Source: an uncultured bacterium (GTDB taxonomy: Bacteria > Elusimicrobiota > Elusimicrobia > Elusimicrobiales > Elusimicrobiaceae). Taken from it: a stretch of 64,000 nt of DNA. The DNA lies in assembly GCA_949291515.1 (NCBI GenBank), contig CASEVY010000012.1, positions 1 through 64,000 on the forward strand, written 5' to 3'. The position numbers were made by a program, and so were the translations under genes. The notes under the pieces were generated by a model. That model searched no databases. It was not told where the DNA came from and saw nothing but the letters and a program-made list of their open reading frames with translations. This document shows positions 1-64,000 of this stretch, in pieces. Every line of letters begins with the position of its first letter. The stretch's first letter is position 1.

Positions 1-1
1 C

Positions 2-112
2 GGGTTCAAGCGTAAGCGGTATTTGCAAATCGCTCGGTTTGCCGACAACGACGGGAAGCAATTAGTTCCGATAAAACAGCTTTGGTACTATAATCATATA
101 GTACCCTCCTAA
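2..112 (+). CDS. C-terminal tail of an unrecognised protein (5' end outside window)
   Basis: An open frame enters from the left edge and ends at a TAA at 110-112 after 36 codons. It reads as a basic, aromatic-rich tail ending in residues WYYNHIVPS. I do not recognise the family. The main support that it is a real gene end is the perfect intrinsic terminator that starts 4 bases after the stop codon. It could also be a chance frame beside that terminator. Confidence 0.4.
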   Translation, partial: GFKRKRYLQIARFADNDGKQLVPIKQLWYYNHIVPS

Positions 113-116
113 GGGG

Positions 117-142
117 GGAGGCGCAAGCCTCCTCTCTTTTTT
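117..142 (+). terminator. Intrinsic terminator after the left-edge gene
   Basis: Perfect 6-bp stem GGAGGC/GCCTCC closed by a GCAA tetraloop (117-132), followed by a T-rich run. It closes the partial gene that ends at 112. Confidence 0.8.
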
Positions 143-318
143 AGGCTAATTCGTATATTTATGCCAAGCGCTTTGGCGTTATAAGAGGAGTTCTCCTCTG
201 AAAAACAAATAACCTATAAGGCGCCTTTTATGTGTGAGCACGCTGATTTTAGATGTTTTGATTTTTGGGGATTTGGAGTAGTTTAATTGTCTGAGTAAAA
301 CGGGATTTCCTTTTCTCT

Positions 319-351
319 AAAGAACCCCTCGTCTTTTGACGAGGGGTTCTT
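319..351 (-). terminator. Intrinsic terminator of mltG
   Basis: Long near-perfect inverted repeat, with left arm AAGAACCCCTCGTC and right arm GACGAGGGGTTCTT, just past the mltG stop. The symmetry means it could also act on the plus strand, but no plus-strand gene ends close by. Confidence 0.75.
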
Positions 352-367
352 ATGTGGAAATCTCGGA

Positions 368-1348
368 TTATTTTTTGTTTCGCACCGCTCTTATGCTTTG
401 CAGGTGCTGATGATAATTCTTGCTGAATATATGTCCGCCCGTTTCATTGTCGGCCACAAAGTATAAAGCTTCGAAATTCGGTTCGGGATTGATTACCGCC
501 TTGACCGAGTTTACGCTCGGGCTTGAAATCGGCCCCGGCGGCAGCCCGTTATAGCGGTAAGTGTTATAGGGGGAATCGACTCTCAGATCTTTAAGGGTGA
601 GGCCCTTTTTCCAATGGCGGCCTTCCTTGGCGTTATAGCCCAAGGCGTATTGCACCGTAGGATCGGCTTCGAGCTTCTTGCCGATCTTTACGCGGTTTAA
701 ATATACGGCGGCTATTTTAGGCCGTTCGGAATCCAAAATCGCCTCCCGCTCGACTATTGAAGCTATCGTCAATATTTCCTTTTCCGTCAGCTTGCCTTTA
801 TATTGAGCCATAAGCGGTTTTATATTTTTATCGTATTGCGCAAGCATAATGTCGATTACTTCCTGCGGCTGCATATCTTTGGGCAGCATATAAGTCGAAG
901 GGAATAAATAGCCTTCGGCTTTGGCCTCTTTGGCGGCTTTTATAAAGGCATATTTATCTTTGATTATTTCCGCATTTTCCAAGGCCTCGGCTATCTCTTC
1001 TATGCGCCAGCCTTCAAGTATCTTCACTTTAAAGTCTTTGGTGCCGGAATCGTTTATCAAACGCCAAATTACTTTGCTGGCCGGCATATTTTTGTTTAGC
1101 GTAAAAACGCCGCTTCTGAGCATAGGCGCCGCGCCGCTGAATTTAAGACATATTTTAAACCACAGCGTACTTTTTATAATTTCGTTGTCTTTAAGTATTT
1201 GCGCTATTTGGCCCGCGCTTACGCCCGGCGGAATGGTGATTTCCGTTTCCGGACCGTAGGCATCAAAATATTTGTACGCACCCACGCCAAGCGCGATAAA
1301 AGCGACAAGTACTATTACGGTTGCGGCTAAGAGTATTTTTTTCTTCAT
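368..1348 (-). CDS. mltG: Endolytic murein transglycosylase MltG (YceG family)
   Basis: 326 residues, the usual size for MltG. An N-terminal membrane anchor (about residues 4-28) is followed by a LysM-like region and the YceG catalytic domain. The family motif ASIVERE holds the likely catalytic Glu200, and the motif DPTVQYALG and the C-terminal NYHQHL segment also fit. MltG cuts nascent glycan strands at the inner membrane and helps set strand length. The gene starts 6 bases after the tyrS stop, so the two are probably co-transcribed, and a strong terminator follows it. Confidence 0.93.
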   Translation of the reverse strand: MKKKILLAATVIVLVAFIALGVGAYKYFDAYGPETEITIPPGVSAGQIAQILKDNEIIKSTLWFKICLKFSGAAPMLRSGVFTLNKNMPASKVIWRLINDSGTKDFKVKILEGWRIEEIAEALENAEIIKDKYAFIKAAKEAKAEGYLFPSTYMLPKDMQPQEVIDIMLAQYDKNIKPLMAQYKGKLTEKEILTIASIVEREAILDSERPKIAAVYLNRVKIGKKLEADPTVQYALGYNAKEGRHWKKGLTLKDLRVDSPYNTYRYNGLPPGPISSPSVNSVKAVINPEPNFEALYFVADNETGGHIFSKNYHQHLQSIRAVRNKK

Positions 1349-1354
1349 CGATTT

Positions 1355-2515
1355 CTATTTTATCAATTTGAGGAAATGCCTTTTCCCAGCTTGCAAGACG
1401 GCGTCTTGCGTAAGGTTTAAAGGTTCGTCGCGGTTTATTTTCTCGCCGTTGAGTTTTACCGCGTTTTGATCTATCAGGCGTCTTGCCTCGTTTTTGCTTT
1501 TGGCTATGCCCGCTTCCATAAGTACGGCGGAAATTAATTTGCCCTGCGCGTTTTTAAGTTCGGGCATATCATCGGGGTTTCCCTTCTTGGAAAACACCTT
1601 CTCGAAATGCGCCAGTCCCGCTTTCGCGCCTTCTTCCCCGTGGAAGCGCGTTACTAATATGGCAGCCAAATCTTTCTTGGCCTGCATAGGGTGTTTTTTC
1701 TTTACGGCGTCCAAATCTTCCACAGTAAGCAGTTCGTAGTATTGCAGCATAAGCTCGTCGGATATCGACATTATTTTGCCGAACATATCTTCCGGCGAGT
1801 CGTTAAGCCCTATATAGTTGCCGTAGGATTTTGACATCTTCTTTACGCCGTCCGTACCTACCAATAGCGGCATAGTCATCACCACTTGCGGTTCCTGCCC
1901 ATTATTTTTTTGCAGTTGCCTTCCTACCAGCAAGTTGAATATTTGGTCCGTTCCGCCAAGTTCCACGTCCGCTTTAAGAGCGACAGAGTCCTGCCCTTGG
2001 AACAGACTGTACATTACCTCCAGCACGCTGATCGGGTTGCCGGCTTTCATTCTCTTTTTAAAATCGTCCCTTTCCAGTACCTGCGACATTGTCACCTTGG
2101 ACAATGTGCCCAATATCTCCTTGGAGGTAATAAACGGGTCCAGCCATTCGCTGTTAAAGCGTACTATCGTTTTTGCGGGGTCCAGCACTTTGAAAGCCTG
2201 GTCGGTATAGGTTTTGGCGTTTTTTAAAATGTCTTCCCTTTTAAGGATAGGGCGGGTGGTGTCTCTGCCGGAGGGGTCGCCTATAGCTGCGGTAAAATCG
2301 CCTATTACCAAAGTTACCATATGCCCCAAATCCTGGAAAGTTCTTAACTTATTTAATACTACGCTGTGCCCGAAATGCAGATCAGAGCTTGTAGGGTCGC
2401 AGCCTAATTTAATCATAAGCTGTTTGCCGCTGGATAGTTTTTTCTCCAGTTCGGCCTCGCTTACCAAGTCAACAGTTCCTCTTTTTAGTAGTTTTAAAGC
2501 CTCTTTTACTTCCAT
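1355..2515 (-). CDS. tyrS: Tyrosyl-tRNA synthetase
   Basis: 386 residues. The class I signature HFGH is at 47-50 and KMSKS at 226-230, with a C-terminal S4-like RNA-binding domain (about 325-386). It charges tRNA-Tyr in the cytoplasm. A GGGAG ribosome-binding site lies about 8 bases upstream of the ATG. It lies between priA (upstream) and mltG (downstream) on the same strand. AT-rich hexamers at 2555-2580 could form a separate promoter, but none is convincing. Confidence 0.95.
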   Translation of the reverse strand: MEVKEALKLLKRGTVDLVSEAELEKKLSSGKQLMIKLGCDPTSSDLHFGHSVVLNKLRTFQDLGHMVTLVIGDFTAAIGDPSGRDTTRPILKREDILKNAKTYTDQAFKVLDPAKTIVRFNSEWLDPFITSKEILGTLSKVTMSQVLERDDFKKRMKAGNPISVLEVMYSLFQGQDSVALKADVELGGTDQIFNLLVGRQLQKNNGQEPQVVMTMPLLVGTDGVKKMSKSYGNYIGLNDSPEDMFGKIMSISDELMLQYYELLTVEDLDAVKKKHPMQAKKDLAAILVTRFHGEEGAKAGLAHFEKVFSKKGNPDDMPELKNAQGKLISAVLMEAGIAKSKNEARRLIDQNAVKLNGEKINRDEPLNLTQDAVLQAGKRHFLKLIK

Positions 2516-2584
2516 AACAATACTCCCGCCGGAATGTCTTTCCCGTATCGATTTTAAGATATAATAATATATTTTATCATTTTG

Positions 2585-4561
2585 CTAAATGAAATTATAA
2601 GGGTCGGCCAATATTTTGATTTGCAGTTTCTTGGGCGCCTTGGTATTCAAGAGTGTATTTAAAAAGCCCTTTATCATTTGTTCATCGCCGCTTTTTATAA
2701 GATAGTATTGCTGGTAGAATTCCTTTGCGTGCGTGCCGCATTTTACCGGTCCTTCTATGCTCATAAATGCGCCGTAAGATTCGCGCACGGCTTTTGCGGC
2801 TATTTCGCCAAAGGCGTTTAAGTCTTTTTCGCTTTTTGAGGTAAACAGGAGTTTAACCAATTTCGCATAAGGGGGGAAATTGAAATCTTTTCTGAAAGTC
2901 GCCTCGTCTGCGGCGAATTCGAGGTATTTATTTTCTTTGACTATATTATAATCGAACAATCCGTCTTTTGACGTCTGCACTATCAGCTTTGCGTTTTTGT
3001 ATCTGTTAAGGCGGCCTTTAAGATTGAACAACATTTGGGCGAAGCGTTCGGCCGCGCGGAAATCGGCGGAGTTTAGCTCTAAATCTGCGTCGAGCAGCGC
3101 GGCCAGATTTATTTTGCCGCCGCATAGTCCTGCGTTTAGCGCCAAATTGGTGCCGATTATGATGTCGGCCTGATTGTCTTTTAGAGCTTCTTCTACGAAG
3201 TAGCCTTCGTCTTTTTTCGTTTTTAGGGTTTGGGAATCCAATCTGTAGACGCGCGCCTGCGGAAATATTTTGTAGATTTCTTCCGCGGCGGCCTGCGTGC
3301 CGCCGCCCAGGGATCTGAAAATTTCGTTCTTGCACAGCGGGCATTTTTGTTTTACGCTTTCTTTACAGCCGCATTTGCGGCATATCAAATAGTCTTCCTT
3401 ATCGGTTTTTATTCTGCTTAACACCGCCCCGCATTTTTTGCATTTTGCATAAGCTCGGCAATTAACGCAGGCGTATACGCCGCTGTAACCGAGGCGGTTT
3501 AAAATCAGCAGGCTTTGTCCGCCGCGCAGCATATTTTCGTGCAGGAGTTTTATAACTTCATCGGAAATCAGCTTTGATTTCTTGCCGGTTTTCGGCGTTA
3601 TTATGATTTGGGTTTCATTGTTAAATTGTGGCAAAGGTCGGGGGAAAAAACTTCCCTTTAGTTTGTCCTCTTCTTTTAGTTTTAGGGTTTCCAAAGAAGG
3701 CGTGGCGCTTATGAGTATAACTTTTCCGCCCGTTAATTTTGCTCTTTCTATCGCTACTTCCCTTGTATGATAATAGGGTTTGGAATCTTCCTGTTTAAAA
3801 TCTTTGCTTTCCTCGTGGAAGATTAAAGTAAGGCGCAAGTTTTTAAACGGCAACAGGCAGGCGGATCTTGTACCTACGGTAATGCAGGGTTTGCCCAAAA
3901 TAATTTCGGCCGCGGCCGTTTTCCTTTTACTTAAAGGCACTTTGCTGTGCCACATCAAAATGTGATGCGCGCCGAATTTATTATTGATAACTTCAATCAA
4001 ATTCGCGGAGCTGATAATATCCGGTACCAGCACTAATACCTGTCCGCCTTTGTTTAGAACGTCGTAAGCTATGCTTAAAGCGGCCTCGCTTTTACCCGAA
4101 AGATTTGCTCCGTAAAATAAATTTATTTGGTTTTGTTTCGCGTTTTCTATGGCGTTTTTTTGTTCTTCGCTGTATTGGCCCGCGGGGTAAAAAAAGGGGA
4201 GTTCTGCTGGTGCTGGTTCTTTATAGGAATCCAAAAGTTTTTTATTGAATATTGTCGGCAGCAGTACGGCCAAAGTTTCGCCCAAAGTGTTTGCGTAATT
4301 TTGTTCTATAAAGTGAGCGAGCGGAAAAAGTTCCTTCCCGTAAAGCACCTGTTCGTCTTCTATCGATAATATAGACTTTAATTTTACTCCGCTGGGCAGC
4401 TTGGGATTTGTGTTTAAAGCGGTGATGTAGCCCGTTTGTACGGCTTTTCCGAAGGGCACTTTAACCCTTAATCCCAAAGCGGCTTTTCCTTCCAGTTCTT
4501 TTGGCAGCGCATAATCGAAACTTTTGTTCAGCGCTATCGGCAGAGATACTGATATATTCAT
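2585..4561 (-). CDS. priA: PriA-like primosomal protein with degenerate helicase motifs
   Basis: 658 residues from the ATG at 4561, five bases after the udg stop. A longer in-frame start at 4624 would overlap udg by 58 bases and adds no family sequence. The layout is PriA: N-terminal 3'-end-binding domain, helicase lobe 1 with a P-loop GANLSGKS (151-158), SATPS (285-289), and four intact Cys pairs of the zinc-binding domain (C365/368, 374/377, 394/397, 407/410). Motif II, normally DEEH, reads HEES (249-252). Motif V, normally GTQMxxKG, is lost after GT. Motif VI, normally QVAGRAGR, reads FNLKGRLNR (512-520). The fold is probably kept for replication restart and DnaB loading, but ATP-driven unwinding is doubtful. 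Confidence 0.88.
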   Translation of the reverse strand: MNISVSLPIALNKSFDYALPKELEGKAALGLRVKVPFGKAVQTGYITALNTNPKLPSGVKLKSILSIEDEQVLYGKELFPLAHFIEQNYANTLGETLAVLLPTIFNKKLLDSYKEPAPAELPFFYPAGQYSEEQKNAIENAKQNQINLFYGANLSGKSEAALSIAYDVLNKGGQVLVLVPDIISSANLIEVINNKFGAHHILMWHSKVPLSKRKTAAAEIILGKPCITVGTRSACLLPFKNLRLTLIFHEESKDFKQEDSKPYYHTREVAIERAKLTGGKVILISATPSLETLKLKEEDKLKGSFFPRPLPQFNNETQIIITPKTGKKSKLISDEVIKLLHENMLRGGQSLLILNRLGYSGVYACVNCRAYAKCKKCGAVLSRIKTDKEDYLICRKCGCKESVKQKCPLCKNEIFRSLGGGTQAAAEEIYKIFPQARVYRLDSQTLKTKKDEGYFVEEALKDNQADIIIGTNLALNAGLCGGKINLAALLDADLELNSADFRAAERFAQMLFNLKGRLNRYKNAKLIVQTSKDGLFDYNIVKENKYLEFAADEATFRKDFNFPPYAKLVKLLFTSKSEKDLNAFGEIAAKAVRESYGAFMSIEGPVKCGTHAKEFYQQYYLIKSGDEQMIKGFLNTLLNTKAPKKLQIKILADPYNFI

Positions 4562-4566
4562 AATAT

Positions 4567-5424
4567 TTATTTGGCTTTGGGCATTTTGCCCATGTCGGCC
4601 AAAAGGACTTTCAGGTTTTCCCAAGCCTCTTTCTTCCAGCCTGGATTTCTGAGAAGCGCCGCGGGGTGGAAAGTGGCAAGTATTTTAATGGGTTTTTCCA
4701 ATTCTACGCAAGTTAGATTAAGGTCAAAAATCTTGCCTCTTACGGCGCCGAAAGTTTGAGTTTGGCTTATAAGCGTCTTTGCCGCGACCCCGCCCAAAGC
4801 CACAACATAATCGGGCGAGATGGTTTTTATTTGCTGTTCCAAATATCTTCTGCATACGGCTATTTCGTCGGGGTATGGCGCTCTGTCATTGGAGCGTTTG
4901 TCCGGATTGGACGGATCTGTCATCGGGTGGCATTTAACTATATTGGCGATGAAAACTTCCTCCCTCGAAAATCCCATCGCCGCTATTATTTTGTCAAGCA
5001 GCTGCCCCGCTCGTCCCACGAACGGGCGGCCCTGACGGTCTTCTTCATAGCCCGGCCCTTCGCCTACGAACATTATTTTGGCGTTTACATTGCCTTCCCC
5101 CGGCACTGCTTTTATGCGTGTTTTGCCCAGTTCGCATTTTTGGCAGGTATTTATCATTTCCGCTATATAGGCGATTTCCTTGGCTTTGTCTTCAGAATGT
5201 TTCGTATATGCGAGGATTGGTGGCGTTTCGGTTGTCGTTTGGTTTTTTTCTTCGGCTTGTTTTTTCTGGGTTTGAAAATTCTCTTTAGTTTCGTTTTTTT
5301 GCGCGGCGGAACCAAAAGCAGCCTTATTTTGCGTTAAGGCTGCTTCCAAAATCAGGTCGTCTTCCTCTGCGGTTTGCAGAAAAGATTTAAGACCGGCCGC
5401 TATTTCTTTAATTTCTTTGTCCAT
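4567..5424 (-). CDS. Uracil-DNA glycosylase, family 4 (iron-sulfur type)
   Basis: 285 residues. The C-terminal 195 residues match the family-4/5 UDG fold: motif 1 GEGPGYEEDRQGRPF begins at 121, motif HPAALLRN is at 253-260, and four cysteines (C94, C97, C165, C191) are placed to bind a 4Fe-4S cluster. The first 85 residues are low-complexity (Gln/Lys/Glu-rich), as is common where this domain carries an N-terminal linker. It excises uracil from DNA. It lies between rpoZ and priA on the same strand with short gaps, so it is likely in the gmk operon. Confidence 0.92.
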   Translation of the reverse strand: MDKEIKEIAAGLKSFLQTAEEDDLILEAALTQNKAAFGSAAQKNETKENFQTQKKQAEEKNQTTTETPPILAYTKHSEDKAKEIAYIAEMINTCQKCELGKTRIKAVPGEGNVNAKIMFVGEGPGYEEDRQGRPFVGRAGQLLDKIIAAMGFSREEVFIANIVKCHPMTDPSNPDKRSNDRAPYPDEIAVCRRYLEQQIKTISPDYVVALGGVAAKTLISQTQTFGAVRGKIFDLNLTCVELEKPIKILATFHPAALLRNPGWKKEAWENLKVLLADMGKMPKAK

Positions 5425-5434
5425 TGCGAAGAAT

Positions 5435-5728
5435 TTATAATTTAAGAGGTTCTTTGGCCTTTCTTTCGGCTTCTTTTCTGGCTTCTTCCTCTTCGCGTTT
5501 CTGCTGCGCCAGAGCGTCGGTTGAACCTTGCAAGACCATCTCTTTTGTCACTTTGCCGGTTAAAATATCGTCTAAAGCTACCTTGATTACGGTGGCGTCG
5601 GGCTGATTTTTATATTCGGCTTTTTTCTTTAACACTTTAGCCCACATCGAGGCCAAAACTACCATACTGTATTTGTCGCCGTTAAAATCCACCAGCTTAT
5701 TTTCGATATCGTTATCCTGTATTGCCAT
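5435..5728 (-). CDS. rpoZ: RNA polymerase omega subunit
   Basis: 97 residues, in the omega size range. The segment YSMVVLASMWAKVLKKKAE matches the conserved omega/Rpb6 helix, and the C-terminus is a charged Glu/Lys/Arg helix. Omega binds the beta-prime subunit and helps RNA polymerase assembly. The position directly behind gmk is the classic gmk-rpoZ arrangement. A GGAG site precedes the ATG. Confidence 0.85.
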   Translation of the reverse strand: MAIQDNDIENKLVDFNGDKYSMVVLASMWAKVLKKKAEYKNQPDATVIKVALDDILTGKVTKEMVLQGSTDALAQQKREEEEARKEAERKAKEPLKL

Positions 5729-5745
5729 TTTTTTCTCCTGCGCTT

Positions 5746-6330
5746 TTATTGTTTAAATTTTTTTGTCGATCGTTCGACTTTTAATCGTTCGGCCCGTATG
5801 ATCGCTTTGCAGTCCGCCACAGCTTGTTCGAAGTCGTCGTTTATTACCAAATAGTCGTAATCTTTTATGCACTTAAGTTCTTTTTTCGCGCTGGCGAGGC
5901 GAACTTTTATGTCGGTGGTTCCGTCATCGCGGGAAATGATGCGTCTTTTAAGTTCGTCAAAGCTGGAGGGCGTAATAAAAATCGAAACCGCCCGCTTGTA
6001 AACTTTTTTGACTGTTCTCGCGCCTTGCACGTCGATTACCAATACCGGCGTTTTGCCCGCTTTTATAAGTTTGTCCAAGGAGCTTTTTGGTATTCCGTAA
6101 TAATTGACGTGTACTTTTGCCCATTCCGCCATAGCGCCTTTTTTGATTGCGCTTTCAAAGCGTCTGACCGACCAAAAATGATAATCTTTCCCGTCGATTT
6201 CGCCCTTCCGAGGCGCCCTGGTGGTAGCAGTTATCACGCGCGAGAGCCCGTCGTCTTCAAGAAGACGCGCGACTATTGAGGTTTTACCTCCGCCTGACGG
6301 CGCTGAAATTATTAAGGGAAAGCAGTCCAT
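5746..6330 (-). CDS. gmk: Guanylate kinase
   Basis: 194 residues from the ATG at 6330. A second in-frame ATG at 6336 is equally possible, and earlier ones add non-family sequence. The P-loop SAPSGGGKTS sits close to the N-terminus as expected, followed by the GMP-binding region (TTRAPRKGEIDGKDYHF). It makes GDP from GMP and ATP. No ribosome-binding site is visible before either start. The gene diverges from prepilin 1, and the 170-bp space between them holds the promoter(s). Genes rpoZ, udg and priA follow on the same strand. Confidence 0.93.
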   Translation of the reverse strand: MDCFPLIISAPSGGGKTSIVARLLEDDGLSRVITATTRAPRKGEIDGKDYHFWSVRRFESAIKKGAMAEWAKVHVNYYGIPKSSLDKLIKAGKTPVLVIDVQGARTVKKVYKRAVSIFITPSSFDELKRRIISRDDGTTDIKVRLASAKKELKCIKDYDYLVINDDFEQAVADCKAIIRAERLKVERSTKKFKQ

Positions 6331-6447
6331 ATACATTAAACATTTTATTAAATTATGTCCATTTACACAAGGGAAGGGAAATAAAAAACGGAGAGTAAAA
6401 TCCACTTGCAAAGACAAATTCTTTTTTTCTATACTGATAGAGAAATA

Positions 6448-6476
6448 TTGTAATGAAGGAACATCTCAGGTATACT
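6448..6476 (+). promoter_or_regulatory. Sigma70-type promoter for prepilin 1
   Basis: TTGTAA at 6448-6453 and TATACT at 6471-6476 are separated by exactly 17 bases, giving a start near 6483. The GGTGGAGG ribosome-binding site (6491-6498) precedes the ATG at 6508. Confidence 0.7.
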
Positions 6477-6507
6477 TATAGAAAGACCCGGGTGGAGGAA
6501 AAAGCAT

Positions 6508-7479
6508 ATGCTTAAAAACAAAAAAGCTTTGAAAGGACGAAAAGGCTTTACTTTAATGGAGGTATTGGTTACGGTCATAATCGTAGGCGTGCTTGCCGCG
6601 ATAGCGTATCCGGTATTCAGCAAGTCGATAGCCAAGGCGAGAGCGACCGAGGCGGTCAATTTGCTTGAAATAGTCAAGAATAAACAGATACAGAATTTCG
6701 CCACTACAGGCGAATATGCTACCAGCATTTCTGACTTTAAGAAATTGACTACCGGCAAAGAAAATTTGGCCAGCGGGGTGGTAAACGACAACTACTATGT
6801 CAGTTTAAATACGGAAAAGGCCTGCGCTTCGGTAGCGTATAAGAAGGGCGATAAAGAACTGTTCAGTTTTTCCGCCGGTTATGAAACGCCAGGGTTAGGC
6901 TGCAGCGGCAATGTCTGCAGCAGCTTCGGAGACGTGATAGGCAGTGCGGAATCCGTATGCGACGTCGCTTTGCCTGAACCGGAGCCGGAAGTTCCGCCTT
7001 GCACGGCCTGCCCCGGAACGCAGCCTACATGTCCTACGGGACAAACGGGCAGCTATACCTGCAATATGACTACTTGCCAGTGGGAGGGCTCCTGCTCGCC
7101 CATACCAGGTTGGTGCGACGGCCAGACCAGGACATGTACCAGCAATGAGGGAACAGATTGCCATCAAACCTGCTCCGGAACGACTTGGGGCACTTGCGTT
7201 TGCAACAATGTTTATTCCTGCCAACCTGGTTCGTCCGGTTCGTTCCAGAGCTGCAAAGGAACCTGCAAATCCGACGGAAGCGGATATGAATGCACCGGCG
7301 ACACTGATAGCCATTACTGTTCCGACAGAAATACCTGCTTGGCTTTCGATAAAACCTGCGCCGATGGGACTGTACAGAAACAGACCTGCGACGACGGCGT
7401 AAAGGTGCTTTCCAGAACGTTCCACATTAAAGGCGGTTGGAGCTGCGAATTTAATACGTCAGCCTGCAAATGCGAATAG
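6508..7479 (+). CDS. Type IV prepilin 1 with cysteine-rich C-terminal extension
   Basis: 323 residues. A short basic leader ends at G13, with cleavage expected before F14 in KG|FTLMEV. Glu at mature position 5 (E18) and the hydrophobic assembly helix follow. The pilin core runs to about residue 151 and includes the KQ...Y...F segment and the Cys pairs seen in the other pilins here. A Pro/Glu hinge (LPEPEPEVPP) leads into a cysteine-rich domain (165-323) with TSP1-like fragments such as TCQWEGSC and CDGQTRTCTSNEGTDC. It is expected to be processed by a prepilin peptidase and displayed or assembled by a type IV pilus or type II-like system. A strong Shine-Dalgarno, its own promoter and its own terminator make it a single-gene unit. 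Confidence 0.88.
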   Translation: MLKNKKALKGRKGFTLMEVLVTVIIVGVLAAIAYPVFSKSIAKARATEAVNLLEIVKNKQIQNFATTGEYATSISDFKKLTTGKENLASGVVNDNYYVSLNTEKACASVAYKKGDKELFSFSAGYETPGLGCSGNVCSSFGDVIGSAESVCDVALPEPEPEVPPCTACPGTQPTCPTGQTGSYTCNMTTCQWEGSCSPIPGWCDGQTRTCTSNEGTDCHQTCSGTTWGTCVCNNVYSCQPGSSGSFQSCKGTCKSDGSGYECTGDTDSHYCSDRNTCLAFDKTCADGTVQKQTCDDGVKVLSRTFHIKGGWSCEFNTSACKCE

Positions 7480-7500
7480 TTTAGAACTGCGAACATTTAA

Positions 7501-7533
7501 AAACCCCGAACTGAAAAGTTCGGGGTTTTTTAT
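7501..7533 (+). terminator. Intrinsic terminator of prepilin 1
   Basis: 12-bp perfect stem AAACCCCGAACT/AGTTCGGGGTTT with a GAAA loop and a T tract. Confidence 0.85.
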
Positions 7534-7803
7534 TTGTGCGAATGTGTTATCTTTTGTTTTTTGCGCGATGGGGTATATTCCGCATAAACAGGGGTGGATT
7601 TTTTGTGTTTTTCTTGTTTTATGCTTATATTACGCTTGCGCAAAATATGTGATTTTTCTTTTATGCCCTGTAAAGCTAAAAAACGCTTGACTGTTTTTTT
7701 TTTTTTGATAAATTAGGCTCATCATATAGATGGTAAAACAAGTAATATATCCCCTTGGTTCATTTTTCGCTTTATATTTGTTTTTAGGGGAAAAGGAGAA
7801 AAA
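7534..7803 (+). other. AT-rich intergenic region upstream of the cysteine-rich secreted protein
   Basis: No open frame of note. A TTGACT at 7687-7692 followed by a long T run and a weak TAAATT (7709-7714) may form a promoter for the next gene. The rest is unremarkable. Confidence 0.4.
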
Positions 7804-8541
7804 ATGGCTTGTAAAAACAATGTCTTAAAGAGGAGTGCTTTTTATTCTTTGTTTTTTATTTTCGTATTGCTTCCTTTCTTGCGCGGCGCTTCTGTTCCAG
7901 AGCCGCCCGGCTGTAATAACGGCGTCGCGGGTTACTATACCGATTCCAATACGGGAATGAAGGTGTGGCGTTCTGCTTATACCGCTTGTTGCGTAGGTAA
8001 TGAGGTCGGCTGCTGTGCTGTCGGGTACGCTGATCCGGATAGAAACGAAATGTTTTTATATGATCCGCCTCCTCCCGCGCCTTGTTATCAGGAAGACTTT
8101 GACCCCGATATAGATATAGAACCGCCCGCCGCCAGTTGCAATCCCGGTCTTATCCAATATCGGGTTGACGGCAGTTGCGGAACCGTTACAAGAATCTGTT
8201 GCGGAACGGTAAGGGGTTTTAATACTCATTGGAGCAATTGGGGGGAAGATTGCCACGGATGCGAGGCCGAACAATGTTGGAACGGAACAGAATGTGAAGA
8301 GAAAATAGGATTGGAGATGGAATGCCGATACAATATACTAAATTCTTTTTCCGGTATATTAACACGTTCCGCCTCTTGCGGAACGAACGGTTGGCAATAC
8401 GGGAGTTGGCAGGGGGTATGTACTTGTCAGCAAGGCTACTCTTGGAATTCCAATTTAAAAACCTGCGACCCCGGCAGTATGAGTGATTTCGGCGGAGGTA
8501 TGTTTAATCCCGAACAGCCTATAAAACCTATAGGCTCTTAG
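7804..8541 (+). CDS. Secreted cysteine-rich protein, unknown function
   Basis: 245 residues with an N-terminal signal peptide (basic start, hydrophobic core to about residue 28) and roughly two dozen cysteines. Segments such as CGTVTRICCG, WSNWGEDCHGC and CTCQQGYSWNSNLKTC resemble TSP1/EGF-like fragments and echo the extensions of the neighbouring prepilins. It has no pilin leader, so it is exported by Sec rather than processed as a pilin. An AAAGGAG ribosome-binding site precedes the ATG. The neighbour on the same strand is prepilin 1, which suggests but does not prove a related envelope role. I do not recognise a named family. Confidence 0.7.
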   Translation: MACKNNVLKRSAFYSLFFIFVLLPFLRGASVPEPPGCNNGVAGYYTDSNTGMKVWRSAYTACCVGNEVGCCAVGYADPDRNEMFLYDPPPPAPCYQEDFDPDIDIEPPAASCNPGLIQYRVDGSCGTVTRICCGTVRGFNTHWSNWGEDCHGCEAEQCWNGTECEEKIGLEMECRYNILNSFSGILTRSASCGTNGWQYGSWQGVCTCQQGYSWNSNLKTCDPGSMSDFGGGMFNPEQPIKPIGS

Positions 8542-8612
8542 GGGTATAAATGTTTTATAGAGAATATAACCAAGCGTTTTATGCGTGCTTATCATTCTAC
8601 TGGTAAAATATA

Positions 8613-8646
8613 AAAATCCCCCGCTTTTGCATCGGCGGGGGATTTT
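8613..8646. terminator. Bidirectional intrinsic terminator
   Basis: 12-bp stem AAAATCCCCCGC/GCGGGGGATTTT flanked by A and T runs on both sides, between the convergent cysteine-rich protein gene and infB. Confidence 0.85.
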
Positions 8647-8664
8647 ATTGTGAGATTTAGCAAA

Positions 8665-11013
8665 TTATATTTTGCTTATTCTTCTGGTTATCGTCTTCTT
8701 TTGTATGCATTCAAGAGTATCGCCGGGTTTTATTTGCCTGCAGCCGTCTATCGATATGCCGCATTCGTAACCCTTCTCGACCTCTTTGACGTCGTCCTTG
8801 AAGCGTTTTAAGCCCGATATCTTGCCTTTGAATATCTGCTCAGAGCCGCGCATTACTTTTACTTCAAAGCCGCGCACCACTTTGCCTTCCTCTATATATG
8901 AGCCCGCTACAAAGCCGGAACTCAAATCAAAGGTTTGGCGTACCGTCGCCAGGCCGACGCGTTCTTCCACTATATCGGGCTCAAGCAAGCCTTCCATAGC
9001 GGCGCGCAAGTCTTCAAGAAGTTCAAATATGATATTGTACTTCCTGATTTCTATGCCCTCTTTTTCGGCCTCTTCGGCGGCTTTGGTATCGCTGTCTACG
9101 TTAAAGGCTATGATTACCGCGTCGCTGGCTTTGGCGAGCAGAATGTCGGACTCGTTTACGTTGCCCGCGCCAGAGTGTATAATCTTTACCTGTACTTCTT
9201 CGGTCGGCGTTCTTAATATCGCGTCTTTGATAGCCTCTATCGAGCCGTGTACGTCGGCCTTTAAGATTATGGCAAGTTCTTTTACTTTCTTACCGTCGAT
9301 ATCGCTCTTTATGCTGGTTAAAGAAACGTGTTTTTGATGGGCCAGTTTCTCTTCCTTATGGGCAAGTTTTCTCTTTTCGGCGATGTGTTTGGCTTCTTTT
9401 TCGCTTTCGGTGACGAATAAGGTATCGCCGACTGCGGGCGGCTCGCCGTTAATTCCCAGCACTTCGGCGGGAACTGAGGGACCCGCGCAGGGCAGTCTCT
9501 TGCCGTGTTCGTCGATAAGAGCCCTTATTTTACCGTAGTTTGTACCTACGATAAACGGATCACCTACGCGCATAGTGCCTTTTTGCACCAATACGGTAGC
9601 GACGACGCCGCGTTTGTTGTCGCGTTTACTTTCGAGTATTACGCCTACGCCGCGTCTGTCGGGATTGGCTTTAAGCTCCATCATTTCCGCCTGGAGGCTT
9701 ATCATCTCCAATAGTTTGTCGATGTTAATTCTCTTTTTGGCGGAAATTTCCACGTAAATGGTATTGCCCTGCCATTCCTCCGGGATAAGCCCGCGGTTGG
9801 CCAATTCCTGCTTGATTTTATCGGGATTGGCGCCGGGCAAATCTATTTTGTTTATCGCCACTATGATAGGCGCACCGGCCGATTGAGCGTGGTTGATAGC
9901 CTCAATGGTTTGGGGCATTATGCCGTCGGTAGCGGATACCACCAAGACAACAATATCCGTCGCTTGCGCGCCCCTGGCCCTCATAGCGGTAAAAGCCTCG
10001 TGGCCGGGGGTATCAAGGAAAGATATGTATCCGCGCGGCGTTTTTACTCTGTACGCGCCGATATGCTGCGTTATTGCGCCGAACTCGCCCGCCACTACGT
10101 TTGAATGTCTGATCGCGTCGAGCAGGCTGGTCTTTCCGTGGTCTACGTGCCCCATAATCGTTACTACCGGCGCTCTTGGCTTTAAGTGTGCGGGATCTTC
10201 TTGCTCGCTGTCTTCCGCGGCGATTTTGTCTTCCGCAAATTCGTGTATTATTTCCGCCTTAAAACCACATTCGGCCACCACAAGCTCTATCATATCCTGT
10301 TCAAGCCTTTGGTTTATTGTGGCGAATATACCCATACCCATCAGCTTTTTGATAAAGTCGTTAATCTTGATGTCCATCTTTTCGGCCAATTCTTTTATTG
10401 TCGGCTGGCCCAAGATTTTTATTACTTTCTCGTCCGTCTTTTGGGGCTGGGCTGGTTTTTCCTCCTGCCTTCTGTGGTCGTGGCGGTTAGAATGTTCGCC
10501 GTGGCGAGGAGTATCCGCCTGCCGCGTCTGCTGGGCGGGTTTGGTTTCCTGCTTAAACTCTTGTTTCGGCGTCTGTTCGGCAGGTTTAGGGGCCTCTTGC
10601 TCTTTGGGCGCAGGTTGGCTAAAAGAAGGTTCGCTTTTCGCCTCTGCGGTTTGCTTCGGCGTTTCTTGAACTTTGGGTTCCTCGGCCTTCTTTTGCTCTT
10701 GTTTCGGTTCTTGGGTTTCAAGTTCCGCCTGCGGCAATGGCGCTTGTTCTTGCTTTTGGGCAATATCTTGCGCAGTTGCCTCTTTGGAATCTTGTATATC
10801 CTCTTTTTTGACCGTCTTTTTTACGCCCGTTGTCTTTTTCGCCGTCGTTTTTTTAGTCGCGGCGGTTTTTTTTGCCGTACTTGTCTTTTTGGCGGCGGGC
10901 TTCTTTTCCGCAGATGTTTTTTTAGCGGCCGGTTTCTTGGCGGCGGCTTTTTTTACGGTTTTCTTTTTATCCTGCTCTTCGTCGGTATTAGTGGGTTTCT
11001 TCGTTGCCGTCAT
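8665..11013 (-). CDS. infB: Translation initiation factor IF-2
   Basis: 782 residues from the ATG at 11013. That start is chosen because an AGGAGG Shine-Dalgarno lies 6 bases upstream; an in-frame ATG at 11028 overlaps this site itself. The N-terminal 190 residues are Lys/Ala/Thr then Gln/Pro/Glu-rich and variable, with repeated AAKK(P/T) units. An IF-2N domain (about 195-260) follows, then the G domain with GHVDHGKT (288-295), DTPGHE and NKID, and domains II-IV. It places initiator tRNA on the 30S subunit and promotes subunit joining. The start overlaps the nusA stop by 26 bases, typical of translational coupling. Confidence 0.95.
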
Positions 11014-12355
11014 CTTCCGCCTCCTCATGTTCGGCCAAGTATTTCTTGGCGCCTTCTATAATCTTTTCGGCCGTTTTTTCGCCTACGCCTTGCAAGGTGG
11101 CCAAGTGTTCCGGCGTTAAAGAGGCTATTTTCTCTACCGAGTTAAAGCCTGCTTTTACCAATACTTCCGCTATCTTGGGGCCGATGCCTTCCACGTCCGC
11201 CAAAGTTTCCTGTATCATTTGGGCGGCTTCAAGTCCTTCCTGGTTCTTCTGGGATTCGCTCTTTACTTCAAGCTCCCAGCCGCATACCTTTGAGGCAAGT
11301 TTTATATTCTGCCAATCTTTGCCTATCGCTATGGCCAACTGATCGTCGGGCACTATTACCAAGGCCTGTTTCTTCTCCATGCTGATTATCCTTACGGAAA
11401 GCACTTTCGCAGGCGAAAGCGAATTGACGATATTCGTCACAGAGTCGTCGCTGTAATTGATAAGATCGATTTTCTCGCCTGATAGCTCATTGGTTACGGC
11501 TCTTATTCTTATGCCCCTCATTCCGACGCAAGTGCCGATGGGGTCTATCTTGTTGTCATTGCTTTTTACCACAACTTTGGCTCTGAAGCCGGGGTCTCTC
11601 ACTATGGCTTTGGTCTCGATAATACCATCGGAAAGTTCCGGTATTTCCACCTTCATCAGTTCCTTTAAAAATTCGGGCGAGGTTCTGGAAAGTATAATAT
11701 ATGGCCCTCTCTGTCCTTTGTCCATTTTATAAGCCGCGGATTTGTATCTGCTTAATACCGGATCGTCTTTGACGTCGGCGAAGTCGGTCTGATTGAGCAC
11801 TTTCGTTATTATTGCTTTAACTCTGCCGCCGTGTACGAAGCGTTCCTTCCTGATTTGTTCGCAATAGGGGAGTATGGCTTCGGCTTTGCCCAAATCCACT
11901 ATAATATCGCGGTCGGAAAATCTCCTTACCAAACCGGTCACCACTTCGCCTTCTCTGGGTTTAAATTCCTTGTAGAGGTTATCTCTTTCTATGCCTCTTA
12001 CTTTTTGGATAAGCACCTGTTTGGCTATCTGCGCGGCTATGCGGGAGAAATCCTCTACGTTAAGCGTGTTCACGATCTCTTCGCCTACTTTTGCCGCGGG
12101 GTTTATGGCTTTAGCGTCCTGCAGAGATATTTCCGTTTCCGGGTTGGTTACTTCTTCGGCTACGATTAAAGTTTGATAGGCGGTTATGGTGCCTTCTTCG
12201 GTATCTATTTTGGCCGAGAGTACGGCGGTTTTGCCCAAGTGTTTTCTTAAGGCGGAGATAAGGGCGTCTTCTATGGTTTTTAAAGTGTCTTCCCTTTTAA
12301 TGTTTTTTTCTCTCTCCAAGCTCTCTAAGGCTAAAAGTAAATCTTTGCTTTGCAT
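10988..12355 (-). CDS. nusA: Transcription elongation/termination factor NusA
   Basis: 455 residues. N-terminal RNA polymerase-binding domain, S1 domain (about 135-200, motif GEVVTGLVRRFSDRDIIVDL), two KH domains with GxxG-type turns (for example CVGMRGIRIRAV), and one C-terminal helix-hairpin-helix region (VEGIGPKIAEVLVKAGF). It binds RNA polymerase and nascent RNA and modulates pausing, termination and antitermination. An AGGAG site precedes the ATG. It is the middle gene of rimP-nusA-infB. Confidence 0.95.
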   Translation of the reverse strand: MQSKDLLLALESLEREKNIKREDTLKTIEDALISALRKHLGKTAVLSAKIDTEEGTITAYQTLIVAEEVTNPETEISLQDAKAINPAAKVGEEIVNTLNVEDFSRIAAQIAKQVLIQKVRGIERDNLYKEFKPREGEVVTGLVRRFSDRDIIVDLGKAEAILPYCEQIRKERFVHGGRVKAIITKVLNQTDFADVKDDPVLSRYKSAAYKMDKGQRGPYIILSRTSPEFLKELMKVEIPELSDGIIETKAIVRDPGFRAKVVVKSNDNKIDPIGTCVGMRGIRIRAVTNELSGEKIDLINYSDDSVTNIVNSLSPAKVLSVRIISMEKKQALVIVPDDQLAIAIGKDWQNIKLASKVCGWELEVKSESQKNQEGLEAAQMIQETLADVEGIGPKIAEVLVKAGFNSVEKIASLTPEHLATLQGVGEKTAEKIIEGAKKYLAEHEEAEDDGNEETH

Positions 12356-12379
12356 TTTTTTGTTTCTCCTGTTAATAAG

Positions 12380-12838
12380 TTAAAATTCCGTTACCGGGTC
12401 AAGATTGGCTTTTTTCAAAGCGTCGTATTTGAAGGTGAATTTGGTGGTTCCGTCGTCCAATACGAACTGTTCGTCGTCGGCAGAGTCTATCAAGCCGGTA
12501 AAGCAGGCCCTTTTTTCGATGGGCTCTTTGGTGTATATTTTAGCTCTCTCGCCGATAAATCTTTTAAAATGTGCGGGTTTTTTAAGCACTCTTTTTATGC
12601 CGGGGGAGGAAACCTCCAATATATAAGCGCCGTCTATAAGGTTTTCCATAGTCAGAACGGCGTCGATTTTATTTGACAGAATTTCGCAGTCGTTAAGGTT
12701 TACGCCGCCTTCCTTGTCGACGAAGAACTGTAAAAGTTTCTTGCTGCCGTGCGCTTGGATTATAAGGTCTATAAGTTCATAGCCTTGGGTTTGCAGCGCT
12801 TGGGCTACGGCCTCTTCGATATAATTTTTATTTTCCAT
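12380..12838 (-). CDS. rimP: Ribosome maturation factor RimP
   Basis: 152 residues, the standard size, with the RimP N-terminal domain pattern (LIIQAHGSKKLLQFFVDKEGG and DCEILSNKIDAVL) and a C-terminal SH3-like domain. It helps 30S subunit assembly. It is the first gene of the rimP-nusA-infB operon, preceded by a consensus promoter and a terminator-like hairpin in the leader. A GAGG site is close to the ATG. Confidence 0.92.
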   Translation of the reverse strand: MENKNYIEEAVAQALQTQGYELIDLIIQAHGSKKLLQFFVDKEGGVNLNDCEILSNKIDAVLTMENLIDGAYILEVSSPGIKRVLKKPAHFKRFIGERAKIYTKEPIEKRACFTGLIDSADDEQFVLDDGTTKFTFKYDALKKANLDPVTEF

Positions 12839-12851
12839 AAATTGCTTCCTC

Positions 12852-12885
12852 TAAAACAAAAGCGACTTGCTAAGACAAGTCGCTT
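12852..12885 (-). terminator. Leader attenuator of rimP-nusA-infB
   Basis: Perfect 10-bp stem AAGCGACTTG/CAAGTCGCTT with a 6-base loop. On the minus strand it is followed by CTTTTGTTTT, an intrinsic-terminator tail. It lies between the promoter (12907-12935) and the rimP ATG (12838), with no other minus-strand gene upstream to terminate, so it is an attenuator rather than a gene end. Confidence 0.75.
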
Positions 12886-12906
12886 AAGTAATCTTTAAGA
12901 TAATTT

Positions 12907-12935
12907 ATTATAACATAAATAAGCCTTAAGGTAAA
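12907..12935 (-). promoter_or_regulatory. Sigma70-type promoter of rimP-nusA-infB
   Basis: On the minus strand TTTACC (12930-12935), 17-base spacer, TATAAT (12907-12912). Predicted start near 12900, giving a leader of about 62 bases. Confidence 0.75.
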
Positions 12936-12948
12936 GATCTTTGGCTTT

Positions 12949-12957
12949 TGATATAAT
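12949..12957 (+). promoter_or_regulatory. Extended -10 promoter of gtrA-like gene
   Basis: TGATATAAT (TGn plus a perfect TATAAT at 12952-12957) lies only 6 bases before the GTG start at 12964. With no ribosome-binding site, the transcript would begin at or within a base or two of the start codon. Confidence 0.55.
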
Positions 12958-12963
12958 TTAAAC

Positions 12964-13377
12964 GTGAACGGGAAAGAACTGCTAAAAACTTATGCCGCGC
13001 GTTTTGGCGTTGATTTTTTATTCGTCAAGTTTGTTTTGGTCGGGATTGTCAACACGATATTCGGATATTTGGCATACGCTTTTTTTGTTTTTGTCGGCTG
13101 CGGCGATTTTACCGCGCCGCTGTTTTCTACGATATGCGGAGTTCTGTTTAATTTTAAGACCATCGGCCGATTGGTTTTCGGCAATACCTCAAACAGGCTT
13201 ATATTTAAGTTTTTTGCGGTATATCTGTTTACCTATGCGCTTACGGTGGTTTTGCTTAAAATTTTCGCGTTTGCGGGGTTGGAAAACAGATATATTTCCG
13301 GCGCATTGATACTCGCGCCGATGGCTTTGATAAGTTTCTTTTTGAATAAGAATTTCGTTTTTAAGACGGAGAAATGA
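12964..13377 (+). CDS. GtrA-family membrane protein
   Basis: 137 residues with four predicted membrane helices and the family start FVKFVLVGIVNTIFGY and end SFFLNKNFVFK. GtrA proteins are thought to help move or position polyprenyl-linked sugars across the inner membrane for O-antigen, cell-wall or glycan modification. The start is a GTG with no visible Shine-Dalgarno and a promoter directly upstream (see 12949-12957). The stop is separated by one base from the start of the glycosyltransferase gene, so the two are co-expressed. Confidence 0.82.
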   Translation: MNGKELLKTYAARFGVDFLFVKFVLVGIVNTIFGYLAYAFFVFVGCGDFTAPLFSTICGVLFNFKTIGRLVFGNTSNRLIFKFFAVYLFTYALTVVLLKIFAFAGLENRYISGALILAPMALISFFLNKNFVFKTEK

Positions 13378-13378
13378 T

Positions 13379-14329
13379 ATGAAACCTCTTCTTTTCGTAG
13401 TGTCCAGCGCTTTTAACGAGCAGGAAAACGTCAAAGCGCTTTTTTACAGGGTAAAGGAGCAATTTGAGCGCCTGGGCGATAAATATGATTTTCAATATCT
13501 TATACTGGATAATGCTTCTTCGGATAATACTTTGGGCGAACTTAAAAAGCTGGCCGCGGAAGAGAAACAGCTAAGCGTAGTGGCCAATATAAGGAACTTC
13601 GGGCATATAAGGTCGCCTTATTACGGGATAATGCTTTCCTTGCAGACGCGCGCGGCGGCGGTTATTTATCTGGCGTCCGATTTGCAGGATCCGCCCGAAC
13701 TTATCCCAGACTTTATAAGAAAGTGGGAAGAGGGCTATAAAGTAGTATTCGGGCAAAAGACGTCCAGCCGCGAAAACAAAATCGTTTATTTTCTTAGAGG
13801 CCTTTATTACAAACTGCTGAAAAAATTTAACGACAGCGGCGCCAATCTGCTTGAACAGTGTACGGGTTTTGGGCTTTTCGACAGGGAAGTTATAGAAAAA
13901 CTTGCCAAGATAGACGACCCTTATCCGTACCTTCGCGGGATAGTGGGAGAACTTGGTTATCCCGCCGCTTTGATACCTTTCGAACAGCCTCGCCGCACGG
14001 GCGGAATTACGAAAAACAACTGGTATACTCTCTACGATAACGCTATGCTCGGCTTTACCAATCACAGCCGTCTGCCGCTTAGGATAGCGGCGATAGGCGG
14101 GTTTATATTGTCGATTTTGTCTATTTTGACGGCTTTTGTCTACTTTGTGCTGAAGCTGCTTTTCTGGGACAGCTTCCCCATGGGGCAGGCGCCTTTGCTT
14201 ATAGCGGTATTCTTCTTCTTTTCGGTACAGCTTTTCTTTATGGGGATTATCGGCGAATATTTGGGCGCGGTTCTAACTCAGCTTTTAAAACGGCCTTTGG
14301 TGATTGAGAAGGAAAGAATAAACTTCTGA
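13379..14329 (+). CDS. Family 2 glycosyltransferase (GtrB / dolichol-phosphate mannosyltransferase-like)
   Basis: 316 residues. The N-terminal GT-A domain holds NEQENVK, DNASSDNT and the metal/nucleotide-binding ASDLQDPPE, followed by two C-terminal membrane helices (about residues 235-260 and 270-298). This is the polyisoprenyl-phosphate glycosyltransferase layout of GtrB. Paired with the GtrA-like gene one base upstream it likely loads a sugar onto undecaprenyl phosphate for envelope or surface-protein glycosylation. The acceptor cannot be told from sequence. Confidence 0.88.
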   Translation: MKPLLFVVSSAFNEQENVKALFYRVKEQFERLGDKYDFQYLILDNASSDNTLGELKKLAAEEKQLSVVANIRNFGHIRSPYYGIMLSLQTRAAAVIYLASDLQDPPELIPDFIRKWEEGYKVVFGQKTSSRENKIVYFLRGLYYKLLKKFNDSGANLLEQCTGFGLFDREVIEKLAKIDDPYPYLRGIVGELGYPAALIPFEQPRRTGGITKNNWYTLYDNAMLGFTNHSRLPLRIAAIGGFILSILSILTAFVYFVLKLLFWDSFPMGQAPLLIAVFFFFSVQLFFMGIIGEYLGAVLTQLLKRPLVIEKERINF

Positions 14330-14340
14330 GCTTTTGCCAA

Positions 14341-15690
14341 CTATATTTGTTCTTCGTTCCGGCCAGGCTCTCTGCCGGTGGCGAATTTGCGCTTGTAATA
14401 TTGCTCGGCGTAATAATGGCGCCGCCCCATCTCATCCATAAAGTCTATGGTGAGGTTTGTTGTCGGGCCTTTTGGGATCTCGTATACGGGCGCGTATATG
14501 CAAATATTGTCGGGTGTTTTTAGCATTTCTTCTATGATGGCCTTTCTTTGCAGGCTTTGAGTGTAAAGCGAGAAATAGGGCTTGGCGAAAGGTACTATTA
14601 TAAAAGCTGCGTAAAGCGTCAGCGCGGCCGCCAAATAAGGCGTCAAATTGAACCTGTATTCGCTTTTTATGTAATTGGTGAAGAAGAGTACCGCGGCGAT
14701 GGTAAATAAAGAGGCGCTGTAACAGGCTCTGTGTGGGCGTATCGGCAAAAGGAAAAACACCATAGCCAACACGAAACTTACGAAACAGCTTAAAATCAGC
14801 AGGAGAAAATCTTCATTTTTTATCGCCCGTTTAAATTTGTCTGCGGCGCATAAGAACGCCGCCAAACATAAAATAGGCAAAGCGTAAAGGGAACTTGCCA
14901 TAAACAAATCCATATTGGCCAAATGATGCATCGCTTTATCCAAGAGGGGTCTTTCGTTTAAGGCTTTCGTGATGAAATTCAAATTGCTTCTGAAGCGATA
15001 TGCCGGCGAGCTGAACATCAGCGCCAAGCCTACGGCGACGCCCGCGAAGAGGTGGGGGAACCAATTGGGGATTTTCTTTTTAAGTATAAGCGCGGCCAAA
15101 GTATATAGTCCGCAAAGGCAAAATATCATAGGGGCGGAATTTTCATTGTTCATTCCCAGTATTATCCCCGCGAAGAACGCCGCTATCCTGGTAAAGGAAT
15201 TGGACGGTATAAAATCGGGATCGTGCCAAGTCTTTCTTAGTACGGCGCAGAAGGCCATAAACATAACGCCCAGCATCAGATAATTGACGGACCCCGCAAA
15301 CCAAAAAATAGTCTGGTCTGGCTGGGTTACCAGAAATACGCTTGCCAAAGCTATGAAGATAAAAGCGGGGAGATCTTCAAGTCTTTTGAAGTTCGGCATT
15401 CTCAGATATGCCAAATAGAATATCGAATAGACCAAAGCCAGCTGCGCCAACGGATTAAGTATCAAAAACAGCCATTTATAACCTTGAATTAATATTATTC
15501 CTATGAGCCCGCCAATTCTGGCGCAAACGGTGATAAACGCCCAAAAATAGCAATCCAAATTATGGACGGGGCATAATATTTCGTCTTCGCTCATCGGGTA
15601 AAGATAAGTGAAGAACCAAATAAAAGCCAAATACAGCCCCGTCGCCAATCCCCAAAACAGGTAATTTGTCCAGGCCCTTTTTGATGACAT
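14341..15690 (-). CDS. Polytopic membrane protein, DUF6056-like
   Basis: 449 residues with about 11-12 predicted membrane helices. Motifs such as MSEDE near the first loop, GMNNENSAP in mid-protein and the C-terminal soluble segment resemble the DUF6056 group, often proposed as membrane glycosyltransferase-like proteins. That assignment is from memory of the pattern and not certain. The start lies one base after the proS stop with no Shine-Dalgarno, so it is probably the last gene of the rseP-ispG-proS unit. It converges on the GtrA/GtrB pair with an 11-base gap and no terminator between. Confidence 0.6.
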   Translation of the reverse strand: MSSKRAWTNYLFWGLATGLYLAFIWFFTYLYPMSEDEILCPVHNLDCYFWAFITVCARIGGLIGIILIQGYKWLFLILNPLAQLALVYSIFYLAYLRMPNFKRLEDLPAFIFIALASVFLVTQPDQTIFWFAGSVNYLMLGVMFMAFCAVLRKTWHDPDFIPSNSFTRIAAFFAGIILGMNNENSAPMIFCLCGLYTLAALILKKKIPNWFPHLFAGVAVGLALMFSSPAYRFRSNLNFITKALNERPLLDKAMHHLANMDLFMASSLYALPILCLAAFLCAADKFKRAIKNEDFLLLILSCFVSFVLAMVFFLLPIRPHRACYSASLFTIAAVLFFTNYIKSEYRFNLTPYLAAALTLYAAFIIVPFAKPYFSLYTQSLQRKAIIEEMLKTPDNICIYAPVYEIPKGPTTNLTIDFMDEMGRRHYYAEQYYKRKFATGREPGRNEEQI

Positions 15691-15691
15691 C

Positions 15692-17410
15692 TTATTTGCC
15701 GAGCAGAGTTTTTATTCTGCCTTCTATGCCTTCTATCGGCCAGAACTCCGCCTTTTGGGCCGTCCTGGCTTTATATTCCAGTTTGCCTTCGGGCAGGAGC
15801 TTTTTGCCTATCACTATCCTGTGCGGTATGCCGATAAGGTCTGCGTCTTTAAATTTCACGCCTGGCCTTTCGTCGCGTTCGTCGTAGAGAACGGATATGC
15901 CTTCGGCGCGAAGGGCATTGTAAATTTCGTCGGCTTTCTGTCTGACCTCGCCCTGTGTATCCAAAGCGATAAGTTCTACGTCAAACGGGGAAAGCGGTGC
16001 GGGCCATATTATGCCGTTTTCGTCGTGGGATTGTTCTATTGCGGCGGCGATTACGCGGCTTACGCCTATGCCGTAGCAGCCCATAATCATAGGTTTGGAC
16101 TGTTGGTTTTCGTCCAAGAAGTTCGCGCCCATAGATAAAGAGTACTTTGTTCCCAGTTTGAAGGTATGTCCCACTTCTATGCCGCGCATAAAGTCAAATT
16201 CCGCCGAGCATCTGGGGCAGCGGTCGCCTTTGGCGGCCAGTTTTAAATCCGCGAATACGTCGGGCTGGAAATCCCTGCCCAAGTTTACGTTCTTTAAGTG
16301 GGTGTCTTTTTTGTTTGCGCCGGCTATGCCGTTTACTATCGTTTTTATGTGATTATCGGCATAGATTTTTATGTCGGCGTTTCTTTGTTTTAAGCCGCAA
16401 GGTCCGGCGAAACCCAAAGGCGAGCCGGTAGTCTGCTCGTAAAAGTCTGGTTCGGCTTTTTCAAGTTCGGTTGCATTGAGCAGTTTTTTAAGTTTAATTT
16501 CGTTAAGCTCGTCATTGCCGCGCATTAAAACTATTACCGCCTTGCCGTCGGCCTTATAGACCAACATTTTTATAAATTGTTCCGCCGGCTGTTTTAGGAA
16601 AGCGGCCACCTCGTCGATAGTTTTGGCGTCGGGCGTGGATACTTCCTGCGCGGGGAGGAGATCTTCGGGCTTGGGGTTTGCCGGCGCGGGCGCTTCTATT
16701 TCAGTCTTTTCCGTATTGGCGGTATAGCCGCATTTGGGGCAGACGGAAATTTCGTTCTCGCCCGTTTGCGCAAGGACCATAAACTCGTGGGAAAAATTGC
16801 CTCCGATATTGCCCGTATCGGCTTCCACGGGTTTGAATTTAAAACCGAATCTGGTAAAAATACGCATATAAGCGTCGTAAAGGCGCTGATACCACTGCGC
16901 GGCGGATTTCTCGTCGGCGCAGAAGGAATAGGCGTCTTTCATATAAAATTCTCTGGCGCGCATTACGCCAAAGCGCGGGCGTATTTCGTCGCGGAATTTG
17001 GTTCCGAACTGATACAGGCACAAGGGCAGCTGTTTGTAGGAATTAATGTCCTTCATTACCAAATTGGTCATCACTTCTTCGGCGGTGGGCGCCAAGCAGA
17101 ATCCTGCGCCTTTGCGGTCTTTAAAGCGCAAAAGTTCTTTGCCGTAATAGGTCCAGCGGGTCGATTTTTCCCAAAGCTCTTGGGGCTGGACTACCGGCAG
17201 CCATACTTCGCAGCAGCCTGCGGCGTCAAGCTCTTCCCTGATGATATTTTCAACTTTCTTTAAAATTCTTATGCCCAGCGGCAGCCATTCGTAAATGCCG
17301 CTTGCCGTCTTGCGGATAAGTCCTGCCCTCAACATTAATTTGGCCGAGATTATGTCGGCGTCCTTGGGTGCTTCTTTTAAAGTGGGGATATAGTATTGCG
17401 ATAATTTCAT
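15692..17410 (-). CDS. proS: Prolyl-tRNA synthetase, bacterial type with editing domain
   Basis: 572 residues. Class II motifs include LRAGLIRKTASGIYEWLP, the motif 2 region (TKFRDEIRPRFGVMRAREFYMKD) and motif 3 (GCYGIGVSRVIAAAIEQ). The insertion between motifs 2 and 3 (about 225-390) is the INS editing domain with a small zinc-like Cys pair (CPKCGYTANTEK). It charges tRNA-Pro. The start overlaps the ispG stop by 4 bases (ATGA), showing coupling. Confidence 0.95.
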   Translation of the reverse strand: MKLSQYYIPTLKEAPKDADIISAKLMLRAGLIRKTASGIYEWLPLGIRILKKVENIIREELDAAGCCEVWLPVVQPQELWEKSTRWTYYGKELLRFKDRKGAGFCLAPTAEEVMTNLVMKDINSYKQLPLCLYQFGTKFRDEIRPRFGVMRAREFYMKDAYSFCADEKSAAQWYQRLYDAYMRIFTRFGFKFKPVEADTGNIGGNFSHEFMVLAQTGENEISVCPKCGYTANTEKTEIEAPAPANPKPEDLLPAQEVSTPDAKTIDEVAAFLKQPAEQFIKMLVYKADGKAVIVLMRGNDELNEIKLKKLLNATELEKAEPDFYEQTTGSPLGFAGPCGLKQRNADIKIYADNHIKTIVNGIAGANKKDTHLKNVNLGRDFQPDVFADLKLAAKGDRCPRCSAEFDFMRGIEVGHTFKLGTKYSLSMGANFLDENQQSKPMIMGCYGIGVSRVIAAAIEQSHDENGIIWPAPLSPFDVELIALDTQGEVRQKADEIYNALRAEGISVLYDERDERPGVKFKDADLIGIPHRIVIGKKLLPEGKLEYKARTAQKAEFWPIEGIEGRIKTLLGK

Positions 17411-18480
17411 TTCTTTATTTCCTCTAATATTCTTTTAATCCAAATCTTCTGCGGGAGTTTATATTTGATTTCGCCCTTCTCGAACCAGAGTCCTTCGCCC
17501 CGTCCGCCCGCTATGCCGAAATCGGCGTCGCGCGCTTCGCCCGGTCCGTTTACCGCACAGCCCATAACGGCTATCTTCTTGCCCGTCGAAAGGCGGATAA
17601 GCTCTTTGTCGGAATAAATCTTTTCTTCCAATGCTTTTACCGTACCCGCTATATCTACCTGCGTGCGCCCGCAGGTGGGGCAGGATATTATATCGGGGCC
17701 GTATTCCCTGAGCCCGAGCGCTTTTAAAATCTCGTATGCCGCGCGGACTTGCATTTTCGGGTCTTCAGTCAAGGATATCCTTATCGTCGCGCCAATACCT
17801 TGGCTTAAAAGGCGGCTCATAGCAATAGAACTCTTTACCGTCCCCGCTAGGAAACTGCCCGCTTCCGTCAGGCCGATATGCTGGGGAATATTCGTCTGCT
17901 GGGCCAAAAGCTCGCAGGCCGCTATCGTGCGGGATATGTTGTCGGACTTTAAGGATACCAAATATTGTTTGAAATTTAATTTCTCCAGCAGGTTGGCCTG
18001 TTCCAAAGCCTCGCCCACCATTACTTGAGCCCATTTTTTGTCGTTCCATTTAGGCTGGCCGGAGAACTTTTTAAGCTCTTTTATCGAACCCGCATTAACG
18101 CCTATTCTTATCGCCACGCCTTTGTCTTTGCAGGCCAAAACGACTTCTTTTACCTTTGCCATATCGCCGATATTGCCCGGGTTTATCCTTACCTTGTCCA
18201 CGCCCTGTTTTATAGCTTCCAGCGCGAGTTTGTAATCAAAGTGGATATCGGCAACCAGCGGGGTGGTCATCGCTTTTTTGATTTTGCCCAAAACTTTGGC
18301 CGCGTTCATATCGGGTACCGCCACGCGGTTAATCTCGCAGCCGGCGTTTTCCAAGGCTTTTATTTGCTTTACCGTAGCTTTTACGTCTCTGGTGTCGGTA
18401 TTGCACATAGCCTGCACTCTTACGGGGTTTTCCCCGCCGAGTACGAAAGGACCGACTTTAACTTCGCGGGTTTTCTTCAT
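17407..18480 (-). CDS. ispG: 4-hydroxy-3-methylbut-2-enyl diphosphate synthase IspG
   Basis: 357 residues. Cluster ligands C267, C270 and C308 and the conserved E315 (CPTCGRTQVD and GCAVNGPGEA) are all present. The N-terminal TIM barrel carries RVQAMCNTDT. It makes HMBPP in the non-mevalonate isoprenoid pathway and uses a 4Fe-4S cluster. It overlaps rseP upstream and proS downstream by 4 bases each. The pathway partner dxr is in the next unit. Confidence 0.95.
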   Translation of the reverse strand: MKKTREVKVGPFVLGGENPVRVQAMCNTDTRDVKATVKQIKALENAGCEINRVAVPDMNAAKVLGKIKKAMTTPLVADIHFDYKLALEAIKQGVDKVRINPGNIGDMAKVKEVVLACKDKGVAIRIGVNAGSIKELKKFSGQPKWNDKKWAQVMVGEALEQANLLEKLNFKQYLVSLKSDNISRTIAACELLAQQTNIPQHIGLTEAGSFLAGTVKSSIAMSRLLSQGIGATIRISLTEDPKMQVRAAYEILKALGLREYGPDIISCPTCGRTQVDIAGTVKALEEKIYSDKELIRLSTGKKIAVMGCAVNGPGEARDADFGIAGGRGEGLWFEKGEIKYKLPQKIWIKRILEEIKK

Positions 18481-19679
18481 TTCGCGGCCTCCTGTTGCGG
18501 CGCTTGGGCTTGTTCCCGCACTGGGGGAATTGCCGCCTCCTGAGAAGGCTGCGCCTGCACCGTCTGCTCTACCGCCGCGGGTTTGGCGCTGCGGGTTCTC
18601 AGGCGTTTGATGTCGCTGTAAGTGGCATAGAGCACCAAGGCGAGCAGGAAGATGGCGCCGGCGGAACTGGCATTATAGAGTGTCTTTTCCTTAACTCTTT
18701 TGCCTCTTATGGCCTCTATTATGAAAAACAGAATATGTCCGCCGTCCAGTATCGGTATAGGGAACAAGTTGAACATACCTATCGCTACCGAGATTAATCC
18801 TATCAAAAAGAAGTAATCTTCCGGCCCGCTGTGCACGCCCTTGCCCACTATTTCGAATATACCTATCGGACCGGCTACGTCGGGCGCCTGTTTATGCCAG
18901 AGCCTGTCGGCTATCGTGGTAATGGAAAGGGCAGTCCAATAATAGCATTGATGCCCCGCTATTCTTAAGGCTTCGAATATGCCCGCTTTTTGGTATACTG
19001 GCTCCAAAGCTATGCCGACTTTTTTATCGTCGTTTAAAGGCAAAGTTACGCTGGAAGTTTCTTCCCCGCGCTTGTAAGTTAAGGTTACGTTTTCCTGCGC
19101 CGCGGCGATATTTTTTACCATTTCCTCCCAGTTTTGTATGGGGGTATCGTCTACCTGGGTAATAAGGTCGCCTTTTTGAAGGCCGGAATCATAGGCGGGG
19201 TAGCTTTCCAATATCTCGCCTACCACGGGGGGGATTTGTTTTGGATTGTTTACGGGCAGGCCTACGGATAATACCACAAAAAAGAATATCACGAAAGCCA
19301 AAACATAGTTCATTCCCGCGCCGGCAAATACCATAAAAGCTCTGGAGTACCAAGGTTTCGCGGCGAAATCCCGCTCGTCGGTTATTTCCGCTTCTCTGGC
19401 GTAAAATTCACCCGCGGGTTTGACGTATCCGCCCAAAGGTATCGCGCGAAGGGAATATTGCGTTTCGCCTTTGCCCCATTTCTTCAGCAGTTTGCCGAAT
19501 CCTATCGAAAATTCTTCTACCCTGATGTTCAAAAGTTTACAAGCCAAAAAGTGGCCCAGTTCGTGTATAAAAATTACAAGCGCCAAGGCGAAAGCTATGC
19601 CTAAAGCGGAGAGTAAAGTATCGGGGCTGACCAGCCAAAGTATCTTTGCCCATAGCGCATTGAGGAAATTTATTATCAT
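18477..19679 (-). CDS. rseP: Site-2 intramembrane zinc protease RseP
   Basis: 400 residues. The first membrane helix holds HELGH (39-43). One PDZ domain (about 160-235) precedes the second active-site motif IPILDGGH. The C-terminal 50 residues are an Ala/Pro/Gln/Glu-rich tail not usual for the family. RseP cleaves anti-sigma factors and leftover signal peptides in the inner membrane. It starts its own transcription unit (promoter at 19708-19736) with a TGGAGT ribosome-binding site and is coupled to ispG. Confidence 0.93.
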   Translation of the reverse strand: MIINFLNALWAKILWLVSPDTLLSALGIAFALALVIFIHELGHFLACKLLNIRVEEFSIGFGKLLKKWGKGETQYSLRAIPLGGYVKPAGEFYAREAEITDERDFAAKPWYSRAFMVFAGAGMNYVLAFVIFFFVVLSVGLPVNNPKQIPPVVGEILESYPAYDSGLQKGDLITQVDDTPIQNWEEMVKNIAAAQENVTLTYKRGEETSSVTLPLNDDKKVGIALEPVYQKAGIFEALRIAGHQCYYWTALSITTIADRLWHKQAPDVAGPIGIFEIVGKGVHSGPEDYFFLIGLISVAIGMFNLFPIPILDGGHILFFIIEAIRGKRVKEKTLYNASSAGAIFLLALVLYATYSDIKRLRTRSAKPAAVEQTVQAQPSQEAAIPPVREQAQAPQQEAAK

Positions 19680-19707
19680 TTATGACTCCATAATGTAAGA
19701 TAATAAT

Positions 19708-19736
19708 ATTATATCACTTTAGAGTAACCCTTTAAA
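19708..19736 (-). promoter_or_regulatory. Sigma70-type promoter of rseP-ispG-proS
   Basis: On the minus strand TTTAAA (19731-19736), 17-base spacer, TATAAT (19708-19713). Confidence 0.65.
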
Positions 19737-19776
19737 ATCGCTTTTCCGCCGTTCCCAAATGTAAATTTTATCAAAC

Positions 19777-19807
19777 AAAAAACCGACTTTTAAAAAGTCG
19801 GTTTTTT
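19777..19807 (-). terminator. Intrinsic terminator of uppS-cdsA-dxr
   Basis: Stem AAAACCGACTTT/AAAGTCGGTTTT with flanking A/T runs, just past the dxr stop. It separates this unit from the rseP promoter. Confidence 0.85.
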
Positions 19808-19823
19808 AAGAATTTCATTTTAG

Positions 19824-21020
19824 CTATATCTTAACCTTTTTATACCGCTTGCTGTTAAGCAGGTCTAGGGCTTCTTCTCTTGCCCATTCGTCGACTAAAG
19901 CCGCAGCGCTCAAGGTAAGCGGTTTATGCCGGCTGGTATGTTTGGCCAGTACGCCCGCGACTATCTTGGGTATATCGGTAAAGAGGATTTTACCCTCCAA
20001 AAACGCCGCAACCGCCACTTCATCGGCCGCGTTTAAGGCGGCGGGGAAGCTCCCGCCCTTTTTGGCGGCGTCCAAAGCCAGACACAGGCACGGAAATTTA
20101 TTTAAGTCCGGTTCGGAAAACTCCAGCTTGGACATTTCCGTTATCGATAGCCTTTTGGCGGGGCTGGGCATACGTTTGGGATAAGTAATGGCGTATTGTA
20201 TCGGCAGGCGCATATCGGGGTTGGATAACTCCGCTATTATGCTGCCGTCGACATATTCAACAGCCGAGTGCACTATCGACTGCGGGTGTATTACTATTTT
20301 TACCTTCTCCAGCGGGAGGGCGAAAAGGTGCATTATCTCGATAGTTTCAAAGCCTTTGTTCATCAAAGTTGCGGAATCTATCGTTATTTTCTTGCCCATT
20401 TTCCACCTTGGGTGCGCCAAAGCCTGCTCCGCCGTTACTTTGCTTAAATCGCCCTCATACTTAAAGAACGGCCCGCCCGAAGCGGTAAGCAGTATGCTCG
20501 CGATTTGCGGCTCGGCCTTATAGTAAGAATGGCTGTCGACATTCTCCAAAGACTGAAATACCGCCGAAGGTTCCGAATCCACCGGTATTATCGTAGCGTT
20601 CCAGCGGCGGCATTCGTCCATAATCGCGCGCCCCGCCATTACGATCGGTTCTTTGTTGGCCAAGGCTATCGTTTTGCCCGCCTTTATCGCCGCTATCAGC
20701 GGTATGAATCCGACCGCGCCCACCAAGCCGTTTATTATCAAATCGGCCTCGGGCGTAATCGACAAATACACCAAAGATTCTATACCCGGCGCCAATAATT
20801 TGGTGTGCGCGGGTACTTGGTCTTTTATTTTGTTGTAAGATTCCTCGCTGTACAAGGCGGCGTATTTGGGCTTAAATTCGTGTATCTGCTTTAAGAACAG
20901 GTCCGTATTGTTGTTGCCCGTTATCGCCAATACGCGGTAATCCTCGCCCAAAGCCGATATTACGCTGAGCGAAGAAACTCCTATCGAGCCGGTAGAGCCT
21001 AAAATTACTATCCTTTTCAT
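19824..21020 (-). CDS. dxr: 1-deoxy-D-xylulose 5-phosphate reductoisomerase
   Basis: 398 residues. NADPH-binding ILGSTGSIG lies at the N-terminus, the metal/substrate motifs LLTASGGPF and MGKKITIDSATLMNKG follow, and a C-terminal helical domain completes it. It makes MEP from DXP in isoprenoid synthesis. The start overlaps cdsA by 4 bases, and a terminator follows. Confidence 0.95.
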   Translation of the reverse strand: MKRIVILGSTGSIGVSSLSVISALGEDYRVLAITGNNNTDLFLKQIHEFKPKYAALYSEESYNKIKDQVPAHTKLLAPGIESLVYLSITPEADLIINGLVGAVGFIPLIAAIKAGKTIALANKEPIVMAGRAIMDECRRWNATIIPVDSEPSAVFQSLENVDSHSYYKAEPQIASILLTASGGPFFKYEGDLSKVTAEQALAHPRWKMGKKITIDSATLMNKGFETIEIMHLFALPLEKVKIVIHPQSIVHSAVEYVDGSIIAELSNPDMRLPIQYAITYPKRMPSPAKRLSITEMSKLEFSEPDLNKFPCLCLALDAAKKGGSFPAALNAADEVAVAAFLEGKILFTDIPKIVAGVLAKHTSRHKPLTLSAAALVDEWAREEALDLLNSKRYKKVKI

Positions 21021-21832
21021 AACATATAAAGCAGTACGTAGTACAGTACGGGCGCGGTAAGGAGAAAAGCGTCAAATCTGTCGAAGAAGCCGCCGTGCCC
21101 AGGCAGCAGATTGGAAGAATCTTTCACGCCCGCGCTCCTTTTTAATACCGACTGAGCCAAATCCGATACTTGCCCCAAAATCGATATAATCACCCCGATT
21201 AAAGCCGCCTGCGCCGCCGTTATGTACCACGGGAAGAACAAATCCCAGCAGAACAAAGCCGCCGCTACGCCCAAAATCGTGCCGCCGATCGCGCCTTCCC
21301 AAGTCTTTTTCGGGCTGACCTCTTTGTTTAGTTTATGCTTGCCCAAAAATCTGCCCGTAAAATAAGCGCCCGTATCCGTAGCCCATACGGTTATAAATAG
21401 TATATAGACGAAGTATTCGCCGTAAGGCTCCATAAGGCGGATATTTATAAGATGCGCCAAAGACCACGGTATCAATATTATGCCAAGCAGCGTATTGGCC
21501 GCACGCTCAAGCGAGCGCGAGGGGGTAATTATCTCCACAAAGAATACGCCCGCCAAGGAAAGAGCCATAAAAAACGAAGCTATATTGCTCGGCGTGCCGA
21601 TTTGATTGTCCGCCCGCCCCGCGATAGCGCCTATTATCATAAATATGCCGAAGATTATCAGCGATATTCGGTTGACGGGTTTCTTTGCGGTAAGCAAAAT
21701 CAAACCATACTCGTATAAACAGAGCAATATTATGGCCGCTACAAAAGCCATATAGAATATTCCGCCAAAATATATGGCGGCAAGCACGAGGGGAACGCCC
21801 ACGAGCGCGGTTAAAATTCTAGGTAATAACAT
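21017..21832 (-). CDS. cdsA: Phosphatidate cytidylyltransferase
   Basis: 271 residues with about 7-8 membrane helices and the family signature SVLKRSAGVKDSSNLLPGHG followed by GFFDRFD. It makes CDP-diacylglycerol for phospholipid synthesis at the inner membrane. It lies between uppS (52 bases upstream) and dxr (4-base overlap). Confidence 0.94.
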   Translation of the reverse strand: MLLPRILTALVGVPLVLAAIYFGGIFYMAFVAAIILLCLYEYGLILLTAKKPVNRISLIIFGIFMIIGAIAGRADNQIGTPSNIASFFMALSLAGVFFVEIITPSRSLERAANTLLGIILIPWSLAHLINIRLMEPYGEYFVYILFITVWATDTGAYFTGRFLGKHKLNKEVSPKKTWEGAIGGTILGVAAALFCWDLFFPWYITAAQAALIGVIISILGQVSDLAQSVLKRSAGVKDSSNLLPGHGGFFDRFDAFLLTAPVLYYVLLYML

Positions 21833-21884
21833 AGCAACATTTTAGCAAATTAAACGCTTAATATTAAAGATGGGGAAAACGGGT

Positions 21885-22571
21885 TTAGCGCCCGCCGAAT
21901 CTGCGCTGTCTGCGGCCGTATTCCTCGACTGCTTGCATAAAATGAGCTTCCTTGAAGTCCGGCCACAATACGGGAGTAAAGTAAAATTCGCTGTATGCCG
22001 CCTGCCATAAAAGAAAATTGGAAAGGCGCTGTTCGCCCGAAGTTCTTACTATAAGATCGGGCTCCGGCAGATTGTTGTATAAAGCGTCGGAAATTTCTTG
22101 CTGCGTGATCTCTTTTTTGCCGGAGTCGATAAGTTTATTTACGGCGTCGGTTATCTCTTGCCGGGCACCGTAATTTATTGCAAGATTGAGCACCAAAGCT
22201 GGATTATCCTTCTTTATTTGCGCCGCTTTATCCATTTTTGCAAGAATGTCTTGCGGCAGAGGTTCGCGCCTGCCGCTGAAAATGATTTTTACTTTCGGGT
22301 CGTCTTCTTTAATAAGCTTGTCCAGCGTTTTTGACAGCAACTTCATCAAGGCGGATATTTCCGTTTTGGAACGTTTCCAGTTCTCCGTAGAGAATGCGTA
22401 AAGCGTTATGTATTTTACGCCCGTTTTTAAGGCGGCGTTTACCACGGCTTGCACGGAACGGGCGCCTTCCTCGTGCCCTTTGGCTTTGGGCAGGTTTTTA
22501 TTTTGCGCCCAGCGGCCGTTGCCGTCCATTATGAATGCGATGTGCGTGGGTATATTATTCTTTTCCGTCAT
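21885..22571 (-). CDS. uppS: Undecaprenyl diphosphate synthase
   Basis: 228 residues. FIMDGNGRWA holds the catalytic Asp near the N-terminus, and YAFSTENWKR and the C-terminal DLIVRTSGEQRLSNF complete the cis-prenyltransferase signature. It builds the C55 lipid carrier for cell-wall and glycan synthesis. No clear Shine-Dalgarno is seen before the ATG. Prepilin 2 lies directly upstream and ends in its own terminator, so uppS needs its own promoter, which I could not place with confidence. Confidence 0.94.
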   Translation of the reverse strand: MTEKNNIPTHIAFIMDGNGRWAQNKNLPKAKGHEEGARSVQAVVNAALKTGVKYITLYAFSTENWKRSKTEISALMKLLSKTLDKLIKEDDPKVKIIFSGRREPLPQDILAKMDKAAQIKKDNPALVLNLAINYGARQEITDAVNKLIDSGKKEITQQEISDALYNNLPEPDLIVRTSGEQRLSNFLLWQAAYSEFYFTPVLWPDFKEAHFMQAVEEYGRRQRRFGGR

Positions 22572-22603
22572 AATGATATTTTACCTTATTTGACCAATAG
22601 ACG

Positions 22604-22633
22604 ATAAAAACCCCCGGCTTGTAGCCGGGGGTA
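22604..22633 (-). terminator. Intrinsic terminator of prepilin 2
   Basis: 10-bp stem ACCCCCGGCT/AGCCGGGGGT with a 3-base loop and, on the minus strand, a TTTTT tail. Confidence 0.85.
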
Positions 22634-22647
22634 AATATCTTTTTTAT

Positions 22648-24117
22648 TTAGTTTTTTCTCTTGCACCTCAGCATTACGCCTGAGCCTGAAGAGTTATCGC
22701 AATGCCTGCCGTTGCTGCAGCTGTAAACGCCGCATGTAGTAGGAACATTCTCGCTCCTCATACATTTAAAGCTGCAAGTCGAAGCGGAACAATTTTGGGT
22801 GCAAAGTTCGGCATCTGTCTTTGAAGAATTGCACGTGCTTATGTAATCGCCTTGGTACTCGCCGCCTTCCCACCACATTCCGCCGTTGTAATATGCGTGG
22901 TGCCAACCGCATTTATCACCGGCATTTGTATAGGGCAATTTGCCGCCTATAAAATACTTTTTGCCGTTTCTTCTGCAGGTATTTTTATCTATAAAGCTGT
23001 AAGTGTTATGGCAGTCTGCCAATATGCCGACGTTAACCCTTTCGGGGACATATTCATAAACGCATTTCTTGCCGTCCAGCGAAACTTGCCCCGTAGGGCA
23101 GCAAATGCCGTTAGTTTCATACTTGCCGCTGGGGCATACGCATTGCCCTTTTGCGGGATCCCATTTGGATTTAGGGTTGCCCGCGCAGCAGGTGGCGTCG
23201 CTGGGATTGCATTCGCATGCATTTTGTGCTGCGTATTCGGAATCATAACATTTGTCAACTTCGCAAGAGGAGTCGTCCCAAGATTCCCATTGGCAGGAAT
23301 TGCTGCAAGTTCTTGTCATGGTTCCTTTTTTGCCTTCCGAGCACGAAGATGAATCCGTGCTGCCGGGTGAACATACGCCCTCATTGCTGCATGCGCTCCA
23401 TTCTCCTGTCTGCCATTGTGCGGTGGCCGCGTCGCATTTTACGCTGCGGGTGCGTGTGCCGCAATTGCCGCAGGCTTCGCTTTCCGCAGGTTTGTCGCCG
23501 GGGCAACTATACTTGCTGGGGCAGGATACGCCCGTATAATCGCATATGCCGGTATTGGTGTTGCAAGTACCGGTAATCGTGCTGCCGTCCCAGCAGGTCT
23601 GCGTACAGTCGCCGCAGTCTTTGGTGTCCTGCGTAATGCCGGATCCGCCGCCGTCGCCGCCCGGTGCGACATAATCACAGCCTACGGCGTCGGTCGCGAC
23701 TAAATCGGAGAACATTGAACATATGGTACTGTTCTCGCCGTTGATACAGCCCGTGGCTTGAGTTTCCACGTTCTTTACCAAAGTATAATTCTCCCCGTTC
23801 CTGTTGCTTACCGCGGAAATACAGGCGTCGCTTAAAGTGTAATTGAAACTGCCGACTGTCGCCGTATTGCTTTCCGTAGACGTAAGACCCGCTATGGGAG
23901 CATTTAAATCTTTAAACGTTTCGGCATATTTTTCGTTGTTAAGCATATAGTCCTGCTGCTTTAACGAAACAATATTCAAATTGTTTAAAGCATCGGAAAC
24001 CCTGCTTTTCTTTACGGATCTGGTGTAGGAAGGCAAAGCTATCGCCGCCAATACTCCTATTACCAGAACTACGACAAGCAGTTCCGTTAAGGTAAAACCC
24101 TTTCGGGATTTTTTCAT
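22648..24117 (-). CDS. Type IV prepilin 2 with long cysteine-rich extension
   Basis: 489 residues. Leader MKKSRKG, expected cleavage before F8, then FTLTELL with Glu5 and the assembly helix. The pilin core ends near residue 149 with the CxxC-type pattern shared by the other pilins. A Gly-rich hinge (APGGDGGGSG) leads to a cysteine-rich extension. It includes a TSP1-like module (CGNCGTRTRSVKC ... WQTGEWSACSNEGVC) at about 215-250 and a compact C-terminal domain (about 360-489) rich in Trp, Tyr, His and Cys. It is probably exported and assembled as a pilin or pseudopilin with an exposed disulfide-bonded head. It stands between frr and uppS, inside an otherwise conserved housekeeping order, with its own promoter and terminator. 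Confidence 0.88.
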   Translation of the reverse strand: MKKSRKGFTLTELLVVVLVIGVLAAIALPSYTRSVKKSRVSDALNNLNIVSLKQQDYMLNNEKYAETFKDLNAPIAGLTSTESNTATVGSFNYTLSDACISAVSNRNGENYTLVKNVETQATGCINGENSTICSMFSDLVATDAVGCDYVAPGGDGGGSGITQDTKDCGDCTQTCWDGSTITGTCNTNTGICDYTGVSCPSKYSCPGDKPAESEACGNCGTRTRSVKCDAATAQWQTGEWSACSNEGVCSPGSTDSSSCSEGKKGTMTRTCSNSCQWESWDDSSCEVDKCYDSEYAAQNACECNPSDATCCAGNPKSKWDPAKGQCVCPSGKYETNGICCPTGQVSLDGKKCVYEYVPERVNVGILADCHNTYSFIDKNTCRRNGKKYFIGGKLPYTNAGDKCGWHHAYYNGGMWWEGGEYQGDYISTCNSSKTDAELCTQNCSASTCSFKCMRSENVPTTCGVYSCSNGRHCDNSSGSGVMLRCKRKN

Positions 24118-24149
24118 AGCTACTCTCCTAAGGGTAATTAATATTTTTG

Positions 24150-24194
24150 GTTTAAAAAGCTAAGGACCTAACCTAAAACTATCTCTTTTTAAAC
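24150..24194 (-). ncRNA. Hairpin in the 5' leader of prepilin 2
   Basis: A perfect 10-bp inverted repeat GTTTAAAAAG/CTTTTTAAAC separated by 25 bases sits in the predicted leader, about 30-75 bases before the ATG. Role unknown; mRNA stability or a regulatory structure are possible. Confidence 0.4.
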
Positions 24195-24220
24195 ATTTTA
24201 CCCGTTTTATAAATATTTCC

Positions 24221-24249
24221 AATATACCCAAATATATACCTAGTTGCAA
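24221..24249 (-). promoter_or_regulatory. Sigma70-type promoter of prepilin 2
   Basis: On the minus strand TTGCAA (24244-24249), 17-base spacer, TATATT (24221-24226). This would give a leader of about 97 bases. An AGGAG site lies just before the ATG. A weaker alternative (TTGGAA, 16 bases, TAAAAT) lies slightly downstream. Confidence 0.6.
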
Positions 24250-24584
24250 GGATATATATTTGGAGAATATTCTCCGGCCTATGTTTTGATTTTGGCCGGG
24301 ACCCTTTTTGTCTTCAAATAATAAGCTGCCTAAGAAAATATTAATTCAATTAAGCATAAAAGTCAATTCTTATTGATTTATTCCAAATGATGTCATTCTC
24401 GGTGCGCGCGGACCGAGTTTCCTTCGTAAATGTTTAATGAATGGCAAAACATAAAAGTAAGTTTTATTAGTATAAATCGCGGGAACTCGCGCGGCCTAAA
24501 CCGAAATGAAAATAAATGATAATCCGCCTTAGCTTTTTAAATAATTTTTTCAGGCGCGCAGGTTGGAAAAAAGTGTTTCCCGAA
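24250..24584. other. Intergenic region between frr and prepilin 2
   Basis: AT-rich, with no open frame I can support. It holds a 14-base palindrome GGAGAATATTCTCC (24262-24275) just upstream of the prepilin 2 promoter and a loose CCGGCC...GGCCGG inverted repeat next to it. Either could be an operator or an old terminator. Confidence 0.4.
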
Positions 24585-24619
24585 TAAAAAAAGCCCTCGC
24601 AGACGCGAGGGCTTTTTTT
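24585..24619 (-). terminator. Intrinsic terminator of frr
   Basis: Stem GCCCTCGC/GCGAGGGC with AGAC loop and flanking A/T runs on both sides, 12 bases past the frr stop. Confidence 0.85.
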
Positions 24620-24631
24620 GTCTTGCTTTTA

Positions 24632-25195
24632 TTAGATCGTCATTATCTCTTTTTCTTTTTCCGCAGTAATCTTTTCTATTAAAGAAACGGAGGCGTCGGT
24701 CGCTTTTTGTATGTCGGCTTCATATCTCTTGAGATCGTCTTCCGTAACTTCGCCCGCTTTCTGCGCTTTCTTAACCTTTTCGATAGCGTCGCGGCGTTCG
24801 TTGCGTACGCTGACTTTATAGTCCTCGCTCATTTTGGATATGGTTTTGCTTAACATCTTGCGGCGGTCTTCCGTCATGGGGGGGAAGGTTATTCTTATTA
24901 TTTTGCCGTCGTTCATAGGCGTTACGCCCAAATCCGCCTGCTGAAGCGCTTTCTCTATCTCTTTTATTGAGCTTACGTCCCAAGGCTGTATCTCCAAAGT
25001 TCTGGCGTCGGAAACGTTTAACATCGCCATTTGTTTAAGCGGCGTCGGTACTCCGTAATATTCCACGCGTACGTTTTCTATCATCTGCGGGTTGGCGCGG
25101 CCGGTCCTTAAAGTGCCCAAATCCTGTTTGAATTTATCGGCTACCGCCGTCATATTGCTTTTGGTTTTTGCTAAAAGTTCGCTGATACCTTCCAT
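24632..25195 (-). CDS. frr: Ribosome recycling factor
   Basis: 187 residues, the standard length, with the family segments LRTGRANPQMIENVRVEYYG, PMNDGKIIRITFPPMTEDRR and the C-terminal helical hairpin (KKAQKAGEVTEDDLKRYE). It splits post-termination ribosomes with EF-G. It follows a membrane-protein gene and pyrH on the same strand, matching the common pyrH-frr order apart from the insertion. Confidence 0.95.
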   Translation of the reverse strand: MEGISELLAKTKSNMTAVADKFKQDLGTLRTGRANPQMIENVRVEYYGVPTPLKQMAMLNVSDARTLEIQPWDVSSIKEIEKALQQADLGVTPMNDGKIIRITFPPMTEDRRKMLSKTISKMSEDYKVSVRNERRDAIEKVKKAQKAGEVTEDDLKRYEADIQKATDASVSLIEKITAEKEKEIMTI

Positions 25196-25224
25196 AAATT
25201 CTACCTCATGAGTTTGTTTATTTT

Positions 25225-26292
25225 TTATCTATTATATCTTTTTTGGGGTAATATTGCCCTTTCGTGTATTATTATTTTAAAGCCGCTCTGTTCGTAGCGC
25301 AGCATTTCTATCTGCTTTTGCATATTGCGCATTTCAACGCGCTGGCGCATTACTATGCTGCCGAGCAACTTCACTCGTGCGCCCAAAAATATCGCAAAAC
25401 CCGCCAGTATCAATAAGGCGAGGATAATGGCGGTCCTGTCGCTCATAAAATCGTTCCAAAAGTTCTTGCGTGGCTCTTGCTCTAAAGAGACGTCTTTCTC
25501 TTTAAAATCCGCCGCGGCGACGGGGATTTGCTCTACGGCTTTCTTCGGAAGTTCTTCTTTCGGCAATTGCGAAATGTTTTTATCCTCCGTTTTTTGCGCC
25601 ACCTCCTCCGAGCTCTGCGAAGATATTTCTTCCTCTTTGGGCAGTACGATATCACGTGTTTCAGGCTGGGCTTCTTTTACGGGTTCGGTTTGGACTGTGG
25701 GCGTCTCGTCTTTTGCTTCTTCTTTTGTTGTATTTTCGTTCTGCTCTTCCTTTCCCTCTTCTTTTTGTGGGGCGGACTGTTCCTCTTTTTGAGGCGGAAG
25801 CAAAGGCTGGGTTATATTTTCGGCCCGTTCGGCCATAACCTTTACCGTCCCCTGTTCGACTTTAGCCGCGTTTGACGGAGAATCCTCCGTACCGGCAAAT
25901 TCGGCGAACCATTTCCCTAAAGAGTGCTTTATATGCCTGAAATGCCAGCGGAAATTGGTTTCAAATCTTCTTAAAAAGCCGCCTTTCTTCTTAGCTGGTT
26001 TTGCGGGTTTGGGGGGACAGAACTCCCGCGTTTCGGCGGTTTTTTGCTCTTCGCTCTCTATTAGCGCTTCTATTTTCTCCGGCGTTAGAGGCCCCTGTAC
26101 TTTATCGGTGTTTACGTTCGATATTATTCCCGCGGGAATAATGTAACGGTTGGTGTCCGGGAAAAACATCTTCCTGAAAAATGACGCGATTTCCCTTCTT
26201 AGAAAATAGCATGTCGCCGCTATTATAAACAGCGCGAAACAGCCAAGCGGTATTATCCAAACGAAATGATGGGGTGAAAAAAATTCTCGCAT
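25225..26292 (-). CDS. Two-helix membrane protein with a long charged middle, unknown function
   Basis: 355 residues. Membrane helices at about 10-31 and about 287-306 flank a middle region of about 250 residues dominated by Glu, Lys, Pro, Gln and Thr. A short predicted coiled coil (MRQRVEMRNMQKQIEMLR) follows the second helix near the C-terminus. I recognise no domain. It lies between pyrH and frr, which are usually adjacent, with short gaps on both sides, so it is probably co-transcribed with them. The layout suggests an envelope-spanning or scaffold protein, but that is only inference. Confidence 0.6.
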   Translation of the reverse strand: MREFFSPHHFVWIIPLGCFALFIIAATCYFLRREIASFFRKMFFPDTNRYIIPAGIISNVNTDKVQGPLTPEKIEALIESEEQKTAETREFCPPKPAKPAKKKGGFLRRFETNFRWHFRHIKHSLGKWFAEFAGTEDSPSNAAKVEQGTVKVMAERAENITQPLLPPQKEEQSAPQKEEGKEEQNENTTKEEAKDETPTVQTEPVKEAQPETRDIVLPKEEEISSQSSEEVAQKTEDKNISQLPKEELPKKAVEQIPVAAADFKEKDVSLEQEPRKNFWNDFMSDRTAIILALLILAGFAIFLGARVKLLGSIVMRQRVEMRNMQKQIEMLRYEQSGFKIIIHERAILPQKRYNR

Positions 26293-26316
26293 ATAAACTC
26301 CGTCCGAAAATTTGAT

Positions 26317-27018
26317 TTAGTAAATCGTCGTGCCTATTTTCTTGCCCGATACCGCCAGTTTTATATTGCCTTTTTTATGCAGGTTGAATACGCAAAGCGG
26401 GAATTTGTTTTCCAAACATAACGCTAAAGCTGCGGTATCCATAAATTTAAGGCCGCGTTTTATTGCGTCCTCGTAAGTAATTTCCTTAATCAGTTTGGCT
26501 TTGGGATTCTTTTTGGGGTCGCTGTCATATACGCCGTCGACCTGCGTCGCTTTAAGCACCAAATCCGCCTTAATTTCCGAAGCTCTCAGAGCGGCGGCGG
26601 AATCCGTAGTAAAGAACGGATTGCCAGTACCGCCGGCGAATATTACCACTCTGCCCTTTTCCAAATGTCTTATCGCTTTGCGCCTTATGAAAGGCTCCGC
26701 CAGCTGGTATACGTTTATGGAAGTTAATACACGCGTCGGCGCGCCGGCGTCTTCCAAAGCCGATTGCAGCGCCAAAGCGTTGATTATGGTAGCCATCATA
26801 CCCATATTGTCGGAATTTACTCTGTTGATTATCCCGCCGCCGTCGCGTACGCCGCGCCAAATATTGCCGCCGCCTATCACTATGGCGAGCTGGCATTTGG
26901 TTTTTAAAGCGGATTTGATTTCTTGCGCGATGTCTTTCAGCGCTTTGGGGTCGATGCCGCGTTCGCCTTGCTGCGCCAGCGCCTCCCCAGACAGTTTGAG
27001 CAATATCCTTTTGGGCAT
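26317..27018 (-). CDS. pyrH: Uridylate kinase
   Basis: 233 residues of the amino-acid-kinase fold: LKLSGEALAQQGERGID at the N-terminus, VIGGGNIWRG, and ATQVDGVYDSDPKKNP for nucleotide binding. It makes UDP from UMP. A GGAGAGG site lies upstream of the ATG, and a promoter can be placed at 27054-27081. Confidence 0.95.
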   Translation of the reverse strand: MPKRILLKLSGEALAQQGERGIDPKALKDIAQEIKSALKTKCQLAIVIGGGNIWRGVRDGGGIINRVNSDNMGMMATIINALALQSALEDAGAPTRVLTSINVYQLAEPFIRRKAIRHLEKGRVVIFAGGTGNPFFTTDSAAALRASEIKADLVLKATQVDGVYDSDPKKNPKAKLIKEITYEDAIKRGLKFMDTAALALCLENKFPLCVFNLHKKGNIKLAVSGKKIGTTIY

Positions 27019-27053
27019 AAGCGTACCTCTCCGAAGATTATTAAATAGTTTTT

Positions 27054-27081
27054 TCTATAATACAAAATTTTATAAGTGCAA
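27054..27081 (-). promoter_or_regulatory. Sigma70-type promoter of pyrH
   Basis: On the minus strand TTGCAC (27076-27081), 16-base spacer, TATAGA (27054-27059), in the gap between the DUF2207 gene and pyrH. Confidence 0.55.
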
Positions 27082-27121
27082 GCATAATAATATGTCCGAT
27101 ATTTTGGGGAAAAAGAAGTTT

Positions 27122-28837
27122 TTACCTTCCGCCTCCGCCGCCTCCGCCGAAGCCTCCGCCGGAAAATCCTCCTCCGAAACTGCCGCCTCTGCCCGACGAC
27201 TTGGAAGAAGGCTTTATTGCGGCGTGCGCCAAACTCGTAGACAAAATCGTACCCGTTATAATAGGGCGCCCGCCGTAATGCATAAGTTTATCTTCAACAA
27301 TATCCCTAGAGAGCATTTTCGTAAAGCTTTTTATCCATTCTCCCTGTATCCCGAAAGCGTAAGCATAGGGCAGATAGTCGGCAAATACTTTTAGTTTGTC
27401 TTCCGGATTGGAGAGTTCCGCCCGATGTAATTCCGCCGTCTCCATATATTTTTTAAAGCCAAGCAGGTCCAAATATAAATCCCGCCCCGCTTTTGTTGTA
27501 TTGTCTATTGTGGACATATATACCAAATATCCCGCGACAGAGGACAAAAAGATAAGCTCTTTGCTGTTGAAAATAACATTCATACTCGGCAAGAACAAAA
27601 GCAGAATTATCAATGTCGGCCAATTGGCCTGCAGCGTATTCTTGTTGGCTATGGAAAAGGCGACCGCCGTCAAAATAATATTGATCAAAATTACCTGCGG
27701 GTCAAATCCCGCCTGCATTGCAAGCATTATCAAAAGGGGAAAAATACCGAATTTATTGTTTTTGTTTATAAAGTGCTGTCCGTCGCTTTTCAAAATATTG
27801 CGGAAAGATTTTACGGCGGCGGCTATCTCCGGCTGATATGATTTACCGATATAGACTATGTCGCTTGAAAAGAAACCGTCCAAAATAAAAAGTTCTTCCT
27901 TGGGCAGATTGTGGCCGTATTTGTCTTTGAGTTGGAGTTCGATTAGTTTGCCGTTTCCGGTTATTTTTATCTTTTCCTTGCCGCATAGGCTTACTAAGGC
28001 GGCGGCAAAGAAAGAGAGTTTAAATTTTCTGGCCAGCAGATAACCCGCAAATGCGGGCGAAATACCCTCCGGCGGGGCGTAGAGTATTCTGCCGTCGTAT
28101 TTCGGATCTCGTCCGTATTTGTACCAAGTAAATAAAAAATAAATTAGCAATACGGCAAAAAGCAGCCAGGGCAGATGATTGCGCGCAAACCGTTTTATCT
28201 TCATTTGAAGAGTTTCCTTGGCAAAACCTTTTTCGAAAGGGACGGCTACGGTAAAACCTTCGCCGGGGGCCAGCGCGGAGGTCGTGTAAAAAAGTAAATT
28301 GCCGCCTTTTTGCGCCTGAGATTTTTTCTCGCCGTATCCGCCCGTATATAGAGATATACCCTCCTCAATAACCTTAAGGCCTTGCGGCGCGTCGAACTTA
28401 AAAGAGGCGCGCTCTATCGGGAACTGCCAATAGTTTCCCGTAACGTTCCAATAAATTTCGTCGTAGTTGCCGCCGAATATGACGCCGTTTTTCATCGTAT
28501 AAGTCAGAGTATATTCGTGGCGGCCGCGGGCGATATAGTCGTCATTGCCGAAGTTTATCGTCAAATTGCCGCCGTATCTTTCGGTAAAGTAAGGGTGCGG
28601 CTGGCCGTCCATATATAAGGATAGCGGGATTATGTCGCGGTCCGCTTCCAGCGGTATGGTCCTGTATATTCCGCGTCTTATGTTTTTGTGTTCGGCATTG
28701 ACCGTAATTTTCTCAGTAACGGTAATGTCAGAGTTTTTGTTAAGGGTAAGAGTAACGTCGAAATCCAAAATCCTTTCACGTGCGAAGGATAGTGTGGCTG
28801 CTAAAGAAAAAGCGAGTATAAAGAAAAATTTTTTCAT
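27122..28837 (-). CDS. DUF2207-family membrane protein with Gly-rich tail
   Basis: 571 residues: signal peptide (1-18), an extracytoplasmic DUF2207-type domain (about 20-205, with ERILDFDVTLTLNKNSDI and RRGIYRTIPL), a membrane helix near 225-240, a cytoplasmic segment, further helices around 375-440, and a C-terminal tail that is almost only Gly, Ser and Phe. This is the YciQ-like layout. Biochemical function is not established for the family. The stop lies 100 bases upstream of pyrH in the tsf-to-pyrH interval. Confidence 0.75.
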   Translation of the reverse strand: MKKFFFILAFSLAATLSFARERILDFDVTLTLNKNSDITVTEKITVNAEHKNIRRGIYRTIPLEADRDIIPLSLYMDGQPHPYFTERYGGNLTINFGNDDYIARGRHEYTLTYTMKNGVIFGGNYDEIYWNVTGNYWQFPIERASFKFDAPQGLKVIEEGISLYTGGYGEKKSQAQKGGNLLFYTTSALAPGEGFTVAVPFEKGFAKETLQMKIKRFARNHLPWLLFAVLLIYFLFTWYKYGRDPKYDGRILYAPPEGISPAFAGYLLARKFKLSFFAAALVSLCGKEKIKITGNGKLIELQLKDKYGHNLPKEELFILDGFFSSDIVYIGKSYQPEIAAAVKSFRNILKSDGQHFINKNNKFGIFPLLIMLAMQAGFDPQVILINIILTAVAFSIANKNTLQANWPTLIILLLFLPSMNVIFNSKELIFLSSVAGYLVYMSTIDNTTKAGRDLYLDLLGFKKYMETAELHRAELSNPEDKLKVFADYLPYAYAFGIQGEWIKSFTKMLSRDIVEDKLMHYGGRPIITGTILSTSLAHAAIKPSSKSSGRGGSFGGGFSGGGFGGGGGGGR

Positions 28838-28874
28838 AGTTTAAATTATAAGATATATCCTTCGAGTTAAACAA

Positions 28875-28905
28875 GAAAAAATCCGGCTTTTTAAAGCCGG
28901 ATTTT
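28875..28905 (-). terminator. Intrinsic terminator after the secreted paralog pair
   Basis: Stem AAATCCGGCTTT/AAAGCCGGATTT with flanking A/T runs, immediately past the stop at 28907. Confidence 0.85.
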
Positions 28906-28906
28906 G

Positions 28907-29824
28907 TTAGCGTTGTTCAAAAGAGTACTTGTTTTTAAAATTTTCCCAATCCGATTCTTTAAACAGATTTTTAACTTTCTCTTTCTTATCCAACTCTTCG
29001 TTTGAAGCTGTAAGCGCTTCTTTGACTGAGCTTGCCGTCTTTTCCGAAGTCATCAAATTTATTTCTTGTTTTAAAGTTTGGAAGTATTCCTCATTTTCGC
29101 CTATGATATCGGCGGTCAGCCTCTTGTTGCTTTGGCCAAGCTCAAGAGCGGTAAGCGCAAAAAGTTTGCCGGAAGCCTGTTTTGCCTGTTTTAAAGCGCG
29201 TTTGAAAGCGGTTCTTTCGTTCGATACGCTTTTGGCCGCGGCGGTTTCGCTTGTCATAAGGCTAAGCCCGATAATGCCGCCTGCCAACATTAAGGCTATG
29301 CCCGCTTTCGAAGAAGATGGCTTTTTGTATCTGACGATATTGTCGAATTCTTTTACCAAAGTTTTCAGTTCTTCGCTGCCTTGCGGGTATTTCAGATTTT
29401 TAAGAAAGTATACGAAATCGTTTGTAATCATCGAGGGCAAAGCGTCGTGTTTGAGCGGCGCGCGCATATATTCATAAGTGTACATTCCTCTGAGCTCGAA
29501 GAACGCTTCGGATAATTTCCTGTTAAGTGCTGGATTGGCGTCATAAACGGCATTGTGCCTTTGCAGATACTGCATTATTTCCAAAATTTTGCTCGTAGCC
29601 TGTTCCAAAGTGCTTTTCGGCATTTGGGTTATCATTCCGGCCGAGGCGGCCATAGCGTATAAAGTGAAAGGTTTTACTCCACTGTCTTGCGACAGATTTT
29701 TATAAGTTATTAATGGCTTGTCCAAAAGCATTTGAGCTTCTTGCGCTCTGCTTAAGTTTTGTGAGAACGCGTTAAGCGGCAATAGCTGAGCCGAAAGCAA
29801 TAAAGCAATAATTTTTTTATACAT
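28907..29824 (-). CDS. Secreted helical protein, paralog A, unknown function
   Basis: 305 residues with a signal peptide (cleavage plausible after NAFSQ, about residue 22). A hydrophobic stretch near 175-195 (KAGIALMLAGGIIGLSLM) is followed by RTAFKRALKQAK, a Leu/Ala-rich segment ending in ALELGQSNKRLTADIIGENE, and EINLMTS. The same sequence of motifs occurs in the gene upstream (29905-30906), so the two are diverged tandem duplicates. A GGAGG site precedes the ATG. I recognise no named family. It is likely periplasmic or anchored by the mid-protein helix. Confidence 0.65.
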   Translation of the reverse strand: MYKKIIALLLSAQLLPLNAFSQNLSRAQEAQMLLDKPLITYKNLSQDSGVKPFTLYAMAASAGMITQMPKSTLEQATSKILEIMQYLQRHNAVYDANPALNRKLSEAFFELRGMYTYEYMRAPLKHDALPSMITNDFVYFLKNLKYPQGSEELKTLVKEFDNIVRYKKPSSSKAGIALMLAGGIIGLSLMTSETAAAKSVSNERTAFKRALKQAKQASGKLFALTALELGQSNKRLTADIIGENEEYFQTLKQEINLMTSEKTASSVKEALTASNEELDKKEKVKNLFKESDWENFKNKYSFEQR

Positions 29825-29904
29825 AATTCCTCCAGTGAAGTATTTAATTTTTTTAAAATATTAAAACAAAATATTAACTGCGTAAAGTTCACCAAACTCC
29901 GAAG

Positions 29905-30906
29905 CTACTTTCTTCGGACAGAGCCTGCCGCTTCGCTGAAATTAAAGCCTATATTTAGCGGTTCGGCACTGGAAAGCATATCAATAAAATCGTTTTTAAG
30001 TTCTTGTTCTCGGGTTTCTTTTGCAATCTCTTTAAGTTCATTGACGGTAGTCGGCGCGGTTATTAAATCTATTTCCGCAGATATTATCGGATATAGACTG
30101 TTTCCTTTTCGAGAGTCCTCAAGAAGAATATCGGCCACTGCAGTTTCGTTGTGTTCCGATAAAGCCAAAGCCGCCAGGGTTAGAGCTTCTGGCCCGTTGC
30201 CTTTAGCTTGGATAAGAGCCCTTTTGATCTGCGTTCTTGAGGAGGATATCTGCGCGTTTGAAACCTGATTTGGCATCAAAGCCAAAGCGGTTACGGCTAT
30301 TAATCCCAAAGCTATGCCTTTTTCCGACATTCTTTCCGCACTTCTTTTTAGTATCGCGTTTATGGATTTAACGGCCGATTTCATTTCAGGGTTAGCTTTC
30401 AAAAGGTTTTTTGGAATGGCGTTTAAGGTCTGCTTTATTTTGGGGTGCAAGTCTGGCGGGATATAGGAAAATCCGCTTTTTTTGGGAAAGGACGCCGCGT
30501 ACTCGCCAAATTCCTGCAGCTGTTTGTTCAACAGATTGATGTCCCTGCTTAAGGCGGAATAATTCGCTTTTCCTTTTACCGCTTTATTAAAACTTCTTGT
30601 CAGTTGTTCTGATCTTTTTGCCAAAGCGGCGGGGGGATTGTTTCTTTCCAAAGTGATATCGCCGATGAAAGCCTTTATTCTGGATATAATATCCGTATTC
30701 GCGTTTAAGGAATAGCCCGCGGCGATAGCCAATGAGAGATCCGGTAATTGGCAAGGCAAACCGTTTTGGGCCAAAATGGTTTTAGGTTTTCGCAGTTTTA
30801 TTTGGATATCTTCTTGAGTATAAGCGGCGCCATTGCTTTGGGCGCAAAGCGGTGCTGCGCATATAAAATTAACGGCTGTGACAAAAGAGAGTAGCTTTTT
30901 TAACAT
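29905..30906 (-). CDS. Secreted helical protein, paralog B, unknown function
   Basis: 333 residues with a signal peptide (cleavage plausible after PLCAQ, about residue 23). It shares with paralog A the order KGIALGLIAVTALALM, RTQIKRALIQAK, ALALSEHNETAVADILLEDS and EIDLITAPTTVNELKE. The N-terminal 180 residues are helical and more divergent. The spacing to paralog A is 80 bases and a promoter lies at 31012-31040, so the two probably form one unit. No catalytic motif is visible. Confidence 0.65.
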   Translation of the reverse strand: MLKKLLSFVTAVNFICAAPLCAQSNGAAYTQEDIQIKLRKPKTILAQNGLPCQLPDLSLAIAAGYSLNANTDIISRIKAFIGDITLERNNPPAALAKRSEQLTRSFNKAVKGKANYSALSRDINLLNKQLQEFGEYAASFPKKSGFSYIPPDLHPKIKQTLNAIPKNLLKANPEMKSAVKSINAILKRSAERMSEKGIALGLIAVTALALMPNQVSNAQISSSRTQIKRALIQAKGNGPEALTLAALALSEHNETAVADILLEDSRKGNSLYPIISAEIDLITAPTTVNELKEIAKETREQELKNDFIDMLSSAEPLNIGFNFSEAAGSVRRK

Positions 30907-31011
30907 AACATTATCACTCCCGGTTTATATCGTTTAGTTTTTATGTTGAAAACGGAGAGGCTGAATTTAAGGTTCTCTTTTTGAAGTTCCGCGAAACAGT
31001 CCCACACTCCC

Positions 31012-31040
31012 ATTTTAATATTGTTGACATCTTTTTGCAA
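31012..31040 (-). promoter_or_regulatory. Sigma70-type promoter of the secreted paralog pair
   Basis: On the minus strand TTGCAA (31035-31040), 17-base spacer, TAAAAT (31012-31017), about 100 bases before the ATG of paralog B. Confidence 0.6.
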
Positions 31041-31105
31041 GAAAAGTTGTAAAAAAACAGCCGCAATTTAGGCCTATGTGATTTATGGGAAAAAAGGCCC
31101 AAAAT

Positions 31106-31138
31106 AAAAAAACCCCTTCTTTTCGAAGGGGTTTTTTA
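31106..31138 (-). terminator. Intrinsic terminator of rpsB-tsf
   Basis: Stem AACCCCTTC/GAAGGGGTT with flanking A/T runs, 12 bases past the tsf stop. Confidence 0.85.
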
Positions 31139-31150
31139 TTGTTCTTGTTT

Positions 31151-31996
31151 TTAGAATCTTACGAATCTCGTAACTTTCAAGTTTACTCCGAGTTTCTTGC
31201 TTTCTTCGTCGATGATGTCCTGTACGGATTTTTTGTTGTCCTTTATTGACGGCTGGTCAAGCAGGCAGACGTCTTTAAAGAATTTTTTAATTCTGCCGGG
31301 GATCATCTTTTCGATTGCGGCCTCGGGTTTGCCTTCGTTTTTGGCTTGAGTAATGGCGATGTCTTTTTCCTTTTCGATAACTTCTGCGGGGACTTCGCTT
31401 TCGTTCAAGTATTGGGCGACCATACCCACCGCCTGCATTGCGATGGCGCGGGCGAGTTCTTTAACCTCGTCTTTTTTGCCGCAGCAGCCGTCGGTTTTAT
31501 CGCAAACGATTTCTACCAAGGCGGCTTTTTTGTTATCGGAATGCAAATAGTAGTTGATTACGCCGCAGCCTTCGCCTTTTTTCCAGCAGACGGCCTTGTT
31601 GAAGGAAACGTTCTCACCGAATTTAGGGGCGAGTTCGTGAATCATAGCCGTAATTTTCTCGTCCTTTGTATAATCGGCGACATCGGGGTTTTGAAGCATA
31701 TATTCCGATATTTTGTCTACGAGGCCGATAAAGTCGGCGGTTTTGGCTACGAAGTCGGTTTCACAGCCCAGATAGGCCATAGCTACGGTATTGCCGTCTT
31801 CGGATACTTTAATGGATACTCTTCCTTCTTTAGTTTCGCGGCCGGCGCGTTTAGCCATATCGGCCAAACCTTTTTTGCGCAAGAAAGTTACAGCGGCTTC
31901 GACGTCGTTATTGCATTCGGCCAAGGCCTGTTTGCAAGCGCCGAGTCCCGCGCCGGTTTTTTCTCTTAAAAGTTTAATATTTTCCAAACTTGACAT
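31151..31996 (-). CDS. tsf: Elongation factor Ts
   Basis: 281 residues. The N-terminal UBA-like motif LREKTGAGLGACKQAL and the core contact region (GCETDFVAKT) are clear. It is the guanine-nucleotide exchange factor for EF-Tu. The coding sequence follows rpsB with a 60-base gap that holds a GC-rich hairpin (32023-32042). An AGGAG site precedes the ATG. An unusual cysteine-rich loop (CDKTDGCCGKKDE) sits in the middle of the dimerisation domain. Confidence 0.95.
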   Translation of the reverse strand: MSSLENIKLLREKTGAGLGACKQALAECNNDVEAAVTFLRKKGLADMAKRAGRETKEGRVSIKVSEDGNTVAMAYLGCETDFVAKTADFIGLVDKISEYMLQNPDVADYTKDEKITAMIHELAPKFGENVSFNKAVCWKKGEGCGVINYYLHSDNKKAALVEIVCDKTDGCCGKKDEVKELARAIAMQAVGMVAQYLNESEVPAEVIEKEKDIAITQAKNEGKPEAAIEKMIPGRIKKFFKDVCLLDQPSIKDNKKSVQDIIDEESKKLGVNLKVTRFVRF

Positions 31997-32022
31997 AAAT
32001 TCTCCTGTTTAAATTATCGCCC

Positions 32023-32042
32023 GCCCGCATTTTGGCGGGCGG
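32023..32042 (-). promoter_or_regulatory. GC-rich hairpin between rpsB and tsf
   Basis: Inverted repeat GCCCGCC/GGCGGGC without a clear T tail. It may tune the rpsB:tsf transcript ratio or protect the upstream mRNA. Confidence 0.45.
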
Positions 32043-32056
32043 ACAAAGGTTAAAAC

Positions 32057-33088
32057 TTAAGCGGCGGCTTCCTCGGAAGGTTTTTCCGCTTCTTCTTTAG
32101 TTTCTTCTTTCGCTTTCGCGGTTTTCTTTACGGTCGTCTTTTTGGCGGCCGGTTTTTTAGCCGCGGTCGTTTTTTTTGCGGCCGGTTTCTTTGCCGCTTT
32201 TTCTTCTTTCGCTTCCTCTTTGACTTCGGCTTCTTCCGCTTTTTCCGCTACGATGGCTTCAGCTTCAGCGACGACTTCTTTCTTCGTTTCTTCCACCGCG
32301 GCGCTCAAGGCTTCGGCCATTACGGGGTTTTCAACCGGTTTTTCTTCCGCAACGGGTTCTTGCGCGGCTTCAGCTTCAGCTTTCTGCTCGGCATTGGCGC
32401 CGTTGGCTTCGTTTCTGCCTTCGATTATGGAATCGGCTACGGCCATACAGAAGAGTTTGATTGATCTGGCGGCGTCGTCATTGCCGGGGACCGGTACGGT
32501 AATATCGTCGGGGTCGGCGTTGGTGTCGCATACGGCCACTACGGGAATACCCAATATTTTGGCTTCTTTCACCGCGCCTTGCGTATCAACAGGGTCTATG
32601 ATGAAAAGTATGTCCGGCAGGGTTTTCATATCTCTTATTCCGCTGAGGAGTTTTCTTAAGCGGTTCATTTCTTTGGTTAATCTTGACGCTTCTTTTTTCG
32701 ATATGGCTTTAAGTACGCCTTCTTCTTCCCATTTTTCGAGCTCGGCCATTCTTTCTACGGATTTTCTTACCGTCTGGAAATTGGTTAAAGTACCGCCCAG
32801 CCATTTTTCGTGTATGCAGGGGCAGCCCGCTCTCAGAGCTTCGGTTTTGATGGCTTCTTGTGCTTGTTTTTTAGTGCCTACGAATAAGAATTTAGAACCT
32901 TTCTTCGCTTCTTCTTTAATGTAAGCGCAGGCCTTCTTTAATTCTTTCGCGGTTTTCTGCAAGTCTAAGATATGTACGCCGTTTCTTTCGCCGAAGATAT
33001 AGCGGCTCATTTTAGGGTTCCATCTTGAGGTTTGGTGGCCAAAGTGCACACCGGCTTCCAACATAGCCTTCATTGATATATTGCTCAT
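32057..33088 (-). CDS. rpsB: 30S ribosomal protein S2 with Lys/Ala/Glu-rich C-terminal extension
   Basis: 343 residues against about 240 in most bacteria. Residues 1-230 are ordinary S2 ([44 protein letters not shown]). The remaining ~110 are Glu/Ala-rich and then end in repeated AAKK(P/T) units like a histone-H1 tail. An AGGAG site precedes the ATG. It heads the rpsB-tsf unit behind an extended -10 promoter and a structured leader of about 125 bases. Confidence 0.94.
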
Positions 33089-33213
33089 TTAATTTCTCCT
33101 TGTGTCGGCGCGGGCCAAAATTTGGATAGGGGATATCCATAGCGGCACGCTGCCAAAGCGTCGTAAACGAGGCATTTGATTTACAGATTTTTTTCGCTTC
33201 GTTTATCCGGCTT
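33089..33213 (-). ncRNA. Structured 5' leader of rpsB-tsf
   Basis: Between the promoter and the ATG the minus strand can form a long-range 7-bp stem (TAAACGA at 33199-33205 with TCGTTTA at 33164-33170), a hairpin ACGCTTTGGCAGCGT (33147-33161) and a small GGATA/TATCC hairpin. This is a plausible autoregulatory leader for S2. Drawn by eye, not folded by software. Confidence 0.45.
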
Positions 33214-33219
33214 ATAGAT

Positions 33220-33228
33220 ATTATACCA
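33220..33228 (-). promoter_or_regulatory. Extended -10 promoter of rpsB-tsf
   Basis: TGGTATAAT on the minus strand (TGn plus a perfect TATAAT). No good -35 is visible, as expected for an extended -10 promoter. Confidence 0.6.
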
Positions 33229-33356
33229 TAATTGAACCGCTGTTATAGGTGTATTTTTACTATTTGTATTTAAGAGGTGCTTGTACAGGAATGTCTTATA
33301 TGTTCAAGATGAAAAAGGAGCCGGCTTATTTGATTTTGCCGGCTCTTTGTGTTCGA

Positions 33357-33950
33357 TTAAAATCTTCCGTTTACGAATATCATTCCCGGGAACCAGCCGC
33401 TGCTTTTTATAATGTTGACGAAACCAATTTGCAAGCCTCTGTCTATCACGGTGATATTGTTTACGAAACCGAATTGCAAGCCTTTAAAGTATTGGCTTTG
33501 GTTATAAAAACCGAATTGTAAGCCGGTCATACTCTGCGCGAAGTTTACCGCACCGATTTGCGCGCCCAAGGCTTCCATATCGTTAACGTTGACTAACCCC
33601 CATTGTACGCCGGTTAAGGTATCGGAAACGTTCAGAAGACCCCATTGCAATCCTACGGCATCTTTAGAAGTGGTGTAGATAGCCGATTGTACTCCGCGCA
33701 TTTCATAGCTTCTAGAGTAAGCGAAAGCGGCTTGAAGGCCGTGCATTTCTTCCGCTCTTGCGGATATAAAATTCAAGTCTACGCCGTGTACTACAGGCGT
33801 GTTATTGTCGATCAACCCCAAAGACACGTTGGTGAAGTCTGTGTGCGGCCAAGCTACCGTATCGTAGAGCGATAATTTTATCGGAGTCTCGGCGGCGGCA
33901 GTCAATGCCAATGACGTCACTAACAAAAAAGACGCTAACAGCTTTTTCAT
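33357..33950 (-). CDS. Exported surface-repeat protein (GLQxGxxN repeats)
   Basis: 197 residues: signal peptide (1-20) and then about seven imperfect repeats of roughly 18-20 residues with the core G-(L/V/A)-Q-(F/W/I)-G-(F/L/A)-x-N, for example GLQFGFYNQ, GLQFGFVNN and GLQIGFVNI. This looks like the LA_2272-type surface repeat family, whose members are outer-membrane or surface proteins of unknown role. The alternating hydrophobic pattern suggests a beta structure. An AGGAGG site lies a little far (about 12 bases) from the ATG. It diverges from the subtilase gene. Confidence 0.72.
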   Translation of the reverse strand: MKKLLASFLLVTSLALTAAAETPIKLSLYDTVAWPHTDFTNVSLGLIDNNTPVVHGVDLNFISARAEEMHGLQAAFAYSRSYEMRGVQSAIYTTSKDAVGLQWGLLNVSDTLTGVQWGLVNVNDMEALGAQIGAVNFAQSMTGLQFGFYNQSQYFKGLQFGFVNNITVIDRGLQIGFVNIIKSSGWFPGMIFVNGRF

Positions 33951-34050
33951 AAGTTTGTATTGCCTCCTTGAATAATTTATAATTATATTATAGTTTATAT
34001 TTCACGCTGTGCAAAATTTGGTTTGTTTTTATGGTATGGAGCAAGGTCTT

Positions 34051-35226
34051 ATGCGGAACATTTTCAGTAAAGCGGCAATTTTTGTTACGGTTTTATCTTT
34101 AGGGGCTTCCTTGGTTTTTGCTCAGAGGAGCCTTAAGGATATGAACCGCGGAACTTTCCCCCAGAAAAAGCAGACCGACTTGGAAGATGAACTTAAAAAG
34201 AACAAAAGGCCCGTAAATATAATAAATGCGCCCGGCGTCAGGCAGACGACCATAAACGGCAATACCATATATATATATGACAGACCGACCTCTTCCAATA
34301 TACCGGTATACAATCAGGTAACGGTAAGCGGAGGAGGGGGGTATAATCCTTCTTTTTCCGATCAGGCCAATCCGCAGTTTCAAAATTGGGCGATAAGCGC
34401 CATGGGTTTGGACAATACTCCCTATACCGGCGCTGGGATAGTGGCGGCGGTATTGGATTCGGGCGTAGTCCAGCACGAACAATTCTGCGAGGGGGCGGTG
34501 GATATTTTAAACATATCCGGCGTCGATTACGACTATGACGCATACGGCCACGGCACCGCGATAGCCGGCATATTGGGCGGCTGCGGGCCGGAAGGCAGCG
34601 GATTTTCTGGCGTGGCGCCGCGCTTGAAGATGAAAGTCTATAAAATTACGGATAATCAGGGCAATACTAATAATATAAATATAGGTAAAGCGGTTCAGCG
34701 GATATTGGATTATAATAGAACGCATAGGGCCGATCCTATAAGCATTATCAACATAAGCTACGGGTTGGACAGCGACGATCCAGTAGTTTATAACGCTTTG
34801 AAAGCCGCATATGATTCCGGGATAGTGATAGTGGCGCCTTCCGGCAATGACCATGCCAACAAATTGTCGTATCCTGCGGCATACGATTTTGTGATAGCTG
34901 TCGGCGGCCTAAGGCCGACAAGGCAAATATTTGAAAGATCCAATTACGGCGCTGGGGTAGCATTTGTAGCGCCCGCCTCTGCGATATATGCGCCTGCTTT
35001 GGGCAACAGTTACAGTTGGGTTCAGGGGACGTCTTTCGCCGCGCCGTATATAAGCGGAATGGCCGCTTTGATAATGGAAGCGTATAAAAAGAAGTACGGG
35101 ACATTGCCTTCACCCGCCAAGGTCCGCGAGATAATGGGCAAGATAAGCGAACCACAGCCCAATTTATTGCCGCAGTGGCAGGGTTTGGGCTTGCCTAACG
35201 CTTCAAATATAGACAAGGTTATATGA
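34051..35226 (+). CDS. Secreted subtilisin-like serine protease (family S8)
   Basis: 391 residues from the ATG at 34051, where a signal peptide starts directly and GGAG/AAGG stand upstream. Upstream in-frame GTG (34009) and ATG (34036) starts add non-signal sequence. The mature protein has a short pro-like region and a complete S8 domain: Asp136 in VAAVLDSG, His167 in YGHGTAIAG, oxyanion Asn266 in PSGND and Ser328 in GTSFAAPY. It is probably periplasmic or secreted. The next gene (yceD) begins 4 bases after its stop, so this protease leads the yceD-rpmF-plsX operon, which is unusual company. Confidence 0.88.
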   Translation: MRNIFSKAAIFVTVLSLGASLVFAQRSLKDMNRGTFPQKKQTDLEDELKKNKRPVNIINAPGVRQTTINGNTIYIYDRPTSSNIPVYNQVTVSGGGGYNPSFSDQANPQFQNWAISAMGLDNTPYTGAGIVAAVLDSGVVQHEQFCEGAVDILNISGVDYDYDAYGHGTAIAGILGGCGPEGSGFSGVAPRLKMKVYKITDNQGNTNNINIGKAVQRILDYNRTHRADPISIINISYGLDSDDPVVYNALKAAYDSGIVIVAPSGNDHANKLSYPAAYDFVIAVGGLRPTRQIFERSNYGAGVAFVAPASAIYAPALGNSYSWVQGTSFAAPYISGMAALIMEAYKKKYGTLPSPAKVREIMGKISEPQPNLLPQWQGLGLPNASNIDKVI

Positions 35227-35230
35227 AGAT

Positions 35231-35719
35231 ATGAAATACAGCGAATACGAAATACCTTCCGATTTGATATTTAAGACCAAAGACATAACGGATATGGGCG
35301 GGCTGAAATGCTCGGCTCTGTTAAACCCGGCCGACTTTGCCGATTGCGAAGAATTCGCCGGGAAGATAAAGAAGATAGAAACCAAGTTAAGTTTTTCCGT
35401 ATTGACAAAAGATATTTTGGTAAACGGGGAAATAAGCGGCAGGAGCGAGGTTGAATGTTCGCGCTGTTTGAAGGAATTTGAGAAGAGTTTTAACGAGAAA
35501 TTTAGTCAATTATATTCCACTAAGTCAGAAATAATTGATATAATGTATTTAATCAGGCAAACGCTGGCACTGCTTGGCGGGATACGAAATTTGTGTTCGG
35601 AGGAGTGCAAGGGTTTGTGTCCGTATTGCGGATGCAACAGGAACGAGGTCCAGTGTGATTGCAAGGAGCCGAGTTTCTCGCAGTTTGCCTGTTTAAAGGA
35701 AAAAATTTCAAAAAAGTAA
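35231..35719 (+). CDS. yceD: YceD/DUF177 family protein
   Basis: 162 residues. The DUF177 core ISGRSEVECSRCLKEFE is followed by a second Cys cluster (CSEECKGLCPYCGCNRNEVQCDC) typical of the family. YceD homologs are linked to 23S rRNA processing or accumulation and nearly always precede rpmF, as here. It lies 4 bases after the subtilase stop and 38 bases before rpmF. Confidence 0.85.
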   Translation: MKYSEYEIPSDLIFKTKDITDMGGLKCSALLNPADFADCEEFAGKIKKIETKLSFSVLTKDILVNGEISGRSEVECSRCLKEFEKSFNEKFSQLYSTKSEIIDIMYLIRQTLALLGGIRNLCSEECKGLCPYCGCNRNEVQCDCKEPSFSQFACLKEKISKK

Positions 35720-35757
35720 AAGGCGTAAAAAACGCCGATTTAAGTGAGGAAGAAGAA

Positions 35758-35967
35758 ATGCCAAATCCAAAGAGAAAGCACACCAGATCCAGAAGAGATT
35801 TGAGGAGATCAGCCAATTCGAAATTGGAAGCGATAAACGTAGTGCCGTGCACCAATTGCGGCGAGATGAGATTGCCCCACAATATCTGCCCCAAATGCGG
35901 ATTTTATGACGGCAAGCCGGTGGTAGAAGTAAAAGCGAAGAAAGAAAAAGCCGAAGCGGCAAAATAA
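35758..35967 (+). CDS. rpmF: 50S ribosomal protein L32
   Basis: 69 residues from the ATG at 35758 (MPNPKRKHTRSRRDLRR), preceded by GAGGAAG. An in-frame start at 35659 would run through the yceD end and is not L32 sequence. Four cysteines (CTNCGEM and CPKCGFY) form the L32 zinc site. A short Lys/Ala/Glu tail (VKAKKEKAEAAK) ends it. Confidence 0.95.
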   Translation: MPNPKRKHTRSRRDLRRSANSKLEAINVVPCTNCGEMRLPHNICPKCGFYDGKPVVEVKAKKEKAEAAK

Positions 35968-35974
35968 AAAGAAT

Positions 35975-37000
35975 ATGCGTATAGCACTTGATGCTTTAGG
36001 CGGAGATTTCGGCGCGAAACCAAATGTCCTGGGCGCTTTAAAGGCGGTTGAGGATTTTGGTTTCGACGTGATATTGGTCGGCGACAGCAATGTAATCAAG
36101 CGTGAGCTTGACGCGGCCGGCGAATATGACGAGAGCAAGATATCAATAATACACGCGCCGGAATTTATAGATATGGCGGCTTCTCCCGCGCGGGAGTGCC
36201 GCAGCAAGAAGAATGCCAGTATAGTGGTATGCGCCGATTTAGTCAAGACGGGCAAAGCCGACGCCATGATTTCGGCCGGTAATTCCGGCGCGACTATGGT
36301 GGCCGGCTTATTTGGTTTGGGGCGGATAAAAGGGATAGACAGGCCGGCGATAGCCTCTCCTATGCCGACGCAGAGGGGAGTATCGTTGGTGGTAGATGCG
36401 GGCGCCAATGCGGACTGCAAAGCCATAAATCTGCTTCAATTTGCGGTTATGGGCAGCATATACAGCAATATAGCGTACGGTGTTGCCAGCCCGCTGGTGG
36501 GGCTTCTTTCTATAGGAGAAGAGGAAGGCAAAGGCAATCTTCTTGTGAAGGAAGTGACCAAACATATAAAGAATTTGGGCATAAACTACTACGGCAATAT
36601 AGAAGGACGGGACGTTCATACCGGAATGATAGACGTGGTGGTATGCGACGGATTTGTCGGCAATATAGTGTTGAAGCTGTCGGAAGGTTTGGCTAAATCT
36701 CTTTTCGAGATGATAAAGAAAGAGATAAAGAAGCGACCTTTGGCGATGTTGGGCGCTTTGATGGCGAAACCCGCTTTTAGATCGATAAAGAACGAAACAA
36801 ATCCCGACACTTACGGCGGAGCGCCTTTGCTGGGAGTGAACGGGCCGGTAATAATATGCCACGGCAAATCCAATGAAGTGGCGATATACAATTCCATAAG
36901 GGTAGCGGGCCGATTGGTGCATTCCAACGCCGTAAAAGCGATAGGCGAGGCGATAAAAGCGCTGGGGCCGGTGTTTGATAAAATAAAGGAAGAACAATAA
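35975..37000 (+). CDS. plsX: Phosphate acyltransferase PlsX
   Basis: 341 residues, full length. IALDALGGDFGAKPNVLGAL at the N-terminus and ISAGNSGATMV, GGAPLLGVNGPV are PlsX signatures. It makes acyl-phosphate from acyl-ACP for the PlsX/PlsY route of phospholipid synthesis. It starts 7 bases after rpmF, and its TAA shares a base with the fabG ATG. Confidence 0.95.
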   Translation: MRIALDALGGDFGAKPNVLGALKAVEDFGFDVILVGDSNVIKRELDAAGEYDESKISIIHAPEFIDMAASPARECRSKKNASIVVCADLVKTGKADAMISAGNSGATMVAGLFGLGRIKGIDRPAIASPMPTQRGVSLVVDAGANADCKAINLLQFAVMGSIYSNIAYGVASPLVGLLSIGEEEGKGNLLVKEVTKHIKNLGINYYGNIEGRDVHTGMIDVVVCDGFVGNIVLKLSEGLAKSLFEMIKKEIKKRPLAMLGALMAKPAFRSIKNETNPDTYGGAPLLGVNGPVIICHGKSNEVAIYNSIRVAGRLVHSNAVKAIGEAIKALGPVFDKIKEEQ

Positions 37001-37746
37001 TGTTGCTTGAAGGCAAAGTATCTGTAATAACAGGCGCGAGCAGAGGCATTGGACTCGGCATTGCCGAGGCTTTCTTGGCGCAGGGCGCGAAGGTGGCGAT
37101 ATGCGGCACGAGCGAGGGCGGGATAAACAAAGCGAAAGAATATTTGCTTGGCAAATATCCCGACGGAGAGATATTGGCGAATGCGGCGGACGTATCCAAG
37201 GCGGGCGACTGCGATAATTTTATAGCCGAGGTCATTAAACATTTTGGTAGAATAGATATACTGATAAACAATGCCGGCATAACGCGCGACACTTTGCTTA
37301 TGAGAATGAGCGAGAGCGATTGGGACGCGGTAATATCGGTAAATTTGAAGGGTGCTTTTTTAATGAGCAAAGCTGCGGTAAAGCATATGATAAAGCAGCG
37401 CAGCGGCAGTATAATAAATATGTCGTCGGTAGTTGGGCAAAGCGGGAATGCGGCGCAAGCCAATTACAGCGCGTCGAAGGCCGGCCTGATAGGTTTGACG
37501 AAATCTATGGCGAAGGAATTTGCTTCCAGGAACATAAGGGTAAACGCGATAGCGCCTGGTTTTGTCAAGACGGAGATGACTGAAGTATTAAAAGAGGAAT
37601 TGCGCGACGCGATATTGCAGAGCATACCTCTAAAGAGATTTGCAGAAGTAAAAGATATCGCCGAAGCGGCGGTATTTCTGGCCTCAGAAAATGCAGGCTA
37701 CATAACCGGACAAGTGTTGGCGGTTAACGGCGGATTATACATATAA
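37000..37746 (+). CDS. fabG: 3-oxoacyl-ACP reductase FabG
   Basis: 248 residues. [10 protein letters not shown] binds [14 protein letters not shown] is conserved, and the SDR triad is Ser in NMSSVVGQ with YxxxK in ANYSASKAG. It reduces beta-ketoacyl-ACP in fatty acid elongation. The common operon partners fabH and fabD, usually between plsX and fabG, are absent here. Confidence 0.95.
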
Positions 37747-37777
37747 TAAAAGTTTTCTGTTTAAAACGGAGGAAAAA

Positions 37778-38023
37778 ATGGACGCAAAGAATATAGAAGA
37801 AAGAGTAAAAAATATCATTGTAGAGCAGCTTAGGGTAGAGCCGGATCAGGTAAAACCGGAAGCTCAGTTCGTCAATGACTTGGGTGCGGATTCTTTGGAT
37901 ACGGTAGAACTTATTATGGCGCTTGAAGAGGAATTCGACATTGAAATTCCAGACGAGCAAGCCGAGAAGATAAAAACCGTAGGCGAAGCCTTGGAACACA
38001 TCAAAGCCAAAGCCGCGAAATAA
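37778..38023 (+). CDS. acpP: Acyl carrier protein
   Basis: 81 residues, acidic, with the phosphopantetheine attachment motif [22 protein letters not shown] site precedes the ATG. It carries growing acyl chains. It directly precedes rnc, whose GTG start abuts the acpP stop; the often intervening fabF is absent. Confidence 0.95.
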
Positions 38024-38707
38024 GTGTTTGTCGATTTAGAGAAAGTATTAGGATATACTTTCAGTGACAAGAATATTTTAAGGGAAGCGCTCACTCACAA
38101 GTCGTACGCGGCCGAGTACAGGCACAATAAAGACAACGAACGGCTTGAATTCTTGGGCGACAGCGTACTAGGCTTGGTCGTAGCGGCCTATTTATACAAA
38201 CTGCTGGACGCAAAAGAAGAGGGAGTGCTTTCCAAGATAAAGGCCAATTTGGTTTCCAGGCGGAACTTATACTTTTGGGGTTTGCAGCTGAAGCTGGGCG
38301 ACTATATGTTTTTGGGCCAAGGCGAAATCGCCAGCGGCGGCAGGGAACGGCAGAGTATATTATCCAACGCGATGGAAGCGGTGGTAGGGGGCGTTTATCT
38401 CGACGGGGGGTTTGAAGCCGCGAAAGATTTGATATTAAAGTGGCTTAAGACCCAAAAGATAGAGGCGGACGGCGGCGATTATAAGAGCATTTTGCAGGAA
38501 TATCTGCAAAAGCGCGGCAAAGGCGCACCCGAGTACGAGGTAGTGTCGACGGTCGGGCCGGAGCATGACAAGACTTTTACCGTTATGGTGACTTTGCTGG
38601 GCCGGGAATTGGGGCGCGGCAAAGGCCATAATAAAAAAGCGGCGCAGCAGGCGGCGGCGAAAGAGGCTTTGGCATATTATAATGCTTTGGGTAAAAAGCA
38701 GCAGTAG
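38024..38707 (+). CDS. rnc: Ribonuclease III
   Basis: 227 residues starting at a GTG that immediately follows the acpP TAA. The signature ERLEFLGDSVLG carries catalytic Glu42 and Asp46, a second acidic pair lies in the NAMEAVVGGVYLDGG segment, and a C-terminal dsRNA-binding domain is present (DYKSILQEYLQKRGKG onward). It processes rRNA precursors and other dsRNA. Confidence 0.94.
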   Translation: MFVDLEKVLGYTFSDKNILREALTHKSYAAEYRHNKDNERLEFLGDSVLGLVVAAYLYKLLDAKEEGVLSKIKANLVSRRNLYFWGLQLKLGDYMFLGQGEIASGGRERQSILSNAMEAVVGGVYLDGGFEAAKDLILKWLKTQKIEADGGDYKSILQEYLQKRGKGAPEYEVVSTVGPEHDKTFTVMVTLLGRELGRGKGHNKKAAQQAAAKEALAYYNALGKKQQ

Positions 38708-38731
38708 TGCCAAAAGATAAAAGGGGAAAAA

Positions 38732-40192
38732 ATGAAGAAGCCTGATTTTAAATTAGTACTTAGCGGATTGCTGATCTTACCGTTATTGTTGCTTACCATA
38801 TATACTTTCAGTTCGGGTTCTTCCGATAAGAAAGGAAAGATAAAAATTTCAAGTTTAAAATTATCGTCTCCGCAGGATCTTCCCGACGAGATAGCGTCAT
38901 ATTTGGAAGAAGGAGACTACGAGACGGCGCTTATCAGGATAGAAGAAGATTTGCGGGATCCTGATGTTCCTACTTCAAAGGGAGTTCCTTTGATAGTGAT
39001 AGCTACGGAGAAAGACAATTACGAGATCGCCGCTTTAATAGCCAGTTTGGGAGCGGACGTCAATATGCGCGACGAGCGCACCAATGAAACTGCGATAATA
39101 AAAGCGGCGCGCAACAACAATGCCAATATAATAAGAATGCTTCTTTCCGCTGGCGCCGATATAAACGCTCAGAGCCGAAGAGGCGTAAGCGCTTTAAGCG
39201 AGAGTATAAATAACAGGAACAAAGATATAATGGAGTTTCTTACGGCAAACGGCGCACGTACTGGTGCCACTTTCGACAATTTAATGCGCTATGCTTATGC
39301 CAAGAACAATGTCGGTGTCAGTGCGATGTTAAGGGTGGGTGTTGATCCCAAGCAAAAAGACGCCAACGGCAATACAGCCTTAATGGTGGCCACGTCGCGC
39401 GGCGATATGCAAAGTTTTAAGGATTTGGTTGCCTATGGTTCCGACATCAATGCCCAAAACAAGCAGGGCATGACGCCGCTTTTGTATGCTTTAAGGGCCA
39501 ACAACCGCGATATGGTAAAAGAAATTTTAAGCATAGAAAATACGGACATAAATATTTGCAACATATTGGGGCAATGCCCTTTATATTGGGCGGCGTACAT
39601 TGGCGATGATATCGTAGTAAACGCTCTTCTGACGTTGGGTGCGGATTACAACAAGAAGACGACGAACAATCAAACGGCATTAGATATTGCGCGGCTGAAT
39701 AACAGGACGGAAGTCGTAAAGGTAATAGAGGATTTTATTAAGTATAAGAATATGCCGCGCGACAAATCCGGTAAAGTGATAATAGACAAAAACGCGATAA
39801 CTCAGGATTTGCGCAAGAAGATGGACGAGGATATGGCCAAGAAACAGGCTGCGGCGCAGCAGGCGGCGTCTAAGGCTGCGCAAAAGAGCGGGAGTTCAAA
39901 AGCCGTTGCAAACCCTCAAAGCAGCCAGCAGTCCACGGCGATTTCTGCGGCGGCGGGTGCAATGCCGCAGGGTTTTGATATGGACAGCATAACTAAAATG
40001 ATGCAGCAGCAAGGGGTGGATCCGGCGGCGGTTCAGGCGATGCAGCAGGCACAGAACGCTGCGGCCGGAACAGGAGGGGAATCTTCTTCGAGCGGGAGTT
40101 CCTCGACGCGTTCGAAATTTAAACCCAAGAAGACAAGTTCCAAAAAAGTTATGAAGACAAAAATAAACAAACTGGAAACACATTCTTTGTAG
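38732..40192 (+). CDS. Membrane-anchored ankyrin-repeat protein
   Basis: 486 residues. An N-terminal membrane segment (about 9-27) would place the rest in the periplasm, or anchor it if uncleaved. Residues ~90-345 are about eight ankyrin repeats, with typical turns such as GADVNMRDERTNETAIIKAA, GADINAQSRRGVSAL and GNTALMVATSRG. The C-terminal 130 residues are low-complexity (Ala, Gln, Ser) and end in a Lys-rich stretch. A protein-binding scaffold is the usual reading; the partner is unknown. It starts 24 bases after rnc and ends the operon before a strong terminator. Confidence 0.8.
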   Translation: MKKPDFKLVLSGLLILPLLLLTIYTFSSGSSDKKGKIKISSLKLSSPQDLPDEIASYLEEGDYETALIRIEEDLRDPDVPTSKGVPLIVIATEKDNYEIAALIASLGADVNMRDERTNETAIIKAARNNNANIIRMLLSAGADINAQSRRGVSALSESINNRNKDIMEFLTANGARTGATFDNLMRYAYAKNNVGVSAMLRVGVDPKQKDANGNTALMVATSRGDMQSFKDLVAYGSDINAQNKQGMTPLLYALRANNRDMVKEILSIENTDINICNILGQCPLYWAAYIGDDIVVNALLTLGADYNKKTTNNQTALDIARLNNRTEVVKVIEDFIKYKNMPRDKSGKVIIDKNAITQDLRKKMDEDMAKKQAAAQQAASKAAQKSGSSKAVANPQSSQQSTAISAAAGAMPQGFDMDSITKMMQQQGVDPAAVQAMQQAQNAAAGTGGESSSSGSSSTRSKFKPKKTSSKKVMKTKINKLETHSL

Positions 40193-40221
40193 AATAACGC
40201 GGAAATTGATAGATAGTTTTG

Positions 40222-40255
40222 AAAGCGGCCCATATTAAAAACGGGCCGCTTTTTT
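40222..40255 (+). terminator. Intrinsic terminator of the plsX-fabG-acpP-rnc-ankyrin operon
   Basis: 10-bp stem AAAGCGGCCC/GGGCCGCTTT followed by a T run. Confidence 0.88.
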
Positions 40256-40407
40256 GCGGATTTTTGCTGCGCTTGCCGATTTGATTTAAGCAGAGGAAAA
40301 TATTTTTCTTCAAAAAAGGCAGATAGAGCGATAAAACCTCCTTTTAAAGGGAATAAAACAAAATAACAGACAATATAAATTACGGCGGTAAAGAGTAAAA
40401 AATAATG
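40256..40407. other. Intergenic region upstream of the giant prepilin promoter
   Basis: AT-rich, purine-rich on the plus strand, with no supported open frame. It may hold regulator sites, but I see no palindrome. Confidence 0.35.
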
Positions 40408-40436
40408 TTGAAAAAAGGGGGTATTTCTTGTATACT
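40408..40436 (+). promoter_or_regulatory. Sigma70-type promoter of the giant prepilin
   Basis: TTGAAA (40408-40413), exactly 17 bases, TATACT (40431-40436). Predicted start near 40443, about 90 bases before the ATG. Confidence 0.75.
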
Positions 40437-40442
40437 AATAGT

Positions 40443-40533
40443 AGGGTTCTTGTATTGCACGCCTTATGACGGGTTATCTACGTCGTGCAAGGCCCTGTCA
40501 TGTTTTTGTTTATAGTTTAAAAAGAGAGTTTAT
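40443..40533 (+). ncRNA. Leader RNA of the giant prepilin with interleaved inverted repeats
   Basis: Stem 1 pairs TTGCACG (40455-40461) with CGTGCAA (40484-40490), 7 bp perfect. Stem 2 pairs ATGACGGG (40466-40473) with CCCTGTCAT (40493-40501), 8 bp with one bulged T. The four arms alternate, which is pseudoknot order. Stem 2 is followed by GTTTTTGTTT, so it could also act as an intrinsic terminator. The pattern suggests a regulatory leader (riboswitch, attenuator or protein site). I do not recognise it as a known class. Confidence 0.5.
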
Positions 40534-43500
40534 ATGAATAAATATTCAAAGGAAATATATAACTTCTTAAGCAGTATCTGGAAGTCCTTTGCGGTTGGGC
40601 TGTGTAGTCGAACCGACAAAGAGAAATCCGTATGGGCTGCGACGCCCATACGCGCTTTTGGGCGCGGATTCACATTGGTTGAACTGCTTGTGGTGGTGCT
40701 TGTTATCGGCGTATTGGCGGCGATAGCATTGCCCGCTTACAATCGTTCCGTCCAAAAGAGCAGGATGAGCGATGCTTTGAATGTCTTGGATATAGCGGCA
40801 TCAAAGCAACAGGCAAATTATGTGGCGGGGGAGGGGTATGCGTCAAGCTTCAATGATTTATCCCTGCCAGTGAAAGGATTGACCGGCAATATAGAGAGCA
40901 GTATCCAAGGCGTAAAAGCCGGCAACTTTACATATACTTTGCAGAATACCTGCGTGGTAGCATCTCGTCCTGAAGACGACGTCACAATATACAGGAACTT
41001 CAATACCGACGAGACGGGCTGTACCGGCGAAGGCTGTAAATTGCTGGAGGGCGTATTGTCGAATATACCGATAGGCTGTAACGAATATGCGTCCGAGGAA
41101 GATGCCGATTCGGAAATATCGGCGCCGTCGGTAATAAGCTGTTCTTTCGACAAATGTTTAAGCGACGCCGGAACCTGTATAACCACTAACAGCACTTGTA
41201 TACAAGGCCGCATAATAACGCAGGCATGCGGCAACGGCGGCATTCAAATGAAAAAATGTTTGGAAGGCTGTCCGAACTATTGGAGCGAGTGGAGCGATTG
41301 TATAAACCAGACTTGTAAAGAATCGGAGCGCCCCGTTTCAATAGACAGAGTCGGGTGCGGATACTGTAATAACGGCACAACTTTCAAAGGTGTGAGAACA
41401 AGAAGCGTAACTTGTAATACATCCACGGGCCAATGGACGACTGGCGCGTGGTCTTCTTGCGTAAATGAAAACACCTGCGAGGAAACCAGCTGCAGCGATA
41501 CGAATTCCTGCGAATGTTCCCAATCGGCTAAGCCTAGCGTAACAGTGGGATGCGGAACCAAATGCAGCAACGGACAGTATATGGGTATTCAAACCAGAAC
41601 GGTAACCTGCAATCAGGCTACTGGCGAATGGTTTGTATCCACCACCGGTGAATGCGCCACCAATTTATCCTGCTGTCCGGGCGAAACTTCAACCAACGGC
41701 TGTTTGTGGGGCGTCACGAAGACCTGTCAAGCCAACGGCCAATGGGGGGAGTGTAATTATAAACTCTGTACGGGCGCGGAACCCGAATCGCAGAGAGAAT
41801 GCGCCGACGCCGATAATATAAGGACTTGCGGTATGCAAGTTCGCAGCGTAGACTGCGATTTGTCAAAAGGCGAATACGTAACCGGGGAGTGGACCGGTAC
41901 GTGTACGGCTCCCAAGTATAATAAGGTTCCGGAAACTGTACAGTTCTGCGGAACTTGCGGCAGCCAGACTAGAACCTGTCAGAAGACCTGCGACGGTTTG
42001 GGCCAATGCGAGAATTGGCTTGCGTGCGTAGAGGTTCCCGTTCCGCCGACAAGCCAGGCGAATTCTCAATATTGTTCTTATCACGGAACGAAGAATAGCC
42101 CTGAGGTTTGCGACGGGAAAGCGATACCTTCTTACAGTGTAGATTTTGAAAATACCGGCACTTGCGATTGTAATACCTATTTCTATGGCACTACATGCGC
42201 CACGGAATGTTCTTTGCCGGGCAAATATTGGAATACGGGCAGCTGCGAGACGTGCAGCAATAATACGGTCGGCAAGTATTGGACCGGCAACGGCATCACG
42301 TCCGAAATATGCCCCGACGCCACCTGTACCAATAAACCCATAGGTTATTATTGGACGGGCCACGGCGGTACGAATTCGACCTGTTCCGTATTGAAATGTA
42401 CCAATGCGGTTACGGGCCAATACTATACGAGTTTCAGCAAAACCGCGAAAGCCACCGGTTGGATAGAAGGTACTTCTCCGACTGGCTGTTCAGTCGCGGC
42501 GTGTACGAATAAACCTTATGGCTATTATTGGACCAGCGGCGGCGGAGTAACCGCGACGAGCTGTGCAAACAGCGCGTGCACCAACAAACCCGTTGGCAAA
42601 TACTGGAGCGGCCACGGCGGCACTTCGGCGACGTGTCCTACGGCAGATTGTACCAATGCCGAAATCGGTGAGTACTATACCTCTTTCAGCCAGAGCGCGA
42701 AGGATTCTTCTTCGGTGAATGGTACTTCGCCTGTGGGCTGCTCGGTCGCGGCGTGTACAAATACGACGCCCGGCAAATATTGGACTACCAGCGGCGGCAC
42801 ATCAGCTACGGGCTGCACGAACGCCAACTGTACCAATACTGTGGCTACGGGTAAGTACTACAGCGGCCACGGCGGTACTTCGGCTACGGGCTGCGCGGTG
42901 TCAGATTGTACCAATAAACCCACCGGCTATTACTGGACGGGTAAAGGCAATCCAGGCGAAGCGGCTTCCTGCCCGACGGCTAAATGTACCAATACGACAA
43001 AAGGCCAGTATTGGACTGGTTTCGGAAACACGTCTTCTACGTGTCCGTCAGCTTCTTGTACGAACAAGACCGTGGGCAAATATTGGACGAGCCACGGCGG
43101 CACTTCCGCCACCGGCTGTACCGAGGCTAACTGTACCAATACGGTAGCTTCGGGTAAATACTACAGCGGCCACGGCGGCACTTCGGCTACGGGCTGTGCG
43201 ATATCGGATTGTACAAATAAATCGGTAGGTTATTACTGGACCGGCAAAGGTAATCCAGGCGATGCGGATTCCTGCCCCAGTGCGAAATGTACCAATACGA
43301 CTGCGGGTAAATACTGGACGAGCCACGGCGGCACTTCCGCCACCGGCTGCACGAACGCCGATTGTACCAATACGGTGGCGACGGGTAAATATTACAGCGG
43401 CCACGGCGGTACTTCGGCAACGGGCTGTGCTGTATCCGATTGTACCAATAAACCTACGGGTTATTATTGGACCGGCAAAGGCAATCCGGGCGATGCGGAT

Positions 43501-46116
43501 TCCTGCCCGACGGCTAAATGTACGAATACGACGGTAGGACAGTACTGGACGGGCTTCGGCAATACGTCCTCTACGTGTCCGTCTGCTGCGTGTACGAACA
43601 AGACGGTAGGCAAATACTGGACAGGCCACGGTGGCACTTCCGCCAAGGGCTGTGCGGAAAAAGCTTGTACCAATACTACGGCGGGCAAATACTGGACGAG
43701 CCACGGCGGCACTTCCGCTACGGGTTGTACGAACGCCGATTGTACAAAGAAACCCGCCAAAGCGTACTTTACCGCACACGGCGGCACTTCAAACAGCTGC
43801 GCTTATGCGTGTAACAGCGGTTATACTCGCTCAGGTGATTCTTGTATATCGGATACGACGGTTTCGGCTACCTGCCCGAGCGGTTATTCCGGTTCCGCTA
43901 CAAAGAGAACTGTAATCACCAGCACGCTTAGCGGTGATACGACGAAAGTCACTTACGATTACAGCAAGTGCTACCGCAATAACTCTACGCCGGAAACGAG
44001 TTCAATTTCCTGCCCGAGCGGTTACCCCAGCGGCAGCGCCACGAAGAGCTTGTACTACAGATACTACTGCACCGATACGGCCCAGACGAAGGCTGGCACC
44101 TGTTCTGCCGAGAGAAAAGACGTAGCCTGGAAGACGAACTATAATTACTCCAACTGCTACAAGGATACGGGCGGAACGGCTTGCTCGACTTACAACAGCA
44201 CATTTAATAAAGGTACGACCACCAAGAGAGAATGGTCGAACACGGAAGGCAATGGCGTAAGACTTACGCAGTGGCCTTCGGTAGCAACGCAATGCTACTA
44301 TGACAGTACTCAGAATTGTTCCAACTACAGCAGTACCTATAATTTGGGCAGCGCGAACAGAAGATACTATGCGGGCGGAACGAATTCTTGGACGAACGCA
44401 ACTTCAAGCTGCTACTACTTGTCGTATCCTACGACAAGCGGCCAATCCTGCCCGAGCGGATATAGCGGCAGCTCGGTCAGAACGGACACCGTAAAGGTAT
44501 TCGCCAGCGGCTCTAAGACGACGACCGGCAGCACGTATAACTTAACCGGCTGTTACAAGAACGTAACCGGTGCGGCTGCTTCCTGCTCCAATACGAGCAG
44601 TTACAAATCGGGTTCTGCCACCGGCAACTTGGCGGGTACGAAGTATACGTGTACCAATACGGCTGCTTCATCGACGTCCAGCTGCAGCACAAGCACGAGC
44701 ACGATAGCGTCAACGGCGAACTATCAGAATTGCTACTATGATTCTTCGTCCACGACGAGCGGCCAGGCGTGCCCGAGCGGATACAGCGGCAGCTCTAAAA
44801 AGACTGTTATAACGAGGCATTATGCCAATACGGCGGGTACTGCGGACAGAACGACATCTACGGTATCTACGACGTATAACTTGACGGGTTGTTATAAAAA
44901 TGTAGCCGGTACGGCGGCGGCGTGTTCGCAGACTGCCAGCTATAAGTCAGGCACTGCCAGCGGTAATTTGACTGGTACTAAGTATACGTGTACCAATACG
45001 GCTGCCACATCGACCTCTAGCTGCAGCCCTAGCACGAGTTCAATAGCGTCTACGGCGAATTATCAGAATTGTTACTATGATATCTCGTCGACGGCAAGCA
45101 ATCAGGCATGCCCGAGCGGTTATACCAGCGGCGGCAGTGTGGCTAGTAAGACTACTATTACCAGACACTATGCCAATACAGCCGGTACAGCCGATAGAAC
45201 GACTACCACTGCGTCTACGACCTATTACTATAATAACTGCTATGCCTATAGCACAGGTTCGTATTGCCCGAGCGGATACAGCGGTACCTCCAAGAAGTAT
45301 GCGTATTACAGCGGCTCGGTATACTACGACTTAAGAGGCTGTTACAAGAATGTAACCGGTGCGGCGGCTTCCTGCTCCAATACGAGCAGTTACAAATCGG
45401 GTTCCGCCAGCGGTAACTTGGCGGGAACGAAGTATACCTGTACCGATAGCTGGAAATCCGGCAGTTATAGCAGCTGCTCAACCACTACCAGTACGATAGC
45501 GTCAACGGCGAACTATCAGAACTGTTACTATGAGTCTTCGTCAACGGCCAGCGGTCAGGCGTGCCCCAGCGGTTATACCAGCGGCGGAAGTGTGGCTACC
45601 AAGACGACGACTACCAGATACTATGCCAACACGGCCGGTACCGGTACCAGAACGACGTCTACGGTATCTACCAAGTATAACTACTATAACTGTTATAAGA
45701 CGGCATCGGCCGGCAGCCAGTCGTGCCCCAGCGGTTATACCAGCGGCGGGAACCGCGGCGTGAAGAATTACAGAGTATACTGCGGCAATACCGCTACTAC
45801 GACTTCAGGCAGCTGCGGAACGACAAGAGAATCGAATGTCTCTTACAACTATAGTTCCTGCTACGATTCCGGAAAGTGTAATGCCAAAGTAGGTTCCAGC
45901 TACTGCGGTACGGCTAAGAAAATGTACGGCGCCAGTTCGTATAGCGGATGTTCTTCTTGTGCTTGTACGATAGGTACAAAGCAGAGAGATACCAACTCGA
46001 CCGGTACGGCATGCTCCGGCTCCAACTATAAGATAAGACAGTTCTGCTGGAACGGTTCTTGGTCCTCGTGGAGCTCTTGCTCTACTAATCCGAGTGCACC
46101 GGCGTGTCCTTCTTGA
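40534..46116 (+). CDS. Giant type IV prepilin with tandem cysteine-rich repeats
   Basis: 1,860 residues. An unusually long leader of 45 residues ends in RG|FTLVELL (cleavage before F46, Glu5 at E50), then the assembly helix. The pilin core (46-182) is homologous to those of the other three pilins here. The extension starts with TSP1-like modules (about 200-560; for example WSEWSDC, RTRSVTCNTSTGQW, WTTGAWSSC). About 20 ephrin-receptor/TNFR-like repeats follow (574 to ~1100, core CTNxxxGxYWTGxGxTSxxC). Then comes a second repeat block (1114 to ~1760, core CPSGYSGS ... NYQNCYY) and a C-terminal Cys domain ending near WSSWSSC. If processed and assembled, it would project a very long disulfide-rich stalk. 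Own promoter and terminator; the ribosome-binding site is weak (GAGAG). Confidence 0.85.
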   Translation: MNKYSKEIYNFLSSIWKSFAVGLCSRTDKEKSVWAATPIRAFGRGFTLVELLVVVLVIGVLAAIALPAYNRSVQKSRMSDALNVLDIAASKQQANYVAGEGYASSFNDLSLPVKGLTGNIESSIQGVKAGNFTYTLQNTCVVASRPEDDVTIYRNFNTDETGCTGEGCKLLEGVLSNIPIGCNEYASEEDADSEISAPSVISCSFDKCLSDAGTCITTNSTCIQGRIITQACGNGGIQMKKCLEGCPNYWSEWSDCINQTCKESERPVSIDRVGCGYCNNGTTFKGVRTRSVTCNTSTGQWTTGAWSSCVNENTCEETSCSDTNSCECSQSAKPSVTVGCGTKCSNGQYMGIQTRTVTCNQATGEWFVSTTGECATNLSCCPGETSTNGCLWGVTKTCQANGQWGECNYKLCTGAEPESQRECADADNIRTCGMQVRSVDCDLSKGEYVTGEWTGTCTAPKYNKVPETVQFCGTCGSQTRTCQKTCDGLGQCENWLACVEVPVPPTSQANSQYCSYHGTKNSPEVCDGKAIPSYSVDFENTGTCDCNTYFYGTTCATECSLPGKYWNTGSCETCSNNTVGKYWTGNGITSEICPDATCTNKPIGYYWTGHGGTNSTCSVLKCTNAVTGQYYTSFSKTAKATGWIEGTSPTGCSVAACTNKPYGYYWTSGGGVTATSCANSACTNKPVGKYWSGHGGTSATCPTADCTNAEIGEYYTSFSQSAKDSSSVNGTSPVGCSVAACTNTTPGKYWTTSGGTSATGCTNANCTNTVATGKYYSGHGGTSATGCAVSDCTNKPTGYYWTGKGNPGEAASCPTAKCTNTTKGQYWTGFGNTSSTCPSASCTNKTVGKYWTSHGGTSATGCTEANCTNTVASGKYYSGHGGTSATGCAISDCTNKSVGYYWTGKGNPGDADSCPSAKCTNTTAGKYWTSHGGTSATGCTNADCTNTVATGKYYSGHGGTSATGCAVSDCTNKPTGYYWTGKGNPGDADSCPTAKCTNTTVGQYWTGFGNTSSTCPSAACTNKTVGKYWTGHGGTSAKGCAEKACTNTTAGKYWTSHGGTSATGCTNADCTKKPAKAYFTAHGGTSNSCAYACNSGYTRSGDSCISDTTVSATCPSGYSGSATKRTVITSTLSGDTTKVTYDYSKCYRNNSTPETSSISCPSGYPSGSATKSLYYRYYCTDTAQTKAGTCSAERKDVAWKTNYNYSNCYKDTGGTACSTYNSTFNKGTTTKREWSNTEGNGVRLTQWPSVATQCYYDSTQNCSNYSSTYNLGSANRRYYAGGTNSWTNATSSCYYLSYPTTSGQSCPSGYSGSSVRTDTVKVFASGSKTTTGSTYNLTGCYKNVTGAAASCSNTSSYKSGSATGNLAGTKYTCTNTAASSTSSCSTSTSTIASTANYQNCYYDSSSTTSGQACPSGYSGSSKKTVITRHYANTAGTADRTTSTVSTTYNLTGCYKNVAGTAAACSQTASYKSGTASGNLTGTKYTCTNTAATSTSSCSPSTSSIASTANYQNCYYDISSTASNQACPSGYTSGGSVASKTTITRHYANTAGTADRTTTTASTTYYYNNCYAYSTGSYCPSGYSGTSKKYAYYSGSVYYDLRGCYKNVTGAAASCSNTSSYKSGSASGNLAGTKYTCTDSWKSGSYSSCSTTTSTIASTANYQNCYYESSSTASGQACPSGYTSGGSVATKTTTTRYYANTAGTGTRTTSTVSTKYNYYNCYKTASAGSQSCPSGYTSGGNRGVKNYRVYCGNTATTTSGSCGTTRESNVSYNYSSCYDSGKCNAKVGSSYCGTAKKMYGASSYSGCSSCACTIGTKQRDTNSTGTACSGSNYKIRQFCWNGSWSSWSSCSTNPSAPACPS
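42253..43850 (+). repeat. Tandem repeat block 1 in the giant prepilin (ephrin-receptor/TNFR-like units)
   Basis: About 20 head-to-tail units, mostly 72-78 bases (24-26 residues), two of about 105 bases. Each begins CTN and ends C-x4-C. Units 8-18 form a higher-order pattern in which the same order of unit types (TVATGKYYSGHGG, GYYWTGKGNPG, GQYWTGFGNTS, GKYWTSHGG) recurs up to three times at a period of about 225-300 bases. The last unit continues into CNSGYTRSGDSC. Confidence 0.88.
43873..45760 (+). repeat. Tandem repeat block 2 in the giant prepilin (CPSGYSGS / NYQNCYY units)
   Basis: Long imperfect repeats of roughly 100-120 residues built from CPSGY(S/T)SG, RHYANTAGTADRTT, YNLTGCYKNV, SYKSGSASGNL, GTKYTCTNTA and STIASTANYQNCYY. 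Rich in Ser, Thr, Tyr, Cys and Gly. At least four related copies are visible between about 44440 and 45700, with shorter partial ones on each side. Confidence 0.8.
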
Positions 46117-46139
46117 CAGCTTGATTAAATGGAGTTTAC

Positions 46140-46173
46140 ATACGGGCGGGATTTATTCCCGCCCGTATTTTTT
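46140..46173 (+). terminator. Intrinsic terminator of the giant prepilin
   Basis: 12-bp stem ATACGGGCGGGA/TCCCGCCCGTAT followed by TTTTTTA. Confidence 0.9.
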
Positions 46174-46707
46174 ATGCTTGTAAATATGTATACTGTAGCT
46201 TTCTTAAGACTAAAGGATTTTATTAAAATACATAAGATGTTTCGGAGTGTCTGCCATTTTCTCACCTTTAAATCGTTTGATATTGTTGATATATAAAATC
46301 TTCCTTCTTTTAGGATTTAATTGCGTCTTTATATTTTGGATTGCTTTTGAAAAAGAAAATATTGATTTATATTGAAAGCGCTCTTTGCCGCAATGTATAC
46401 TTGTACCCGCCTTAGTAAAATATGTTTAAATTGGCTTAAAACTGTTTTCCGCTCGTTGTAGTTAAGATGGAATATCAGAAGTCTGTTTGTATAAAATAAG
46501 CGAATATGTGGCAGATTTAGCCATTCTGTCTAAAAGAGGGAAAAATAAAATATTTTTAACTTGATTTTATATTGAAAAAGCAAGTCTTTACAATATATTT
46601 TGATTGATATCTCTCATTTGCCGCATGGGCTTTATGTTGTATGAGAATACAAAAAAGGGTAGTGAAGTTTAGCTTATGCTTGTCGAGTGAAATCCAAAAG
46701 AACAAAT
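46174..46707. other. AT-rich gene-free stretch between convergent genes
   Basis: About 530 bases with no open frame worth calling on either strand. A partial direct repeat (TTGATTTATATTGAAAG near 46362 and TTGATTTTATATTGAAAA near 46561) is the only structure I see. It could be a decayed gene. Confidence 0.45.
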
Positions 46708-48759
46708 TTATTTTTGTCTTATGTCTTTTAATTCCGTACCTGTGTAATAATGTTTAAGTATTTGTTCGTAATCTTGGCCCGCTTCAGCTCTGCCGCCGCT
46801 GCCAGTTTGGCATAAACCGACGCCGTGTCCCCAGCCGCCGCCATAAAATATAAAAGATTTTACTTTGCCTTTCTCGTAATTGGGCTGTACCATAAAGTAA
46901 GTGCTTCTTAAAAGGCCTAAAGCCAAATATTTTTTTATTTCATGCTCTTTCGTCAGAGTCAATGTTCCTCTTGTGCCGATAATTTTTACGCCGTTGACAT
47001 ATCCCGAGCGCCCTCTGTTTAAAGGTACTATCGCTTTTATGGAGCCTATTTTCTTCTTGCGGTTGATAACAGTTCTAAGGCGGGACTCGTCGATATATCT
47101 CGTCCAGCGGAAAGCCGCCGGACTTACATTGTTGAAGTATCTGCTGTAGGCCTGATGAGGCTGCTGCAGAAGCTCTTTAAAGTGATATGGCTGGAGATTA
47201 TCCTCATTGAAATCTTTATAATCCGACACCGGCTGTAAATAGTCGTGCGGGAACCACCCCGCTTCCTTGCTGCTTTGCGTATATCCGCCGCAGTTTGAGG
47301 AAAATACCGCCTCTATCGGTTTCCCTTTATAAGTGATTACCTTTCCCATGGTTGCCTCTACCGCGGCGTTTGTGCGCTCCCTTTCTGCTTTAACGCCGCC
47401 GTATACTTGGCAGTTTTGGGTGTCGCAGACGTCATAACCCCAGCGTTTGTGTTTGCCTAGTGCTTTTATCGCGTATGTTCTGGCTATTACGGCTTGAACT
47501 TTTAAGGCCTCTATGGGGAATGTGCTGGGCATTTCCGAACCTATCACGCCGAAGACGTATTCTTCTATGTTGACGTGGTTGATTATTATAAAACCGTCTA
47601 TAGATTTATTGTATACAAATTCTATATAGCCGCGGTATTCTTTTGTTTCTCTCCCGGCCCAAGTGGTGCCGTGCCCCACAAGCATATTTTTGAGTATGGT
47701 GGTATGGCCGGCTTCGTCGGTGGAATCTTGCATTATTTTTATTCTGTCGCCTTGGAAAGCCGTTTTTTGACCACCGGGCGATATTAAATAGGCTTTGCCG
47801 TTTATTATCTCTACCGTCCAAAATTTGTTGTTTGTACCTCTTTTTATGACTTTGCCGTTCTTGTTTTCCGCCCGAAATCTGTGCGAAGTGGAAAACTGTA
47901 CTCTCTTTACCGGTGCGGGCGCGCCGTTTATCTTGGCGCCCAAACCTACCCGTATCTCGGGAAGTGCGCCGTGAAAGGAAATCGGTTTCTTTACTATCGT
48001 ATGCGCTTTGGGGGTTTCGGGTATGCTTAAGATGTTTATATGCTCTTTGGGGGCGAAATCTTTTAGCTTTTCCAAAGATTCTTTTACTTTGTCGTCGGAA
48101 GAATCCGCAGCCTGTACGCTGGAATAGTTGCTGTATGCCTCTTTGTAGCGTTTTAGCTTGACCATCATATCGCCGTATCGTTCTTTTGCTTCTATAAACT
48201 GAGAATCATATTTTATTACCTTTTTGTAATGATCCGCGGCTTTGCGGTATTGCTTCTTTTGGGAGTATAATTCGCCCAACATAAAGTTGGCCAATGCCGT
48301 ATGCTGATCGCCCGCCGCCGCTTGCTTTAAATTTATTTCGGCGAGGTCGTACTGCCCCATACCCATTTGCGCGCGCGCCAGACTGATATAATAAAATGCT
48401 GTTTTGTTGTTATTTTCGTTGAGGCGGGCAAATACGTTTTCGGCGTTAAGGTAATATCCGGCGGCCAAGTAAGCCTCGCCTGCAAATTCCAGAACTTCGC
48501 TGTCCAGCGGAAATTTTTTGAGAGCTATGCTCACTGTATCTACGGCCAATCTGGTTTCGCCCAGTTCCAAAGCTATATATACGGCGTTGAGAAAAGCGTC
48601 TCTGTCGCCTGTCTCCTTGGATATTTTTATGAATTTATCCAAAGCTTCTTCTTGTTTGAAATTGAAATACAAATTCGCCGCTTCTTTTATATCTTCTTGA
48701 TTGGCTTTGAGCGGTATGGTCAAAAAAAACAGCAGCAGTAGTGTAATAAATCTTCGCAT
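46708..48759 (-). CDS. SpoIID/LytB-domain protein with N-terminal TPR repeats
   Basis: 683 residues: signal peptide (1-19), about five or six TPR-like repeats (about 25-235, for example YYISLARAQMGMGQYDLAEIN), a linker, then a SpoIID domain. Its hallmarks are SEMPSTFPIEALKVQAVIARTYA (with the probable catalytic Glu), SSNCGGYTQSS and the C-terminal GGGWGHGVGLCQTG. SpoIID-type proteins cut glycan strands at denuded or modified sites. Outside spore formers they are associated with envelope remodelling. It is divergent from lipA. Confidence 0.85.
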   Translation of the reverse strand: MRRFITLLLLFFLTIPLKANQEDIKEAANLYFNFKQEEALDKFIKISKETGDRDAFLNAVYIALELGETRLAVDTVSIALKKFPLDSEVLEFAGEAYLAAGYYLNAENVFARLNENNNKTAFYYISLARAQMGMGQYDLAEINLKQAAAGDQHTALANFMLGELYSQKKQYRKAADHYKKVIKYDSQFIEAKERYGDMMVKLKRYKEAYSNYSSVQAADSSDDKVKESLEKLKDFAPKEHINILSIPETPKAHTIVKKPISFHGALPEIRVGLGAKINGAPAPVKRVQFSTSHRFRAENKNGKVIKRGTNNKFWTVEIINGKAYLISPGGQKTAFQGDRIKIMQDSTDEAGHTTILKNMLVGHGTTWAGRETKEYRGYIEFVYNKSIDGFIIINHVNIEEYVFGVIGSEMPSTFPIEALKVQAVIARTYAIKALGKHKRWGYDVCDTQNCQVYGGVKAERERTNAAVEATMGKVITYKGKPIEAVFSSNCGGYTQSSKEAGWFPHDYLQPVSDYKDFNEDNLQPYHFKELLQQPHQAYSRYFNNVSPAAFRWTRYIDESRLRTVINRKKKIGSIKAIVPLNRGRSGYVNGVKIIGTRGTLTLTKEHEIKKYLALGLLRSTYFMVQPNYEKGKVKSFIFYGGGWGHGVGLCQTGSGGRAEAGQDYEQILKHYYTGTELKDIRQK

Positions 48760-48763
48760 TTAT

Positions 48764-48769
48764 TATAAT
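48764..48769 (+). promoter_or_regulatory. -10 element directly upstream of lipA
   Basis: Perfect TATAAT ending 9 bases before the lipA ATG, with no ribosome-binding site between. No convincing -35. The transcript may be leaderless. Confidence 0.4.
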
Positions 48770-48778
48770 TATACTATT

Positions 48779-49651
48779 ATGAGAGAAATACCTAAATGGC
48801 TAAAAGATATGGTAGCGAAAAATAAAGCCGCTTATCATACTTCGGCCGCAAAAGTAATCGAGAAAAGTTTGAATTTGAATTTGCTCCCAACAGTTTGCCA
48901 AGAAGCGCGCTGTCCAAATAGGGGGGAGTGTTTCTGCCACGGCGAAGCTACAATAATGATACTCGGCAGTTTATGCACCCGCGCCTGCAAGTATTGCGCC
49001 GTAAGCAAGGCCAAACCCGAACCGCCTTCGGAAAACGAGCCCGCCCGCGCCGCCGAATTGGTAAAAATGCAAAAAATCAAATATTTGGTTTTGACTATGC
49101 CTACACGCGACGATTTGCCCGATGGCGGCGCTTGCCATATAGCGGCTGTGGTCAGAGCGATAAAAAATCAAAATCCGCTTTGCCTGGTAGAGCCTCTTAT
49201 CTCCGATTTGGGCGGAAAATTTGAGTTCCTGCCTATCATAATCGAAAGCGGATTGGACGTTCTGGGGCATAATATTGAAACGGTTCCCTCTCTCTTTAAA
49301 TCCGTACGGCCGGGCGCTTGTTATGAACGCTCCTTGGATTTGCTTAAAAAAGTAAAAGAAATAAAACCGTCTTTGATAACGAAAAGCGGCCTTATGGTCG
49401 GGCTCGGCGAAACGGAACAAGAACTGAAAGACGTATTTAAAGACTTGCGCCGCGTAGGGGTCGACTTGCTTACGCTGGGCCAGTATCTCGCGCCCAGTTC
49501 ACAGCATTATCCCGTGCAAGAATATCCCGAACAGTCTTGGTATGACGAAATGAAGCGCTATTGCCTCTCAGTTGGTTTTAAAGGGGTAATGGCGGGCCCT
49601 TTGGTAAGGAGTTCTTTCAGAGCGGCCTCCTTGTACGAAGCCTGCCGTTGA
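48779..49651 (+). CDS. lipA: Lipoyl synthase
   Basis: 290 residues from the ATG at 48779 (MREIPKW). An in-frame ATG at 48701 overlaps the start of the divergent SpoIID gene and is unlikely. Auxiliary cluster cysteines CQEARCPNRGEC (C-x4-C-x5-C), radical-SAM CTRACKYC (C-x3-C-x2-C) and the C-terminal RSSFRA serine are all present. It inserts two sulfurs into octanoyl groups on lipoyl domains. No lipB is next to it. Confidence 0.94.
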   Translation: MREIPKWLKDMVAKNKAAYHTSAAKVIEKSLNLNLLPTVCQEARCPNRGECFCHGEATIMILGSLCTRACKYCAVSKAKPEPPSENEPARAAELVKMQKIKYLVLTMPTRDDLPDGGACHIAAVVRAIKNQNPLCLVEPLISDLGGKFEFLPIIIESGLDVLGHNIETVPSLFKSVRPGACYERSLDLLKKVKEIKPSLITKSGLMVGLGETEQELKDVFKDLRRVGVDLLTLGQYLAPSSQHYPVQEYPEQSWYDEMKRYCLSVGFKGVMAGPLVRSSFRAASLYEACR

Positions 49652-49668
49652 GATCTTATTGATTATAT

Positions 49669-49706
49669 AAAAAACCCGTCTTAATAAAAAGACGGGTTTT
49701 TTTTAT
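49669..49706. terminator. Bidirectional intrinsic terminator
   Basis: 12-bp stem AAAACCCGTCTT/AAGACGGGTTTT flanked by A and T runs. It serves the convergent lipA and short prepilin genes. Confidence 0.85.
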
Positions 49707-49726
49707 TGAAACTATTGTAATAGCCG

Positions 49727-50194
49727 CTATTCGATAATATATATGCTGTCGGTATTTTGTTTGCCCAAAGTGGAGCATATTTTTTTGTCGTTTTTGGCAT
49801 CCGATCCGACAGTGCATAATATATAGTCTTCGGTATAATTGCCGGAGATGGTATATGTGTAAGAGGAACCGGAAGTATGCGTAGCTGCTACGGACGAAGC
49901 GCCTAACGCATAAGAAAAATTATCGGTTGTAACTGTAGCTCCGCTTACGCTTACGTTTCTGCCTGTTACGTCAAAGTCCAAATCGGTAAATGAGGTCGCG
50001 TAAGAACCGTTGTTTTCGTAGTATTGCTGTTGGGCCGCTACCGTATTGGATACTATTCTTATTGCCTCCAAAGCTTTGCCCTTCTCTACTGAGCTCAAGT
50101 ATGACGGATATGCCATCGCCGCCAAACCCGCTATCAATAAAACTACTACCATCACTTCCAAAAGCGACATTCCTTTTTTGTTAAGTTTTTTCAT
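49727..50194 (-). CDS. Type IV prepilin 3, short form without extension
   Basis: 155 residues, a normal pilin size. Leader MKKLNKKG with cleavage expected before M9 (MSLLEV, Glu5 at E13); Met rather than Phe at mature position 1 is less common but tolerated in the family. The core has AAQQQYYENNGSYATSFTDLDF and a late Cys pair (ILCTVG ... KICSTLG), matching the other three pilins, and stops where they begin their extensions. The start is one base after the glyS stop, with the GAGAGGG ribosome-binding site inside the glyS end, so it is translated from the glyQS transcript. A terminator follows. Confidence 0.88.
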   Translation of the reverse strand: MKKLNKKGMSLLEVMVVVLLIAGLAAMAYPSYLSSVEKGKALEAIRIVSNTVAAQQQYYENNGSYATSFTDLDFDVTGRNVSVSGATVTTDNFSYALGASSVAATHTSGSSYTYTISGNYTEDYILCTVGSDAKNDKKICSTLGKQNTDSIYIIE

Positions 50195-50195
50195 A

Positions 50196-52280
50196 TTACC
50201 CTCTCTTTTGCAATTTGCTTATGTCGGCTACGGTTCCGGTCAGTATCCCGTTTATCCTGCCAAGCATATTTATTCTGTTTAGTCTTACTTTTTCGTCTTC
50301 GGCGTTTACCATAACTTTATCAAAGAAGTCGTTTAAAGGCAACTCGAACGCGGCTAAAGCCTTCAATATCGCACAATAGCCCTCTGTAGTATCCAATCCC
50401 AAATTGGGCTTTATTTGCGTTTCTATTTCGGTTAGGGCTTTTAAGAGGTTTTTCTCTTCTTCGTACTCGAAAAGAGACTCTGATATTTCGCCCGTTTGCT
50501 CAAATTGCCCTTTCTTGAGTATATTGCCGACTCTTTTTGCCGATTGCCCGACGCTTGCCAAGCTCTCGCTGTTACGGTATTGCTTTAACGCTTCCGCGGC
50601 AGCCAAGATGCTTGTGGGCGATTTGGCGCTATTGCGCAGGGCTGATATTTCGTCTTGGGCGGAACCTTGTGCCTCCAATATATTTGCCAAGCGCTGCCAG
50701 AGGAACTCTTCCAACTCCGCGGAATGTTCGTTCTGGCGGGGGAGAAGGTCATTTGCCATTGCGACAATTTCCTTTATCGATATATCGAAATTGTTTTCCC
50801 CTATTATTCTTACCGCGCCCATAGCCTGCCTTCTTAAAGCGTAAGGATCCTCGCTGCCGCTGGGGATTTGCCCCATAGCGAAATTGGCCGCCAAAGAATC
50901 CATTTTTCCGGCTAATGAAACAACTGATCCCGCCATCGTAAAGGGCAAGGGTGAAGATGCCGTCAGCGGATAATAAAACTCGCCTATCGCTTTGGCCGCG
51001 TGTTTGTCCTTGCCGGTTTTTTCCGCATATACTCCGCCCATATAGCCTTGCAGCTCGCTGAATTCATATACGACTCCGCCGGTCAAATCGGCATAAGCAT
51101 AATGCGCGGCCTCTCTTATGGCATTTTTTTCTTCCTGCTTCAGATTAAGTTTGTCGGCTATTTTGCCGGCCAGCTTTTCTACCCGTTCGCTCTTTTCCAG
51201 CATATTGCCCATACCGTCTATAAAATTGACGCCTGCAAGTTTCCCGCGCATTGCGTCAAGGCCGGTTTTTAAGTCATTCTCATAGAAAAATACTGCGTCG
51301 GTAAATCTGGCGGTCATTACGTTCTTAAAGCCGGTTCTTACCTCGTCCTGATTGTCGCTTACGCCGTCGCGCACCGCAATAAAATGCGGCTGAAGTTCGC
51401 CTTCGTCGTTTACTACGGGGAACATTCTTAGCTGCGTCTTTAATACGGTCGTAATCAATTCGCGCGGCAAGGTTAAAAAGCGTATATCCATATCGCCGCT
51501 TAAAGCTACGGGGTGCTCCGTAAAGGAAAGCGTTTCGGTAATCAAGCCTTCGTCCAAATCCGCCTTATAGCCCAAAGCCGCGGCGCAGGCCTCTACGGTT
51601 TTTATCAAAGCGCGTCTGCGTTCTTCTATGTCGGCCAGTATCGGCTGAGGCTGATTTTTTAAAGTTTCGATATATACTTCGGGTGACTCTATCCTTATCG
51701 GTTTTCTGCCGAATGATATTAGAGGATAGGTATTCCTGCCGGATTTTACGCCAGCCAGTTCGAATTTTACCGTTTTGTCGCCGTATAAGGCTAATATGCT
51801 TCTTATCGGCCTTGCAAAATGAAATCCGCTTTCTTCCCAGACCATATTCTTCGGGAAATTGAGGCTTTTTATTATTTCCGCAAATACCGCAGGCAGAAGT
51901 TTCTGGGTCTTTTCGCCTTTTATTTTTATTTTGGCGTAAATGAAAGGACCCTTGTCTGTATCTACGGTAATAAGCTGAGAAGGTTTTAATCCGTTCTTAG
52001 CCGCGAATCCAGCCGCTTGCGGGGTATAATTCCCGTTTCCGTCTTTAAGCAGCTTGGCCGGCGGTCCTTTGACCTCTTTTTGCATATCTTCCGCTACGGA
52101 AGCCAAATCGGTAATTTCCAAGACGAGTTTTCGGTACGTTCCGAATGTCCTCAAAGATACGTATTTAAGGCGGTGCTCCTGTAAAATCGCCGCGGCGTTA
52201 TTTTTTAATTGCTCCAAAGCAGGCAGCAAAAAACGCGCGGGAAGATGTTCTGTTCCTATCTCTAAAAGTGCATTGTTCAT
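50196..52280 (-). CDS. glyS: Glycyl-tRNA synthetase beta subunit
   Basis: 694 residues from the ATG at 52280, which overlaps the glyQ TGA by 4 bases. A longer frame from 52481 lies inside glyQ and is not GlyS sequence. The N-terminus [17 protein letters not shown] and segments such as [11 protein letters not shown] and [15 protein letters not shown] are typical. The C-terminal anticodon-binding region ends in [16 protein letters not shown]. It forms the alpha2beta2 enzyme with GlyQ. Confidence 0.94.
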
Positions 52281-53137
52281 ATAGTTTCTTCCTTCTCTTC
52301 GGCGGCTTTGATGTATTGCGCCGCGCAGAGCTTGGCCAGCCCTCTGATTTTGGCGATTATATTCGTCCTGTCGGAAACGGATATCGCGCCGCGCGCTTCC
52401 AAAGTGTTGAAATAATGAGATACTTTCATCGCGCAGTCGTATGCCGGAAGATATAACCCCTTTTTGCAAAGTTTTTTGCATTCTTCCTCATTCTCCAAGA
52501 CATAGCGCCTTAAATTTTCCACGTCCGCTTCCTCGAAGTTGTAATGCGAAAACTGTCTTTCACTCTCTTTTACAAGTTCTCCGTAAGTGGTATCGTCATT
52601 CCACATAATATCAAAGATGGTATCTTTCTTTTGGCAGTACATCGCTATACGCTCAAGACCGTATGTTATTTCCGCCGTAATTGGCTTTAAAGTATAGCCC
52701 GCCATTATCTGGAAATATGTAAACTGCGTTATTTCCATACCGTCGAGCCATATTTCCCAGCCGACGCCGCTGGCCCCTAATGTGGGGGACTGCCAGTCGT
52801 CTTCTATCCAGCGCACGTCATGGAGTTTCGGGTCTAGCCCGAGTACTTTAAGAGAATTTAAATATAATTCCTGAACATTTTCCGGCGCTGGTTTTAAAAT
52901 TACCTGAAATTGATAGTATTTGCCCAGCCTGTTTGGATTCTCTCCGTATCTGCCGTCGGCAGGCCTTCTGCACGGTTCGACATAACAGGCTTTCGTCGGC
53001 TTGCTCGTAAGCGAGCCGAAAAAGGTCGCGGGATTAAATGTGCCCGCCCCCTTTTCAACGTCATAAGGTTGTACAACTATACAGCCTTGCTTCTTCCAAT
53101 AGGTTTGGAGTTCGTGTATTATATCTTGGAAATTCAT
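52277..53137 (-). CDS. glyQ: Glycyl-tRNA synthetase alpha subunit
   Basis: 286 residues, standard size. [37 protein letters not shown] and [20 protein letters not shown] are hallmark sequences. It holds the catalytic site for Gly-tRNA formation. No Shine-Dalgarno is seen before the ATG, and a perfect TATAAT lies 7 bases upstream, so the mRNA may be leaderless. Confidence 0.95.
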
Positions 53138-53144
53138 ATATATA

Positions 53145-53150
53145 ATTATA
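53145..53150 (-). promoter_or_regulatory. -10 element directly upstream of glyQ
   Basis: TATAAT on the minus strand ending 7 bases before the ATG (53137). No clear -35. Confidence 0.4.
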
Positions 53151-53348
53151 GTAAATTTGACACTCTCCTGCTCGTGTGCCCAATGATGATAATGGAAGTG
53201 TTTTTCTTGTGTAAAAAACTTTGGATAAAGACATTCTTTTATACTTACTTTTTTAGCCTTATCAAACTATTTAAATCCTATATTTTATTTGCTTTTTAAA
53301 ATAATACACTGCAAAAAATAGTCAATATTACGTCGGGATATAGAAAAA

Positions 53349-53378
53349 TTGCGGATTTTGTTTTTTTTATGCTATAAT
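53349..53378 (+). promoter_or_regulatory. Promoter of the small secreted protein (53437-54075)
   Basis: TTGCGG (53349-53354), 18-base spacer, TATAAT (53373-53378) with an upstream TGC giving an extended -10. The short inverted repeat GTTAGTT/AACTAAC follows in the leader. Confidence 0.6.
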
Positions 53379-53436
53379 AAATTATGTTAGTTAAAACTAA
53401 CTTTTAAAATCAGGTTGAAAATTATTTGGAGGTTTA

Positions 53437-54075
53437 ATGAATGTAAGGAAGGTTTTTGCAGCCATATGCTGCGTGGCGGCGGCAGGTTCGGCATTTGGTG
53501 CGGATATGTCGCTCTTATATGAGAAGACTTCTGCTTCTTTGAAAAACGGAGAAGATAGAAACGAATTTTTTGGCGGAACCGATTTGATGAAATCCGACTT
53601 TATGGGCAAATTGGAAGATCTATACTATGTTTCCGCTTATGAAAATTCCTCGGAATATTCCGATTTGCTTTCTTTGAATACGGAGGAATTGGACGGAAGA
53701 ATAATAAAAGAATTACAATCGGTGGATTTTGAGGAAATTATCAAAAATGTTAAGGCGGATACGAAAGTGACGCCTCTTCCCAAGACAATGGGGGGCGGGA
53801 AATTGGCAGGAATGCGGGTCAGGCGCTGGCTTGAAACTTCCCGCAAGGCCGAAGCGGAAATTAAAGCGAAAAGGGAAGTCCTGTCGGAATTGAAAAGAGA
53901 TTTTTCCTTTCTTGAGAAAAATTATCCTTCTCTTAAGAGCGAATTGAAAGCAAAGGTTTACATCTATATCAAATATGCGGTTAAAAGTATAAATCTTGGC
54001 AATTATGAGTCCGCAAAAAAGATTACGGACTTGCTAAGTGAGAGATATTATAAAGTAAGGTATACATCCTTATAG
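53437..54075 (+). CDS. Small secreted protein, unknown function
   Basis: 212 residues with a signal peptide (MNVRKVFAAICCVAAAGSAFG, cleavage near residue 21). The mature part is charged and mostly helical, with a coiled-coil-like stretch (about 130-175) and a C-terminal segment patterned like a single TPR helix pair (YIKYAVKSINLGNYESAKK). No family recognised. A strong GGAGG site, a good promoter and a terminator make it a single-gene unit between the divergent glyQ and convergent pnp. Confidence 0.65.
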   Translation: MNVRKVFAAICCVAAAGSAFGADMSLLYEKTSASLKNGEDRNEFFGGTDLMKSDFMGKLEDLYYVSAYENSSEYSDLLSLNTEELDGRIIKELQSVDFEEIIKNVKADTKVTPLPKTMGGGKLAGMRVRRWLETSRKAEAEIKAKREVLSELKRDFSFLEKNYPSLKSELKAKVYIYIKYAVKSINLGNYESAKKITDLLSERYYKVRYTSL

Positions 54076-54084
54076 TTCCTCAGT

Positions 54085-54117
54085 TGAGGCGGGGAGTAAG
54101 CCCTCCGCCTCTTTTTT
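54085..54117 (+). terminator. Intrinsic terminator of the small secreted protein gene
   Basis: Stem GAGGCGG/CCGCCTC with an extended imperfect GC-rich top and a TTTTTT tail. Confidence 0.8.
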
Positions 54118-54339
54118 AACTGTTGCTAAATCTTCAAAGTTTTTTAGAAACTCAGGTCCGAATGTGAATATGGGTTTTTTAGAGTAATCCCTTTTTGTTG
54201 CTTGATATCTAGCTATAATTTGATAAAGAAAGGCGATTGCTTTAGACTGGTTGCTGCTATCTAGATAAAATGAAATGATATATCTTACTGTTATACGATA
54301 GTTTATTTATTTGTTTGTTTGCGCGATTAGAAAAATAAG
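54118..54339 (-). other. Gene-free stretch between two terminators, with an open frame lacking a start codon
   Basis: On the minus strand a 78-codon frame is open from 54306 to a stop at 54070-54072. It contains no ATG, GTG or TTG codon, and its last codons run through the upstream gene's terminator. It may be a decayed gene end or chance. Confidence 0.35.
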
Positions 54340-54372
54340 ATAAAAAAGCCCGCTCTTTTGGAGCGGGCTTTA
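54340..54372 (-). terminator. Intrinsic terminator of rpsO-pnp
   Basis: 10-bp stem AAGCCCGCTC/GAGCGGGCTT with a TTTTG loop, and a T run on the minus strand. Confidence 0.88.
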
Positions 54373-54387
54373 AAGTATTCGTTTAGG

Positions 54388-56487
54388 TTATTTGAGCAAG
54401 GCTTTTCTTGAAAGTCTTACTTTGCCGTTATTGTCGATTTCAACTACTTTTACCTCGACAATATCGCCTAAAGCGAGCACATCTTCCACTTTATTGATTC
54501 TCTTTTTGTCAATTTCGGAAATGTGCAGCAATCCGTCTTTGCCGGGCAAGAGCTCTACGAACGCGCCGAAAGGCTGTATCGATACTACCTTGCCTTTGTA
54601 GATTTGATTGACTTCGACGTCTTTGGTCAAGAGTTCTATTTCCGCCTTAGCCTGCTGCAATTTGGCGTCATTGGCGGCGGCTATCATTACTTTGCCGTCG
54701 TCGTTGATGTCAATTTTTGTGTCGGTGGCTTCGGTAATTCTCTTGATGTTCTTGCCGCCGGGGCCGATTAAAGCGCCGATTTTATCCTGCGGTATCGTCA
54801 TCGTATAGATTACCGGCGCGTTTTTGGAGATGTTCGGCCTGGGTGCTTTAAGCGTCGATTCCATATGGTCCATAATGAAAAGTCTGCCGCGAGTCGCCTG
54901 CGCGATTGCCTTTCTTAATATATCCAAGGATATGCCGCTGGCCAATTTGAGGTCCATTTGGAAAGCGGTAATGCCTTTTCTGGAACCGGTAAGTTTAAAG
55001 TCCATATCGCCGAGGTGGTCTTCAAGGCCCATAATATCGGAAAGAACTGCGTATTTGTCGCCTTGCGTGATCAATCCCATCGCTATGCCCGAGCAGGTGC
55101 CTTTCATCGGTACGCCCGCGTCAAACAAAGCCAAGGAGCCGCCGCATACGCTCGCCATTGAGGACGATCCGTTGGATTCCATAATATCGGATACCACCCT
55201 TATCGTGTAAGGGAATTCTTCCTCGCTGGGCAAAAGCGGCATTAAAGCCCTTCTGGCAAGTTCGCCGTGGCCGATTTCTCTGCGGCCGGGCGATCTGTCC
55301 GGTTTGCATTCGCCGGTGGCAAAACCCGGGAAGTTATAGTGAAGCATAAACTTCTCGTCATAGGTTTCTTCCAGGCCTTCTATCATTTGCGCGTCGTCGG
55401 CAGTGCCTAAAGTGGCTACCGCCAAAGACTGAGTTTGGCCTCTGGTAAATAAAGCCGAACCGTGCGCGCAGGGCAGCAAGCCTACCATAGAGCTTAAAGG
55501 CCTGATTTCGTCGATCTTTCTGCCGTCTACGCGGACGCCTTCATTAAGTACCATCGCTCTGGATTCTTCGTAAGCAAGCATTTCCATCGCGAAGTCCGCA
55601 TAAGCCTGCCCCTGTTCGGGATAGGCTTCCAAAAGTTCGTTTTTAAAGGCTTCTTTGAGCTGGGCTACTTTCGTGTCCCTGGTCTGCTTGTCGTAGAAAC
55701 CGTGCAAGATATTCTTAACTTCGGCTCTGTATTTGTTGTTTGCCATATCAAGAACGTCTTGCGGCAAGGTTTCGGCCGCAAATTCAAACTTGGGCTTGCC
55801 CACTTTTTCCCTCAAATCAAGCTGCGCTTGGCAGAGTTTCTTGATTTCGGGCTGGGCGATTTCTATCGCCTTTACGAGGGCTTCTTCCTCAACTTCGTGC
55901 GCGCCGCCTTCTACCATCATAATGCCGTCCAATGTACCGGCGATTACAAGATCCATATCCGAGGTCTTGCGTTCCTCTATCGTCGGGTTGATTACGTATT
56001 GCCCGTTAATCCTGTCCACCCTTACGCCCGCTACGGGGGTAGTGAACGGTATGGAGGATATTACCGTAGCCGCGCTCGACGCCGCTATGCTGAGTACGTC
56101 GCTGTCGTTTATCCCGTCGGCCGATATTACCATCGCCGTTATGTTTACTTCGCAGGCGAAGCCTTCGGGGAAAAGCGGCCTCATTGAGCGGTCTATCAAG
56201 CGGGAGGACAAAGTCTCTTTCTTGCTCGGCCTTGATTCCCTCTTAAAGAATCCGCCCGGTATTTTGCCGGCCGCGTATGTTCTTTCTTTATAGTTTACCG
56301 TAAGCGGTACGAAATCCTGAAGTCCGGGTTTCTGATTCTTGTCGGAAACCGCGGCGGCGAGCACCATCGTGTCGCCAAGTCTTGCCACTACGGAGCCGTC
56401 GGATTGTTTCGCGATAAGACCCGTTTCAAACGTAATTGTCTTGCCGCCTATTTCAACGCTCAGGCTGGTTTGTGTTGTATTGGTCAT
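54388..56487 (-). CDS. pnp: Polyribonucleotide nucleotidyltransferase (PNPase)
   Basis: 699 residues. Two RNase PH domains (KIPGGFFKRESRPSKKETL in the first; the second with MGLITQGDKYAVLSDIMGLE and KLTGSRKGITAFQMDLK), a KH domain (IGALIGPGGKNIKRI) and a C-terminal S1 domain (YKGKVVSIQPFGAFVELLPG). It degrades RNA 3' to 5' by phosphorolysis. It lies 3 bases after the rpsO stop, the usual rpsO-pnp pair, with an AAGGAAA site before the ATG. Confidence 0.96.
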   Translation of the reverse strand: MTNTTQTSLSVEIGGKTITFETGLIAKQSDGSVVARLGDTMVLAAAVSDKNQKPGLQDFVPLTVNYKERTYAAGKIPGGFFKRESRPSKKETLSSRLIDRSMRPLFPEGFACEVNITAMVISADGINDSDVLSIAASSAATVISSIPFTTPVAGVRVDRINGQYVINPTIEERKTSDMDLVIAGTLDGIMMVEGGAHEVEEEALVKAIEIAQPEIKKLCQAQLDLREKVGKPKFEFAAETLPQDVLDMANNKYRAEVKNILHGFYDKQTRDTKVAQLKEAFKNELLEAYPEQGQAYADFAMEMLAYEESRAMVLNEGVRVDGRKIDEIRPLSSMVGLLPCAHGSALFTRGQTQSLAVATLGTADDAQMIEGLEETYDEKFMLHYNFPGFATGECKPDRSPGRREIGHGELARRALMPLLPSEEEFPYTIRVVSDIMESNGSSSMASVCGGSLALFDAGVPMKGTCSGIAMGLITQGDKYAVLSDIMGLEDHLGDMDFKLTGSRKGITAFQMDLKLASGISLDILRKAIAQATRGRLFIMDHMESTLKAPRPNISKNAPVIYTMTIPQDKIGALIGPGGKNIKRITEATDTKIDINDDGKVMIAAANDAKLQQAKAEIELLTKDVEVNQIYKGKVVSIQPFGAFVELLPGKDGLLHISEIDKKRINKVEDVLALGDIVEVKVVEIDNNGKVRLSRKALLK

Positions 56488-56490
56488 CGA

Positions 56491-56760
56491 TTATTTCCTT
56501 ATTTTTAATTCTTTGGTCAACTGCTGATATTTGGCGAAATCTTTCTTCTTGAGATAGGCTAAAAGTCTTTTCCTCTGGCCTACGAGTTTTACCAAGCCTC
56601 TTTCGCCCGCGAAATCCTTCGGATTGGCTTTGAGGTGGTTGGTAAGATACTGTATCCTTTCGGTTATCAACGCTATTTGTACCGACGCGCTGCCGGTATC
56701 GTTCGCGCTCTGCTGGAATTTAGAGATAATATCTTTTCTGTCTTTTACTGTTAATGCCAT
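56491..56760 (-). CDS. rpsO: 30S ribosomal protein S15
   Basis: 89 residues from the ATG at 56760 (MALTVKDRKDIISKFQ), the exact family size; an ATG at 56772 adds four residues and is less likely. Conserved DTGSASVQIALITERI and LVGQRKRLLAYL are present. No Shine-Dalgarno is visible; the start region can base-pair with the upstream leader. It binds 16S rRNA helix 22 region early in assembly. Confidence 0.94.
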   Translation of the reverse strand: MALTVKDRKDIISKFQQSANDTGSASVQIALITERIQYLTNHLKANPKDFAGERGLVKLVGQRKRLLAYLKKKDFAKYQQLTKELKIRK

Positions 56761-56893
56761 TATTTTGTACACTTAGATTAACGACTTCATACCGAGTGCG
56801 GGCCCGCGTTGCTTTGCGTGTTGTCTTTCTTTAAGCCCGTACCAAGCCAGAGTCTAATCTTCTCCTTGTCTTTTATTATATCTTTACAGATAC
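56761..56893 (-). ncRNA. Structured 5' leader of rpsO-pnp, possible S15 autoregulatory element
   Basis: In the minus-strand leader AGATTAGACT (near 56850) can pair with AGTCGTTAATCT (near 56775) using 6 + 4 base pairs and a 2-base bulge, closing a region with further GC-rich pairing around the palindrome GCGGGCCCGC. The closing stem ends about 15 bases before the rpsO ATG. Drawn by eye. S15 leaders in several phyla are unrelated regulators, so a lineage-specific one is plausible. Confidence 0.45.
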
Positions 56894-56899
56894 GCATAT

Positions 56900-56927
56900 A
56901 TTATATCATATAGCGCCGAGCTTTAAA
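56900..56927 (-). promoter_or_regulatory. Sigma70-type promoter of rpsO-pnp
   Basis: On the minus strand TTTAAA (56922-56927), 16-base spacer, TATAAT (56900-56905). The same -35 hexamer is used in the rseP promoter. Confidence 0.55.
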
Positions 56928-57065
56928 AGGAGCCTCAGTTCTTTGCTTTGCCCGAACTTCTTTTTAGCCCCTGATTTAGCTATATTTGCTGGTGCTAGTT
57001 TCCTTGTTTTTCTTTTAGTATGCAAAGCCGATTTTAAAGGAAAATCCTTCCGCCGACGCCAAATA
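56928..57065. other. Short intergenic stretch between the rpsO promoter and the transporter terminator
   Basis: No open frame or repeat that I can support. Confidence 0.4.
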
Positions 57066-57100
57066 ATTAAAATGCGGCGCTCTTAACTGAGCGCCGCATC
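57066..57100 (-). terminator. Intrinsic terminator of the POT transporter gene
   Basis: 11-bp stem ATGCGGCGCTC/GAGCGCCGCAT with a 6-base loop, and a T-rich tail on the minus strand. Confidence 0.85.
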
Positions 57101-57122
57101 TTTAAACTTTCGCCCGATAAAT

Positions 57123-58445
57123 TTATTTTATTCCGTGCATCCACCTGTTTATAGGTTTGATTAGTATCAGCAGCAGCAAAGAGGCCGCAATCGGCATAAG
57201 CGTCGGCCAGGTAAAAAATTGGCTTAAAGTCATCTTTTCCAAAAGTCCGGAGTAGAATCCCGCCAATTTCCCCGCCGCCGCGTTTGCCAAGAACCAGGCG
57301 CCCATAAGCAAGGATATGAATTTCGGCGGAGATAATTTCGTTACCATTGAAAGCCCCACCGGCGAAAGACACAGTTCTCCCATCGTAAATAAAAGATATG
57401 CCCCTATCAGCCATAACATTCCGATTTTATCGGCTCCGCTTAATCCTATCGAGGCTATAAGCATCAGCCCGTAGCCCAAAGCTATAAACCAAAACGCTAT
57501 CATAAATTTGGCCGGTATGCTTGGGTCCTTGCCTATCCTGCCAAGCATTACCCATATCTTGGAAAATAAAGGCGCCAAAAGTATTATGAAAAACGGGTTT
57601 ACGGATTGAAACCAAGTCGCCGGTATCTCAAAATTATGCCCGAAGACGGTTATTACTCTGTGCAGATTTTCTTTGGCGATCAGGTTCAGGGCCGCGCCTT
57701 TTTGCTCGAATACCGTCCAGAAGAATATCGAGAAAAACGCCATAATAAATATTACCGCTATGCGCTGTTTTTCGTCTTTGGTTAAAGGCGCTTCGCTTGT
57801 TTGCTTGCCGTTATCCTGTACGGAGGCATATCTTTTCGGCGCGAGGCCCTTGCCTTGCAGATATTTGTTTTGGCCCCAAATAAATATCAGCAGGCCGATT
57901 ATCATTCCTATGCCCGCGGAAGCAAAACCCCAGCCCCAGCCGACCTTTTCCGCTAGAGTGCCCGCTATAAAGCCCGCCATCAGCGAGCCCAAATTTATAC
58001 CCATATAAAATATGGTGAAACCGCCGTCGCGGCGCGGATCGTTCTTCTCGTATAGTTCTCCAACTATGCTGGATATGTTCGGCTTAAAAAAACCGTTGCC
58101 CGCGACTATCAGGCCCATGGCTATAAAAACATAGGTCATACTGCCGCCGCCCATGGCAAATTGGCCCGCCGCCATCAGTATCCCGCCCAATATTATTGCG
58201 GCGCGTTGGCCTATCCAGCGGTCTGCTATGTATCCGCCGATTAAAGGCGATAGAAATATCAAGCTCATCAGAGTGCCGAAATGCGCGCTGGCTTCCTGTT
58301 TGTCCAACATCAATACGCCCGTCAAATATAAAACGAATAATGCTTTTAAAGAATAGAAACTGAAACGTTCCCACATCTCCGTGGCGAAAAGCAGGTATAA
58401 TCCCGCCGGATGGCCTTTTTTTGCTTCACTGCCGTTTTTGGTCAC
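57123..58445 (-). CDS. Proton-dependent oligopeptide transporter (POT/PTR family)
   Basis: 440 residues with about 12 membrane helices. The POT proton-coupling motif ExxERF appears as EMWERFSFYSLKA in the first helix, and GGYIADRWIGQR follows in the loop between helices 2 and 3. GGFTIFYMGINLGSLMAGF is the second family signature. At 440 residues it is shorter than the 14-helix bacterial members of about 490-500. The start is a GTG (58443-58445) with an AGGAGG site 4-5 bases upstream. It imports di- and tripeptides, which fits the secreted proteases nearby. Confidence 0.88.
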   Translation of the reverse strand: MTKNGSEAKKGHPAGLYLLFATEMWERFSFYSLKALFVLYLTGVLMLDKQEASAHFGTLMSLIFLSPLIGGYIADRWIGQRAAIILGGILMAAGQFAMGGGSMTYVFIAMGLIVAGNGFFKPNISSIVGELYEKNDPRRDGGFTIFYMGINLGSLMAGFIAGTLAEKVGWGWGFASAGIGMIIGLLIFIWGQNKYLQGKGLAPKRYASVQDNGKQTSEAPLTKDEKQRIAVIFIMAFFSIFFWTVFEQKGAALNLIAKENLHRVITVFGHNFEIPATWFQSVNPFFIILLAPLFSKIWVMLGRIGKDPSIPAKFMIAFWFIALGYGLMLIASIGLSGADKIGMLWLIGAYLLFTMGELCLSPVGLSMVTKLSPPKFISLLMGAWFLANAAAGKLAGFYSGLLEKMTLSQFFTWPTLMPIAASLLLLILIKPINRWMHGIK

Positions 58446-58509
58446 CTGTCCTCCTGTAGTAGGTTGTATGGTAAAGGTTTATAATACTAAATTTTATGCT
58501 TTGTTGTTT

Positions 58510-58552
58510 CTTTAAATAAAGGGAAAGGCAGCCTAGGGGTAAAGGCTGCCTT
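58510..58552 (-). terminator. Probable terminator after the metalloprotease pair
   Basis: 10-bp stem AAGGCAGCCT/AGGCTGCCTT, with only a weak T-rich tail on the minus strand. It lies 180 bases past the stop at 58735. Confidence 0.55.
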
Positions 58553-58734
58553 GGAGGGTAAATTATGTTTTTTCGTCTTTTTCTATTTATACTTTATCTT
58601 TTTGTCGCACTTTTTCGAAAGGGTCAAAGGTCCTAATTGATATCGTTTTTTGGGCCTAGGCCTTTTTGGGCCTTTGGTACCTCTCTAATATCTTCTGGAC
58701 AAAGTGTTTCATATGCCCAAATAAATCGCCGCCG

Positions 58735-59739
58735 TTAGAAAACCGATTTTATATCATATTTATCCAGCAGTCGGATATATTCGTTCTTGCTTATTCTTAA
58801 TTCTCTTTTTAGTTTTTTTAAATCTTGCTCGGTAATTTTTGAGGCGTCTTCCGGCAACAGAAATCGTCCGTCCTTTATCATTCCCGGCAAATTGTCCAAA
58901 GGACGGAAAGTTCTTTCTTTCCCGCTTGTTTTGTCGATTAAAACGATAAGGCCGGTAATGTCGTCGGGCATTAACTCGCAGCGGGTATTCATTATGCCGT
59001 CGCCTCTGTAGGGGGAGGAATAGTTTTTATGGTGGTTTTTCTCGTTTGCATATTCGTCGGAGAGGCCGAAAGCGTGTCCCGTTTCGTGCAGCATAATGCA
59101 GAAAGAAGGAGGAATATGCCCTATGTTTGGGGCGAGAGGGGCAATCTTTTTATTCTTTAGATTTTCCAAAAACTCTAATCCCTTTGCCAAGCGCTTTTTG
59201 CTTATTTTTGACAGCGGTATTTGCAGTCCAAACAAATCGGCTGCGGTTGTTACGCGGATATCTTTCTGCTTTTTGCTCAGACAGATTGACAGCCCGCTTT
59301 TGAAAGCCGTCTTTTTATCGGAAAAATAGGAGTGTCCGTCATAATCGTCGCAGAAATTTTCGTCGGATATTATTTCTATGTCCGCTTTGCCCATGGTATT
59401 TTTGCCGCAGCGTCCGAGATAATTAAGTTTAAAAGGTTTTTTTAGGGTTTGGATTATGTCTTTAAATTCGTTTTTTCTGTCGGAGCTTTCAAGTATTTGC
59501 GCGGAGCCTAAAGTCCAATATCTGAAAGCGGCTTCAAAGAAGAGCGACAGATATTTGTCTTGCGTCATTGGTTCTGAGCCGTATGTGCAGTAGTTTATGG
59601 TATCGGATTTGACAAATTTATAAATCAGATATTTGTCGCTTGAGAAAAAATCCCACTCTCCGCCCGCCAATCCCCACGTCGCTCCCGACGCTGCAATTCG
59701 GCTGAAAATTAAAATCAAAAAAAACAGTATTTTGTTCAT
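58735..59739 (-). CDS. Secreted zinc metalloprotease, copy 1
   Basis: 334 residues with a signal peptide (about 1-18). The metzincin-type zinc site HETGHAFGLSD gives H218, E219, H222 and third ligand D228, and a downstream GIMN (Met250) fits a Met-turn. Six or more conserved Cys suggest disulfides. It aligns without gaps along its full length to the copy upstream. The C-terminal ~100 residues (TSGKERTFRPLDNLPGMI onward) are nearly identical between copies. It follows copy 2 by 34 bases with no clear ribosome-binding site. Substrate unknown. Confidence 0.82.
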   Translation of the reverse strand: MNKILFFLILIFSRIAASGATWGLAGGEWDFFSSDKYLIYKFVKSDTINYCTYGSEPMTQDKYLSLFFEAAFRYWTLGSAQILESSDRKNEFKDIIQTLKKPFKLNYLGRCGKNTMGKADIEIISDENFCDDYDGHSYFSDKKTAFKSGLSICLSKKQKDIRVTTAADLFGLQIPLSKISKKRLAKGLEFLENLKNKKIAPLAPNIGHIPPSFCIMLHETGHAFGLSDEYANEKNHHKNYSSPYRGDGIMNTRCELMPDDITGLIVLIDKTSGKERTFRPLDNLPGMIKDGRFLLPEDASKITEQDLKKLKRELRISKNEYIRLLDKYDIKSVF

Positions 59740-59773
59740 AAACGTGGTAAGGGTGCTATATGATAGCCTGTGT

Positions 59774-60778
59774 CTAAAGTTTGAAGTCGATGCCGTACTT
59801 GTCCATAAGATCTTTATATTCTTGTCGGCTGATTCTGAAACTTCTTTTAAGTTTGGAAAAATCCTCTTCTGACATTTTTGAAGTATCCTCCGGCAGCAGG
59901 AATTGTCCGTTTTTTATCATACCCGGCAGATTGTCCAAAGGCCGGAAAGTTCTTTCTTTCCCGCTATTTTTATCCGTTAAAGCTATCATGGCCGTGATAT
60001 CGTCTGCGCTTAACGTACACCAATTGTTCATTATTCCTTCGCCTCTGTATGGCGAAGAGAAGGCCGGATCATGATTTCTTTGCGAAGAATATTCGTCTGC
60101 CAAGCCGAAGGCGTGTCCGGTTTCGTGAAGCATGGTACACAAGGTATAGGGCACATTTTTCAAGTTGTCGTACATGGAGGAAACTTCGCCGTTTTTTAAA
60201 TCGTGCATATAGTTTATTCCTTTCGCGAATTTCTTTTTGCTTATTTTGGAGAGCGGAATTTCAAGACCCAATATGTCTATGCTGGAATTTATCCGCATAT
60301 TCTTTTGTTTTTCCAGGATACAAATCGAAATGCCGCTTCTGAAAGCCGTTTGATGATAGGTAAAATATGAACGGTCTTTATAAAAATTGCAGAGGTTTTG
60401 ATCTGATAGTATTTCTATGTCTACTTTACCCTTGGTGTTTTCGCCGCAGCGGCCCATATAATTAAGGGTAAAGGGTTTGTTTAAGGTTTGTATTATGTCT
60501 TCAAATTCGGCGCGTCTTTCGGACTTTTCGAGCCATTTGGCGGTGCCCAAAGTCCAGTATCTAAAAGAAGCCTCGAAGAAAAGGGAAAGATATTTGTCCT
60601 CTATCATCGGCGCGCCGCCGTAAGTGCAATAGGCGATAGAGTCGGATTTGAGAAACTTGTATATCAGATACCGCCTGTAAGATGCGGCTTCATGGTTCGT
60701 TCGCAGCAGTCCCCAAGTATTGCAGAACGCGTAAAACGGCGTAAAGATGATAAAAATCAGGATTATTATCTTTCTCAT
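59774..60778 (-). CDS. Secreted zinc metalloprotease, copy 2
   Basis: 334 residues from the ATG at 60778. An in-frame ATG at 60814 would precede the signal peptide by 12 residues and break the equal length with copy 1. Signal peptide MRKIIILIFIIFTPFYAFC, then the same fold with HETGHAFGLAD (H218, E219, H222, D228) and GIMN (M250). It starts the two-gene unit. The promoter at 60785-60814 would place transcription start at or next to the ATG. Confidence 0.82.
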   Translation of the reverse strand: MRKIIILIFIIFTPFYAFCNTWGLLRTNHEAASYRRYLIYKFLKSDSIAYCTYGGAPMIEDKYLSLFFEASFRYWTLGTAKWLEKSERRAEFEDIIQTLNKPFTLNYMGRCGENTKGKVDIEILSDQNLCNFYKDRSYFTYHQTAFRSGISICILEKQKNMRINSSIDILGLEIPLSKISKKKFAKGINYMHDLKNGEVSSMYDNLKNVPYTLCTMLHETGHAFGLADEYSSQRNHDPAFSSPYRGEGIMNNWCTLSADDITAMIALTDKNSGKERTFRPLDNLPGMIKNGQFLLPEDTSKMSEEDFSKLKRSFRISRQEYKDLMDKYGIDFKL

Positions 60779-60784
60779 ATATAA

Positions 60785-60814
60785 ATTATGGTAAATATAG
60801 TTGCGTAGGGGCAA
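60785..60814 (-). promoter_or_regulatory. Promoter of the metalloprotease pair
   Basis: On the minus strand TTGCCC (60809-60814), 18-base spacer, CATAAT (60785-60790), ending 6 bases before the ATG at 60778. No ribosome-binding site in between. Confidence 0.45.
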
Positions 60815-60885
60815 GGTACCAAAGACCTATTTCCCGCGAAAAAAAGACCTATAAAAGCCGAAAATAGACAATAAAAACGGATTTA

Positions 60886-60914
60886 TTGCTTTATTTGGGG
60901 CAATTTAATAGAAT
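60886..60914 (+). promoter_or_regulatory. Sigma70-type promoter of ppdK
   Basis: TTGCTT (60886-60891), 17-base spacer, TAGAAT (60909-60914). A GC-rich inverted repeat (CGCGGGAA/TTTCCGCG) lies in the leader before the ATG. Confidence 0.5.
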
Positions 60915-60990
60915 ATCAATGTAATAAAAAGATTCGCGCGACGCGGGAATTGATGTATTTCCGCGCGCTATTTCGTTTATGGAGAACTCT

Positions 60991-63795
60991 ATGGCAGCTA
61001 AAAAGATTGTAAAAGCCGCTAAGAAGGTTTGTGCGAAAGCGGCTTGCAAGAAGACTACTAAAACAAGCAAAAAAGGATTTGTATATCATTTCGGTGCGGG
61101 AAAGGCCGATGGAAACGGAGCGATGAAAGAGCTTCTTGGCGGGAAGGGCGCCAACTTGGCGGAAATGGCGGGACATCCGAAACTCAAATTGCCCGTACCT
61201 CCCGGTTTTACAATCACTACGGAAGTTTGCACCTACTATTGGAACAATAAAAGAACTTATCCCAAAACATTGAAAGCGGAAGTGGAAGCCAATCTTAAGA
61301 AGGTTGAAAAAGAAACGGGCAAAGTGTTCGGTTCGACGGTAAACCCATTATTGGTGTCCGTAAGATCCGGCGCCAGAAGCTCCATGCCCGGTATGATGGA
61401 AACGATTTTAAACGTCGGTCTTACCTTAAAGACTATTCCCGGTATGATAAAGATGACCGGCGACGAGAGATTTGTATATGACGCTTACCGCAGACTTATT
61501 ATGATGTATTCCGACGTCGTTATGGAAAAGGCTGCCGGGATAGAACCCAAAGACGACAAAGGTATCCGCAAAATATTGGACGAGAAACTTTGCGACGTAA
61601 AGGAAAAGAGGGGTTACAAATCAGATACCGAACTTACGGCCGCGGAACTTAAAGCCTTGTGCGAAGATTTCAAATTGACCGTAAAGAAAGTATTGGGCAG
61701 CGATTTCCCCGATGATCCTATGCAGCAGCTTTGGGGCGCGATCGGCGCGGTATTTGCCTCTTGGAACGGCAAGAGGGCGGTAGCTTACAGAAATATCGAA
61801 AAGATCCCGCACGATTGGGGTACTGCGGTAAACGTGCAGTCGATGGTATTTGGCAATATGGGCAATACGAGCGCTACGGGCGTAGCTTTTACCAGAAACC
61901 CCGGTAACGGCGACAGCCACTTCTACGGCGAATATTTGGTAAACGCGCAGGGCGAAGACGTCGTCGCGGGCATCAGAACACCGTGCCCGATAAACGAATG
62001 GTCGACCTCAGGCCACGGCAACGACAGCGAATCTTTGAAGAAAGTAATGCCCAAAGCCTATAAGGAATTGGACAGCATACAGAAACGTCTGGAAAAGCAT
62101 TACAAAGATATGCTTGACATCGAGTTTACGATAGAAAACGGCAGGCTTTGGCTTTTGCAGTGCCGCGTCGGCAAACGCAACGGCATAGCGGCCGTACAGA
62201 TAGCCTTGGATATGTTGAAAGAAAAACTTATCAACAAAGTGGAAGCGGTGCTTCGCGTTTCGCCTTCACAGCTTGACGAACTTTTGCACCCGATAGTGGA
62301 TCCCAAAGCGGAAGCCGCGGCCAAACCTTTGGCCAAAGGCCTTCCCGCGGGTCCGGGCGGAGCATGCGGTTTTATAGTATTTGATTCGGCCTCGGCGATA
62401 GAAGCCAAAAAAGCGGGCAAAGAGTGCATAATCGTCCGCGAGGAAACCAACCCCGAAGACGTGGAAGGTATGCGCGCGGCGCAGGCCATTTTGACTGCGC
62501 GCGGCGGTATGACTTCCCACGCCGCTTTGGTAGCCCGCGGCTGGGGCAAATGCTGCATAGTAGGCTGCAGCGAAATTACGGTAGACGCGGCCAATAAGGT
62601 AATGACGGTAAACGGCAAGAAATTTAAAGAGGGCGATTTCCTTACGCTCAACGGTACGCGCGGCATCGTTTATGAAGGAAAACTCGCGATGTTGGACGCC
62701 GGCGAAAAGAACGCCAATTTAATTAATTTCTTAAAGGTGTGCGATGCGGTAAAACGCCTTAAAGTACGCGCCAACGCCGATACGGCGGCAGACGCGGAAA
62801 AAGCGAGAGCTTTCGGCGCGCAGGGCATCGGATTGTTCCGTATAGAACATATGTTCTACGGCGCCAATTCCGAAAAGCCTTTGTTCGCTTTAAGAAAGAT
62901 GATACTTTCCGGCAGTACGGAAGAGCGCGTAAAAGCATTGAACGAGATCTTCCCGTATATGAAGAAAGATATTAAAGCCACTTTAAAGGCTATGGCGGGT
63001 TTCCCGGTAACTATCCGTCTTATGGATCCGCCGTTGCACGAGTTTATACCGCACAGCAAAGACGCGGTGGAAGCGATTTGCAAGGCTTTAAATATCACAG
63101 CCGAGCAGTTTGAGAAACGTGCGGACGCTCTGAAGGAAAGCAACCCGATGATGGGGCACCGCGGTATCCGCTTGGGCGTAACCTATCCCGAAATAACGGA
63201 AATGCAGGCCAGAGCAATATTCGAGGCTGCTTCCGAGTTGGTCAAGGAAGGGCTGAAGATTACCCCCGAGATTATGATACCGGTAGTCTGCGACGAAAAA
63301 GAAATCGTCAATCAGAAACCTATAATCGAGAAAGTCCACAAAGAAGTCTGCGCCAAGTTCGGTAAGAAAATAGCCTATACTGTGGGTACGATGATAGAAA
63401 TACCCAGGGCGGCTATAACTTCGGCCGATATCGCGCAGGTTGCGGATTTCTATTCTTTCGGCACCAACGACCTTACGCAGATGACATTCGGCTTCTCCCG
63501 CGACGATATCGGCGCATTCGTGCCCGATTATATCGGCAAGGGTATCTTGAAGAACGATCCGTTCCAAATATTGGATCAGCACGGCGTCGGCTTCTTAATC
63601 CGCCACGCGGTGAAAGCGGGGCGCGGAGTAAAAGCCAATTTGAAGATAGGCATTTGCGGCGAGCACGGCGGCGAACCTTCCAGCGTGGAATTCTGCCACA
63701 GGGAAGGTTTTGACTATGTATCCTGCTCTCCTTTCCGCGTGCCAATAGCGAGATTGGCGGCCGCTCAAGCCAGCGCTAAGGAACTTAAAAAGTAA
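60991..63795 (+). CDS. ppdK: Pyruvate, phosphate dikinase
   Basis: 934 residues from the ATG at 60991, chosen because GGAGAA lies 4 bases upstream; an in-frame ATG at 60979 overlaps that site. The first ~27 residues are a Lys/Ala/Thr-rich extension (MAAKKIVKAAKK and on). After that come the nucleotide-binding domain (GGKGANLAEMA, SVRSGARSSMPGMMET), the swivelling domain with the phospho-His in GGMTSHAALVARGWGK, and the PEP/pyruvate TIM barrel (GTNDLTQMTFGFSRDD, CGEHGGEP). It interconverts pyruvate, ATP and Pi with PEP, AMP and PPi, and is common in fermenters using PPi-linked glycolysis. Single gene with its own promoter and terminator. Confidence 0.96.
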   Translation: MAAKKIVKAAKKVCAKAACKKTTKTSKKGFVYHFGAGKADGNGAMKELLGGKGANLAEMAGHPKLKLPVPPGFTITTEVCTYYWNNKRTYPKTLKAEVEANLKKVEKETGKVFGSTVNPLLVSVRSGARSSMPGMMETILNVGLTLKTIPGMIKMTGDERFVYDAYRRLIMMYSDVVMEKAAGIEPKDDKGIRKILDEKLCDVKEKRGYKSDTELTAAELKALCEDFKLTVKKVLGSDFPDDPMQQLWGAIGAVFASWNGKRAVAYRNIEKIPHDWGTAVNVQSMVFGNMGNTSATGVAFTRNPGNGDSHFYGEYLVNAQGEDVVAGIRTPCPINEWSTSGHGNDSESLKKVMPKAYKELDSIQKRLEKHYKDMLDIEFTIENGRLWLLQCRVGKRNGIAAVQIALDMLKEKLINKVEAVLRVSPSQLDELLHPIVDPKAEAAAKPLAKGLPAGPGGACGFIVFDSASAIEAKKAGKECIIVREETNPEDVEGMRAAQAILTARGGMTSHAALVARGWGKCCIVGCSEITVDAANKVMTVNGKKFKEGDFLTLNGTRGIVYEGKLAMLDAGEKNANLINFLKVCDAVKRLKVRANADTAADAEKARAFGAQGIGLFRIEHMFYGANSEKPLFALRKMILSGSTEERVKALNEIFPYMKKDIKATLKAMAGFPVTIRLMDPPLHEFIPHSKDAVEAICKALNITAEQFEKRADALKESNPMMGHRGIRLGVTYPEITEMQARAIFEAASELVKEGLKITPEIMIPVVCDEKEIVNQKPIIEKVHKEVCAKFGKKIAYTVGTMIEIPRAAITSADIAQVADFYSFGTNDLTQMTFGFSRDDIGAFVPDYIGKGILKNDPFQILDQHGVGFLIRHAVKAGRGVKANLKIGICGEHGGEPSSVEFCHREGFDYVSCSPFRVPIARLAAAQASAKELKK

Positions 63796-63816
63796 GCAAA
63801 GGAAGTTTGTTTTTGA

Positions 63817-63848
63817 AAGCCTCCCGTTTAAAAGCGGGAGGCTTTTTT
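63817..63848 (+). terminator. Intrinsic terminator of ppdK
   Basis: Stem AAGCCTCCCG/CGGGAGGCTT followed by TTTTTT. Confidence 0.88.
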
Positions 63849-64000
63849 GACGCCAATAAATAATATGCTTGTTTAAATGATTATTCTGTTTCTTGTGTAG
63901 AAAGATATGTTTATGTTTTCTAAATTCTGCCATTAAGCATTTTGCTTTTTCAAAAACGGATAAGAAATACGATTGTTTTTTCCCGCAGATATTGTTGCGG
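63849..64000. other. Right-edge intergenic sequence
   Basis: AT-rich; no feature that I can support before the window ends. Confidence 0.4.

What the first reader, a model, noticed from the sequence alone, without database searches (positions are those of the whole stretch)
49727..50194. The short pilin defines the common core, and extensions attach at one fixed point in three paralogs
Prepilin 3 ends just after the late Cys pair (KICSTLG...). At the equivalent point prepilin 1 has a Pro/Glu hinge, prepilin 2 a Gly hinge and the giant an acidic stretch, each followed by cysteine-rich modules of about 170, 340 and 1,680 residues. This looks like a modular platform in which a constant pilin core displays interchangeable heads.
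Basis: partly seen in the sequence, partly recalled or inferred. Interest (0 to 1): 0.72.

Follow-up and report, generated by a model that had tools for sequence, protein, structure and literature searches.

The report
Pilins with shared core, different heads
Relatives of a gut Elusimicrobium carry families of hair-forming (type IV pilin) proteins in which one short filament-building core is joined, always at the same spot, to very different cysteine-rich heads, and in at least one pair the cell keeps the cores alike by copying them onto each other while the heads stay different.

Summary
The 155-aa gene at 49727-50194 (-) is a short type IV prepilin. Three other prepilins in the window carry C-terminal Cys-rich extensions of 172, 342 and 1,678 residues, and two more lie elsewhere in the genome. 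In all five the extension starts just after a fourth core cysteine lying exactly 14 residues after the third; the short pilin ends at that same column. Corrections: (1) the short pilin is not the common core. Extended pilins form their own four-cysteine subfamily (97/92 support), so the extension was mostly gained once, with at least one independent gain elsewhere. (2) Heads are not freely interchangeable. The prepilin-1 head was found only on prepilin-1 orthologues and a fourth head is an orphan, but the prepilin-2 tip also occurs on distant pilin cores and on a non-pilin secreted protein. New: in two species the cores of prepilin 2 and its off-window paralogue evolved in concert (39 informative sites to 0) while upstream DNA stayed orthologous (49 to 6) and heads stayed distinct. 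In a 1.64-Mb relative, pilins with identical core DNA bear unrelated tips. Best reading: modular minor pilins displaying adhesive heads, core homogenised by gene conversion. New variant of a known kind. Adhesion is inferred, not shown.

The parts
49727..50194 (-). Prepilin 3 (P3), short, headless type IV prepilin, 155 aa; 2 core Cys; immediately downstream of glyS (50196-52481)
   Evidence: Pfam N_methyl 1.6e-4, Pilin_GH 9e-5, ComP_DUS 1e-5
49665..49706 (.). Inverted repeat (18-nt arms, 94% complementary) with T-run: terminator after P3, shared with the convergent lipoyl-synthase-like gene
6508..7479 (+). Prepilin 1 (P1), extended, 323 aa
6547..6960 (+). P1 mature core to C4 (residues 1-138); AF2 pilin fold, best PDB match Neisseria pilin 5vxx/1ay2
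6961..6996 (+). P1 Pro/Glu hinge (residues 139-150); AF2 pLDDT falls to 57 in block 141-150
6997..7476 (+). P1 Cys-rich head (about 160 aa), no Pfam match; found only on P1 orthologues in 5 of 90 family genomes
22648..24117 (-). Prepilin 2 (P2), extended, 489 aa
23677..24096 (-). P2 mature core to C4; converted with paralogue L011 (from about codon 25 on)
23617..23676 (-). P2 Gly hinge (residues 141-160); AF2 pLDDT 39-43
23521..23616 (-). P2 first Cys-rich module (to GVSCP), shared with L011; end of the conversion tract
22651..23055 (-). P2 terminal tip domain (135 aa); relatives on other pilin cores (G018, G072) and on a non-pilin secreted protein (G018 L104; probably G103 L098)
40534..46116 (+). 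Giant extended prepilin, 1,860 aa, 135 Cys in the mature chain
40669..41079 (+). Giant core to C4 (residues 1-137)
41080..46113 (+). Giant acidic hinge and Cys-rich extension: CGTQTR-type modules, about 19 'GKYWTGHGGTSATC' repeats, about 8 'CPSGYSG' modules; repeat number differs between orthologues

Best explanation
P1, P2 and the giant (with L009 and L011 elsewhere in the genome) are modular type IV pilins: a prepilin-peptidase-processed pilin core with a fixed four-cysteine C-terminus, followed by a short hinge and a chain of small disulphide-rich modules ending in a specific tip. The core would insert the subunit into the pilus made by the chromosomal secretin/PilB/PilC machinery, most likely as a low-abundance or tip subunit, so that the heads are displayed at the cell surface and bind gut-lumen or host targets. 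P3 and the other short pilins are head-free relatives that could form the shaft. Shown by sequence: homology, architecture, attachment point, subfamily tree, concerted evolution of the cores of one paralogue pair, and one tip on several carriers. Inferred: assembly into pili, disulphide bonding, display, adhesion, and recombination between cores as the route by which heads diversify.
For: Prepilin N-termini in all. Four-Cys core, C3-C4 = 14, tail directly after C4 in 5 of 5 own paralogues, and the C-x-C-x-C end in 39 of 40 extended pilins. AF2 gives a confident pilin core, a confidence trough exactly at the hinge (P1 141-150, P2 141-160), then a new ordered module; the P1 core matches Neisseria pilin (prob 1.00). 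Extended clade 97/92; a single clade of all extended pilins is rejected, p-AU 0.012, so a second gain exists. P2/L011 in two species: core 0 orthologous vs 39 concerted sites, upstream 49 vs 6, Fisher p 2e-20. G018: two pairs with 351/351 identical core nucleotides and tips without significant similarity. The P2 tip is on type-A cores (own, G001), type-B cores (G018, G072) and a secreted non-pilin scaffold. Machinery in the genome: secretin-PilB-PilC-five minor prepilins, two PilT-like ATPases, prepilin peptidase.
Against: No head matches a family of known function in Pfam, so adhesion has no direct support. P1 and L009 heads were not seen on any other core. The P2 tip's high identity between species lies in a broadly conserved patch and is no evidence of recent tip transfer. 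The tip's spread over type-A and type-B cores could in part be vertical descent. Gene conversion was shown for one paralogue pair only. No expression or piliation data.
Confidence: 0.72

Rival explanations
1. Extended pilins are one ordinary, vertically inherited pilin subfamily that gained a Cys-rich tail once; apparent interchangeability is just fast divergence of the tails.
For: Extended clade supported; P1, P2, giant and P3 are syntenic orthologues in G001; P1 head stays on the P1 core.
Against: Identical core DNA with unrelated tips in G018; the P2 tip on a non-pilin scaffold; a second, independent gain of extension; concerted core evolution.
Confidence: 0.2
2. The extended proteins are not displayed on pili but are pseudopilin-like anchors that hold large Cys-rich domains at the inner membrane or periplasm, or are secreted through the same machine.
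For: A 1,678-residue tail with about 130 Cys is far bulkier than known pilus subunits; GspG/GspH models also match the N-termini below their cut-offs.
Against: Prepilin leader, E5 and long helix intact; T4P-type operon and PilT-like ATPases; small disulphide modules in a string could pass a secretin (inference); a tip and stalk repeats shared with a Sec-type secreted protein suggest an extracellular role.
Confidence: 0.15
3. Head switching by a site-specific inversion system, as in the PilV shufflon.
For: Constant N-terminal pilin part with variable C-terminal part; same logic as PilV.
Against: No convincing inverted-repeat sets around P1, P2 or P3 (16-28 nt arms at 73-85%, chance-like, apart from the terminator); the conversion tract covers the core, not the heads.
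Confidence: 0.03

Closest known systems
Modular type IV pilins (PilB and PilC of Streptococcus sanguinis; Raynaud et al. 2021, PMC8179133)
   Same: Pilin module with a bulky extra module joined at its C-terminus by a short linker; minor, probably tip-exposed subunits; adhesion role shown for PilB. The same paper reports modules shared between modular pilins and PilC/PilY1 carriers.
   Different: Here a paralogue family shares one four-Cys core, the heads are Cys-rich chains absent from Pfam, sizes reach 1,860 aa here and an open frame of 2,290 aa in G001 (that survey's extreme was 860 aa), and the core is gene-converted in at least one pair.
PilV shufflon of IncI plasmids (R64, TP114; PMC9045228, PMC5430464)
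   Same: Constant pilin N-terminus with alternative C-terminal segments that set adhesion specificity.
   Different: No invertible cassettes or inverted repeats found here; separate genes, each with its own head; recombination homogenises the core.
pilE/pilS antigenic variation of Neisseria (from general knowledge)
   Same: Pilin gene conversion between copies in one genome.
   Different: There the variable part is rewritten from silent copies; here the constant core is rewritten and the variable heads are spared.
CofB-CofJ of ETEC type IVb pili and PilC/PilY1 tip adhesins (PMC8179133, PMC10191384)
   Same: Large minor pilin with extra C-terminal domains; separate secreted tip partner.
   Different: No domain similarity shown; the possible secreted partner (MVTYxPxP scaffold) is seen in relatives, not in this genome.

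Membership tests
Type IV pilins | Class III leader ending in Gly, then F/M-x(3)-E5 and about 20 hydrophobic residues | tested here: met
   All 5 extended pilins and P3; PF07963 above cut-off
Type IV pilins | Pilin fold: long alpha1 helix plus antiparallel beta-sheet with a C-terminal Cys pair | tested here: met
   AF2 models of P1 and P2 cores; Foldseek of P1 to 5vxx/1ay2, prob 1.00, E 6e-3 to 1e-2. Disulphides not tested
Type IV pilins | Assembly machinery in the genome | tested here: met
   Secretin, PilB-type and PilT-type ATPases, T2SSF platform, prepilin peptidase
Modular pilins | Extra C-terminal module joined to the pilin module by a short linker | tested here: met
   Hinge trough in AF2 confidence followed by an ordered module; alignment
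Modular pilins | Extra module is a defined domain not specific to pilus biology | tested here: inconclusive
   No Pfam match, but the P2 tip also sits on a secreted non-pilin protein
Modular pilins | Functional role of the module (adhesion) | not testable with these tools
   Needs binding assays
PilV shufflon | Inverted repeats flanking invertible C-terminal cassettes | tested here: not met
   No such repeats near P1, P2 or P3
PilV shufflon | Rci-type recombinase gene nearby | not tested
   No recombinase search was run
pilE/pilS-type antigenic variation | Promoterless silent copies donating the variable region | not tested
   Not searched; the observed tract is in the constant core

The most novel reading that the evidence does not exclude
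The conserved pilin core acts as a recombination platform as well as a structural one: repeated homologous recombination between paralogous cores within a genome keeps all displayed subunits compatible with the same filament and lets new heads be joined to a working core, giving a recombinase-free, chromosome-wide adhesin display system drawing on a module pool shared with secreted non-pilin carriers.
Probability: 0.3. Interest if true: 0.8.

Novelty: new variant of a known kind. Interest (0 to 1): 0.62.

Why it matters
Modular pilins are known mainly as scattered single examples. Here a bacterial family has whole sets built on one core, with the same attachment column, one clear case of gene conversion sparing the heads, and one tip on different carriers. 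That makes the open question of how pili gain new binding specificities testable by comparative genomics, and offers Cys-rich heads up to about 2,100 residues long as a test of what can pass through a pilus secretin. It also goes with a very large prepilin expansion (12 to over 100 genes per 1.0-2.3 Mb genome) limited to this family among those sampled.

Tried and rejected
Recent transfer of the P2 tip between species: its 93% fourfold-site identity looked striking, but a 22.0-23.2 kb patch including the neighbouring gene is equally conserved, so dropped. Shufflon: no suitable inverted repeats. TSP1, EGF or GCC2/GCC3 identity of the head modules: suggested by eye (W..W..C / CGTQTR), but Pfam gave nothing up to E 1 for the own-genome heads and PDB sequence search nothing for the giant's repeats. 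The 2009 E. minutum genome paper and the 2020 groundwater Elusimicrobia paper are not held.

Full report
WHAT IS THERE. The ORF at 49727-50194 (-) encodes a 155-aa prepilin with a normal leader (MKKLNKKG|MSLLEVMVVV), lying directly downstream of glyS and closed by a two-way terminator at 49665-49706. The window is C12:1-64000 of a 1.50-Mb genome in 13 contigs; PF07963 finds 16 prepilins in it. Six are short major-pilin-like genes, five are extended (P1, P2 and the giant in the window; L009 and L011 outside), and five form a minor-pilin cluster next to secretin, PilB-type ATPase and platform genes. Two PilT-like ATPases, a prepilin peptidase and a second, Tad-like ATPase/secretin pair are also present. 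Close named relatives are uncultured Elusimicrobia MAGs with RUG/SUG isolate names, which I read as ruminant-gut genomes.

THE ATTACHMENT POINT. Aligned cores show four cysteines in every extended pilin. C3 and C4 are exactly 14 residues apart in all five, C4 lies at mature residue 137-140, and the tail follows at once. P3 has only the middle pair and ends 15 residues after C3, that is, at the C4 column. Across 40 extended pilins from related genomes, 39 have the same terminal C-x-C-x-C arrangement, with spacings of 14 (22), 10 (10), 15 (4), 17 (2) and 11 (1); 13 of 60 short pilins match the loose pattern. AF2 puts a confident pilin core up to about residue 140, a drop in confidence over 141-150 (P1) or 141-160 (P2), and a new ordered module after it. 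The P1 core matches Neisseria pilin structures. A fixed attachment point is partly what any C-terminal extension would give; the invariant extra cysteine is not.

THE CORE TREE. In a careful tree of 85 cores, the extended pilins plus one headless four-Cys pilin (L107, from a separate Elusimicrobiota MAG) form one side of a branch with 97/92 support, and P3 lies on the other side with the short pilins. Forcing all extended pilins into one clade is rejected (p-AU 0.012), because the extended pilins of G007 and G010 fall among the short ones. So the extension was mostly gained once, with at least one further gain, and L107 is either a loss or an ancestral headless state. P3 is therefore a relative, not the common core. 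Support within the tree is limited by about 140 columns, and naming the groups after seeing the quick tree weakens the AU test.

CORES EVOLVE IN CONCERT, HEADS DO NOT. P2 (window) and L011 (contig C2) share their core, hinge and first module but have unrelated heads. Both genes, each with its own head and upstream DNA, occur in G001. Parsimony-informative sites in the four-way alignment: upstream 49 for orthology, 6 for grouping by genome; core 0 and 39; hinge plus first module 1 and 15 (Fisher p 2e-20 for upstream against core). Most of the upstream signal comes from the L011 pair; upstream of P2 the two species align less well. In G001 the two cores differ at 1 of 351 nucleotides, against 83-85% identity between species. 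This is the pattern of gene conversion bounded by the leader region and the end of the first module. Independent duplication in each species is made very unlikely by the orthologous flanks and heads; assembly collapse in G001 cannot explain the same grouping in the window genome, where the copies still differ by 7%.

HEADS. In G018 (one contig of 1,643,562 bp, a size I recall as that of Elusimicrobium minutum Pei191; not verified) six extended pilins share cores at 82-100% nucleotide identity, followed by varying numbers of a Cys-rich repeat of about 28 aa and by different tips. Two pairs have 351/351 identical core nucleotides and tips with no significant similarity. Matches to the 135-aa P2 tip occur in 7 of 90 family genomes: on the P2 core (own, G001), on type-B cores (G018, 58% identity; G072, one gene seen whole and one cut by a contig end) and on a Sec-type secreted protein in G018 (L104), probably also in G103 (L098, N-terminus not seen). 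L104 also carries the pilin stalk repeat. The P1 head stays on the P1 core in five genomes and the L009 tip is an orphan. Giant orthologues differ in length (mature 1,815, 2,240 and 1,532) and in repeat number (19, 22 and 9 of one repeat type). No head of the own genome matched Pfam.

EXPANSION.

MECHANISM. Shown: architecture, homology, subfamily structure, core conversion in one pair, and tip sharing. [quoted passage not shown] the hinge and chain of small modules carry the tip outward, small modules being compatible with passage through a secretin; the tip binds a target. Core conversion would keep subunits compatible with one filament while heads diverge.

COMPARISON. It works like, and by architecture belongs with, modular pilins (PMC8179133; reviewed in PMC10191384). 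It differs in being a paralogue set on one core, in its Cys-rich heads, its size and the core conversion. It is not a shufflon by the tests made here. Most work rests on MAGs; functions are untested.

Noticed in passing
G000-G059: Very large prepilin expansion confined to this family among those sampled: 12 to over 100 N_methyl genes in 1.0-2.3 Mb genomes (G026 238 first-look candidates), against 3-11 in the sister family.
   Followed up: partly
L079:7209-8000, L104:307-2448, L112:4063-5646, L168:9525-10184: Secreted non-pilin proteins with a MVTY[YF]P[TVA]PY motif just after the signal peptide, encoded close downstream of prepilin genes in several relatives; G018 has five copies with near-constant N-termini and different lengths, one bearing the P2-type tip. 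Not found in the window genome. Possible pilus-associated partner.
   Followed up: partly
L107:5001-5438: A headless pilin with the full four-Cys core that ends 9 residues after C4, inside the extended clade.
   Followed up: partly
window 22001-22400: Highest nucleotide identity (99%) to G001 of all 400-nt windows compared (mean 87%), in the gene downstream of P2.
   Followed up: no
G000:C8:103459-105916: Second secretin and an ATPase fused to a MinD/CpaE-like domain: a separate, probably Tad-like pilus system.
   Followed up: no
window 58735-60814: Two tandem paralogous secreted-looking proteins with a HETGHAFGL[SA]DEY zinc-protease-like motif.
   Followed up: no
window 43074-43532: 231-nt tandem duplication (2 copies, 85%) inside the giant's repeat region; repeat number differs between orthologues.
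   Followed up: partly
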